Assembly: GCA_017619615.1 (NCBI GenBank)
Contig: JAFZRY010000031.1
Span: 1-32,785, forward strand
DNA length: 32,785 bases
Source: Lachnospiraceae bacterium
Lineage (GTDB): Bacteria; Bacillota; Clostridia; Lachnospirales; Lachnospiraceae
Reading direction: 5' to 3'
Positions 1 to 32,785 of the stretch are shown here, one piece after another (position 1 is the first letter of the stretch; every line of letters begins with the position of its first letter). The notes beneath the pieces were generated by a model that had not been told where the DNA came from, made no database searches, and saw nothing but the letters and a program-made list of their open reading frames with translations. The position numbers were made by a program, and so were the translations under genes.

Positions 1-50
1 ACCCCAATGGATTTTGAGTCCACCTCGTCTGCCAATTCCAACACACCGGC
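1..50 (-). tRNA. tRNA-Leu (anticodon CAA), 5' half, cut by window edge
   Basis: Read on the minus strand, the sequence starts with acceptor strand GCCGGTG. It continues with a leucine-type D arm (GGAATTGGCAGACGAGG) and the anticodon arm GTGGA-CTCAAAA-TCCAT. The 7-base loop puts CAA at positions 34-36 (window bases 14-16), which reads UUG leucine codons. The variable arm, T arm and 3' end lie outside the window. A good promoter lies directly upstream. Confidence 0.93.
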
Positions 51-59
51 GCGGGTATC

Positions 60-87
60 ATTGTACCATTTTTCGGGGATTTGTCAA
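60..87 (-). promoter_or_regulatory. Sigma-A promoter of the tRNA-Leu gene
   Basis: Minus strand -35 TTGACA (82-87), 16-bp spacer, -10 TACAAT (60-65). The expected start point is only a few bases before the mature tRNA 5' end at 50, as is usual for stable RNA genes. Confidence 0.85.
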
Positions 88-100
88 CGGGTGCGGGCAT

Positions 101-135
101 AAAATCGCCCGGGGAGGGCCATCCCCCCGGGCGAT
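101..135 (-). terminator. Hairpin, probable terminator of the feo operon
   Basis: Perfect 11-bp stem ATCGCCCGGGG (104-114) / CCCCGGGCGAT (125-135) with a 10-base loop, followed on the minus strand by a short TTTT run. It lies about 60 bases after the last feo gene and before the tRNA promoter. The U tract is short, so termination strength is uncertain. Confidence 0.6.
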
Positions 136-136
136 C

Positions 137-160
137 CCCGGACAGGTGGCGCTGTCCGGG
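137..160. repeat. Second hairpin next to the feo terminator
   Basis: Perfect 9-bp inverted repeat CCCGGACAG / CTGTCCGGG with loop GTGGCG. It has no T run of its own. The core GACAGGTGGCG also occurs in the palindrome near 16,264, so this may be a member of a dispersed repeat family rather than a second terminator. Confidence 0.6.
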
Positions 161-196
161 TGGGAATTAAGGAATGAGTCTATGGAAAGGAAAGCA

Positions 197-394
197 CTAG
201 TCTTTGGGGGCGGCGGGATGGCATTTTCCCGCCAGGGGGCAGCCACCGCAGGCGCCTCCGCAGGAGCAGGAGGAGCAGAGGGAGCGGCCCGCCTTTTTCG
301 CGCGGATCAGGCTGCGGACCATGAAAAACACCATCAGGGCAAGCAGTACGATCAGCACGATATTGATCCAGTTTGTTTCCAGCCAGTTCATCAT
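197..394 (-). CDS. FeoB-associated Cys-rich small membrane protein
   Basis: A 65-residue protein with one N-terminal membrane helix (about residues 8-27), then a basic stretch and a cysteine cluster (CSSCSCGGACGGC...GKC) near the C-terminus. This is the layout of the small FeoB-associated Cys-rich proteins often found after feoB in anaerobic Firmicutes. Their function is not established; the cysteines suggest iron handling at the inner face of the membrane, possibly at the FeoB pore (inference). The gene starts 13 bases after feoB stops, with an AAGG site before the double ATG, so it is the last gene of the feo operon. A stem-loop follows it. Confidence 0.85.
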   Translation of the reverse strand: MMNWLETNWINIVLIVLLALMVFFMVRSLIRAKKAGRSLCSSCSCGGACGGCPLAGKCHPAAPKD

Positions 395-407
395 TTCACA
401 CCTTCTT

Positions 408-2690
408 TTATTTCACCGCGAGTTTCTGCGATTCCTTATACGGCTTGAACAGCTGCCAGCAAAGGCCGGCCAGCGCGATCAGCGCCACGATCAGGCCGAT
501 CACGTTCACGCCGCCCGCGAACAGACGGCCCAGCTGCCAGACGATCAGCGCGATGATGTACGCAAAGCCGCACTGATACCCGATCGCGAACCAAGTCCAC
601 TTCCGGCTGTTCATCTCCCGCTTGATCGCGCCGATGGCCGCGAAGCACGGCGCGCAGAGCAGGTTGAAGATCAGGAACGCATAAGCGGCCAGTTTGCCGT
701 GCCCGTCCGAAAACTTGTTGAAGTCGGCTTCCACCAGCGGCCAGATCTGGTCGCCGTTCTCTTCCAGTTCCTCTTCGCCCTCCTGGTCGTCGTAGTTGTA
801 CAGGACCGCGAAGGTGCCGACCACCTCTTCCTTGGCCACCAGGCCGGTCACGGTCGCGACCGTCGGCTTCCAGTCGCCGAAGCCCAGGGGCTTGAAGACG
901 ACCGACACGGGCTGCGCGACGCGCGCCAGGATGGAATCGTCCATCGGCTCCACTTCGTCCTCCGGGATGTTCATCCGCTGCGCGACTTCCGCCACGTAAG
1001 CGTCGTCCACGAGTTCCTCATCCGCGTACAGTTCCTCGACCATGCCGAATTGCTTGTTGACCCAGCCGAAGCCGGACAGGAACCAGATGATGATCGAGCT
1101 CAGCACGATCACGGTGCCGGCCCGCTTGATGAAGGACCAGCCGCGCTCCCAGGTGCCGCGCAGCACGTTGCCCAGGGACGGGACGTGGTACGGCGGCAGT
1201 TCCATGACGAACGGCGCGGGATCGCCGGCAAAGCGTTTGGTCTTCTTCAGCATGATGCCGGAGACGATGATCGCGGCAATGCCGATGAAATACGCGGAAA
1301 CGGCCACCCAGGTGCTCTGGTTGAACAGCGCGCCGGCGATCAGGCCGATGATGGGCAGCTTGGCGCCGCAGGGCATGAACGTCGTAGTCGTGATCGTCAT
1401 GCGGCGGTCGCGTTCGTTTTCAATGGTGCGGGAGGCCATGACGCCGGGGATGCCGCAGCCAGTCGCCACCAGCATCGGGATGAAGCTCTTGCCGGACAGG
1501 CCGAAGCGGCGGAAGATCCGGTCCATGATAAAAGCGACGCGGGCCATATACCCGATATCCTCCAGGATGCAGAGCATCAGGAACAGCACCAGCATCTGCG
1601 GGACGAAGCCGAGCACGGCGCCGACGCCGGCCAGAATACCGTCCGAGATCAGGCCCACCAGCCAGGGCGCCGCGCCCCAGCTCTCCAGGAGCGCGCGGGA
1701 CCCGTCGGTCAGCCAGGCGCCGCCCAGCTGGTCGTTGGCCCAGTCGGTCAGGAACGTGCCGATGGAAATGCCGCCGTCGCCGATGGTTTTGCCCATGGCC
1801 AGCGCGTAGATCAGGAACATCACGCCCGCGAAGATCGGCAGCGCCAGCCAGCGGTTGGTCACGATCTTGTCGATCTTGTCGGACTTGCTGAGTTTTTCCT
1901 CGGAATGCTTGTGATAGATCCCCTTGATCAGTTCCGCGATGCAGACGTAGCGCTCATTCGTGATGATCGCTTCCGCGTCGTCGTCCAGTTCCTTCTCCGC
2001 AGACTGGATATCCTTTTCAATATGCGCGAGCGTCTCTTTCGGAAGATTCAGCTGTTCGACCGCCTTTTCGTCGCGTTCGAACAGTTTGACGGCGTACCAG
2101 CGCTGCTGCTCTTCCGGCATGCCGTGCACGGCCGCTTCCTCGATGTGGGCCAGCGCGTGCTCCACGACGCCGCTGAATTTGTGGGCGGGCGCTGCGGCCT
2201 TGCTCTGCGCCGCTGCCACCGCCGCCTGCGCGGCCTTGTCCACGCCGTCGCCCTTCAGGGCGGAGATCTCCACCACGGGGACGCCGAGGCGGCGGGACAG
2301 TTCGGCCGAATCCAGTTTATCGCCGTTCTTGCGGACGATATCGATCATGTTCAGGGCCACGACCAGCGGGATCCCAAGCTCGGCGAGCTGGGTCGTCAGG
2401 TACAGGTTCCGTTCCAGGTTCGTGGCGTCCACAATATTTAAGATCGCATCGGGGCGTTCGCCGATCAGGTAGTTCCGGGCCACCACTTCCTCCAGCGTGT
2501 AGGGGGAAAGCGAGTAGATGCCGGGCAGGTCCGTGATCGTGACGCCTTCAGTCTTTTTCAGTTTGCCTTCTTTTTTCTCCACCGTGACCCCGGGCCAGTT
2601 GCCGACGAACTGGTTCGAGCCGGTCAGGGCGTTGAATAATGTCGTTTTGCCGCTGTTGGGGTTGCCTGCCAGGGCGATACGAAGTTCCAT
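408..2690 (-). CDS. feoB: Ferrous iron transporter FeoB
   Basis: Large Fe2+ importer with an N-terminal GTPase domain and a C-terminal polytopic membrane domain. G-protein motifs are clear: G1 GNPNSGKTT, G2 GNWPGVTVEKKEG, G3 DLPG, G4 NMID and a G5-like SALKG. Membrane segments with the FeoB signatures follow (IPMLVATGCGIPGVMASRTI and MPCGAKLPII in the gate regions). Two acidic insertions lie in the C-terminal half (around EELYADEELVDD and DDQEGEEELEENGD). Length (about 760 residues) is normal for the family. I prefer the ATG at 2690 because the protein then starts MELRIALAGNP like its relatives; an in-frame ATG at 2702 is also open but abuts its only Shine-Dalgarno sequence. It is preceded by two feoA genes, with a palindromic operator in the gap. 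Confidence 0.97.
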   Translation of the reverse strand: MELRIALAGNPNSGKTTLFNALTGSNQFVGNWPGVTVEKKEGKLKKTEGVTITDLPGIYSLSPYTLEEVVARNYLIGERPDAILNIVDATNLERNLYLTTQLAELGIPLVVALNMIDIVRKNGDKLDSAELSRRLGVPVVEISALKGDGVDKAAQAAVAAAQSKAAAPAHKFSGVVEHALAHIEEAAVHGMPEEQQRWYAVKLFERDEKAVEQLNLPKETLAHIEKDIQSAEKELDDDAEAIITNERYVCIAELIKGIYHKHSEEKLSKSDKIDKIVTNRWLALPIFAGVMFLIYALAMGKTIGDGGISIGTFLTDWANDQLGGAWLTDGSRALLESWGAAPWLVGLISDGILAGVGAVLGFVPQMLVLFLMLCILEDIGYMARVAFIMDRIFRRFGLSGKSFIPMLVATGCGIPGVMASRTIENERDRRMTITTTTFMPCGAKLPIIGLIAGALFNQSTWVAVSAYFIGIAAIIVSGIMLKKTKRFAGDPAPFVMELPPYHVPSLGNVLRGTWERGWSFIKRAGTVIVLSSIIIWFLSGFGWVNKQFGMVEELYADEELVDDAYVAEVAQRMNIPEDEVEPMDDSILARVAQPVSVVFKPLGFGDWKPTVATVTGLVAKEEVVGTFAVLYNYDDQEGEEELEENGDQIWPLVEADFNKFSDGHGKLAAYAFLIFNLLCAPCFAAIGAIKREMNSRKWTWFAIGYQCGFAYIIALIVWQLGRLFAGGVNVIGLIVALIALAGLCWQLFKPYKESQKLAVK

Positions 2691-2712
2691 TTTCCCATCC
2701 ATCCTTTCATTT

Positions 2713-2728
2713 GTTAGCTATTGCTAAC
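2713..2728. promoter_or_regulatory. Metal-regulator-type operator between feoA and feoB
   Basis: 16-bp palindrome GTTAGC-TATT-GCTAAC. Identical half-sites occur twice at the feo promoter. On the minus strand a TTGACA (2733-2738) lies 5 bases upstream of it, with a weak -10 candidate (TAACAA, 16 bp away). It may therefore cover the spacer of an internal feoB promoter. Half-site TTAGC resembles DtxR/IdeR-family sites; the identity of the regulator is inferred only. Confidence 0.7.
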
Positions 2729-2751
2729 CGTTTGTCAAAAAAAATAGTTTT

Positions 2752-2973
2752 TTACTCGACCTCGATCATTTCGGCGTCGGCCTTGCGCAGGCTCAGCTCG
2801 TAGCCGCGGACCGTCAGTTCCAGCGGATCGCCCAGCGGCGCCACTTTTCTGACGTAGATCTCGATCCCTTTGGTGATCCCCATGTCCATGATGCGGCGTT
2901 TCACCGCGCCTTCGCCATGGAGCTTCTTCACCCTGGCGGTGTCTCCGATCGCGACATCCCTTAACGTCTTCAT
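2752..2973 (-). CDS. feoA: FeoA family protein (second copy)
   Basis: A 73-residue SH3-like FeoA domain protein. It shows the family pattern of an N-terminal beta strand (IGDTARVKKLHG), the turn RRIMDMGITKGIEIYVRKVAPLGDP and a C-terminal strand ELSLRKADAEMIEVE. FeoA is a small cytoplasmic protein thought to bind FeoB and aid Fe2+ uptake. The gene lies 24 bases after the other feoA and about 60 bases before feoB. Start ATG at 2973 has a GGAAAGGAG site upstream. Tandem feoA genes are common in clostridial feo operons; the two copies differ strongly in sequence and are not recent duplicates. Confidence 0.93.
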   Translation of the reverse strand: MKTLRDVAIGDTARVKKLHGEGAVKRRIMDMGITKGIEIYVRKVAPLGDPLELTVRGYELSLRKADAEMIEVE

Positions 2974-2997
2974 TCCTTCTCTCCTTTCCCGGGCGGC

Positions 2998-3210
2998 TTA
3001 CACCATGATTTTTCTTGCCATCTCTTCACTGACAGCGATCCGGCACTCCTTGACCTTAACGATCAGGTTTCCGCCCGTCTTGCTGATCACGGAGACCGTG
3101 CTTCCCGGAACGAATCCGAGGTTTTCCAGATGTTTTTTGACTTCCGGGAGCCCGCTGATCTTCTTGACCGTGGTCTCTTCCCCATCATCCACAAAGCACA
3201 GCGGCAGCAT
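2998..3210 (-). CDS. feoA: FeoA family protein (first copy)
   Basis: A 70-residue FeoA-type SH3-like protein, first gene of the iron operon. Typical features are GLPEVKKHLENLGFVPGSTVSVISKTGGNLIVKVKECRIAVS in order, ending with the conserved region before the C-terminal KIMV. It has a GGAAAAAGGTGG ribosome site before ATG 3210. A consensus promoter overlapped by two palindromic operators lies 55-80 bases upstream, so the operon is almost certainly controlled by metal availability. Product role as for the second FeoA: accessory factor for FeoB. Confidence 0.92.
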   Translation of the reverse strand: MLPLCFVDDGEETTVKKISGLPEVKKHLENLGFVPGSTVSVISKTGGNLIVKVKECRIAVSEEMARKIMV

Positions 3211-3240
3211 GTTTTTCCACCTTTTTCCTTAATTTCTGCG

Positions 3241-3256
3241 GTTAGCCCTAGCTAAC
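3241..3256. promoter_or_regulatory. feo operator at the transcription start
   Basis: Palindrome GTTAGC-CCTA-GCTAAC, extended by one base pair on each side (GG...CC). It begins about two bases downstream of the predicted transcription start of the feo promoter. Its centre is 30 bp (about three helical turns) from the centre of the operator in the spacer. Confidence 0.78.
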
Positions 3257-3264
3257 CTCTTGCC

Positions 3265-3293
3265 ATTATAGTTAGCGCCGGCTAACTTGTCAA
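3265..3293 (-). promoter_or_regulatory. Consensus sigma-A promoter of the feo operon
   Basis: Minus strand TTGACA (3288-3293), exactly 17 bp, TATAAT (3265-3270): both hexamers match the consensus fully. The spacer is filled by an operator palindrome, so an unrepressed promoter should be very strong and repression should be tight. Confidence 0.92.
3271..3286. promoter_or_regulatory. feo operator inside the promoter spacer
   Basis: Palindrome GTTAGC-GCCG-GCTAAC occupying 16 of the 17 spacer bases between -35 and -10. A protein bound here would block RNA polymerase. It shares both half-sites with the copies at 3241 and 2713. Confidence 0.8.
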
Positions 3294-3354
3294 GCGTTTT
3301 CCGCCGCTTTTTTCCCGCTTTTCCGCCGGTTTTTTCGGGACCGCGGCCGCCCGC

Positions 3355-3384
3355 AAAAAAAAGAGCGGACGACAACGCCCGCTC
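3355..3384 (-). terminator. Rho-independent terminator of the S9 peptidase/HD operon
   Basis: On the minus strand, GAGCGG (3379-3384) pairs with CCGCTC (3363-3368) around a 10-base loop and is followed by eight T. It lies 25 bases after the HD-domain gene. Confidence 0.85.
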
Positions 3385-3408
3385 CGTATCACCTATCACC
3401 GTATGATC

Positions 3409-3990
3409 TTATCCCACTGGCTCTCCGGTCCCGCCGAGCCCCAGTTCCTCCGCGTGCGGCCGCATCCCGTCCAGGCAGATCGCAGCAACGTCCTTCACGT
3501 CCATCCCCAGCATCTCGCAGCCGGTCAGGATCAGCTCGCGGTTGCATTTGGCCGCGAACTTCTTATCCTTGAACTTCTTCATGAAGCTTTTGACCTCCAG
3601 GTCGCGCAGCCCCTGCGGACGCATGCGCGCCGCCGCCTGGATGATACCGGTCAGCTCGTCCACGGTGAACAGGCTCTTCTCCAGGTTCGTCTCGGGCCGC
3701 ACGTCGTTGCGGATCGAGTACCCGTGCGAAAGGATCGCCCGCACGTCCGCCGCCGGAACGCCGGCCGCCAGCAGCGGTTCCTCAGTGTGGGCCAGATGCT
3801 CCTCCGGATACTTCTCGTAATCGTAGTCGTGCAGCAGCCCCACCGCCTCCCAGTGCTCCTCGTCCTCGCCGAAATGTCGGGCCATCGCCCCCATCGCGTA
3901 GCGGACGTTCAGCGCGTGGATCCGCAGGTGCTCCTCCGTGATCATCGAGTTATTCAATCGTTCGGCTTCCGCCAGCGTCAGTTTTTCCAT
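3409..3990 (-). CDS. HD-domain hydrolase-like protein
   Basis: A 193-residue single-domain protein of the HD superfamily. The metal-binding pattern is visible: H in the first helix region (EEHLRIHALNVRYAM), the HD pair in VGLLHDYDYEKYPEEH, a further H in ILSHGYSI and D in FTVDELTGII. Such proteins are usually phosphohydrolases of nucleotides or similar small molecules; the substrate cannot be told from sequence. I place the start at ATG 3990 because AGGAG lies 6 bases upstream; a GTG just before it (3993) is too close to the site. It lies 63 bases after the S9 peptidase gene on the same strand and shares its promoter and the terminator at 3355. Confidence 0.87.
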   Translation of the reverse strand: MEKLTLAEAERLNNSMITEEHLRIHALNVRYAMGAMARHFGEDEEHWEAVGLLHDYDYEKYPEEHLAHTEEPLLAAGVPAADVRAILSHGYSIRNDVRPETNLEKSLFTVDELTGIIQAAARMRPQGLRDLEVKSFMKKFKDKKFAAKCNRELILTGCEMLGMDVKDVAAICLDGMRPHAEELGLGGTGEPVG

Positions 3991-4005
3991 CACCCTCTCC
4001 TTTCC

Positions 4006-4025
4006 GGCCGGCCTGCGCGCCGGCC
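4006..4025 (-). other. Intercistronic stem-loop before the HD gene
   Basis: Perfect 7-bp stem GGCCGGC/GCCGGCC with a 6-base loop between the peptidase stop and the HD-gene ribosome site, without a T run. It may modulate relative expression of the two genes or mRNA stability (inference). Confidence 0.4.
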
Positions 4026-4053
4026 CCGCGTGCTTCCCGCTCTTCTCTCCGCC

Positions 4054-6021
4054 TCAGCCGCGGTGCTTCTCAAACCACTCCGTGATTTCGTTCAACCTCT
4101 TCAGACGGTGGCTCGGCTTGCCGCTGCGGGAGAGTTCGTGGTTCTCTCCGCGGAAGCAGACCATCTTCGCCTCCACGCCGTGCGCGATCAGGGAGGTGAA
4201 CATCTGGTAGCCCTGGTCGATCGGGCAGCGGTAATCCTCGAAGGAATGGATGAACAGTGTAGGCGTCTTCACCTTGTCCGCGTACTTCATCGGGCTGTGG
4301 AACCACAGTTTCTCCGGATTCTCCCACGGGCTGGACAGGTTCTGATCCTCCGTGAAGCCCACGCCGATGTCGGACACGCCCAGCATGGAAAACCAGTTGG
4401 AGATGGAGCGCTGGCTGGCCGCGGCTTTGAAGCGGTTCGTGTGGCCGATGATCCAGTTCGTCATGAACCCGCCGTACGACCCGCCGGTCTCGAACAGGTT
4501 TTTCTTATCCATCGCCGGATACGCCTTCAGCGCCGCGTCCGTGAACGCCATGATGTCCTCGTAATCCACCGTCCCGTACTTCCCGCGGATGTCCATGAAC
4601 GCGCCGCGCCCGTCGGAGCCGGTCGGGTTGCAGAAAATGACGAAATAGCCCTTGCCGGCCCAGTACTGCATCTCATGGTAGAATACCGGCCCGTACACGG
4701 TCTTGGGGCCGCCGTGGACATCCAGGATCACCGGGTATTTCTTCTCCGGGTCGTAATCCATCGGCTTCAGCACGAAGCCGTGCACGTCGTACCCTTTCCG
4801 CTTCACGTTCAGGATCTCCGGCTGCGCCACGTATTTGCCGCGCAGCGCCGCCTCGTTGAAGCGCGAGAGCCGGCGGCCTTTGCCGTCGTACAGTTCCAGC
4901 GGCTTCATGTCGAAGAGGCCGATCATCAGCAGCTTCCCGCCGCAGATGTCGAAGCTGTCCACAGAACCGGGCTTGCCGAACACCTGCGTGATCTCCCCGT
5001 CCTCCAGCTTGTACAGCCCCGCGCTGTCGAAGCGCGTGGAGATGAAATAACACACGTCGCCGTCCATCTTCAACCCTCTCCCGCCGCCGTAGCGCACGTC
5101 CGTGCCCACGGAGGAATGCAGGGATTCGCCATGCTTCGCGTACAGACTGAATTCTCCGGTCCTGTAATCCCACTTGTAGAAATCCCCGTCCGTGTTCAGG
5201 CCGTAGACGGGCTCCGCCGCCATCACCAGCAGGAAGGTCTCGCCGGCCGCGAAGCCGTGCAGTTCCAGATCCTTCGCGCTCTTCACGATACTCTTCGACT
5301 TTCCCGTTTCCAGGTCCAGGCGGCGGATCTCACCGGTCCCGTGCAGTTTCAGGAAGGGCTTCACCGGGTAGGCCATAAAGAATGCGTATTTCTTATCCGG
5401 GCTCAGTTCCGCCTGGCCCACGTTTTCATTCAGCGCGGTCAGCCGGGTCAGGGCCTTCTTTTTCCTGTCATAGCGGAACAGGGAGGTGTAGGCGCCTTTC
5501 GTGTACGTCGCGCCGTTCCACCACCACGGGTTCTGCTCGATGATCTCGTAGTCCTTGTTGTCCTTCATGTGCTTCTGATACGCCGCGAGCAGCTTCGGGT
5601 CGCCCTTGTACAGGTCCTCGAAGCCCGGGAACGTCGTGCCCAGCACCAGCAGGTCGCCGTTTTCCAGCGGCATGACTTTGCTGACCGGGATCGGGAAGCG
5701 GAAGGCCTCCTGCGCTTCGCCGCCGCTTAAGGAGATCGTGTACCAGGAGCTGGAAATGTCGCCTTCTTCGCCTTTTTCCGCGTCGCGCTTGCCGGGGAAC
5801 AGGATCGTGTCCTCGTCCAGGTACTGGAAGCTGCGCTCCTTGCCGAAGGAGGTCAGGCGTACGAACTTTTTGTCGCGGTACAGGGTCAGATAGGAGCGGT
5901 ACTCGTCTTTCTTCTTGTTGATCTCCGTGACGGTCAGGCAGGCGGTGCCGCCTTCCGGGGAGAAGGTGATATTCGACAGGAATTTGAATCCGAAAAATTC
6001 ATCGACGGCGATCGGTTTCAT
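4054..6021 (-). CDS. S9 family peptidase (prolyl oligopeptidase/acylaminoacyl peptidase type)
   Basis: A 655-residue enzyme with an N-terminal beta-propeller-like region (about 1-400) and a C-terminal alpha/beta-hydrolase domain. The triad can be assigned: Ser515 in GGSYGGF, Asp596 in SFEDYRCP and His628 in ENHELSRSG. The HGGP oxyanion motif (LDVHGGPKTVYG) and the GSDGRG motif are present. No signal peptide, so a cytoplasmic oligopeptidase or acyl-peptide hydrolase is expected. Start at ATG 6021 is fixed by AAAGGAGG eight bases upstream; an open extension to 6132 crosses the promoter and is not used. Operon with the HD protein downstream. A consensus promoter lies at 6061-6089, divergent from the riboswitch-controlled permease. 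Confidence 0.94.
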   Translation of the reverse strand: MKPIAVDEFFGFKFLSNITFSPEGGTACLTVTEINKKKDEYRSYLTLYRDKKFVRLTSFGKERSFQYLDEDTILFPGKRDAEKGEEGDISSSWYTISLSGGEAQEAFRFPIPVSKVMPLENGDLLVLGTTFPGFEDLYKGDPKLLAAYQKHMKDNKDYEIIEQNPWWWNGATYTKGAYTSLFRYDRKKKALTRLTALNENVGQAELSPDKKYAFFMAYPVKPFLKLHGTGEIRRLDLETGKSKSIVKSAKDLELHGFAAGETFLLVMAAEPVYGLNTDGDFYKWDYRTGEFSLYAKHGESLHSSVGTDVRYGGGRGLKMDGDVCYFISTRFDSAGLYKLEDGEITQVFGKPGSVDSFDICGGKLLMIGLFDMKPLELYDGKGRRLSRFNEAALRGKYVAQPEILNVKRKGYDVHGFVLKPMDYDPEKKYPVILDVHGGPKTVYGPVFYHEMQYWAGKGYFVIFCNPTGSDGRGAFMDIRGKYGTVDYEDIMAFTDAALKAYPAMDKKNLFETGGSYGGFMTNWIIGHTNRFKAAASQRSISNWFSMLGVSDIGVGFTEDQNLSSPWENPEKLWFHSPMKYADKVKTPTLFIHSFEDYRCPIDQGYQMFTSLIAHGVEAKMVCFRGENHELSRSGKPSHRLKRLNEITEWFEKHRG

Positions 6022-6060
6022 GGGGACCTCCTTTATTGTCATGCAAAGTGCTTCCGTTTC

Positions 6061-6089
6061 AGTATAGGGCCTTGGGAAAAACCTGTCAA
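6061..6089 (-). promoter_or_regulatory. Promoter of the S9 peptidase gene
   Basis: Minus strand TTGACA (6084-6089), 17 bp, TATACT (6061-6066); about 35 bases of leader to the ATG. Confidence 0.88.
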
Positions 6090-6126
6090 GAGTGAGGAAA
6101 ATCAGGCGGAAGAAACGATTTTCCGC

Positions 6127-6155
6127 TTGCAATCCCGTTGTTTTTGTGCTATCTT
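6127..6155 (+). promoter_or_regulatory. Promoter of the riboswitch-permease transcript
   Basis: TTGCAA (6127-6132), 17 bp, TATCTT (6150-6155). Its expected start point falls at the first base pairs of the riboswitch aptamer. Confidence 0.8.
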
Positions 6156-6162
6156 GCTATTC

Positions 6163-6250
6163 GTTAAGGGGAGTAGCCTGCGCGCTGCGTTTTCCGGATC
6201 GTCATCACGGTCAACAACCCGGTCCGGAGGGGAAAGAGGCGAGACTTTAC
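6163..6250 (+). ncRNA. yybP-ykoY riboswitch (Mn2+ sensor)
   Basis: Conserved blocks of the yybP-ykoY aptamer appear in order: P1 5' strand then GGGGAGTAGCC, CGTCATCACGGTCAACAA, and a 3' end AGAGGCGAGACTTTAC. P1 pairs GTTAAG (6163-6168) with CTTTAC (6245-6250), with one mismatch. In the studied members this RNA binds Mn2+ and turns on genes for Mn export or related transport. The 3' strand of P1 overlaps the 5' strand of the terminator at 6242-6284, so the two are exclusive and ligand binding should allow read-through. Confidence 0.92.
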
Positions 6251-6284
6251 GCATTCTTGAGATGCGGGAAGTCTTGTTTTTTTT
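6242..6284 (+). terminator. Riboswitch expression-platform terminator
   Basis: Stem AGACTT (6242-6247)/AAGTCT (6269-6274), a 2-base internal mismatch, then CGCAT (6250-6254)/ATGCG (6262-6266) with a 7-base loop, followed by TGTTTTTTTT. It shares CTT with P1 of the riboswitch. Confidence 0.88.
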
Positions 6285-6308
6285 ATCCCGCCCGGTTAAG
6301 GAGAGAAC

Positions 6309-7574
6309 ATGGTTACGGCATTAATAATCTTCCTGGTCACCTACATCCTGATGATGATTTTTCAGAAGTACCGGCCCTGGATCGCCCTGGCCAGCGCCGC
6401 CGTCTTTCTGATCAGCGGAATGCTGCCCTGGGGCGAGGCCCTGTCGTATGTGGACTTCAACGTCCTGCTGATGATCGCAGGCACCATGGGGACGGTCTCG
6501 CTGGTCATCGAATCCAAAATGCCGGCGCTGCTGGCGGACATCATCCTCAGTAAAGTGTCCAACGTCAAGTGGGCCATCATCGTGCTGTCCCTGTTTGCGG
6601 GCCTGGTCTCCGCTTTTATCGACAACGTGGCCACGGTGCTCATGATCGCCCCCATCGCGCTGGCCATGGCCAAAAAGCTGAAGATCAACCCGGTGGGGAT
6701 GATCATCGCGATCGCCGTCTCCTCCAACCTGCAGGGCGCGGCCACTCTGGTGGGCGACACCACGTCCATCCTGCTGGGCGGCTATGCGGGCATGAGTTTC
6801 CTGGATTTCTTCTGGTACAAGGGCCGTCCCGGCATTTTCTGGGCCGTGGAGCTCGGTGCGGTGTGCGCGGCTTCCCTGCTGCTGATCATTTTCAAGAATG
6901 AAACGCAGAAAGTGGAGAGCCGGGAACGGACGAAAGTGACGGATTATTTCCCGTCCTTCCTGATGGTGGCCACCGTGCTCCTGCTGATCCTGGCCTCCTT
7001 CCTTCCCAACAAACCGGCCATCACCAACGGCCTGATTTGCATGGGGCTCTTCCTGATCGGCGCGGTGTACAGCGTGATCCGGAACAAGAGCTGGCGCATC
7101 GTCAAAAAGGCGCTCGCGGAGATCGATTTTGATACGATCCTGCTGCTGTTCGGCCTGTTCATCGTGATCGGCGGGATCACGGACCAGGGCGTCGTGGACG
7201 CGATCGCGGAGGTGTTCGACCGCATCGGCGGCGGCAATCTGTTCTGGATCTACACGCTCATCACCTGGGTCAGCGTGCTGTTCTCCGCCTTCATCGACAA
7301 CATCCCCTATGTCACGACCATGCTGCCGGTCGTGCGCGGCATGGCGCTGGCCATGGGCGTGGACCCGACCATCCTGTACTTCGGCCTGCTTTCCGGCGCC
7401 ACGCTGGGCGGGAACCTGACCCCCATCGGCGCCTCCGCCAACATCACCGGCATCGGGATCCTGCGGAAGGAAGGCTATGAAGTAAAGAACAGCGACTTCC
7501 TGAAGATCGGCGTGCCCTTCACGCTGGCCGCGGTGATCCCCGCGTATATCTTCTTCTGGGTCTTCTACGCGTAA
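6309..7574 (+). CDS. ArsB/NhaD (ion transporter superfamily) permease under Mn2+ riboswitch control
   Basis: A 421-residue polytopic membrane protein with the inverted-repeat plan of the ion transporter superfamily. Each half carries a matching core: SAFIDNVATVLMIAPIALAMAKKL...NLQGAATLVGD and SAFIDNIPYVTTMLPVVRGMA...GGNLTPIGASANI. These SAFIDN and N-P/TxxG motifs are typical of ArsB, NhaD and SLC13-like carriers. Substrate is not decided by sequence: Na+/H+ antiport, oxyanion export and anion symport occur in the family. The yybP-ykoY riboswitch in the leader argues for a link to Mn2+ or to pH/cation homeostasis (inference). GGAGAG ribosome site before ATG 6309. A strong terminator follows directly, so it is transcribed alone. 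Confidence 0.9.
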   Translation: MVTALIIFLVTYILMMIFQKYRPWIALASAAVFLISGMLPWGEALSYVDFNVLLMIAGTMGTVSLVIESKMPALLADIILSKVSNVKWAIIVLSLFAGLVSAFIDNVATVLMIAPIALAMAKKLKINPVGMIIAIAVSSNLQGAATLVGDTTSILLGGYAGMSFLDFFWYKGRPGIFWAVELGAVCAASLLLIIFKNETQKVESRERTKVTDYFPSFLMVATVLLLILASFLPNKPAITNGLICMGLFLIGAVYSVIRNKSWRIVKKALAEIDFDTILLLFGLFIVIGGITDQGVVDAIAEVFDRIGGGNLFWIYTLITWVSVLFSAFIDNIPYVTTMLPVVRGMALAMGVDPTILYFGLLSGATLGGNLTPIGASANITGIGILRKEGYEVKNSDFLKIGVPFTLAAVIPAYIFFWVFYA

Positions 7575-7597
7575 AACGCACAGCAGGAAAAGCCGCC

Positions 7598-7640
7598 GGA
7601 GGAGGGCTGACAAAGCCCTCCTCCCTTCTTTTTTTCTTTA
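7598..7640 (+). terminator. Rho-independent terminator of the ArsB/NhaD-type gene
   Basis: Perfect 11-bp stem GGAGGAGGGCT (7598-7608)/AGCCCTCCTCC (7614-7624), loop GACAA, then CTTCTTTTTTTCTTT. Confidence 0.95.
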
Positions 7641-7665
7641 CAAAAAACCGCCCGGACGCTACAAT
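7637..7665 (+). promoter_or_regulatory. Promoter of the partner-switching operon
   Basis: TTTACA (7637-7642), 17 bp, TACAAT (7660-7665). The -35 begins within the T tract of the preceding terminator. Leader of about 35 bases to ATG 7705 with GGAAAGGAG. Confidence 0.82.
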
Positions 7666-7704
7666 AAGGTCGGCACGCGGTGCCGGCCGGGAAAGGAGTC
7701 TGCC

Positions 7705-9861
7705 ATGCCGGAAAAAAGTGTACGGGACATGACGAAATGGGAGCGGATGCGCTACTCCCTGGCGGCGCGCATCTTCCGCTCCGTGAACCTCGTTTCCTTC
7801 CTGTTCGGGCTTTTTTCCCTGGTCGTGGGAGTGGCGCTCTATGCCTACGCCCTGGTCGGCCAGTACGTGGCCGAGGGCTTCAACGTGTGCCGTTCCGCGG
7901 AGCATATGGCGGAAGTGAACCTGGAGATCGAACTGTTCGTTAAGGAAGTGTATGAGATATACTCTTCCCTGACTGAAGAGGAACGCGCGGAGATCGGCAC
8001 CGACGCCTATTATCAGCGCTATAGATCCATCACTGCCAATCGCGACTACCGCCGCCTGCTGCAGATGCTGGAGGATTTCCGGTCGAGCAGCGACCAGAAC
8101 GACGTCTACGTGGGCATCTACGACGCCGCCACCCGCCGCCTGATCTACGTGGCGGACCCGGACCAGAACGTCAAGACCGCCTGTCCCATCGGGTACTGGG
8201 AGGCCGCGGACGAGGGCGAGCCCGAAAAGTTCCTGGAGTGGAACGGCCAGAGCCGCCTCTTTCATATCTCCCACGACAAGCGGTACGGCTGGATCTGCAC
8301 CACCGGCTACCCCATCCGGGACAGCGCGGCCGGCCGCGTGATCGGCTTCTTCCTGGCGGACGTGACGCTGCGCGAAGTGTGGCAGGGCGTGAAGGGATTC
8401 CTGTGGACCTACGCGCTGGCGCTGCTGCTGGCGGGCGTACTGATGGCGGTCCTGTACACGCGTCACATGCAGAAGCGCATCGTGACGCCCATCAACCACA
8501 TCGCGGAAGCGGCCGCCTCGTACGTGCACGACAAACGGGCCGGCGCGGAGACCGGCGGCCATTTCGACAAACTGCAGATCTCCACCGGCGACGAACTGGA
8601 GAACCTGGCGCTCACGATGGCGGACATGGAGCAGGACCTGGCGGATTACGAATCCTACAGTACCCGCATCACCGCGGAAAAGCAGCGGCTCAGCACGGAA
8701 CTGAACCTGGCCGCCCGCATCCAGACCGACATGCTGCCGGGTGTGGATCCCGCCTTCCCGGGCCGCACCGACTTCGACATTTACGCCACCATGACCCCCG
8801 CCAAGGAAGTGGGCGGCGACTTCTACGACTTCTTCCTGATCGACCCGGACCATCTGGGCCTCGTGATGGCGGACGTCTCCGGCAAGGGCGTCCCGGCCGC
8901 CCTCTTCATGATGGGCTGCAAGATCCTCCTGCAGATCGAGGCCATGTCGGGCAAGAGCCCCGCGGAGCTGCTGGCTTCGGTCAACGAGCGCATCTGCGCC
9001 TCGCGCAGCGAGGAGATGTTCGTCACCGTCTGGTTCGGCATACTGGATTTAAAAACCGGCCGGCTGACCGCCGCCAACGCGGGCCATGAATATCCCGTGC
9101 TGCAGAAGCCGGGCGGTCCGTTTGAACTGATCAAAGACAGACACGGCTTCGTGATCGGCGGCCTGCCGGGCATGAAGTACAAAGAATATGAACTGCAGCT
9201 GGAACCCGGCGGCAAACTGTTCCTTTACACGGATGGCCTGCCGGAAGCGACCGACCGCGAGGATCACCTCTACGGGACGGCGCAGATGCTGGAAGCGCTG
9301 GCCCGGGCGGAAACCAGGACGCCGCGCGAGGTGCTGGAGGCGGTCACCGACGCCGTGGAAGATTTCGCGGACGGTGCGCCGCAGGCCGACGACCTGACGA
9401 TGCTCTGCCTGGAGTACCGGGGCCCGGAAGCAGGAAAGGATAAAGGCGAATCCATGAAAGAGATCACCCTGGATGCCACTATCGAAAACGTCCCCGCCGT
9501 CACGGCCTTCGCGGACGCGGAGCTGGAAGCGGCGGACTGCCCGCTGAAGACGATGACGCAGGTCGACGTGATCATCGACGAGATCTTCAGCAACATTGCC
9601 ATGTATGCGTACGCGCCGGGCAGCGGTCAGGCCACCGTCGGTGTTGCCGTCGACAGGGACACGAAGACCGTGACCCTGCGCTTTACCGACAGCGGTGCGC
9701 CTTTCGATCCGCTGGCCCGCGACGACCCGGACATCAAACTGGGCCTGGAGGAGCGCGAAGCCGGCGGCCTGGGCGTGTTCATGGTGAAAAAGATGACGGA
9801 CGAAATGTCCTACGAATACAAAGACGGCCGGAACGTGCTGACCGTGAAGAAAAAGTTTTAA
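7705..9861 (+). CDS. Membrane sensor - HAMP - PP2C (SpoIIE-type) phosphatase - RsbW-type kinase fusion
   Basis: A 718-residue signalling protein. Order: TM1 (about 28-54), an extracytoplasmic Cache-like sensor region (55-230), TM2 (232-251), HAMP (252-308), linker coiled coil, SpoIIE/RsbU PP2C phosphatase (about 355-572), HATPase of the RsbW/SpoIIAB type (584-718). Phosphatase metal motifs are intact: GGDFYD (370-375), ADVSGKG (389-394), YTDG (508-511), DD (562-563). The kinase part has its N box (DEIFSN, 625-630) and glycine motifs DSGAPFD and GGLGVFMV. Classic partner switching uses separate phosphatase and kinase proteins acting on a STAS antagonist; here both are one chain, and the STAS protein is the next gene, 15 bases downstream. 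An RBS-like AAAGG before Met584 could also give a free kinase domain. Which sigma factor or target is controlled is unknown. Confidence 0.93.
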   Translation: MPEKSVRDMTKWERMRYSLAARIFRSVNLVSFLFGLFSLVVGVALYAYALVGQYVAEGFNVCRSAEHMAEVNLEIELFVKEVYEIYSSLTEEERAEIGTDAYYQRYRSITANRDYRRLLQMLEDFRSSSDQNDVYVGIYDAATRRLIYVADPDQNVKTACPIGYWEAADEGEPEKFLEWNGQSRLFHISHDKRYGWICTTGYPIRDSAAGRVIGFFLADVTLREVWQGVKGFLWTYALALLLAGVLMAVLYTRHMQKRIVTPINHIAEAAASYVHDKRAGAETGGHFDKLQISTGDELENLALTMADMEQDLADYESYSTRITAEKQRLSTELNLAARIQTDMLPGVDPAFPGRTDFDIYATMTPAKEVGGDFYDFFLIDPDHLGLVMADVSGKGVPAALFMMGCKILLQIEAMSGKSPAELLASVNERICASRSEEMFVTVWFGILDLKTGRLTAANAGHEYPVLQKPGGPFELIKDRHGFVIGGLPGMKYKEYELQLEPGGKLFLYTDGLPEATDREDHLYGTAQMLEALARAETRTPREVLEAVTDAVEDFADGAPQADDLTMLCLEYRGPEAGKDKGESMKEITLDATIENVPAVTAFADAELEAADCPLKTMTQVDVIIDEIFSNIAMYAYAPGSGQATVGVAVDRDTKTVTLRFTDSGAPFDPLARDDPDIKLGLEEREAGGLGVFMVKKMTDEMSYEYKDGRNVLTVKKKF

Positions 9862-9876
9862 GCGGCGGAGGGAGAA

Positions 9877-11058
9877 ATGGACAAACTGAAGCACAAATTC
9901 GAGAACGGTCACCTGACCCTGTATCTGCGCGGCCACATCGATTCCGCCAACGCCGCCCGGACCGAGGAACTGGCGGACCAGGCCATCCGCGAGAACTCTC
10001 CCGCCACGCTGTCCGCGGACTGCAGCGGCCTGGAATACATCTCCAGCGCGGGCCTGCGGATCCTGCTCCGGCTGCGGAAACGCTTCCCCGGCCTGCGGCT
10101 GGACAACGTCTCCCCGGAGATCTTCGAGATCCTGGACATGACCGGGTTCACGGAGCTGATGGAGGTGCACAAGGCCTACCGTCAGATCTCCATCGAGGGC
10201 TGCGAGATCATCGGCAGCGGCGCCAACGGCAAGGTATACCGCATCGACCCGGACACCATCGTCAAGGTCTATGACGACGCAGACGCGCTGCCCGACATCA
10301 CGCGCGAGCGCGAGCTGGCCCGGAAGGCCTTCATCGCGGGCATCCCCACCGCGATTCCCTACGACGTCGTGCGCGTCGGTGATGGCTACGGCTCCGTCTT
10401 CGAACTGCTCAACGCCCGCTCCTTCGCCTCCCTGCTGGCCGAGGATCCTTCGCGCCGGCGCGAGCTGGTCGGCCTGTCCGTGGAACTGCTGAACAAGATC
10501 CACGGCACGCGCCTGGAGCCGGGCGAGCTCCCGGAAATGAAGGAAACAGTACTGGGCTGGGCGGCTTTCCTGCAACCCTACCTGCCGGAATCGGAAGGCG
10601 CGCGCCTGAAGGAGCTGGTCGAAAACGTCCCGGAGCACCCCTACATGCTGCACGGGGATTACCACTTCAAAAACGTCATGCTGCAGGACGGTGAGGTGCT
10701 GCTCATCGACATGGATACCCTGAGCATGGGACATCCGGTCTTTGAACTCGGCAACCTCTACGCCGCTTACCTGGGTTATTCCGAACTGGAGCCCGAAAAG
10801 ACGCAGGTGTTTTACGGCTTCCCGCACAAGACCGCGGAGGACCTATGGGCGGATACGCTGGACCTGTACCTGGGCGATGCGGCCCCGGCGCAGAAGCAGA
10901 AAGTCGCGGACCAGGCCATGCTGATCTCCTGCATGCGCGTCATGCGCCGCAGCATCCGCCGGCACGGGCTGAACGACCCGAAGGGGCGGGCGATGGTCTC
11001 CGCCTGCAAGCAGCACATCTCGGACCTGCTGGGGCGGCTGGACCGGCTGGATTTCTGA
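9877..11058 (+). CDS. STAS anti-sigma-antagonist domain fused to an APH-like kinase
   Basis: A 393-residue two-domain protein. Residues 1-100 are a STAS domain of the RsbV/SpoIIAA type: RGHIDSANA and YISSAGLRILL, with Ser57 aligned to the phosphorylated Ser58 of SpoIIAA. Residues about 108-390 are an aminoglycoside-phosphotransferase/choline-kinase-like domain: glycine loop GSGANGKV (113-120), Lys130 (IVKVY), catalytic HGDYHFKN (259-266, Asp261, Asn266) and metal-binding Asp278 in LLIDMD. The kinase half is unlikely to act on antibiotics; in this architecture its substrate is unknown. The gene follows the phosphatase/kinase fusion by 15 bases, in the same operon, and its STAS Ser57 is the obvious substrate of that protein (inference). 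Confidence 0.91.
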   Translation: MDKLKHKFENGHLTLYLRGHIDSANAARTEELADQAIRENSPATLSADCSGLEYISSAGLRILLRLRKRFPGLRLDNVSPEIFEILDMTGFTELMEVHKAYRQISIEGCEIIGSGANGKVYRIDPDTIVKVYDDADALPDITRERELARKAFIAGIPTAIPYDVVRVGDGYGSVFELLNARSFASLLAEDPSRRRELVGLSVELLNKIHGTRLEPGELPEMKETVLGWAAFLQPYLPESEGARLKELVENVPEHPYMLHGDYHFKNVMLQDGEVLLIDMDTLSMGHPVFELGNLYAAYLGYSELEPEKTQVFYGFPHKTAEDLWADTLDLYLGDAAPAQKQKVADQAMLISCMRVMRRSIRRHGLNDPKGRAMVSACKQHISDLLGRLDRLDF

Positions 11059-11068
11059 CAGATCAACA

Positions 11069-11093
11069 GGCCGTTGAAACAACGGCCCCTACG
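11069..11093. repeat. Dispersed palindrome, family 1, copy A
   Basis: GGCCGTTG-AAA-CAACGGCC followed by CCTACG. Same plan as copies near 17,313, 17,359 and 22,082: an 8-9 bp perfect stem, a 3-base loop and a CTACG tail on one side. Directly after the STAS-kinase gene. Confidence 0.8.
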
Positions 11094-11107
11094 CAAACGG
11101 ATACGAT

Positions 11108-11139
11108 AAAAAACGAGGGACGGCTCAACACCGTCCCTC
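11108..11139 (-). terminator. Terminator of pspA (possibly bidirectional)
   Basis: Perfect 9-bp stem GAGGGACGG (11115-11123)/CCGTCCCTC (11131-11139). On the minus strand it is followed by G then six T, so it serves the pspA gene ending at 11164. On the plus strand the tail is only TCTTAT, a weak stop for the STAS-kinase operon. Confidence 0.85.
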
Positions 11140-11163
11140 TCTTATGATTTACTGTTTTCCCTC

Positions 11164-11853
11164 TCAGCTGAGCCCCAGTTCCGCCTTCATGGCTTCCAGC
11201 TCGGCGTCCACCTTGCTGTTGGACAGGGCTTCGTGATAGCGCGCTTCGGCCGCCATGGTCTCGTCCACCGGCTCCAGCTGCAGTTCGGCCATCGCGTTGG
11301 CTTCGTCCAGCATGTGGTCGACCTTCTCCTCGATGCGGGAGAACGCGCCCAGGGAGGCTTCCGCCTTATTGGCCGCGGAATTCTTGGCCGCCTCGTTGAC
11401 CTTCTGCTGCGCCTTGGCGATCTTGATCTTGGCCTGGATCACGGCCTTGCGCTGCTGCAGCTCCTGCAGGTCGTGGACCAGCTTGTCGTGCATCTGGCGC
11501 ATCTTGGCGGAGTTGGAGGCCGCCACGTCGTACATCTGCTGCAGGGATTCGCCCACTTCTTCCAGGGACTGTTTCTTCTTGATGAAGATCTTGGCGGATT
11601 CTTCATCGCCGGCCGCCAGGGCTTTCTTCGCCATCGCGGTGTACTTTTCGACTTCTTCCTGGTTGGCGATCAGGTTCCGCTTGGCCTTGGCTTCGTCCGC
11701 CATCACGGACGCGGTCTCGCGCTTGACTTCCGCCAGGTCGCCGGTCAGCTCGCGCAGGTACTGCTCGATCATCTTCTCCGGATCTTCGGCCTTGTCCAGC
11801 ATCGCGTTGACGTTGGAAGAAATAATGTCTTTGAAACGCTGTAAAATACCCAT
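11164..11853 (-). CDS. pspA: PspA/IM30 (ESCRT-III-like) family protein
   Basis: A 229-residue, almost wholly alpha-helical coiled-coil protein starting MGILQRFKDIISSNVNAMLDKAEDPEKMIEQYLREL, the hallmark N-terminus of PspA/Vipp1/LiaH. The N-terminal amphipathic helix binds stressed membrane; oligomers protect membrane integrity and proton motive force. Length is standard. AAAAGGAG site before ATG 11853. It has its own promoter and terminator, so it is a single-gene unit. No pspF, pspC or liaFSR genes are nearby; the adjacent plus-strand partner-switching module ends convergent to it. Confidence 0.95.
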   Translation of the reverse strand: MGILQRFKDIISSNVNAMLDKAEDPEKMIEQYLRELTGDLAEVKRETASVMADEAKAKRNLIANQEEVEKYTAMAKKALAAGDEESAKIFIKKKQSLEEVGESLQQMYDVAASNSAKMRQMHDKLVHDLQELQQRKAVIQAKIKIAKAQQKVNEAAKNSAANKAEASLGAFSRIEEKVDHMLDEANAMAELQLEPVDETMAAEARYHEALSNSKVDAELEAMKAELGLS

Positions 11854-11915
11854 CTTTTACTCCTTTTGCATGAAAGTGATATCCAACAGGGGCGGGCCCC
11901 TTTCCGTTCCTATCT

Positions 11916-11944
11916 ATTGTACGGAAAAAAACAGGCGCGGTCAA
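11916..11944 (-). promoter_or_regulatory. Promoter of pspA
   Basis: Minus strand TTGACC (11939-11944), 17 bp, TACAAT (11916-11921). The -35 overlaps the stop codon of the upstream membrane-protein gene. About 55-60 bases of leader. Confidence 0.82.
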
Positions 11945-12729
11945 GCATTTCCGTCCGCCGCTTTTTCTTCTTTTTTCTTCAGCCGGTTCCAGTTCCGCAG
12001 GAAATCGCGCGCCGCGAGCAGCAGGAGCAGGACCAGCAGGACGATCAGGGCGATGACCCAGCCGGAGCTGTTATGCACGCCCATGATGTTGTCGGCCGTG
12101 CGGCGCAATGCGTCCCCGGCCGCGGCGGCTTTCTGCGGGGCGGTGAGGCCTTCGCCCGCCGCGAAGCCGATCTTCCAGTACGCTTCCAGGATCGACAGCG
12201 CCTCTTCATCCATGACCGAAGCGGCCAGGCGGCCGGCCGCGAAACCGACCAGGAACGGTTCTTCCCGGTCCGGCTGCTCGTCCACCAGGATCAGCAGGTG
12301 CGCCTCGTCGCCGAACAGGCTGCCGTACAGCGAGCGGGCGTAGCTGTCCATCTCCGCGCGGTCCGCGGTGCGGTCTCCCATCACGCTGCGCACGTACACG
12401 TGCGGCTGCACGCCGGTCTTTTCATAGAAATAGCGCAGGCCTTTTTCCGCCTGCTTGCGGTTGGCCTCCAGCCATCCGGAGCGGTCCGTGAAATAGGAGG
12501 TGTCGCGCAGCGAAGCGGTCTCCAGGCGGGTGCGGTGCTCTTCGGTGAGCGGGACGTCCGCATAAGCGGCCTGCTGTCTCCCGCAGGAGGAAGCCCAGGC
12601 GGCGGTCAGCGCTGTCAGTACGAAAAGAAGCACCAGCCACAGCCAGGCGGGCTGGTGATCCTTATCGCGGCGGACCGGGCGCTTTTTGCGCCGGACCGCT
12701 TCCGCAGACGCCTCCGGTCCGCGGCTCAT
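11941..12729 (-). CDS. Membrane protein with TPM-like extracytoplasmic domain, function unknown
   Basis: A 262-residue protein with a basic cytoplasmic N-terminus, TM1 (about 28-46), a central region of about 170 residues, TM2 near the C-terminus (GWVIALIVLLVLLLLLAA) and a charged tail. The central region (LRYFYEKTGVQPHVYVRSV...DEAHLLILVDEQP) looks like a TPM-type domain (inference from pattern only). Its ATG overlaps the rsfS stop by four bases, so it is translationally coupled to rsfS and ends the yhbY-nadD-rsfS operon. No link to NAD or ribosome silencing is evident. Confidence 0.75.
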   Translation of the reverse strand: MSRGPEASAEAVRRKKRPVRRDKDHQPAWLWLVLLFVLTALTAAWASSCGRQQAAYADVPLTEEHRTRLETASLRDTSYFTDRSGWLEANRKQAEKGLRYFYEKTGVQPHVYVRSVMGDRTADRAEMDSYARSLYGSLFGDEAHLLILVDEQPDREEPFLVGFAAGRLAASVMDEEALSILEAYWKIGFAAGEGLTAPQKAAAAGDALRRTADNIMGVHNSSGWVIALIVLLVLLLLLAARDFLRNWNRLKKKEEKAADGNA

Positions 12730-13097
12730 TTTTCCTCTTCCTCAGCGGGGGCTTCCGGGTTGACCAGCTTGCCGTCGCGCCAGATGCGCTCCAGGTCGTA
12801 CCACAGGCGGTCTTCCCTGGAAAACACGTTGACCACCACGTCGCCGTAATCCAGCAGCACCCAGCGGCCGCCCCGCAGGCCTTCGCGGCTGCGGCAGGGG
12901 ATGCCCAGCTTGTCCATGGCTTCCTCGGCGGCGTCCACCAGGGAATCCACGTGCGGCGTGTTGTTGCCGTGGGTGATAATGAAATAATCCGCCAGATGGC
13001 TGACTTCGCGGATGTCGATGACGGTGATGTCCTGGCCCTGCTTTTCCGATAACACGTGGTACAGGGTCTCCATTTGCTGCTTCGGACTGTATTCCAT
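12726..13097 (-). CDS. rsfS: Ribosome silencing factor RsfS
   Basis: A 123-residue RsfS/Iojap/DUF143 protein: DITVIDIREVSHLADYFIITHGNNTPHVDSLVDAAEEAM, then CRSREGLRGGRWVLLDYGDVVVNVFSREDRLWYDLERIW, the family signature block. It binds ribosomal protein uL14 and stops subunit joining under poor nutrition. The acidic tail (EAPAEEEEK) is extra. The gene lies 18 bases after the nadD-yqeK fusion, its usual neighbour in Firmicutes. Confidence 0.96.
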   Translation of the reverse strand: MEYSPKQQMETLYHVLSEKQGQDITVIDIREVSHLADYFIITHGNNTPHVDSLVDAAEEAMDKLGIPCRSREGLRGGRWVLLDYGDVVVNVFSREDRLWYDLERIWRDGKLVNPEAPAEEEEK

Positions 13098-13115
13098 GTC
13101 GTCTCCTTCTCTTTC

Positions 13116-14309
13116 CTACCGCTTGAAGCGGTTCCGGTAATAATTCACCGTTTCCAGGGTAATGGGGTCGATGTCCTCGCCCCGGGACTGCAGATACCGG
13201 ATCGTGCTCTCCCCCATGAACGTCACGGCCTGTTCCAGATCCGTGTAAGCGATCCGGCGCGCCTTGTCCAGGTCCACCATGCGGGCCCGGAAGGGTTCGA
13301 TGTAATCCGCGGTGAAAATGATCTTTTCCAGTTCGGTCATGCCGGGCCGGCCCGTCGTGTGCCAGCGGATGGCGCTCAGCACTGATTCGTCCCGCACACC
13401 GAAGAGCCGCCGCGCGATCTGCGCGCCCGCCGGCGCATGCCCCAGCGCGTTCAGCGCGTTGTTTTCCGTGCGGCCGCAGTCATGCAGCAGCCCGGCCAGG
13501 CGCGCCTGCTCCACGGATACGTTGCGGTACCCGTCCGCCAGCAGCATGGCCATGTGCATGACCCCCAGGCTGTGCCGCACGCGGCGGGGCTTCAGCATGC
13601 CGGTCAGCCGCTCGTAGTATTCGCGCTCCTGCATCGTGGCGTCGCAGCGGTCCAGGATCTCCGTATCGCTCAGCTCTTCCAGCGAGCGGTACAGGTGATG
13701 CGAGTTCATGTAACTGAAAACGCCGGAGGGCAGATCCTCCCGCGACAGTTTCCCTTCCCGGAATTTCTGCCGGACCTGCGTGGAGGAAACGGGGATGTCC
13801 TCCCAGGGGATGAACCGGATGTCCGCCCCGTATTTTTCCCGCAGCGTCCGCGCCGTATCCTGCAGCGAGCTGTCCTCCACCTGTTCGCGCCGGCCGGCGA
13901 CTAGCAGGACTACGGAGTTGCAGATGAGTTCCGGCTCCTCCCAGTATTTGAGGGCAAACAGCGTGTCCGCGCCGACCACGTAATACCAGGTCACTTCCGG
14001 ATAGATGGCGTTGAGCTGGGCAAAGGTCTTGGAGGTATACGTAGAACCGGGCTGGGCGCATTCCCAGTCCGCAAAGACGAATTTTTCTTCCTGTTCCCCG
14101 GCCAGCGCCAGCCGTACCATGGCTTCGCGGTGCCGCTTTTCGGCTCTTAAGCCCAGCACGGACCGGTAATTATTCGAACCGGAAGGCATGAACCAGACCT
14201 CATCCAGCGGCAGCGCCGCCAGTGCCGCCCGGCCTAGCTGAATGTGACCGGCGTGGATGGGGTCGAACGTACCGCCCACCACGGCTATGTGCCTGCTGTT
14301 TTCCTTCAC
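13116..14309 (-). CDS. nadD: NadD-YqeK fusion: nicotinate-nucleotide adenylyltransferase with HD hydrolase
   Basis: A 397-residue protein joining two enzymes that are usually neighbouring genes. Residues about 7-200 are NadD, with the nucleotidyltransferase motif GGTFDPIHAGH and the C-terminal VSSTQVRQKF motif, making deamido-NAD from NaMN and ATP. Residues about 215-397 are YqeK-type HD hydrolase: VRHSLGVMHMAMLLA, LAGLLHDCGR, IRWHTTGRPGM and FTADYIEPFR. YqeK proteins hydrolyse diadenosine tetraphosphate to ADP. Translationally coupled to yhbY (ATGA overlap) and followed by rsfS. No frameshift or stop at the junction. Confidence 0.95.
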   Translation of the reverse strand: MKENSRHIAVVGGTFDPIHAGHIQLGRAALAALPLDEVWFMPSGSNNYRSVLGLRAEKRHREAMVRLALAGEQEEKFVFADWECAQPGSTYTSKTFAQLNAIYPEVTWYYVVGADTLFALKYWEEPELICNSVVLLVAGRREQVEDSSLQDTARTLREKYGADIRFIPWEDIPVSSTQVRQKFREGKLSREDLPSGVFSYMNSHHLYRSLEELSDTEILDRCDATMQEREYYERLTGMLKPRRVRHSLGVMHMAMLLADGYRNVSVEQARLAGLLHDCGRTENNALNALGHAPAGAQIARRLFGVRDESVLSAIRWHTTGRPGMTELEKIIFTADYIEPFRARMVDLDKARRIAYTDLEQAVTFMGESTIRYLQSRGEDIDPITLETVNYYRNRFKR

Positions 14310-14602
14310 GGCAGTTCGATCACTTTCTTTGTCTTGGAGGGGCGGTAGAGCACGATCTTCCGCCCGATGACCGTCACCACCTGCGAACGGGTGCGGCCGG
14401 CCAGGGCCTCCGCCAGATTGCGGATATCGTCAAAGCAGTTCTTGAGTAAAGCAATTTTGACCAGTTCCCGGGCCTCCAGCGCTTCGCTGACGGCGGTGCA
14501 GACCTCCGGCGTCAGCCCCGCCTTCCCGATCTGGAAAATGGGATCCTGCGCAGCCGCTAGTTTCATCAGATAGCTGCGCTGCTTGCTGTTTAATTCGACC
14601 AT
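14306..14602 (-). CDS. yhbY: YhbY-type CRM-domain RNA-binding protein
   Basis: A 98-residue CRM-domain protein: LNSKQRSYLMKLAAAQDPIFQIGKAGLTPEVCTAVSEALEARELVKIALLKNC...QVVTVIGRKIVLYRPSK. YhbY binds pre-50S ribosomal particles. Start at ATG 14602 with GGAAGGA upstream; a longer open frame to 14692 crosses the promoter and has no site. First gene of the yhbY/nadD-yqeK/rsfS/membrane protein operon, overlapping nadD by four bases. Confidence 0.94.
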   Translation of the reverse strand: MVELNSKQRSYLMKLAAAQDPIFQIGKAGLTPEVCTAVSEALEARELVKIALLKNCFDDIRNLAEALAGRTRSQVVTVIGRKIVLYRPSKTKKVIELP

Positions 14603-14643
14603 ACGTTTCCTTCCCGGGGATAAATGCCTTTCATCCCTTGTAC

Positions 14644-14672
14644 AGAATAGCACGGTCAGGAGCAAATTGCAA
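14644..14672 (-). promoter_or_regulatory. Promoter of the yhbY-nadD-rsfS operon
   Basis: Minus strand TTGCAA (14667-14672), 17 bp, TATTCT (14644-14649), about 35 bases before the ribosome site. Confidence 0.8.
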
Positions 14673-14707
14673 TGTAATGATATCAGGGTCAAAAAGTATT
14701 TTACCGC

Positions 14708-15529
14708 TTATATGTCCCGCCGGATCAGCTTCGTATATTTCATCATTTCCTCAAAGCTGTCATAGGCCGGAAGATGCATGAATATCAGGCTGCCGTCCTC
14801 CATAAAAGCGATCTCATACCCGATCACCCTGCCTGAATCAGTGCCGCCGGCATGCTCGTCCCATCGGTAATAGGTTTTTCCTTCAAACCGGATCTCCTGA
14901 TAGCCTTTATCAATGAAATTGATTTTCAGAGATGCGGCGGCATCCTCGTAGAAAGACTGGCGGCAGATCAATGTTGTCAGCCTTTCCCTGTCGTAGTCGT
15001 TCAGCCCGTCTGTCAGATCGGGGGGGTCAGGACAGCGATATTGTGTCATAATATAGCCATCATCAAGTTTCCGTACATCGATCAGGCTAAACTCGGCGCC
15101 TGTCAGGTCCGGAACATAATAGTGATCCGGATCCTTTTCCGCCCTGTTTTCCTCTTGGAAGCGTTCGAATTCCTCAAAGGATCGGAACACATGAGGACCG
15201 GCGTAGGTATTGACCGGCTCGGATGATTCTTTCCCTGACCAGGGAGATTCTGTATCAAACGCCCGCCAGGTGAACAGCACGATCAGGATCACAGCCGCCG
15301 TCACCAGGATCCTGCGGGCCATGCGGCGGTTCTTCATCTTCCGGGCATTCGTGTCCTGTTCCCTGTTCTCCGGCGCTGCATCTCCCCGCAGCAGGGCTTC
15401 CATTTTTGTCCGGAATTCCGGAGAAAACTCATGCAGTTCTATATTAGCTTCTTCTTCCGCAACTTTTTTCTGCCACAGCATAGCGGAGGCGTCATGAAGC
15501 ATCTGGTCTGTGATTTTCTGCTTATTCAT
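14708..15529 (-). CDS. Putative anti-sigma factor, single-pass membrane protein
   Basis: A 273-residue protein with a cytoplasmic N-terminus of about 70 residues, one membrane helix (about 73-88) and an extracytoplasmic C-terminal domain ending IAFMEDGSLIFMHLPAYDSFEEMMKYTKLIR. The C-terminal part recalls the DUF4367-type modules of clostridial anti-sigma proteins (weak resemblance). Its start overlaps the ECF sigma gene stop by four bases (ATGA), the usual arrangement for a sigma/anti-sigma pair. No HxxxCxxC zinc motif is seen, so it is not a ZAS-type anti-sigma factor. The signal sensed is unknown. Confidence 0.72.
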   Translation of the reverse strand: MNKQKITDQMLHDASAMLWQKKVAEEEANIELHEFSPEFRTKMEALLRGDAAPENREQDTNARKMKNRRMARRILVTAAVILIVLFTWRAFDTESPWSGKESSEPVNTYAGPHVFRSFEEFERFQEENRAEKDPDHYYVPDLTGAEFSLIDVRKLDDGYIMTQYRCPDPPDLTDGLNDYDRERLTTLICRQSFYEDAAASLKINFIDKGYQEIRFEGKTYYRWDEHAGGTDSGRVIGYEIAFMEDGSLIFMHLPAYDSFEEMMKYTKLIRRDI

Positions 15530-16053
15530 TTCGCGTCTCCTTCCATCCGTTCTCTCAATGTCTTTGTCAGTCTTTTTGACATTTTCTGCACCGTTGCGGT
15601 CTTTTTATTCATCAGCCTGCCGACATCCTCAAACTTGAGGCCCAGGAAATAGTGCAGGCCCAGGATCTCCTGCTGCTCGCCGGACAGTTTTTCCATCTCT
15701 TCTCTCAACCGGACGAGAAGATCCGGATCCTCTGATTCCTCATACCCCGCTGCTTCCATGGCTTCCGCGATCTCCAGTTCCAGAACAGGTTTTCTCTTTT
15801 TCAGGATATTCCGGGCCCGGTTCTGAACGCAGACGATCAGAAAAGCTCTCCGGTTCTCTTCCGGAATGCGCCGGATCTGTTCCGGGGAATCCATCAGTTT
15901 GACGAACACGTCATGGACGGCGTCCTCCGCCTCCGCCCAGTCATTCAGGATATGCTTCGCAACGCTTGCCATCAAGCGGGCGTGTTCCGTATACAGCCGG
16001 GAAAACAGTTCCCTGTCCTCCGGGCTTTCTATGGTCATAAATACGGGCAGCAT
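15526..16053 (-). CDS. ECF-type RNA polymerase sigma factor
   Basis: A 175-residue sigma-70 family protein with only regions 2 and 4. Region 2: FSRLYTEHARLMASVAKHILNDWAEAEDAVHDVFVKLMD...RRAFLIVCVQNRARNILKKRK. Region 4: LSGEQQEILGLHYFLGLKFEDVGRLMNKKTATVQKMSKRLTKTLRERM, a helix-turn-helix. It probably directs a small envelope-stress regulon and its own operon; the putative anti-sigma gene follows with a 4-base overlap. Start ATG 16053 has AAAGGAG; Met at 16038 is a possible alternative. Confidence 0.92.
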   Translation of the reverse strand: MLPVFMTIESPEDRELFSRLYTEHARLMASVAKHILNDWAEAEDAVHDVFVKLMDSPEQIRRIPEENRRAFLIVCVQNRARNILKKRKPVLELEIAEAMEAAGYEESEDPDLLVRLREEMEKLSGEQQEILGLHYFLGLKFEDVGRLMNKKTATVQKMSKRLTKTLRERMEGDAK

Positions 16054-16078
16054 CGGTATCTATCTCCTTTATACCGCT

Positions 16079-16107
16079 TTTATACCATAAGCCAAGTATG
16101 CACGCAA
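16079..16107 (-). promoter_or_regulatory. Promoter of the ECF sigma/anti-sigma operon
   Basis: Minus strand TTGCGT (16102-16107), 17 bp, TATAAA (16079-16084). A second TATAAA occurs a few bases nearer the gene. No typical ECF-type AAC...CGT promoter pair was seen. Confidence 0.6.
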
Positions 16108-16218
16108 TGCCGGCGACAGCCGGCGCTGTCGGCCGCAGGCAGTCTTTTTTTATCCGCCTTCACTTATATAAACAACAAAAAACGGAAAAACGGACAGGAA
16201 GGCCGAAATTTTTTCATC

Positions 16219-16250
16219 AAAAAAACCAGGCCCCGGAAAGCCTGGTTTTT
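16219..16250 (-). terminator. Terminator of the YitT gene
   Basis: Perfect 11-bp stem AAAAACCAGGC (16221-16231)/GCCTGGTTTTT (16240-16250), loop of 8. On the minus strand the stem is followed by more T (seven in all). It could also act on the plus strand, but no plus gene ends here. Confidence 0.88.
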
Positions 16251-16261
16251 CCCGGGAAAGA

Positions 16262-16286
16262 TGACAGGTGGCGCGTCCCCCTGTCA
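16262..16286. repeat. Palindrome with GACAGGTGGCGCGTCCCC core
   Basis: TGACAG (16262-16267) and CTGTCA (16281-16286) flank GTGGCGCGTCCCC. Part of the TGACA/CGTCCC-type group of intergenic palindromes (see 17,436, 28,995, 30,070); its left half matches the hairpin at 142-152. Confidence 0.6.
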
Positions 16287-16298
16287 CGACTGTCTCCC

Positions 16299-17168
16299 TC
16301 AGCTCTGGATCTCGCTGACCGCGTGGAAGGAGCGGCCGTGACCGTAGACGCCGGTGGTCACGTGGATGGTGAAGAAAGCCTCCGGATCCACTTCTTTGAT
16401 GAGCCGCTTGAGGGCGGCCAGCTGATAGCGGGAGATCACCACATACAGCATGGTCTTGGGATTGTGCAGCGTGGCGCCTTCGCAGGGGATGGCGGTCGCG
16501 CCGCGCTTTAATTCGCGGTGGATGCGCAGAGCCATCTCGTCCGCGCGGTCGGTGACGATGTAGAGGGCACGACGGCGGTCGACGCCGTCGTTGATGTAAT
16601 TATTCACGAAGGAGGACACCGTCGAGGTGGCCAGAGTGAGCATGGCCAGGTCTAAATTGAACAGGAAGCCGTAGACTACCAGGACCAGCACATTGAAGGC
16701 CAGCTGTGTAGTTGCGATGCCAATGGAGAAATACTTATTCAGGATCTTGCCGACGATATCCATTCCGCCCGTGCTGCCGCCGGCCCGGAACATGATCCCG
16801 CCGCCGAAGCCGGTGATAGCGCCGCCCAGGATCACGGTAGTCAGCGCACTGTCATACGGCAGCGTGATTCCGTTGAACAACTGCAGCGCCAGTGAAACGA
16901 TCACTGTCCCGTAAATGCTGATCAGCACGTGCCGCCGTCCCAGCACGATCCAGCCCCAGATGAACAGGGGTATATTGAACAGAATATTGATCACGGACGT
17001 ATTCCACCCCAGGGAATAATTCAGAATCATGGCCACGCCGGTGATCCCGCCGCTGATCAGCTGCGAATGCTGATAAAACACGTCGATGCCCAGGCCGATG
17101 ATCAGCGACCCGACCGTCGTCCACAGCAGCGCCCGCCAGTTTTTTTGAATCAGTTCTTTCAGTTTCAT
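16299..17168 (-). CDS. YitT family membrane protein (DUF161 + DUF2179)
   Basis: A 289-residue protein with about five or six N-terminal membrane helices (LIIGLGIDVFYQHSQLISGGITGVAMIL..., GGAITGFGGGIMFRAGGSTGGMDIVGKIL) and a cytoplasmic C-terminal DUF2179 domain (RRALYIVTDRADEMALRIHRELKRGATAIPCEGA...VVISRYQLAALKRLIKEVDPEAFFTI). This is the standard YitT layout and length. Transport role unproven. AAGGAG before ATG 17168; own promoter and terminator, single-gene unit. Confidence 0.94.
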   Translation of the reverse strand: MKLKELIQKNWRALLWTTVGSLIIGLGIDVFYQHSQLISGGITGVAMILNYSLGWNTSVINILFNIPLFIWGWIVLGRRHVLISIYGTVIVSLALQLFNGITLPYDSALTTVILGGAITGFGGGIMFRAGGSTGGMDIVGKILNKYFSIGIATTQLAFNVLVLVVYGFLFNLDLAMLTLATSTVSSFVNNYINDGVDRRRALYIVTDRADEMALRIHRELKRGATAIPCEGATLHNPKTMLYVVISRYQLAALKRLIKEVDPEAFFTIHVTTGVYGHGRSFHAVSEIQS

Positions 17169-17216
17169 GACTGCTCCTTATCTTGGTATCCCGCGTTTTC
17201 TCAGGAATACGTCCGC

Positions 17217-17244
17217 ATTATACACTTTTCCTCCTTTTCTGCAA
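17217..17244 (-). promoter_or_regulatory. Promoter of the YitT gene
   Basis: Minus strand TTGCAG (17239-17244), 16 bp, TATAAT (17217-17222). Confidence 0.78.
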
Positions 17245-17312
17245 GACCTGTGCGCGATATTTTTCATTTTTCTTTGCCGTCCCTCCGTCAATCATTCCTG
17301 TTTCCATCCATC

Positions 17313-17338
17313 GGGCCGATGAAACATCGGCCCCTACG
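17313..17338. repeat. Dispersed palindrome, family 1, copy B
   Basis: GGGCCGATG-AAA-CATCGGCCC then CTACG. It faces copy C 20 bases downstream in inverted orientation. The gap 17,169-17,583 (415 bases) between the YitT and rubrerythrin genes holds only the two promoters and repeats; I see no gene in it. Confidence 0.85.
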
Positions 17339-17358
17339 TGATAAGAGGACTTTTCCTT

Positions 17359-17384
17359 CGTAGGGGCCGTTGTCCCAACGGCCC
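17359..17384. repeat. Dispersed palindrome, family 1, copy C (inverted)
   Basis: CGTAG followed by GGGCCGTTG-TCC-CAACGGCCC. The CGTAG tail points toward copy B, so B and C form a mirrored pair that could fold into one larger cruciform through CTACG/CGTAG. Confidence 0.85.
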
Positions 17385-17386
17385 GC

Positions 17387-17425
17387 CCCCCTGTCAGATT
17401 CCTTGACAGAACGCGCCGCCTGATA
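17387..17425 (+). repeat. 39-bp direct repeat, left copy (decayed promoter)
   Basis: Identical over 39 bases to 17,478-17,516. It contains TTGACA (17403-17408), but the position where a -10 would lie reads GAGCCA, so this copy should not be a working promoter. Confidence 0.9.
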
Positions 17426-17435
17426 GAGCCATTAA

Positions 17436-17480
17436 GGGACGGTTCCTGGTGGCCTTGTTTTCTGACAAAGGAACCGTCCC
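17436..17480. repeat. Palindrome family 2 between the two direct repeats
   Basis: Perfect 11-bp inverted repeat GGGACGGTTCC (17436-17446)/GGAACCGTCCC (17470-17480) with a 23-base loop containing TCTGACAAA. The right arm runs into the second 39-bp direct repeat. Related sequences occur at 28,995 and 30,070. Confidence 0.88.
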
Positions 17481-17516
17481 CCTGTCAGATTCCTTGACAG
17501 AACGCGCCGCCTGATA
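17478..17516 (+). repeat. 39-bp direct repeat, right copy (contains the live -35)
   Basis: Second copy of the 39-bp repeat. It carries TTGACA at 17494-17499; the base after the repeat starts the -10 TACAAT, so only this copy is a complete promoter. Confidence 0.9.
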
Positions 17517-17522
17517 TACAAT
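17494..17522 (+). promoter_or_regulatory. Promoter of the rubrerythrin operon
   Basis: TTGACA (17494-17499), 17 bp, TACAAT (17517-17522), about 55 bases of leader to the rubrerythrin ATG. Confidence 0.88.
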
Positions 17523-17583
17523 AGAGAAGATACAAAATCGGTTTCATAACTGTCTGTCAATATCATGCAAAGGAGATGTAATT

Positions 17584-18150
17584 ATGGCAAAGTATGTATG
17601 TCCCGTATGCGGATACGTTCACGAAGGCGACAATCCGCCTGAATTCTGCCCCGTCTGCAAAGTCCCGGGGTCCAAGTTCATCCTGCAGGCTGAGGAACTG
17701 AGCTGGGCCGCCGAGCACGTGATCGGCGTCGGCCGCCAGATCCCGGATTCCGTGCCCGCCGAGGTGCGCGAAGAGATCATCGCCGGCCTGAAATCCAACT
17801 TCGAAGGCGAATGCAGCGAAGTCGGCATGTACCTGGCCATGGCCCGCGCGGCGCACCGCGAAGGCTATCCGGAGATCGGCCTGTACTGGGAAAAGGCCGC
17901 CTTTGAGGAAGCCGAGCACGCCGCCAAATTCTGCGAACTGCTGGGCGACATGGTGAGCCCTTCCACCAAAGAGAACCTGCGCGTCCGCGTGGAAGCCGAA
18001 AACGGCGCCACCGCCGGCAAGACCAACCTGGCCAAGCTGTGCAAGCAGTACAACCTGGACGCCCTGCACGACACCATCCATGAGATGGCGCGCGACGAGG
18101 CCCGCCACGGCAAAGCCTTTAAGGGCCTGCTGGAGCGTTATTTCAACTAA
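17584..18150 (+). CDS. Reverse rubrerythrin (N-terminal rubredoxin domain)
   Basis: A 188-residue protein. Residues 1-30 hold a rubredoxin-like Fe(SCys)4 site, CPVCGYVHEGDNPPEFCPVC. The rest is a ferritin-like four-helix diiron domain with the expected carboxylate/His pattern: EGECSEVGMYLAM, AAFEEAEHAAKF, VRVEAENGATAG and HEMARDEARHGKAF. This order (rubredoxin first) is the reverse of classic rubrerythrin and is typical of clostridial rRbr, which reduces H2O2 and O2 in anaerobes. Clear AAAGGAG before ATG 17584. First gene of a likely stress cluster ending in a small rubredoxin that could donate electrons. Confidence 0.95.
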   Translation: MAKYVCPVCGYVHEGDNPPEFCPVCKVPGSKFILQAEELSWAAEHVIGVGRQIPDSVPAEVREEIIAGLKSNFEGECSEVGMYLAMARAAHREGYPEIGLYWEKAAFEEAEHAAKFCELLGDMVSPSTKENLRVRVEAENGATAGKTNLAKLCKQYNLDALHDTIHEMARDEARHGKAFKGLLERYFN

Positions 18151-18209
18151 ACCGTTTCAGAAAGGTACTCCCTGGGCCTGCCCCCGGTGCGGCCGGAAAG
18201 AAGTGTATC

Positions 18210-18557
18210 ATGAGTTTGGAAGACGATCTGAGAAAACGCTCCAAATCAAAGCCGGTCAATGTAGAAAAGGAACTGGAACAGCAGAGATTTGAGTTGGGTG
18301 TGGAATCCGCCGTCAAAGATCTGATCATCTACTGCAAACGCGCTGCCGAACGCGGCAAGCGCAGCATCTACACCCCGCAATACTGGGACGACCACCCTGA
18401 GATCTTTGAATCATACAGGGAAGCGGAAAAGCATGCGGAAGCAGTGGTGGAGAGGCTCCGGGAAGAGGGGCTGAGCAACGTCAGTTATAAAATTGCCGTT
18501 CCCACCTCGATTTTCAGTGAACGGGAGTACCATGTTTATTTCAAGATCAAATGGTAA
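18210..18557 (+). CDS. Small soluble protein of unknown function
   Basis: A 115-residue hydrophilic protein with a charged helical N-terminus (MSLEDDLRKRSKSKPVNVEKELEQQRFELGVESAVKDLIIYCKRAAERG) and an alpha/beta C-terminal half ending YHVYFKIKW. I do not recognise a family. No signal peptide, cysteines are few, no metal motif. It sits 60 bases after the rubrerythrin and 45 before the GlsB-like gene on the same strand with no terminator in between, so it is probably part of that operon. Ribosome site is weak (GGAAAGAAG). Confidence 0.75.
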   Translation: MSLEDDLRKRSKSKPVNVEKELEQQRFELGVESAVKDLIIYCKRAAERGKRSIYTPQYWDDHPEIFESYREAEKHAEAVVERLREEGLSNVSYKIAVPTSIFSEREYHVYFKIKW

Positions 18558-18602
18558 TGCCGGAATGCCGGTGTTTACTGTAAAGCAGAAGGAGGCGATC
18601 AA

Positions 18603-18848
18603 ATGCTCGTTAAATTAATCATCGAACTGGTTCTGGGCGGCGTGGCCGGTTATGTAGCGGCCGGGCTGATGAAAGCGGATAAGAGCAACTGGATCTTGAA
18701 CGTGATCCTGGGTGTCGTCGGCGGTATCGTGGGCGGCATCATCGGCAACCTGCTGGGTATCGGCGGCGGCTGGATCAGCGGCCTGATCCTGGCTATCGGC
18801 GGCGCCTGCCTGGTCATCTGGGCTTACCGTAAATTCATCAAGAAATAA
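18603..18848 (+). CDS. GlsB/YeaQ/YmgE family small membrane protein
   Basis: An 81-residue protein with three membrane helices rich in glycine: LIIELVLGGVAGYVAAGLM, WILNVILGVVGGIVGGIIGNLLGI and WISGLILAIGGACLVIWAYRKFIKK. This matches the transglycosylase-associated/GlsB family, often tied to stress responses. AAGGAGG before ATG 18603. It is located between stress-type iron proteins. Confidence 0.9.
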   Translation: MLVKLIIELVLGGVAGYVAAGLMKADKSNWILNVILGVVGGIVGGIIGNLLGIGGGWISGLILAIGGACLVIWAYRKFIKK

Positions 18849-18861
18849 AGAGGAACGCATT

Positions 18862-18999
18862 ATGAAGTATGTCTGCAATCTGTGCGGATGGATCTATGAC
18901 GAGGCCGAGACCGGCGTGAAGTGGGAAGATCTTCCCGAAGACTTCACCTGCGAGCTCTGCGGCGTCGGCAAGGAGGAGTTCAGCAAGGTCGAGGAGTGA
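18862..18999 (+). CDS. Short rubredoxin (45 residues)
   Basis: Translation begins MKYVCNLCGWIYDEAETGV and ends CELCGVGKEEFSKVEE. Four cysteines in two CxxC pairs (C5, C8, C30, C33) form the Fe(SCys)4 site. The stretch between pairs is 21 residues against about 29 in standard rubredoxins, so the loop after GWIYD is shortened. Likely an electron carrier, perhaps to the reverse rubrerythrin of the same operon (inference). The ribosome site AAAGAGG is modest; the gene lies 13 bases after the GlsB-like gene and is followed by a strong terminator. Confidence 0.92.
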   Translation: MKYVCNLCGWIYDEAETGVKWEDLPEDFTCELCGVGKEEFSKVEE

Positions 19000-19020
19000 C
19001 CGGGACTGAGCTAAAAAAGA

Positions 19021-19054
19021 AGGACGTGTTCCGTAAAACGGAGCACGTCCTTTT
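19021..19054 (+). terminator. Bidirectional terminator after rubredoxin
   Basis: Stem AGGACGTG-T-TCCGT (19021-19034) with ACGGA-G-CACGTCCT (19038-19051), loop AAA, 13 pairs plus one G.T wobble. Plus tail TTTTGGTT; minus tail TCTTTTTT, so it also serves the converging PTS-like gene. Confidence 0.93.
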
Positions 19055-19097
19055 GGTTGTTATCGGAAAGCAAGACAGAGAACTGTCCCCCATCTCC

Positions 19098-20186
19098 TCA
19101 AATCTTCATGTCGCCGTCTTTTACCCAGCCGAACTTCCGCACAAAGGCGTGAATGATCAGGGAAAGGATGGCCGGCAGCACAAAGGAGATCAGGATCAGC
19201 CCCAGCCAGTCGAAGCCGGTGATGGCCGCCTTGGTCCCGGCCGCCACGTCGTTGACCCAGCCCGTATAGACGCCGATCTGTCCTACCAGCCCGCAGGTCC
19301 CCATGCCCGAGGAGACCGGAGCTCCGTTCATTTTCATCTGAAAAACGCAGGTCGCGATTGGGCCGGTAATGGCCGAAGCCAGCGTCGGCGCGATCCAGAT
19401 GCGCGGATTCTTCACGATATTGCCCATCTGCAGCATGGACGTGCCGATGCCCTGCGAGACCAGGCCACCCCAGCGGTTCTCCTTAAACGAGATGACCGCG
19501 AAGCCGATCATCTGCGCGCAGCAGCCCGCGACGGCGGCGCCGCCCGCAAGACCGGTCAGTCTCAGTGCCGCACAGATGGCTGCCGAGGAAATGGGAAGCG
19601 TCAACGCCATGCCGACCACGACTGCAACCAGGATGCCCATGAAGAACGGCTGCTGTTCGGTCGCCCACATGATCAGGTCTCCCACCCACATGGCAGCCTT
19701 ACCGATAGGCGGCGCAATGAGCCAGGAAAGGAAGACCCCGATGCCGATGGTGACCAGCGGCGTGACCAGGATATCGACCCTGGTCTCCTTGGAGACTGCC
19801 TTGCCGCATTCCGAGGACAGGATCGCGACGAACAGGACCGCGAGCGGGCCGCCGGCTCCGCCGAGCGCGTTGGCGGCAAAGCCGACCGTGATCATGGAAA
19901 AGAGAACCAGCGGCGGACACTTTAAGGCAAAGCCTATGGCCACGGCCATCGCCGGGCCGCTCATGGCGGAAGCCAGGCCGCCCACTGTATATTCCACTTC
20001 ACTTACCGTCGCCACCGTCTTCGTGAGGAAGCCGATGCCGAACTGGGTCCCGATCGTATTGATGATCGTCCCGATCAGCAGGGAGCAGAAAAGTCCCTGC
20101 GCCATCGCGCCCAGCGCGTCGATCCCGTAGCGCTTCAGCGAGATCTCGATGTCTTTTCTCTTCAGAAATGCTTTGATTTTGTCCAT
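19098..20186 (-). CDS. PTS EIIC_2 / PfoR-like membrane protein
   Basis: A 362-residue protein with about eight to ten membrane helices, typical of the PF13303-type 'EIIC' family that includes clostridial PfoR. Diagnostic-looking stretches are LKRYGIDALGAMAQGLFCSLLIGTIINTIG, GGLASAMSGPAMAVAIGFALK, GGAGGPLAVLFVAILSSECGKAVSKET and NGAPVSSGMGTCGLVGQIG. No EIIA or EIIB domain is present or adjacent, and no phosphorylatable Cys/His motif of a full PTS is seen. Substrate unknown. Start ATG 20186 with GGAGGA. Its promoter lies inside the 3' end of the upstream permease gene. Confidence 0.85.
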   Translation of the reverse strand: MDKIKAFLKRKDIEISLKRYGIDALGAMAQGLFCSLLIGTIINTIGTQFGIGFLTKTVATVSEVEYTVGGLASAMSGPAMAVAIGFALKCPPLVLFSMITVGFAANALGGAGGPLAVLFVAILSSECGKAVSKETRVDILVTPLVTIGIGVFLSWLIAPPIGKAAMWVGDLIMWATEQQPFFMGILVAVVVGMALTLPISSAAICAALRLTGLAGGAAVAGCCAQMIGFAVISFKENRWGGLVSQGIGTSMLQMGNIVKNPRIWIAPTLASAITGPIATCVFQMKMNGAPVSSGMGTCGLVGQIGVYTGWVNDVAAGTKAAITGFDWLGLILISFVLPAILSLIIHAFVRKFGWVKDGDMKI

Positions 20187-20253
20187 AACGGTCCTCCTGT
20201 GCGACAGCCGCGGACGGGCTCCGGATCCCGGGGCTTTTCCGCCCCCGGACGCC

Positions 20254-21381
20254 TTACAGCAGCAACAGCTGCAATGGTGCTACTATAACAAAGAAACACA
20301 GAGAATACAACTCAAAAGCCTTCAAAAACCGTCCGCCCTGTCCGGGATATTCCCGCGTATAGAGGCGCAGGTTGATCACGGACGCCAGCGAGCCGATGAC
20401 GGTCACCAGCCCGGCCGTGTCCAGCCCGTAGATCAGCGGCTTCAGTTCCGCGGTAAACGGCCACAGCACAATGGAGGCCGGCACGTTGGAGATCAGCTGG
20501 CTGACGCCGATGCTCCACCAGTACTCCCGGCCCGCGACCGCCTCATGCAGGAACGCGGAGATCCGCGGATTCGCCGCGACGGACGACGAAAACACGAAGA
20601 AGCACAGAAACGTGAGCAGCAACACATAGTCCACCCGCCGGAAGACCTGACGGTCCACCGCGAGCAGCACCAGCGCCACGCCCAGCGTCACCCAGGGCCA
20701 CAGGGCCGTGCGGGTCACGATGGTCAGCAGCACCGCGGCAAAAAGCAGCAGGTAGCTGGCGCGCCGGACCCGCCCCTGCGGGAGCCATTCCTTCCGTTCC
20801 GCGGCGCCGTACACCGCCCGCTCCCGCGGGTTTTTGCGGAAGATGAACAGCAGGAACAGCGCGATCAGGCCCATGCTTCCCAGCCAGAGCGGCAGCATCA
20901 TCCCCAGGAAATCCGGCGTGCTGATCCCGCTCTGTGAGTACAGGAAGAGATTCTGCGGACTGCCGAACGGCGTCAGCAGCGAGCCGCGGACCGCCGCGAC
21001 GTTCTCCATGGCCAGCAGCGGCAGGATGAACTGCTCCCGGCCCCCGTCCCGCAGCAGCAGGATCGTCAGCGGCACGAAAATGATGAGCGAGACGTCGTTG
21101 GTCACGAACATCGACGAGAAAAACACGCCGTAGACCAGGAAAAAGCTGAGCCCCCGCCAGGTCTTGATGCGCGATGCCAGCCGGATGACCGGCAGGAACA
21201 GGTCCTCATTCTTGAAGCCGTCCAGCACGCTGAGCAGCATGAACAGGATGGCCAGGGTCTTCCAGTCGATCGCCTCCAGCAAGTACGCGCCGGGCGGCGT
21301 GATAAACAGGCTGAGGAGCGCGGCGGCCGCCGCGACCGCCAGCATCGGCTCTTTTTTCAGGAACGTCAGAATTCTATTCAT
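20254..21381 (-). CDS. SLC13/ArsB-like (CitMHS-type) permease
   Basis: A 375-residue polytopic membrane protein of the ion transporter superfamily, different from the riboswitch-controlled one. Core half-repeats: LFMLLSVLDGFKNEDLFLP, VYGVFFSSMFVTNDVSLIIFVPLTILLL, ENVAAVRGSLLTPFGSPQNLFLYSQSG and the C-terminal SQLISNVPASIVLWPFT. The N-D and N-P motifs match anion/cation carriers of the group; substrate unknown. It starts 7 bases after the SDR oxidoreductase stop, so the two are co-transcribed. Confidence 0.85.
   Translation of the reverse strand: MNRILTFLKKEPMLAVAAAAALLSLFITPPGAYLLEAIDWKTLAILFMLLSVLDGFKNEDLFLPVIRLASRIKTWRGLSFFLVYGVFFSSMFVTNDVSLIIFVPLTILLLRDGGREQFILPLLAMENVAAVRGSLLTPFGSPQNLFLYSQSGISTPDFLGMMLPLWLGSMGLIALFLLFIFRKNPRERAVYGAAERKEWLPQGRVRRASYLLLFAAVLLTIVTRTALWPWVTLGVALVLLAVDRQVFRRVDYVLLLTFLCFFVFSSSVAANPRISAFLHEAVAGREYWWSIGVSQLISNVPASIVLWPFTAELKPLIYGLDTAGLVTVIGSLASVINLRLYTREYPGQGGRFLKAFELYSLCFFVIVAPLQLLLL
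20282..20310 (-). promoter_or_regulatory. Promoter of the PfoR-like gene
   Basis: Minus strand TTGTAT (20305-20310), 17 bp, TATAGT (20282-20287), located within the last codons of the upstream permease gene. Leader of about 90 bases contains a GC-rich stem (GGGGGC/GCCCCGG near 20,230-20,250). Confidence 0.65.
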
Positions 21382-21388
21382 TCCGCGC

Positions 21389-22042
21389 CTACCAGATAAA
21401 ATTCGATCTCAGCATCTCGCCGTTGTCGATCAGCAGATCCTCGCCGGTCATGGAGCGGTTCACAACGGTCAGGAAATACGCGAATTCCGCGATCTCCTCC
21501 GGCGCGGCCCATTTGCCCAGCAGCGTCTCCGCCTTCACCGCCGCATACAGTTCCTCCGACTCCAGGATGTGCCGGTTGGCCGGGGTCACGACGCCGCCGG
21601 GCGAGATGCTGTTGACGGTCACACCGCACGCCGCGAGATGCAGCGCCCGGTTCTTCATATACCCCACCAGGCCGGCCTTGGATGCCGCGTAGCGGGGGAA
21701 TTCCGCGCCGTTGCGCGCGGACGCGGACGCGATGTACAGGACGGACTGCAGCGCCGGGCTGTCCTCATAGTGCTCCGTGAACCGGATCGCCGCCTCGAGA
21801 TTGACCACGATGGCCTCCTCTTCCTCCAGCGTGCCCGCGCAGCTGATCAGGACGTGCGGCGCGTCGGCGCCTTCCAGCCGCGGGAACCCGTCCCGGATGT
21901 CCCGCTGAAAATGCGTATATTCCGGATGATCGACCGCCGCAGGCTCCTTATCGATCCCGAACACGCGGTGCCCTTCCCGCAGGAATTTCTCCGCGATGGC
22001 CAGGCCGATGCCCTGCGAGGGGCCGGTGATGACGATGTTCAT
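21389..22042 (-). CDS. SDR family NAD(P)-dependent oxidoreductase
   Basis: A 217-residue short-chain dehydrogenase. Cofactor motif TGPSQGIG at the N-terminus, with acidic FGIDKEP after beta2 suggesting NAD preference; ISCAG as the NNAG-equivalent; catalytic YAASK with serine in IASASARN upstream; then ITVNSISPGGV-like VTVNSISPGGV. Start at ATG 22042 (AAAGGA upstream, protein begins MNIVITG); an upstream in-frame ATG at 22096 would run through the dispersed repeat. Directly followed by the permease gene. Substrate unknown. Confidence 0.92.
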   Translation of the reverse strand: MNIVITGPSQGIGLAIAEKFLREGHRVFGIDKEPAAVDHPEYTHFQRDIRDGFPRLEGADAPHVLISCAGTLEEEEAIVVNLEAAIRFTEHYEDSPALQSVLYIASASARNGAEFPRYAASKAGLVGYMKNRALHLAACGVTVNSISPGGVVTPANRHILESEELYAAVKAETLLGKWAAPEEIAEFAYFLTVVNRSMTGEDLLIDNGEMLRSNFIW

Positions 22043-22081
22043 TTGGCATGTTTCCTTTCTCTCAGGGAAGTCCTCTTCTCC

Positions 22082-22107
22082 GGGCCGATGAGACATCGGC
22101 CCCTACG
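22082..22107. repeat. Dispersed palindrome, family 1, copy D
   Basis: GGGCCGATG-AGA-CATCGGCCC then CTACG, in the gap between the queuosine transporter and the SDR gene. It is in the leader or intercistronic RNA, where it would fold as a 9-bp hairpin with a 3-base loop. Confidence 0.88.
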
Positions 22108-22127
22108 ACCAGCAGCCTGCAGCCCGC

Positions 22128-22829
22128 TTATGCCACTTCTCCGTCCGCGATCAGCTTCTTCGCCACCCGGTACCCGAGCGGCGAGAACACCACCTCAAAC
22201 AGCAGTTCCAGCACCGCCCCCGTCACCGCGCACGTGAAGCATTGCAGCAGGCTCCAGCCGAAAAACACGCGGCTTACGATCAGGGCGAACGTCAGATTGT
22301 CCACGAACTGCGCGATGAACGTCGAAACATACGACCTCACCGCGAACGGCCCGAAGCCCTGCTTGCGCTTCAGCAGCCGCCCGATCCCGTAATTCATGAA
22401 ATTGTTCAGGACCGCGGACACCGCGAACGCAACGGAACTCCCCAGAATGATATACCACGTCCCGCCGAACGTCCGGTCCAGCGCGTGGTTGATGACAACC
22501 TCACTGCCTTCCACGAAGCTTTCGCCCCAGACGCCGGGGATCAGGCTGGCCAGGTAAAACAGCCCCGCCATCAGCAGGTTCAGCCCCAGCGCCAGCAGCG
22601 ACATCGCGCTGGCCGCCTTCGGCCCGAAGCAGTGCGTCAGCACGTCCAGCGACATGAACGTCAGCCAGGAAAATAAAATCCCGCAGTCCAGGGCCAGCCA
22701 TGCCACACCCGTATCAATGCTCTTATTCGCCAGCAGATTCATGCCCACGACGGACAGGATCAGCAGCGCGGCGATGACCGGGGGGACCGAAGACACCAGA
22801 CGGCGGAACGCGGAAAAACGATTTTTCAT
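22128..22829 (-). CDS. Queuosine precursor transporter (YhhQ/VUT family)
   Basis: A 233-residue polytopic protein of the VUT/YhhQ family: LDCGILFSWLTFMSLDVLTHCFGPKAASAMSLLALGLNL, HALDRTFGGTWYIILGSSVAFAVSAVLNNFMNYGIG, RSYVSTFIAQFVDNLTFALIVSRVF and the C-terminal GYRVAKKL. YhhQ imports preQ0/preQ1 for queuosine in tRNA. The preQ1-I riboswitch overlapping its ribosome site strongly supports this. Start at ATG 22829 (AAGGAG lies in the riboswitch); an ATG at 22868 lies inside the aptamer and is not used. No other queuosine genes in the window, so this organism may rely on salvage. Confidence 0.94.
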   Translation of the reverse strand: MKNRFSAFRRLVSSVPPVIAALLILSVVGMNLLANKSIDTGVAWLALDCGILFSWLTFMSLDVLTHCFGPKAASAMSLLALGLNLLMAGLFYLASLIPGVWGESFVEGSEVVINHALDRTFGGTWYIILGSSVAFAVSAVLNNFMNYGIGRLLKRKQGFGPFAVRSYVSTFIAQFVDNLTFALIVSRVFFGWSLLQCFTCAVTGAVLELLFEVVFSPLGYRVAKKLIADGEVA

Positions 22830-22834
22830 AACAG

Positions 22835-22870
22835 CTCCTTGTTTTTTTAGGGTGGTTATCAGGAACACCC
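22835..22870 (-). ncRNA. preQ1-I riboswitch
   Basis: Minus strand GGGTG (22866-22870) pairs with CACCC (22850-22854) as P1, with loop TTCCTGATAAC. The A-rich tail TAAAAAAACAAGGAG that folds into the P1 minor groove follows at once. This is the compact preQ1 class I pseudoknot; the tail ends with the Shine-Dalgarno AAGGAG, so control is probably at translation start. Confidence 0.9.
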
Positions 22871-22895
22871 ATATCGCCGCACGGCGGCGTGATTT

Positions 22896-22924
22896 ATGCT
22901 ACCACAGAATGCCCGGAAATGCAA
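22896..22924 (-). promoter_or_regulatory. Promoter of the preQ1 riboswitch/transporter
   Basis: Minus strand TTGCAT (22919-22924), 17 bp, TAGCAT (22896-22901). Confidence 0.72.
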
Positions 22925-22932
22925 GGGAACTC

Positions 22933-22961
22933 TTGCCCAAACCCGCGAAAAATGCTAAAAT
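22933..22961 (+). promoter_or_regulatory. Promoter of the receiver-domain gene
   Basis: TTGCCC (22933-22938), 17 bp, TAAAAT (22956-22961). Its -35 lies 8 bp from the -35 of the divergent transporter promoter. Confidence 0.72.
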
Positions 22962-22990
22962 AACAATTAATCTGTAGAACGGAGCCGCCC

Positions 22991-23371
22991 ATGAAGATCC
23001 TGATCCTTGAAGACAGCAATGAAAAATACATGGCCCTCGCGCGGGTCCTTAAGCGCATGGGCGAAGAAAACGTCAGCTGGGTCGACAATCAGGCCGACGG
23101 GCTGGCGATGCTGGAGGAGGCCGCCGCAAGCGGCGCGCCGTTCGACCTGGCCATCACCGACATGCACTATCCGCCCGCGCCGGACGCGCCGTCCGAGTTC
23201 GACTGCGGCAAGCGGCTGCCGGCCACGCTGGAGGAGCGGGGGCTGCAGGTGAAGACCGTGCTCTGCTCTTCCGTCCGGTATCAGGTCCCGGGGTTCGACG
23301 CGTGTCTCTGGTTCATTAAATCCAGCGACTGGGAGAGCGAGCTGCGGGACATCCTGCAGCGGCTGCGCTGA
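22991..23371 (+). CDS. Orphan receiver (REC) domain protein
   Basis: A 126-residue stand-alone response-regulator receiver: acidic pair E7-D8 (LILEDSN), phospho-acceptor Asp57 (LAITDMHY), Ser93/94 in place of Thr (VLCSS) and Lys110 (LWFIKSS). Between Asp57 and the next helix there is a Pro-rich insertion (PPAPDAPSEFDCG). No output domain and no histidine kinase gene nearby. It may act like a CheY/Spo0F-type relay or bind a partner directly. Own promoter; the M3 peptidase gene follows on the same strand without a clear terminator. Confidence 0.85.
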   Translation: MKILILEDSNEKYMALARVLKRMGEENVSWVDNQADGLAMLEEAAASGAPFDLAITDMHYPPAPDAPSEFDCGKRLPATLEERGLQVKTVLCSSVRYQVPGFDACLWFIKSSDWESELRDILQRLR

Positions 23372-23457
23372 ACCCGGCCGTACTGCCACCCGGCCGAGGC
23401 AGCCCCTTCACAACACGACCAACTCTTTCCCCAAGCACCACCCGAAAGGAGTTACCC

Positions 23458-25152
23458 ATGAAAATGTTTCCCTTTAAAGACATGCCCTACACCCGTCCCG
23501 ACATGGACGCCATGAAAAAGGCCCTGGCGGAGACCACGGAGATCCTGCGGACCGCGGCCGCTTACGAAGAGGCCCGCGCCGCCTTTTTTGCGCTGCAGGA
23601 GCAGGAAATGCAGGGGTTCACCCTGATCTCCCTCTGTTCCGTCCGCAACACCATCGACACGACGGACGATTTCTACGACGGCGAAATGAAGTGGATCCGC
23701 GAGCAGAACGCCGCCCTGATCCCGCTGCGCAAGCAGTATCAGGAAGCCCTGGCCGCCTGCCCGCACCGCGCCGCGTTTGAGGCGGAGTTCGGGCCCCAGC
23801 TGTTCCGCCTGGTGGACGCCTCGCTGAAGACCACGGACGAGCGCCTGATGCGGGACATCATCCGCGAAGGCGAACTGACCAACCAGTACCAGAAGGACAG
23901 CGCCCTGGCTGTCACGGAATTCCGCGGCGAAAAGTGCAATTTCTACGGCCTGCTGAAGCATATGGAGAGCACGGACCGCGACGAGCGCAAAGAAGCGTTC
24001 GAAGCCTGGGCCGGGCTGTATGAAAGCATCAGCCCGAAGCTGGACGCCCAGTACGACGAACTCGTGCATCTGCGCGACGGCATGGCGAAGAAACTCGGCT
24101 TCGCCTCTTACACGGAGCTGGCTTATCTGCAGCGCCGCCGCTTCGATTACACGCAGGAAGACGCGGCAAAGTTCCGCGCGCAGATCAAAGAAGTCATCAC
24201 CCCCGCGGTGGCCCGCATCCGCGAGCGCCAGCGTGAACTGCTGGGCGTGGACAAGCTGCGCTATTACGATGAGGCGCTGCTCTTCCCCGAAGGCAACGCG
24301 GACCCCATCGGCACCATGGAGGAACTCGTCGCCAAGGCGCAGCGGATGTACCGTGAAATGAGCCCGGAGACCGGCGAATTCTTCGATTTCATGGTCGATT
24401 ATCACCTATTCGACCTGGAGACCCGCCCCGGCAAGCGCATGGGCGGCTACATGACCCGCTTCCCGGCCTATAAAGCCCCGTTCATCTTCAGCAATTTCAA
24501 CGGAACCAGCGCCGACGTAGACGTCCTGACGCACGAGGCCGGCCACGCCTTCCAGGGCTATCTGGCCATGCGCTCGATTCCGGTCAGCATGCTCTCCGGT
24601 TCCACTTCGGAGATCAACGAGATCCATTCGATGAGCATGGAGCACTTCGCGTACCCGTGGATGGAAAGCTTTTTTGGCGAAAACTGTGAAAAGTATCTGA
24701 CCGCGCACCTGATCGGCGCGCTGGCCGTGCTGCCGTATATGGCCTGTGTGGACGAGTATCAGCACCGGGTCTATGAAAAGCCGGACATGACCGCGCTCGA
24801 GCGCCGCGCCGTGTGGCGGGAGATCGAAAAGGCCTACATGCCCTGGCGCGATTACGACGGCAATGCGTTCCTGGAGGGCGGCGGTTTCTGGATGCAGAAG
24901 CAGCACATTTTCCTGTACCCGTTCTATTACATCGACTACGCGCTGGCGCAGATGGGCGCCTTCCACTATTACGGTCTCATGAAGACCGACCGGCCGAAGG
25001 CCTGGGCGGACTATCTGCGCCTCTGCCGCGCCGGCGGGACGAAGGGCTATTTCGACCTGCTGAAGGAAGGCGGGCTGCCCAACCCGTTCGAGCCGGGCAC
25101 CGTGGAGGCGTGCGTGGGGCACGTGATTCGGGAGATCGAGGAACGGTACTGA
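23458..25152 (+). CDS. M3 family oligoendopeptidase (PepF-like)
   Basis: A 564-residue cytoplasmic zinc metallopeptidase of family M3. Zinc site HEAGH at residues 359-363 (DVLTHEAGHAFQGY), third ligand Glu388 in NEIHSMSMEHF, 25 residues later. The C-terminal YIDYALAQMGAFHYYGLM...YFDLLKEGGLPNPFEPG block is typical of the clostridial subgroup. It degrades short peptides. GAAAGGAG before ATG 23458. No promoter was found in the 86-base gap, so it may be read from the receiver gene promoter. Confidence 0.95.
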   Translation: MKMFPFKDMPYTRPDMDAMKKALAETTEILRTAAAYEEARAAFFALQEQEMQGFTLISLCSVRNTIDTTDDFYDGEMKWIREQNAALIPLRKQYQEALAACPHRAAFEAEFGPQLFRLVDASLKTTDERLMRDIIREGELTNQYQKDSALAVTEFRGEKCNFYGLLKHMESTDRDERKEAFEAWAGLYESISPKLDAQYDELVHLRDGMAKKLGFASYTELAYLQRRRFDYTQEDAAKFRAQIKEVITPAVARIRERQRELLGVDKLRYYDEALLFPEGNADPIGTMEELVAKAQRMYREMSPETGEFFDFMVDYHLFDLETRPGKRMGGYMTRFPAYKAPFIFSNFNGTSADVDVLTHEAGHAFQGYLAMRSIPVSMLSGSTSEINEIHSMSMEHFAYPWMESFFGENCEKYLTAHLIGALAVLPYMACVDEYQHRVYEKPDMTALERRAVWREIEKAYMPWRDYDGNAFLEGGGFWMQKQHIFLYPFYYIDYALAQMGAFHYYGLMKTDRPKAWADYLRLCRAGGTKGYFDLLKEGGLPNPFEPGTVEACVGHVIREIEERY

Positions 25153-25226
25153 AAGCACGGCCCCGGCCCATATAAGGCCCGGACGGCCGCTCCTGACACA
25201 ATAATTGATTCGAAAGGAACAACGCG

Positions 25227-25835
25227 ATGGATCCCCGAACCTGGTTAGAGATTGCCGGTTATATCGGCTCGGCCCTGGTGCTGCTCTCCTTCCTGATGAC
25301 CTCCGTGGTCAAACTGCGGCTGGTCAATATGGCGGGCAGTTTCATTTCCTTCATCTACGCCCTGATCATCGGCTCCTACCCGCTGGCGCTCATGAACTGC
25401 GCGCTGGTCCTGATCAATCTGTACTTCCTGTGGAAGATCCGCCACACCCGGAAGGATTACCGGATCCTGGAAACAGCGGCCGACGACCCGGTGCTTGTCC
25501 ACTTCCTGACAGAGTACGCGGCGGATATCGGGGCCTGCTTTCCGGGCATCGACACGGATCCCGCGGCAGCCGACGTGCGCGGCCTGATCCTCTGCGAGGA
25601 CACCCCGGCCGGCATCGTCTTCCTGAAGACCGAAGGCACCGCCGCCCGCCTGCTTCTGGACTATTCCATGCCCCGCTTCCGGGATTTTTCTCTGGGGGCC
25701 TTCCTGGCGGATGAGCTGAAAGCGCGCGGCTTCACCGAACTGCGCTACGGCGGGCCGGATCAGAACCACCGGAAATATCTGGAAAAGCTGCGGTTTGTGC
25801 GGGATCCGTCCGGCACCTGGATCAAAAAGCTTTAA
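25227..25835 (+). CDS. YgjV-like membrane protein with unknown C-terminal domain
   Basis: A 202-residue protein. The first 75 residues contain three membrane helices in the YgjV inner-membrane pattern (WLEIAGYIGSALVLLSFLMTSVVKLRLVNMAGSFISFIYALIIGSYPLALMNCALVLINLYFL). The soluble C-terminal half (ETAADDPVLVHFLTEYAADIGACFPG...FLADELKARGFTELRYGGPDQNHRKYLEKLRFVR) resembles a GNAT-like fold in helix/strand order but has no clear acetyl-CoA loop; I do not assign activity. AAAGGAA before ATG 25227; terminator directly after. Confidence 0.78.
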   Translation: MDPRTWLEIAGYIGSALVLLSFLMTSVVKLRLVNMAGSFISFIYALIIGSYPLALMNCALVLINLYFLWKIRHTRKDYRILETAADDPVLVHFLTEYAADIGACFPGIDTDPAAADVRGLILCEDTPAGIVFLKTEGTAARLLLDYSMPRFRDFSLGAFLADELKARGFTELRYGGPDQNHRKYLEKLRFVRDPSGTWIKKL

Positions 25836-25849
25836 CCGCCGCGGCTGAC

Positions 25850-25880
25850 GGAGCGGGTCGAAAGATCCGCTCCTCTTTTA
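25850..25880 (+). terminator. Terminator of the YgjV-like gene
   Basis: 10-bp stem GGAGCGGGTC (25850-25859)/GATCCGCTCC (25864-25873) with one G.T pair, GAAA tetraloop, then TCTTTTATT. Confidence 0.92.
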
Positions 25881-25884
25881 TTAC

Positions 25885-25913
25885 TTGACAGGGCAGTCTA
25901 CCGGTGATAGACT
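25885..25913 (+). promoter_or_regulatory. Promoter of the secreted-protein/PstS-like operon
   Basis: TTGACA (25885-25890), 17 bp, TAGACT (25908-25913). An imperfect dyad GTCTA (25896-25900)/TAGAC (25908-25912) overlaps the -10 and could be an operator (weak). Confidence 0.75.
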
Positions 25914-25954
25914 TGTTTTGACAGTATTGAAAAAAGCCTTCGAAAGGAACCGTC

Positions 25955-27805
25955 ATGATGAAATTCAGATATTTTCCGATCCTGGCCGTTATTCTTCTCT
26001 GGCTCTCCTGCGCTCCGCAGGTGCTGGCCGAGGAGCCGGGCAGCACACTGCCCCTGATATTCACGGCGCTGGAAATAGAGGCGGATGAGGATTCCGGCCG
26101 TACGGCCTGTCTCTGGGTCCTGGAGAATCCCACGGACGTTCCCTGGTCCGGAGAGCTGCCGCTGCCTTTTCTTTCCGCGGGATTTCGGAAAGAGAGCCTG
26201 ACGGTCTCCGCCTCCGCGCCCTGCCGCGCGACAGACAGCGGCACCCTCCGCTGCGGGATCCCGCCGCAGGGATCCCTCGCCGTCCGGTATGAGTACCGGA
26301 CCGAAACTTCTCTGGTACATGCCCGCGTGATCGCGCTGGACCTGACCGCGGCGCCGTTTTCTTCTTTTTCCGAAATCGGGCGGCTTACTGTTTCCCTGAC
26401 CCTGCGGGAAGAGGATCTGCCGTTAGTCAAAAAGCTCGCGCCGCTTAACTGGAGCCTGGACGGACAGACGGTCCGCTGGGAGTTAACGGATCTTAAGCCC
26501 GGCGAGCTTCTTCCCCGTCTCTTTCTGGAAAAGACGACCTGGCGTGGCCTGAGAGGCAGCCGGGATTTTGATCCCAACGAAGTGCAGCTTTTTGTGCTGG
26601 AGCACATCGGAGACTGGTTCCGGGACGGGATCCCGCTGCCGGAGCATCCCGGCGATTACTATCGCGTCATTAACCTTCTGACCGAGAACGAAGCGAAGGA
26701 CGAGAACGATGCGGGCTGGTGGAGCCGCCGCAGCGATCTGTCCGAAAATACGCCGGACATCCTCCGCGCCGCGGATCATCTGATCCTGCGGGAAATCTTC
26801 CGGGGCCATATCACGGGAACGGATGCGGATTCCCTGTTGCAGATGCTTGTTGACCCCACGCAGCTGAATCCGCTGACGGCGGAACTGCTGCGCCGGCATC
26901 TGTACGGCGACCGGCTGTACCGGGTCGTGATCGGCTACGGGATGGATGCTTCTCTGGAAAACACGCAGGTCTATCACGGCTGGATGAAGAATCTGACCTG
27001 CGCGGATGCCCGGAAATACGTGCGTATCCCCTCGTATTTTTCCTACTATAAGCATCGGCCGGAAAGCCTGATCACCCGGTGGACCGAGCTTCCTTACAGC
27101 GACAGCCGGACCCCCGGTGTTCTGCGGGACTATCTGGACGCCGTGGAAGCGGACCTGTACGCCGAACAGTTTCTGGCGGATGACCGCAACGGCCGTTTTC
27201 CGCTTTACCATTACACGGCCCCCGATTTCACCATGGACATGTATTACAATTCCTATTACGGCCTGATCCCCGGCGGATCGCTTTCGAAAGAGGCCGTGGA
27301 CAGCGTTCTGGAAGCGCTGATCGAGGACGGACACTATTACAGTGACTCCACCATCTGCACGGTTCCCTGGGACGATCCCGTCCTAGCCGGGATCGGGATC
27401 CCCTGTCTGGTACAGTTTTCCAGTCTGGTCATTCTGCAGCAGCTGGAGCCGGAGCCGGGCCCCGACACAGAGTACAAGCCGTTCTGCCGGCACCTGAACG
27501 GATACCTGGATGTTCCCTGCGGATTGGATCTGTATCTTGAGCTTCTGGAAAGTCCGGCCCTTGCGGCCGACAGGGCTGCGCGGCTGGAAAAACAGGCTGA
27601 GCGGGAAGAAATCTTAAGAACCCGGATCGAAGCGGCCGCCGGACAAACGCTGCTGCCGGCACCGATGCTGCATCCTCTGCTGCCTCAGGCGGCGCCGCGA
27701 TTTGCGGCCTGGCTGGCACAGGGCGGCGCCCGCTCCGGGGAAGCGGCGCCCTGCCGGGCTTTTGCCCTGGCCGAAAATGCGGGTTCCGCCCCGCTCAGTC
27801 ATTGA
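25955..27805 (+). CDS. Large secreted protein of unknown function
   Basis: A 616-residue protein with a classic signal peptide: MMKFRYFPILAVILLWLSC.. cleaved probably after VLAEE-type site (QVLA-EE). The mature N-terminal 150 residues look like beta-sandwich repeats (ENPTDVPWSGELPLPFLS...YEYRTETSLVHARVIALDL...GRLTVSLTLREEDLP). The middle, from about residue 200, is helical and Tyr/Trp-rich. No catalytic motif, sortase motif or membrane anchor found. The last 70 residues are rich in Ala, Pro and Leu with an atypical composition. I do not recognise the family. It is followed 33 bases later by the PstS-like lipoprotein in the same operon, so both probably act outside the membrane. Confidence 0.8.
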   Translation: MMKFRYFPILAVILLWLSCAPQVLAEEPGSTLPLIFTALEIEADEDSGRTACLWVLENPTDVPWSGELPLPFLSAGFRKESLTVSASAPCRATDSGTLRCGIPPQGSLAVRYEYRTETSLVHARVIALDLTAAPFSSFSEIGRLTVSLTLREEDLPLVKKLAPLNWSLDGQTVRWELTDLKPGELLPRLFLEKTTWRGLRGSRDFDPNEVQLFVLEHIGDWFRDGIPLPEHPGDYYRVINLLTENEAKDENDAGWWSRRSDLSENTPDILRAADHLILREIFRGHITGTDADSLLQMLVDPTQLNPLTAELLRRHLYGDRLYRVVIGYGMDASLENTQVYHGWMKNLTCADARKYVRIPSYFSYYKHRPESLITRWTELPYSDSRTPGVLRDYLDAVEADLYAEQFLADDRNGRFPLYHYTAPDFTMDMYYNSYYGLIPGGSLSKEAVDSVLEALIEDGHYYSDSTICTVPWDDPVLAGIGIPCLVQFSSLVILQQLEPEPGPDTEYKPFCRHLNGYLDVPCGLDLYLELLESPALAADRAARLEKQAEREEILRTRIEAAAGQTLLPAPMLHPLLPQAAPRFAAWLAQGGARSGEAAPCRAFALAENAGSAPLSH

Positions 27806-27838
27806 CCGACAGATTATTCATGAAGGAGGTTTTACTAT

Positions 27839-28948
27839 ATGAAAAAAATGATGTTTGCCGCATTGGCAGCCCTGGTACTGCTCCTTTCTTCCTGCAGCCG
27901 GCCTGCAGTCCCGCCCACGGCGGAGCCCGGAGGAACGCCGTCTTCCGCGGCGGAAGCGGAAACAACAGGTGCTGACATCACGACCGCACAGCCGGAGCTC
28001 ACGGAAAGCCCCACTGCGGAACCGGCGGGTACGGAAGCCCCTGCCACAGAGCCGGCGGGTACGGAAGCCCCTGCCACGGAACCGCCCGCCACGGAGATCC
28101 CGACCACGCAGGCGCCGCCTTCTCCCACCCCTTCCGCAGCGCCCGGACCGCTCCGCTTCACGAAGGAAACTTACCCGAAGGTGGACGGCGCCACCGCCAT
28201 GTATCCGATGTCCGTGGAGATCGCCAAGTCCCTGATCGGCCTGACCGATGAAGAGGCGACGGAATTCATCGTCCATCACACCACCGCCAACGCTTATTAC
28301 AATCTGATCGACCGGACCGTGGACGTGATCTTTGTCTCTGAGCCGTCGGATGATATCTTAAACCGCGCGCGCGAAGCCGGCGTCACCTTCGAAATGGCCG
28401 GCATCGGCCGGGACGGCTTCGTTTTCATTGTCAATCAGGACAACCCCGTGGAAAGCCTGACCCTGGATGAGATCCGGAAGATCTACACCGGAGAGATCAC
28501 GAACTGGAAGGAAGTGGGCGGCGAAGACATCCCCATTCTGGCCTACCAGCGCGAACCCAACTCCGGCAGCCAGAACCTGATGGAAAAGATGGTCATGAAA
28601 GGCCTGACCATGACCGACGCCCCCACCATGATCATCTCAGGCATGGAAGGCCTGATCGACGCCGTCGCCTCTTATGAGAACAGCCGCTCCGCCCTGGGCT
28701 ATTCCATCTACCTGTACGCCAAGGACCAGTATGTGCGGGACAGCATCAAATTCCTGTCCGTCGACGGCGTATATCCCACGGACGAATCCATCGCGGACGG
28801 CTCCTATCCGCTCTCCAAGATCGTTTACGCGGTCTTCCGCGCGGACGAACCCGAAGGAAGCCCGGTGCGTCAGCTGGTGGAATGGCTCCGCACGCCGGAA
28901 GGACAGCAGGCCGTGGAAGCCGGCGGATACGTGGGATTTGAGGAGTGA
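27839..28948 (+). CDS. PstS-like substrate-binding lipoprotein
   Basis: A 369-residue lipoprotein. Signal peptide with lipobox LLSSC (Cys at residue 19), then an 80-residue Thr/Pro/Glu-rich linker, then a PstS-type periplasmic-binding domain: DGATAMYPMSVEIAKSL at its start, VDVIFVSEPSD, the hallmark LDEIRKIYTGEITNWKEVGG, and REPNSGSQNLMEKMVMKG. In family members this binds phosphate. No pstCAB or phoU genes are next to it, so it may be a sensor or serve a transporter elsewhere. AAGGAGG before ATG 27839. Operon with the preceding secreted protein. Confidence 0.9.
   Translation: MKKMMFAALAALVLLLSSCSRPAVPPTAEPGGTPSSAAEAETTGADITTAQPELTESPTAEPAGTEAPATEPAGTEAPATEPPATEIPTTQAPPSPTPSAAPGPLRFTKETYPKVDGATAMYPMSVEIAKSLIGLTDEEATEFIVHHTTANAYYNLIDRTVDVIFVSEPSDDILNRAREAGVTFEMAGIGRDGFVFIVNQDNPVESLTLDEIRKIYTGEITNWKEVGGEDIPILAYQREPNSGSQNLMEKMVMKGLTMTDAPTMIISGMEGLIDAVASYENSRSALGYSIYLYAKDQYVRDSIKFLSVDGVYPTDESIADGSYPLSKIVYAVFRADEPEGSPVRQLVEWLRTPEGQQAVEAGGYVGFEE
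28022..28081 (+). repeat. Two 30-bp tandem repeats in the lipoprotein linker
   Basis: Two near-identical 30-base units encode PAGTEAPATE-type decapeptides in the Thr/Pro-rich linker. Copy number may vary between strains by slippage. Confidence 0.85.
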
Positions 28949-28960
28949 CCCTCCTTTCGA

Positions 28961-28989
28961 TTGACACGGCCCGCCGCAGGAAGTATAGT
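28961..28989 (+). promoter_or_regulatory. Promoter of glutaminase
   Basis: TTGACA (28961-28966), 17 bp, TATAGT (28984-28989). Confidence 0.88.
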
Positions 28990-28994
28990 GGAAG

Positions 28995-29014
28995 TGTCAA
29001 AGAGAACCGTCCCC
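28995..29014 (+). repeat. Half-copy of palindrome family 2 in the glutaminase leader
   Basis: GTCAAAGAGAACCGTCCCC, the right arm of family 2 (compare GGAACCGTCCC at 17,470). No left arm is present. It lies at the start of the glsA mRNA. Confidence 0.6.
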
Positions 29015-29033
29015 AATAACACCGGAGGAAGTG

Positions 29034-30002
29034 ATGGTTTATCCCACTTATGAGCAGAAACATGTGCCCCTGACGGATCCGGCCGCTGTGCGCGAGGTTT
29101 TCCGGGAAGGATATGAGAACGGCCGGGCGGCCTGCGAATACGGGACCGCCGCGTCCTACATTCCGGAGCTGGCCAAGGCGGACGCCGCCGCATTCGGACT
29201 GTATGCGTGGAAAAAAGACGGCGAGGTCATCGACCTGGGCGATACGACGACACGCTTTTCCATCCAAAGCATCAGCAAGGTCATCAATCTGGCCGTGGCG
29301 CTGAAATTCCTCGGTTTCCGCGAGACGTTTTCGCACGTGCTGATGGAGCCGACCGGGGACGCGTTCAATTCCATCGTGAAGCTGGACCTGGTCGAAAGCC
29401 GCCCGTTCAATCCCATGATCAACGCCGGTGCCATCCAGGTCATGTCGCTGCTGGAGCCGGAATTCAGTTTTGAGGAGCTGCTGGAATTCGCGCGGGCGAT
29501 CTGCCTGGACGACGGCATTGAGCTGAACGAGAGCGTCTACCGCTCCGAAGCCGAGACCGGCGACCGCAACCGCGCCATCGCCTGGCTGCTGAAGAGTAAG
29601 GAAGTCATGAAGGGCGACCCGGACCGGATCACGGACCTGTATTTCAAGATGTGCTCGCTGAACGTGTCCGCAAAATCACTGGCCGGACTGGGTCTGGTGC
29701 TGGCATGCGAGGGAACGAACCCGTTTACGGGCAAGCACCTGATCGCGCCGGGCTACGTGCGCACTATCAAAAGCGTCATGTTCACCTGCGGGCTGTACGA
29801 CGAGTCCGGGGAGTTCGGCGTGAAGGTCGGTCTGCCCGCCAAAAGCGGCGTGGGCGGCGGCATCGTGTGCGCGGTAAAGGGACCGATGGGGATCGGCACG
29901 TACGGGCCGGCGCTGGACGCGAAGGGGAATTCGATCGGCGGGATCACGGCGCTGGAGCATATCGCGCACCGGCTGCGGCTGCACGTGTTCGATTATACGT
30001 AA
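29034..30002 (+). CDS. glsA: Glutaminase A
   Basis: A 322-residue beta-lactamase-fold glutaminase converting glutamine to glutamate and ammonia. The active Ser-x-x-Lys is S79-ISK in TRFSIQSISKVINL; the conserved block SRPFNPMINAGAI follows, and the C-terminal KSGVGGGIVCAVKGPMGIGTYGPALDAKGNS is complete. Start at ATG 29034 with GGAGG five bases upstream; a GTG immediately before is too close. Own promoter; terminator at 30,023. Confidence 0.96.
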   Translation: MVYPTYEQKHVPLTDPAAVREVFREGYENGRAACEYGTAASYIPELAKADAAAFGLYAWKKDGEVIDLGDTTTRFSIQSISKVINLAVALKFLGFRETFSHVLMEPTGDAFNSIVKLDLVESRPFNPMINAGAIQVMSLLEPEFSFEELLEFARAICLDDGIELNESVYRSEAETGDRNRAIAWLLKSKEVMKGDPDRITDLYFKMCSLNVSAKSLAGLGLVLACEGTNPFTGKHLIAPGYVRTIKSVMFTCGLYDESGEFGVKVGLPAKSGVGGGIVCAVKGPMGIGTYGPALDAKGNSIGGITALEHIAHRLRLHVFDYT

Positions 30003-30022
30003 ACGGCGGAAACGCGAAAAAG

Positions 30023-30051
30023 AAAACGGACGGCCGGAGCCGTCCGTTTTT
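30023..30051 (+). terminator. Bidirectional terminator after glsA
   Basis: Stem AAAACGGACGGC (30023-30034)/GCCGTCCGTTTT (30039-30050), loop CGGA, plus tail TTTTTG; minus tail TTTTCTTTTTC. Confidence 0.94.
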
Positions 30052-30069
30052 GTATGTTTTGCGAAGAAA

Positions 30070-30098
30070 GATGACAAAAGAACCGTCCCTTTGTCATC
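30070..30098 (-). repeat. Palindrome family 2, probably also pgsA terminator
   Basis: GATGACAAA (30070-30078)/TTTGTCATC (30090-30098) around a loop containing GAACCGTCCC. On the minus strand it is followed by TTTCTTCG and lies 18 bases after pgsA, so it may also stop transcription. Confidence 0.75.
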
Positions 30099-30115
30099 GG
30101 CCCGCCCCGTCATTG

Positions 30116-30697
30116 TCATTCTTCCGGCGGATGCTCCTTGTACTCCCTCGCCAGCCTGGTGTTCCTTATCGCGTACAGCACCAGCGACAGGATCTGGAAG
30201 AACAGCGTGATGCTCATCGTGATCCACGAGTACACCGCGGGGACGCGGCCGGGCCAGACCAGGTGGAAGGCCATGGTGAAGTACAGGCAGAAGGTGGTGA
30301 CTTTGCCGTACCATTCGGCCTGGGCGACGTGGTGGCTGCGCTTGATGACGAGGAGCATCAGGATGCCCAGATAGATCTCCTTGACCACCATGATCCCCAG
30401 CGGAATCAGGAAGAACCAGTATTTATAGCACAGCGCGAACAGGATCGCGGCCTGGTTCAGCTTATCCGCCACCGGGTCCAGTGCCTTGCCGAAATCGCTG
30501 ACCATATGGTATTTCCGCGCGATAAAGCCGTCCAGGAAGTCCGTGAAGAAGGACAGCGCGAGGATCGCCGCGGACAGGGGCGGGTTCTGCAGCCCCAGAT
30601 TGATCCACAAAAACACCGGGATCAGCAGGATCCGGAAAATAGTCAGGATATTCGGGATGGTCAGGATCTTATTGGAATAATCCTTCTGCTCGTCCAT
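30116..30697 (-). CDS. pgsA: CDP-alcohol phosphatidyltransferase (PgsA-like)
   Basis: A 193-residue membrane enzyme with the CDP-alcohol phosphotransferase motif D-x2-D-G-x2-A-R-x8-G-x3-D-x3-D, seen as DFLDGFIARKYHMVSDFGKALDPVADK, and about five membrane helices. Most similar in plan to CDP-diacylglycerol-glycerol-3-phosphate phosphatidyltransferases; the exact alcohol is not proven by sequence. It follows deoD after 15 bases on the same strand and is likely co-transcribed. Confidence 0.88.
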   Translation of the reverse strand: MDEQKDYSNKILTIPNILTIFRILLIPVFLWINLGLQNPPLSAAILALSFFTDFLDGFIARKYHMVSDFGKALDPVADKLNQAAILFALCYKYWFFLIPLGIMVVKEIYLGILMLLVIKRSHHVAQAEWYGKVTTFCLYFTMAFHLVWPGRVPAVYSWITMSITLFFQILSLVLYAIRNTRLAREYKEHPPEE

Positions 30698-30712
30698 GTT
30701 GCGCAGGCCCCC

Positions 30713-31429
30713 TTACAGCGCGATGGCGGTCTCCAGGGCCAGCTTCATCATATCCGTGAACGCGTTCTGGCGCAGTTCCGCGGAGATCTCCTGCTTCGTC
30801 ACGAACGAATCCGAGATCGTCAGGAAGCACGCCGCGTCCTTGCCCAGGTAATTGGCGTTGTGGAACAGCGCGAAGCTCTCCATCTCCACGCAGTCGGAAC
30901 CGGTGCGGTCCCGCAGCTCCTGCCAGGTCCCGCGCTTCGGGTCGGTATAGAACACGTCGCTGGAATGCACGCGCGCCAGCTTGCAGGGGATCCCCAGTTC
31001 CTTCGCCTTTTCCAGCGCCACTTTGTTGATCTTCTCGCTCGGATACAGGATGTGGTCCTCGCAGCCGTTCTGCACGAACGCGTAGTTGGATTCGCTGTAC
31101 GCGGAATCCGCCAGGCAGACGTCCAGCACGTTCAGTTCCGCGTTGTAGGAGCCGGCGGAGCCGATGCGGATGATGTTCTCCACGCCGTACTGCGTGTACA
31201 GCTCATACGAATAAATGCCGATGCTGGGCATGCCCATGCCGGAGGCCATCACGGAGACCGGGACGCCCTTGTAGGTACCGGTAAAGCCCAGGCAGTTGCG
31301 CACGGAAGTCACCAGTTTGGCGTCTTCCAGGAAGTTTTCCGCCACGAATTTGGCGCGGAGCGGGTCGCCGGGCATCAAGACGGTCTTGGCAAAATCGCCG
31401 GGGTTCGCAGCATTATGAGGGGTAGGCAT
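30713..31429 (-). CDS. deoD: Purine-nucleoside phosphorylase (DeoD type)
   Basis: A 238-residue hexameric-type nucleoside phosphorylase. Motifs: VLMPGDPLRAKFVAENF, VMASGMGMPSIGIYSYEL, IRIGSAGSY, and CVEMESFALFHNANYLGKDAACFLTISDSF, including the catalytic Asp after TIS. It splits purine (deoxy)nucleosides with phosphate for salvage. GAAAGGAG before ATG 31429. Strong promoter at 31466. The downstream gene is pgsA, with no functional link. Confidence 0.96.
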   Translation of the reverse strand: MPTPHNAANPGDFAKTVLMPGDPLRAKFVAENFLEDAKLVTSVRNCLGFTGTYKGVPVSVMASGMGMPSIGIYSYELYTQYGVENIIRIGSAGSYNAELNVLDVCLADSAYSESNYAFVQNGCEDHILYPSEKINKVALEKAKELGIPCKLARVHSSDVFYTDPKRGTWQELRDRTGSDCVEMESFALFHNANYLGKDAACFLTISDSFVTKQEISAELRQNAFTDMMKLALETAIAL

Positions 31430-31465
31430 AGGGGTCTCCTTTCAGGTCGGAATTAAAGCAGTATT

Positions 31466-31494
31466 ATTATATACCATCGGAAAAAGATTTGCAA
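31466..31494 (-). promoter_or_regulatory. Promoter of deoD-pgsA
   Basis: Minus strand TTGCAA (31489-31494), 17 bp, TATAAT (31466-31471). Confidence 0.86.
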
Positions 31495-31559
31495 AGGATA
31501 TATGAAGACAAATTCATGTTTATGCGGTAGCATGCGGCAGAGAAAGGCGCCACATCTCC

Positions 31560-31588
31560 TTGCACTTCCGCCCCGTCCACGGTATAAT
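31560..31588 (+). promoter_or_regulatory. Promoter of the asparaginase gene
   Basis: TTGCAC (31560-31565), 17 bp, TATAAT (31583-31588); leader of about 25 bases. Confidence 0.86.
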
Positions 31589-31617
31589 ACATTTACCGAC
31601 AATTGCGAGGTAAGCCC

Positions 31618-32625
31618 GTGAAAAAGAAAGTATGCCTGATCTATACCGGCGGGACGATCGGTATGGTCAAAAGCGATAAGGGGTACGTCCCGAGCGGGGC
31701 GGCGTTCCTGCAGCTGCTGCAGTCGCTGCCGGAGTTTTCGAATCCGGATTTTCCGGAGTATGAGACGATCGTGTTTTCGCCGCTGCTGGATTCCAGCGAT
31801 ATCGCGGTGGATGAGTGGAACAAGCTGGGGCGGACCATTGCGTCGCGGTACAACGCGTGCGACGGGTTCGTAGTGCTGCACGGGACGGATACGATGGCGT
31901 ATTCCGCGTCCGCGCTGTCGTTCATGCTGGAGAACCTGGACAAGCCGGTGGTGTTCACCGGGTCGCAGATCCCGCTGTACGAGCTGCGGAGCGACGGGCG
32001 GGACAACCTGATCTCCGCGATCCTGCTGGCGGCGTCGGACCAGATCCATGAGGTCTGTATTTATTTCGGCGGCCAGCTGCTGCGCGGGAACCGCTCCACC
32101 AAGCTGTCCTCGGACGGGATGCACGCGTTCGATTCGCCGAATTATCCGCCGCTGGTGAAAGCCGGGATCAGTTTCAAATTCCAGCTGATGAACGATCTGC
32201 CGGCGCCGACGGGGCCGTTCCGGCTGCAGACGTTCGAATTCATGCCGCTGGGGGTCATCAAGGTGTTCCCGGGCATCCAGTTCGAACTGTTCGAGTCCAT
32301 CATGATCGAGCGGCTGAAAGGCGTCGTACTGGAAAGCTTCGGCGCGGGGAACATCCCGAGCGCGACCACCGCTCTCCTGCCCATCCTCAAGAAGGCGCAC
32401 GAAAACGGGACCATCGTGGTGGTGCGGTCGCAGTGCCCGGAGGGGAAGGTCAATCTGGGGACGTACGCAGCCAGCAGCGCGCTGAAGGAGATCGGCGCGG
32501 TGGACGGCGGGGACATGACGACAGAGGCCGCGCTGGCGAAGCTGTACTATTTGCTGAGCAAGGGGTACGAGCCGGCAAAGATCAAGGAACTGATGGAGAA
32601 GAATATCAGAGGAGAAAGAGGATAA
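31618..32625 (+). CDS. ansA: Type I L-asparaginase
   Basis: A 335-residue cytoplasmic-type asparaginase making aspartate and ammonia. Both active-site motifs are present: N-terminal IYTGGTIGM with the nucleophile Thr, and VVLHGTDTMAYSASALSF with Thr-Asp. Also DGRDNLISAILLAA and the C-terminal SQCPEGKVNLGTY, typical of the type I (AnsA) group. Start is GTG 31618, with GAGG seven bases upstream; a TTG at 31603 lies before the ribosome site. No signal peptide. No intact terminator follows: an IS element begins 26 bases after the stop. Confidence 0.95.
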   Translation: MKKKVCLIYTGGTIGMVKSDKGYVPSGAAFLQLLQSLPEFSNPDFPEYETIVFSPLLDSSDIAVDEWNKLGRTIASRYNACDGFVVLHGTDTMAYSASALSFMLENLDKPVVFTGSQIPLYELRSDGRDNLISAILLAASDQIHEVCIYFGGQLLRGNRSTKLSSDGMHAFDSPNYPPLVKAGISFKFQLMNDLPAPTGPFRLQTFEFMPLGVIKVFPGIQFELFESIMIERLKGVVLESFGAGNIPSATTALLPILKKAHENGTIVVVRSQCPEGKVNLGTYAASSALKEIGAVDGGDMTTEAALAKLYYLLSKGYEPAKIKELMEKNIRGERG

Positions 32626-32626
32626 T

Positions 32627-32650
32627 AAAAAAACAGACGCCCGGCTGATA
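32627..32650 (+). terminator. Probable 5' arm of the ansA terminator, cut by an IS insertion
   Basis: A run of seven A then CAGACGCCCGGC looks like the first half of a bidirectional hairpin (A run + GC-rich arm). No complementary arm follows before the IS end at 32,651. The second arm would be expected on the far side of the IS (inference). Confidence 0.4.
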
Positions 32651-32785
32651 TGTACCCAGTTTCCTGGACACATTGATCTATGACCGAGGCTCAACGAGTG
32701 GATGCCATTCTGTATTTAACAGGTGGCATCCACTTTGTTTTTGCCTGGATGCGCTCATTGTTGTAGTAGTCAATGTATTCGGCCA
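32651..32785. mobile_element. IS3-family insertion sequence, one end, cut by window edge
   Basis: Begins with TGTACCCAGTTTCCTGGACA (likely terminal inverted repeat, TG first), followed by the end of a minus-strand OrfB transposase. The other end and the rest of the element are outside the window, so the repeat limits are a judgement. Confidence 0.8.
32691..32785 (-). CDS. IS3-family transposase OrfB, C-terminal fragment
   Basis: The last 30 codons read ..EYIDYYNNERIQAKTKWMPPVKYRMA.. ending STR and a TGA stop at 32691-32693. The YIDYYNNERIQ-K--WMPPV-YR pattern is the end of the rve integrase domain of IS150/IS3-type OrfB proteins. The 5' part is beyond the window edge; no disruption in the visible part. 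Confidence 0.92.
   Translation of the reverse strand, partial: AEYIDYYNNERIQAKTKWMPPVKYRMASTR

Follow-up and report, generated by a model that had tools for sequence, protein, structure and literature searches.

A two-gene locus of a Lachnospiraceae bacterium with a candidate partner-switching module built around a STAS–APH fusion protein

The window analysed here is a stretch of 32,785 nucleotides from a Lachnospiraceae bacterium (contig JAFZRY010000031.1, assembly GCA_017619615.1). Two open reading frames on its forward strand were verified at 7705-9861 (gene 1) and 9877-11058 (gene 2), with a gap of 15 bases between them, and the locus comprises the following features:

7598..7624, + strand: terminator-like hairpin (11-pair stem, then a T run), 3' of the preceding transporter gene; upstream border of the unit
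7637..7665, + strand: sigma-70-like promoter site TTTACA-17-TACAAT (pattern scan)
7692..7698, + strand: ribosome-binding-site-like AAAGGAG ahead of gene 1 (read from the sequence)
7705..9861, + strand: gene 1, 718 amino acids; two-TM sensor, PP2C (SpoIIE-type) phosphatase and RsbW-type HATPase in a single chain
7705..8664, + strand: membrane sensor and linker of gene 1 (TM at about residues 23-56 and 228-255)
8845..9417, + strand: PP2C/SpoIIE phosphatase domain, residues 381-571 (Pfam SpoIIE, 5e-50)
9475..9852, + strand: HATPase_c_2 domain (RsbW/SpoIIAB-type kinase), residues 591-716 (Pfam, 1.5e-20)
9867..9874, + strand: ribosome-binding-site-like GGAGGGAG ahead of gene 2 (read from the sequence)
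9877..11058, + strand: gene 2, STAS–APH fusion, 393 amino acids (ORF and Pfam)
9898..10173, + strand: STAS domain, residues 8-99 (Pfam, 2.5e-13)
10045..10047, + strand: Ser57 codon, predicted phospho-acceptor (alignment to SpoIIAA)
10204..10767, + strand: APH-type kinase domain, residues 110-297 (Pfam, 1.5e-18)
10264-10266, + strand: Lys130 codon of the APH domain
10651..10674, + strand: HGDYHFKN catalytic loop, residues 259-266
10708-10710, + strand: Asp278 codon of the APH domain
11115..11139, no strand assigned: terminator-like hairpin, readable from either strand, between gene 2 and a convergent pspA-type gene

With these borders, gene 1 and gene 2 look like one transcription unit. Terminator-like sites number 9 in the scanned stretch against 2.8 expected; for the promoter-like site one was found against 0.7 expected, which is weak from the pattern alone, and in the relative G015 both hexamers and their spacing are identical and lie at the same position. 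As the initial annotation had stated, there is no sigma gene within the two-gene unit. An ECF-type sigma gene is located at 15526-16053 on the opposite strand. A known defence system was rejected, neither protein having a PADLOC match at E<=0.01, and a search for a conserved neighbour in the clade of the window gave none, the largest cluster consisting largely of shadow ORFs and being discarded.

Gene 1 had been described as a transmembrane sensor, a HAMP domain, a PP2C phosphatase and an RsbW-type kinase joined in one chain, and of this all but the HAMP domain was recovered. Its two hydrophobic stretches fit a membrane sensor, and the enzymatic parts match PF07228 (170.5 bits, cut-off 25) and PF13581 (74 bits, cut-off 27.4), with 3ke6 as a relative among solved structures. 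For HAMP there was no Pfam match at E<=0.01 with the whole protein or at E<=1 with residues 1-332; a scan of 16 aligned homologues and paralogues detected the domain in seven, of which the window protein is not one. A Cache search of the sensor part gave no assignment. The PP2C motifs are intact and conserved in 16/16 aligned proteins, and the N box and G boxes of the HATPase in all 12 of those with this domain.

Gene 2 is indeed the STAS–APH fusion proposed at the outset. Its STAS domain gives a profile match to SpoIIAA (1auz, 6e-10), and scores 49.7 bits with the narrower NCBIfam model TIGR00377, just under the cut-off of 53.45. In the alignment with SpoIIAA, Ser57 falls on the Ser of MDSSGL, phosphoserine 58 of that protein. 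The APH half matches PF01636 (67.9 bits, cut-off 23.2) and has the Lys, HxD, Asn and Asp residues; its motifs are complete, as first noted. Among solved structures, its sequence matches are hygromycin-B 4-O-kinase (1.2e-6) and ACAD11. Since the top NCBIfam match, TIGR02172 (3.2e-28), reaches 99.1 bits where the cut-off demands 228.2, the APH sequence of gene 2 is not a member of that family by the curated rule. We know of no described function for the TIGR02172 family, and our literature search found no paper naming it. APH domains tethered to kinases are mentioned in the available part of PMC2877116, where the sole match to 'stas' is an author name.

Eighty APH relatives were examined, 67 of them STAS–APH proteins and 13 without STAS. 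Outside all counts are six non-STAS-only hits (G287:C173, G111:C61, G224:C2, G125:C44 and two in G420:C1) and the weak APH-only matches of a profile search. Gene calls and gene chains in the relatives rest on simple composition scoring and a gap limit of 150 bases, which makes chains with large negative gaps (e.g. L120) unsure, and domain labels come from local profiles, with Pfam applied to part of the relatives. Family f11 has several copies per genome, copy numbers being lower bounds from the best 4 candidates scored per genome (10 in one profile search), and several of the relatives' genomes are incomplete. Loss of key residues in homologues, which the initial annotation had named as a point against its proposal, was not seen: the acceptor position holds Ser in 67/67 STAS–APH proteins, Lys130 is kept in 80/80 APH relatives, and Asp261 and Asp278 are kept in all 79 that are long enough to reach them. 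A pseudo-kinase reading of the APH domain is weakened by this retention of catalytic residues. Against three close relatives, dN/dS was 0.05-0.14 for APH and 0.14-0.43 for STAS; the STAS value, at its highest about threefold the APH value, counts against the explanation we favour below.

The coupling of STAS–APH to the domains of gene 1 is recurrent, not universal. PP2C and/or HATPase domains are fused to, or encoded in the same same-strand gene chain as, 22 of the 67 STAS–APH genes, in ten genera, and none of the 13 APH genes without STAS, although a PP2C gene lies within about 0.6 kb of three of these (L122, L124 and L130), outside the chain rule. A linked HATPase was found for 20/67 STAS–APH genes, where a rough binomial calculation would expect 0.5 to 1.6 (2 or 6 HATPase genes per genome of an assumed 2000, common ancestry ignored). 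On the APH tree the linked STAS–APH genes occupy six or seven distinct clades, each of them supported. In eight proteins the HATPase is on the STAS–APH chain itself, the HATPases of these eight forming one supported group, beside which an unlinked gene-1 relative from G010 falls. The HATPases linked to STAS–APH do not form one exclusive clade: several are placed with HATPases beside free STAS, where the tree is poorly resolved, and that of G001 lies outside the supported window group. Recurrence and single-chain fusions together argue against chance adjacency of the two genes. In G015, where gene 2 is 82% identical to that of the window, the sensor and PP2C are absent in frame from gene 1, whereas the start, the promoter-like site, the HATPase and the adjoining STAS–APH are kept; the deletion may reflect faulty assembly, even though the frame is kept. 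The two architectures had been suggested to be worth checking for constant co-occurrence, and here the proposal fared less well, for among the 14 genus genomes having STAS–APH, the full gene-1 architecture adjoins it in just four and any PP2C or HATPase is in its chain in eight. Nor can the circuit be called self-contained, as it first was: the genome of the window has two further STAS matches and other PP2C and HATPase genes, including a paralogous locus in which a sensor–PP2C–HATPase gene adjoins a free STAS. Of the 67 STAS–APH genes, 45, six of them in the genus, are without PP2C or HATPase in their chain, and there the STAS domain may be served in trans or act otherwise.

Partner switching is best known for controlling sigma factors. 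None of the 16 genus genomes, 12 of which are at least 90% complete, contains a SigB/F/G-type sigma over the curated TIGR02980 cut-off, while in the same search one of 14 control genomes did, presumably Bacillus subtilis; among 34 other genomes with APH relatives, such a sigma is present in ten. With no such sigma over the cut-off in the genus, the APH kinase probably serves as the output. The same result weakens a classical SigB/F circuit. Comparative evidence, namely the repeated rewiring (the eight single-chain fusions and the HATPase-only gene 1 of G015), the paralogous free-STAS locus and the lack of a SigB/F/G-type sigma over the cut-off, supports the earlier idea that HATPase and PP2C probably act on STAS, that STAS may gate the fused kinase and that there is no sigma partner at the locus.

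The best reading of the unit, from its sequence, would then be sigma-independent partner switching that gates an APH-family kinase, that is, a two-gene, membrane-anchored module whose output is an enzyme and not a sigma factor; we regard this as modestly probable. Besides the STAS dN/dS values and the unlinked STAS–APH genes, several findings weigh against it: the scattered positions of the linked HATPases in their tree, the three PP2C genes close to APH genes without STAS, the ten other genomes with a SigB/F/G-type sigma, and the 6 to 31 sigma70/ECF-type matches per genus genome. The HATPase of gene 1 would bind STAS in gene 2 and phosphorylate Ser57, and on engagement of the outside sensor the PP2C domain that shares its chain with the HATPase would strip off this phosphate. 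The phosphorylation state of STAS would switch the fused kinase, which, by analogy with RsbV and SiaC, would most likely be on or free when STAS is unphosphorylated and would phosphorylate a small molecule or a protein. A genus without a detected SigB/F/G-type sigma keeps and rewires partner-switching machinery around a STAS–kinase fusion, and this in rumen Lachnospiraceae, a group in which signalling has received little study. The unit is small enough for in vitro reconstitution, from which one could learn how phospho-STAS controls a fused enzyme and, further on, what an uncharacterised family of APH-type kinases and the phosphohydrolases that partner it do.

Parts of this arrangement have counterparts elsewhere, as described in the available parts of the sources cited here. 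In the SiaABCD system of Pseudomonas aeruginosa, a PP2C-like phosphatase and an opposing kinase, SiaB, termed stas_STYK (PMC9239204), act on a phospho-switch controlling the diguanylate cyclase SiaD (PMC7647112, PMC8457831). There, as is predicted for the APH activity here, the switch controls an enzyme rather than a sigma factor; however, SiaABCD consists of four separate genes, and SiaC, switched at Thr68, activates SiaD in trans, whereas in the window phosphatase and kinase share one chain, the switch is fused to the APH kinase, and Pfam finds no GGDEF domain in either gene. CapK/CapS, too, has a STAS domain with an output domain fused to it, and a conserved Ser of this STAS is phosphorylated by a GHKL kinase; but there the output domain is a winged-helix repressor, an HTH-STAS-GHKL protein serves as the kinase, and no phosphatase appears in the available part of PMC13373217. 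The fusion of a phosphatase to an RsbW-type kinase is itself not new, being found in Rv1364c of M. tuberculosis, where the phosphatase is fused to an anti-sigma (HATPase) domain (PMC12143880), and in PP2C-STYK proteins (PMC9239204). Rv1364c differs in its PAS input, in having the anti-anti-sigma domain on the same chain and in the absence of APH; its PP2C, HATPase and STAS combination on one chain is not matched in the window, whose STAS is on the second gene. Compared with SpoIIE/SpoIIAA/SpoIIAB and RsbU/V/W, the phosphatase, kinase and STAS are homologous, with Ser57 aligning to SpoIIAA, but they are joined otherwise and the genus has no client-type sigma over the cut-off.

Among the alternatives, the one that survives best, although we consider it unlikely, is that the APH domain is the input: it would sense or modify a metabolite and modulate the action of STAS on the HATPase and on an unseen third partner, e.g. 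an ECF sigma, a MATE-HATPase transporter or another STAS protein. The further STAS genes of the window's genome and its MATE-HATPase_c_2 protein L166 are in keeping with this, as are the MATE-HATPase genes within the STAS–APH gene chain in G331 and G012 and the many sigma70/ECF-type matches (22 in G000, 6 to 31 per genus genome), the TIGR02937 scan being too general to separate sigma types; an ECF sigma may be a client. However, no sigma cluster was recognised by eye among the partly annotated multi-lineage neighbour clusters listed, and the intact catalytic residues indicate an enzyme, yet are compatible with input or output. It is distinctly less probable that the HATPase of gene 1 sequesters a sigma encoded elsewhere, with STAS–APH as antagonist and APH as a minor accessory. 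The domains do resemble SpoIIAB (NCBIfam spIIAB, E 1.1e-4, far under the family cut-off) and SpoIIAA, but the TIGR02980 result speaks against such a circuit and APH is conserved no less strictly than STAS. That the two genes are mere neighbours, with STAS serving dimerisation or localisation, would suit the 45 unlinked STAS–APH genes; we hold it to be improbable given the 15-base gap and common borders, the eight single-chain STAS–APH–HATPase proteins and the invariant Ser57. An aminoglycoside-type resistance kinase under stress control, suggested by the APH fold and the structural matches, is highly improbable, as no resistance model came near its cut-off with gene 2 (APH(6), 20.7 of 325 bits) and the multiple f11 copies per genome and the phosphohydrolase neighbours fit it poorly.

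Returning to the enzyme-output reading, in many relatives an adjoining phosphohydrolase would probably reverse or limit the APH step. One could go further and picture a signalling system of Lachnospirales: an APH-type kinase under partner-switching control would make a phosphorylated nucleotide or other messenger, dedicated phosphohydrolases would erase it, and STAS and HD_4 would be interchangeable heads on one kinase family; this we regard as unlikely. If it were true, then, with HATPases also on MATE transporters, the RsbW/STAS pair would be a general, sigma-free means of post-translational control. Unexpectedly, 28 of the 67 STAS–APH genes sit with a phosphohydrolase, the adjoining or fused types being a small-alarmone-hydrolase-type HD domain, a PHP phosphoesterase, an HD-CE protein and a tyrosine-phosphatase-family protein. 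Tandem STAS–APH genes that share a neighbour were counted gene by gene, and the 13 cases of Y_phosphatase3 correspond to 10 loci.

The initial annotation had placed two genes 15 bases apart, and the sequence bears this out: both are real ORFs, each preceded by a ribosome-binding-site-like stretch. Just before the promoter-like site, a terminator-like hairpin closes the upstream CitMHS/ArsB-type transporter gene. One such promoter-like site was found against 0.7 expected, so that the pattern alone is no better than chance; identical hexamers with identical spacing precede gene 1 of the relative G015. The features are as follows.

7637-7665: promoter-like site TTTACA-17-TACAAT, directly 3' of the upstream terminator-like hairpin
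7705-9861, + strand: gene 1, ORF of 718 aa
9877-11058, + strand: gene 2, ORF of 393 aa
11115-11139, readable on both strands: hairpin between gene 2 and a convergent PspA-type gene
15526-16053, - strand: ECF-type sigma gene
L057:9184-9726 (locus in G015): shortened gene 1, sensor and PP2C lost in frame, kinase adjoining STAS-APH

Four Pfam domains exceed their cut-offs: SpoIIE and HATPase_c_2 in gene 1, and the STAS and APH pair in gene 2. Two hydrophobic segments in gene 1 flank a stretch of ~170 residues that presumably lies outside the membrane. The HAMP domain previously proposed for this protein is unproven: neither HAMP nor Cache models matched it in Pfam, but HAMP is plausible there because it is present in 7 of the 16 homologues and paralogues that were aligned. 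Among the 16 homologues selected for motif alignment, the PP2C motifs are intact in all, as are the N, G1 and G2 boxes in all 12 that bear a HATPase domain. Ser57 of gene 2 aligns with the acceptor serine of SpoIIAA, phosphoserine 58. Loss of key residues in homologues, which would have spoken against the circuit, was not seen: the serine is present in 67 of 67 STAS-APH proteins, Lys130 in 80 of 80 APH proteins, and Asp261 and Asp278 in all 79 that span them (L152 is truncated and outside this count). Other positions vary more, with replacement of the Gly of HGD (8/80), Glu144 (4/80), His263 (7/79) and Asn266 (1/79), and Lys265 is retained in only 40 of 79. In comparisons with three close relatives, dN/dS ranges over 0.05-0.14 in APH and 0.14-0.43 in STAS.

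Full or near-full-length STAS-APH genes occur in 14 of the 16 genomes of the genus, the window's own included, and were absent from G002 and G007 in this search. The named relatives, four in number and all Lachnospiraceae MAGs, stand at 97, 84, 82 and 71 per cent identity, and two are labelled as from goat omasum. An order-wide profile search matched 62 of 392 genomes at E<=1e-20, some matches being STAS-only or APH-only, and a phylum-wide sample 5 of 398 at E<=1e-25, two of which (G452, G734) lie outside the class.

The expectation that the two architectures always co-occur did not hold, since a complete sensor-PP2C-HATPase gene lies directly upstream of STAS-APH in only four of these 14 genomes (G000, G011, G004, G001). 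In G015 gene 1 is shortened in frame to the HATPase; the loss may be natural, an assembly error being the possible alternative in a genome 67% complete. G003 has separate free STAS and HATPase genes upstream, G009 a PP2C-HATPase gene two genes upstream, and G012 a HATPase fused to the STAS-APH end plus an upstream PP2C that is truncated where the contig stops. The chain contains neither PP2C nor HATPase in G008, G010, G005, G013, G006 and G014, the upstream contig being only ~1.3 kb in G008 and G006. The wider comparison took in 80 APH genes (53 genomes, 25 genera). Of the 67 that include STAS, 22 are linked to PP2C and/or HATPase, either by fusion or within the same-strand chain; none of the 13 lacking STAS is so linked, and three of these 13 have a PP2C gene nearby that the chain rule leaves out. 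Genomes of the order hold few HATPase_c_2 domains, with between 1 and 7 detected in each of 358 genomes out of 392 (counts being lower bounds), and the linkage is therefore well above a rough chance figure.

Evolution seems to have joined RsbW-type domains to STAS-APH several times and in differing geometry, which is our strongest evidence that a HATPase acts on the STAS of gene 2. Eight proteins are single-chain STAS-APH-HATPase fusions (G012 of the genus; G203, G110, G187, G120, G210 and G217 of family f8; G734), and their HATPases form one group (support 100/97). Four window-type HATPases form a separate group (100/99), outside which that of G001 falls, and a third (99/97) comprises those of sensor-PP2C-HATPase proteins adjoining free STAS, such as the paralogue on G000:C7. 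Linked HATPases overall form no single clade in this tree; its middle has little resolution, with linked and unlinked proteins intermingled, and an unlinked gene-1 relative of G010 branches beside the fused HATPases. In the APH tree, linked genes fall into six or seven supported clades, the seventh being L120, whose chain is unsure.

The kinase domain of gene 1 most likely holds Ser57 in the phosphorylated state. An engaged sensor would activate the PP2C domain, perhaps via a helical linker, the mechanism described for RsbU (PMC12143880), and the dephosphorylated STAS, taken as the active form by analogy only, would then switch APH. Because the opposing activities sit on one chain, the sensor could directly set the kinase/phosphatase ratio. 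Enzyme output from partner switching is already known in SiaABCD, a STAS fused to an output in CapS, and a phosphatase-anti-sigma domain fusion in Rv1364c. We found no partner-switch combination with an APH kinase output in searches of an open-access library, judged mostly from listings.

TIGR02980, the model for SigB/F/G-type sigma factors, scored over its cut-off in none of the 16 genomes of the genus, of which 12 have a completeness of 90 per cent or more; it did so in 1 of 14 control genomes and 10 of 34 further genomes with APH relatives. Weaker matches number one per genus genome, except for two in G012, and that of G006 is a fragment; most lie in ORFs of ~380-540 residues, taken for the housekeeping sigma. 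Some other kind of sigma could still be the client, since sigma70/ECF-type matches number 6 to 31 per genome in the genus and the window itself has an ECF-type gene. That gene (Sigma70_r2, Sigma70_r4_2) and an adjoining 273-aa ORF occupy 14708-16053 on the - strand; the ORF had no Pfam match and is perhaps its regulator.

An unexpected second partner is a phosphohydrolase, which accompanies or is fused to 28 of the 67 genes for STAS-APH and 8 of the 13 for APH lacking STAS. A PHP protein lies directly downstream of 12 of the 67, and HD_4 or HD-CE occurs in three STAS-APH chains. In six proteins (L122-L127; genomes G413, G416, G394, G423, G077, G088) a SpoT/Mesh1-like HD_4 replaces STAS on the same APH kinase family, as detected by a local profile in all six and by Pfam in all three tested. 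Y_phosphatase3, confirmed by Pfam in 10 of 10 tested, shares a chain with 13 STAS-APH genes (10 loci) and two APH genes; some of these proteins have an apparent signal peptide and others have none. Nine of the 22 PP2C/HATPase-linked genes also have one of these phosphohydrolases; the chains of the window clade have none. The HD_4 protein adjoining STAS-APH in G009 matches Listeria Lmo0812 (4e-25), then SpoT/RelA and Mesh1 structures; such proteins are small alarmone hydrolases, as the record titles in part indicate. For the G217 PHP protein the matches are 3e0f, 2yb1, which acts on 3',5'-nucleotides, and the 5'-3' exoribonuclease 7ug9. Together these phosphohydrolases suggest an APH product that cells must dephosphorylate again, possibly a nucleotide.

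Four family f11 loci (L138, L139, L154, L165) combine copper-amine-oxidase-N, Y_phosphatase3 and an apparent signal peptide in one protein, and the STAS-APH genes beside it often stand in tandem. A condensation-domain-like protein cluster is common to six APH/STAS-APH loci (L059, L117, L120, L128, L135, L136); of the two run against Pfam, L059 was confirmed as an NRPS (Condensation, AMP-binding, PP-binding) and L117 gave only a weak Condensation match. Also seen were MATE-family transporters whose C-terminus carries a HATPase_c_2 domain of RsbW type (L112:3251-5074, L061:3249-5021, L166:17404-18999, L073:3073-4836), those of L112 and L061 in the STAS-APH gene chain, which suggests that transporters too are under partner-switching control.
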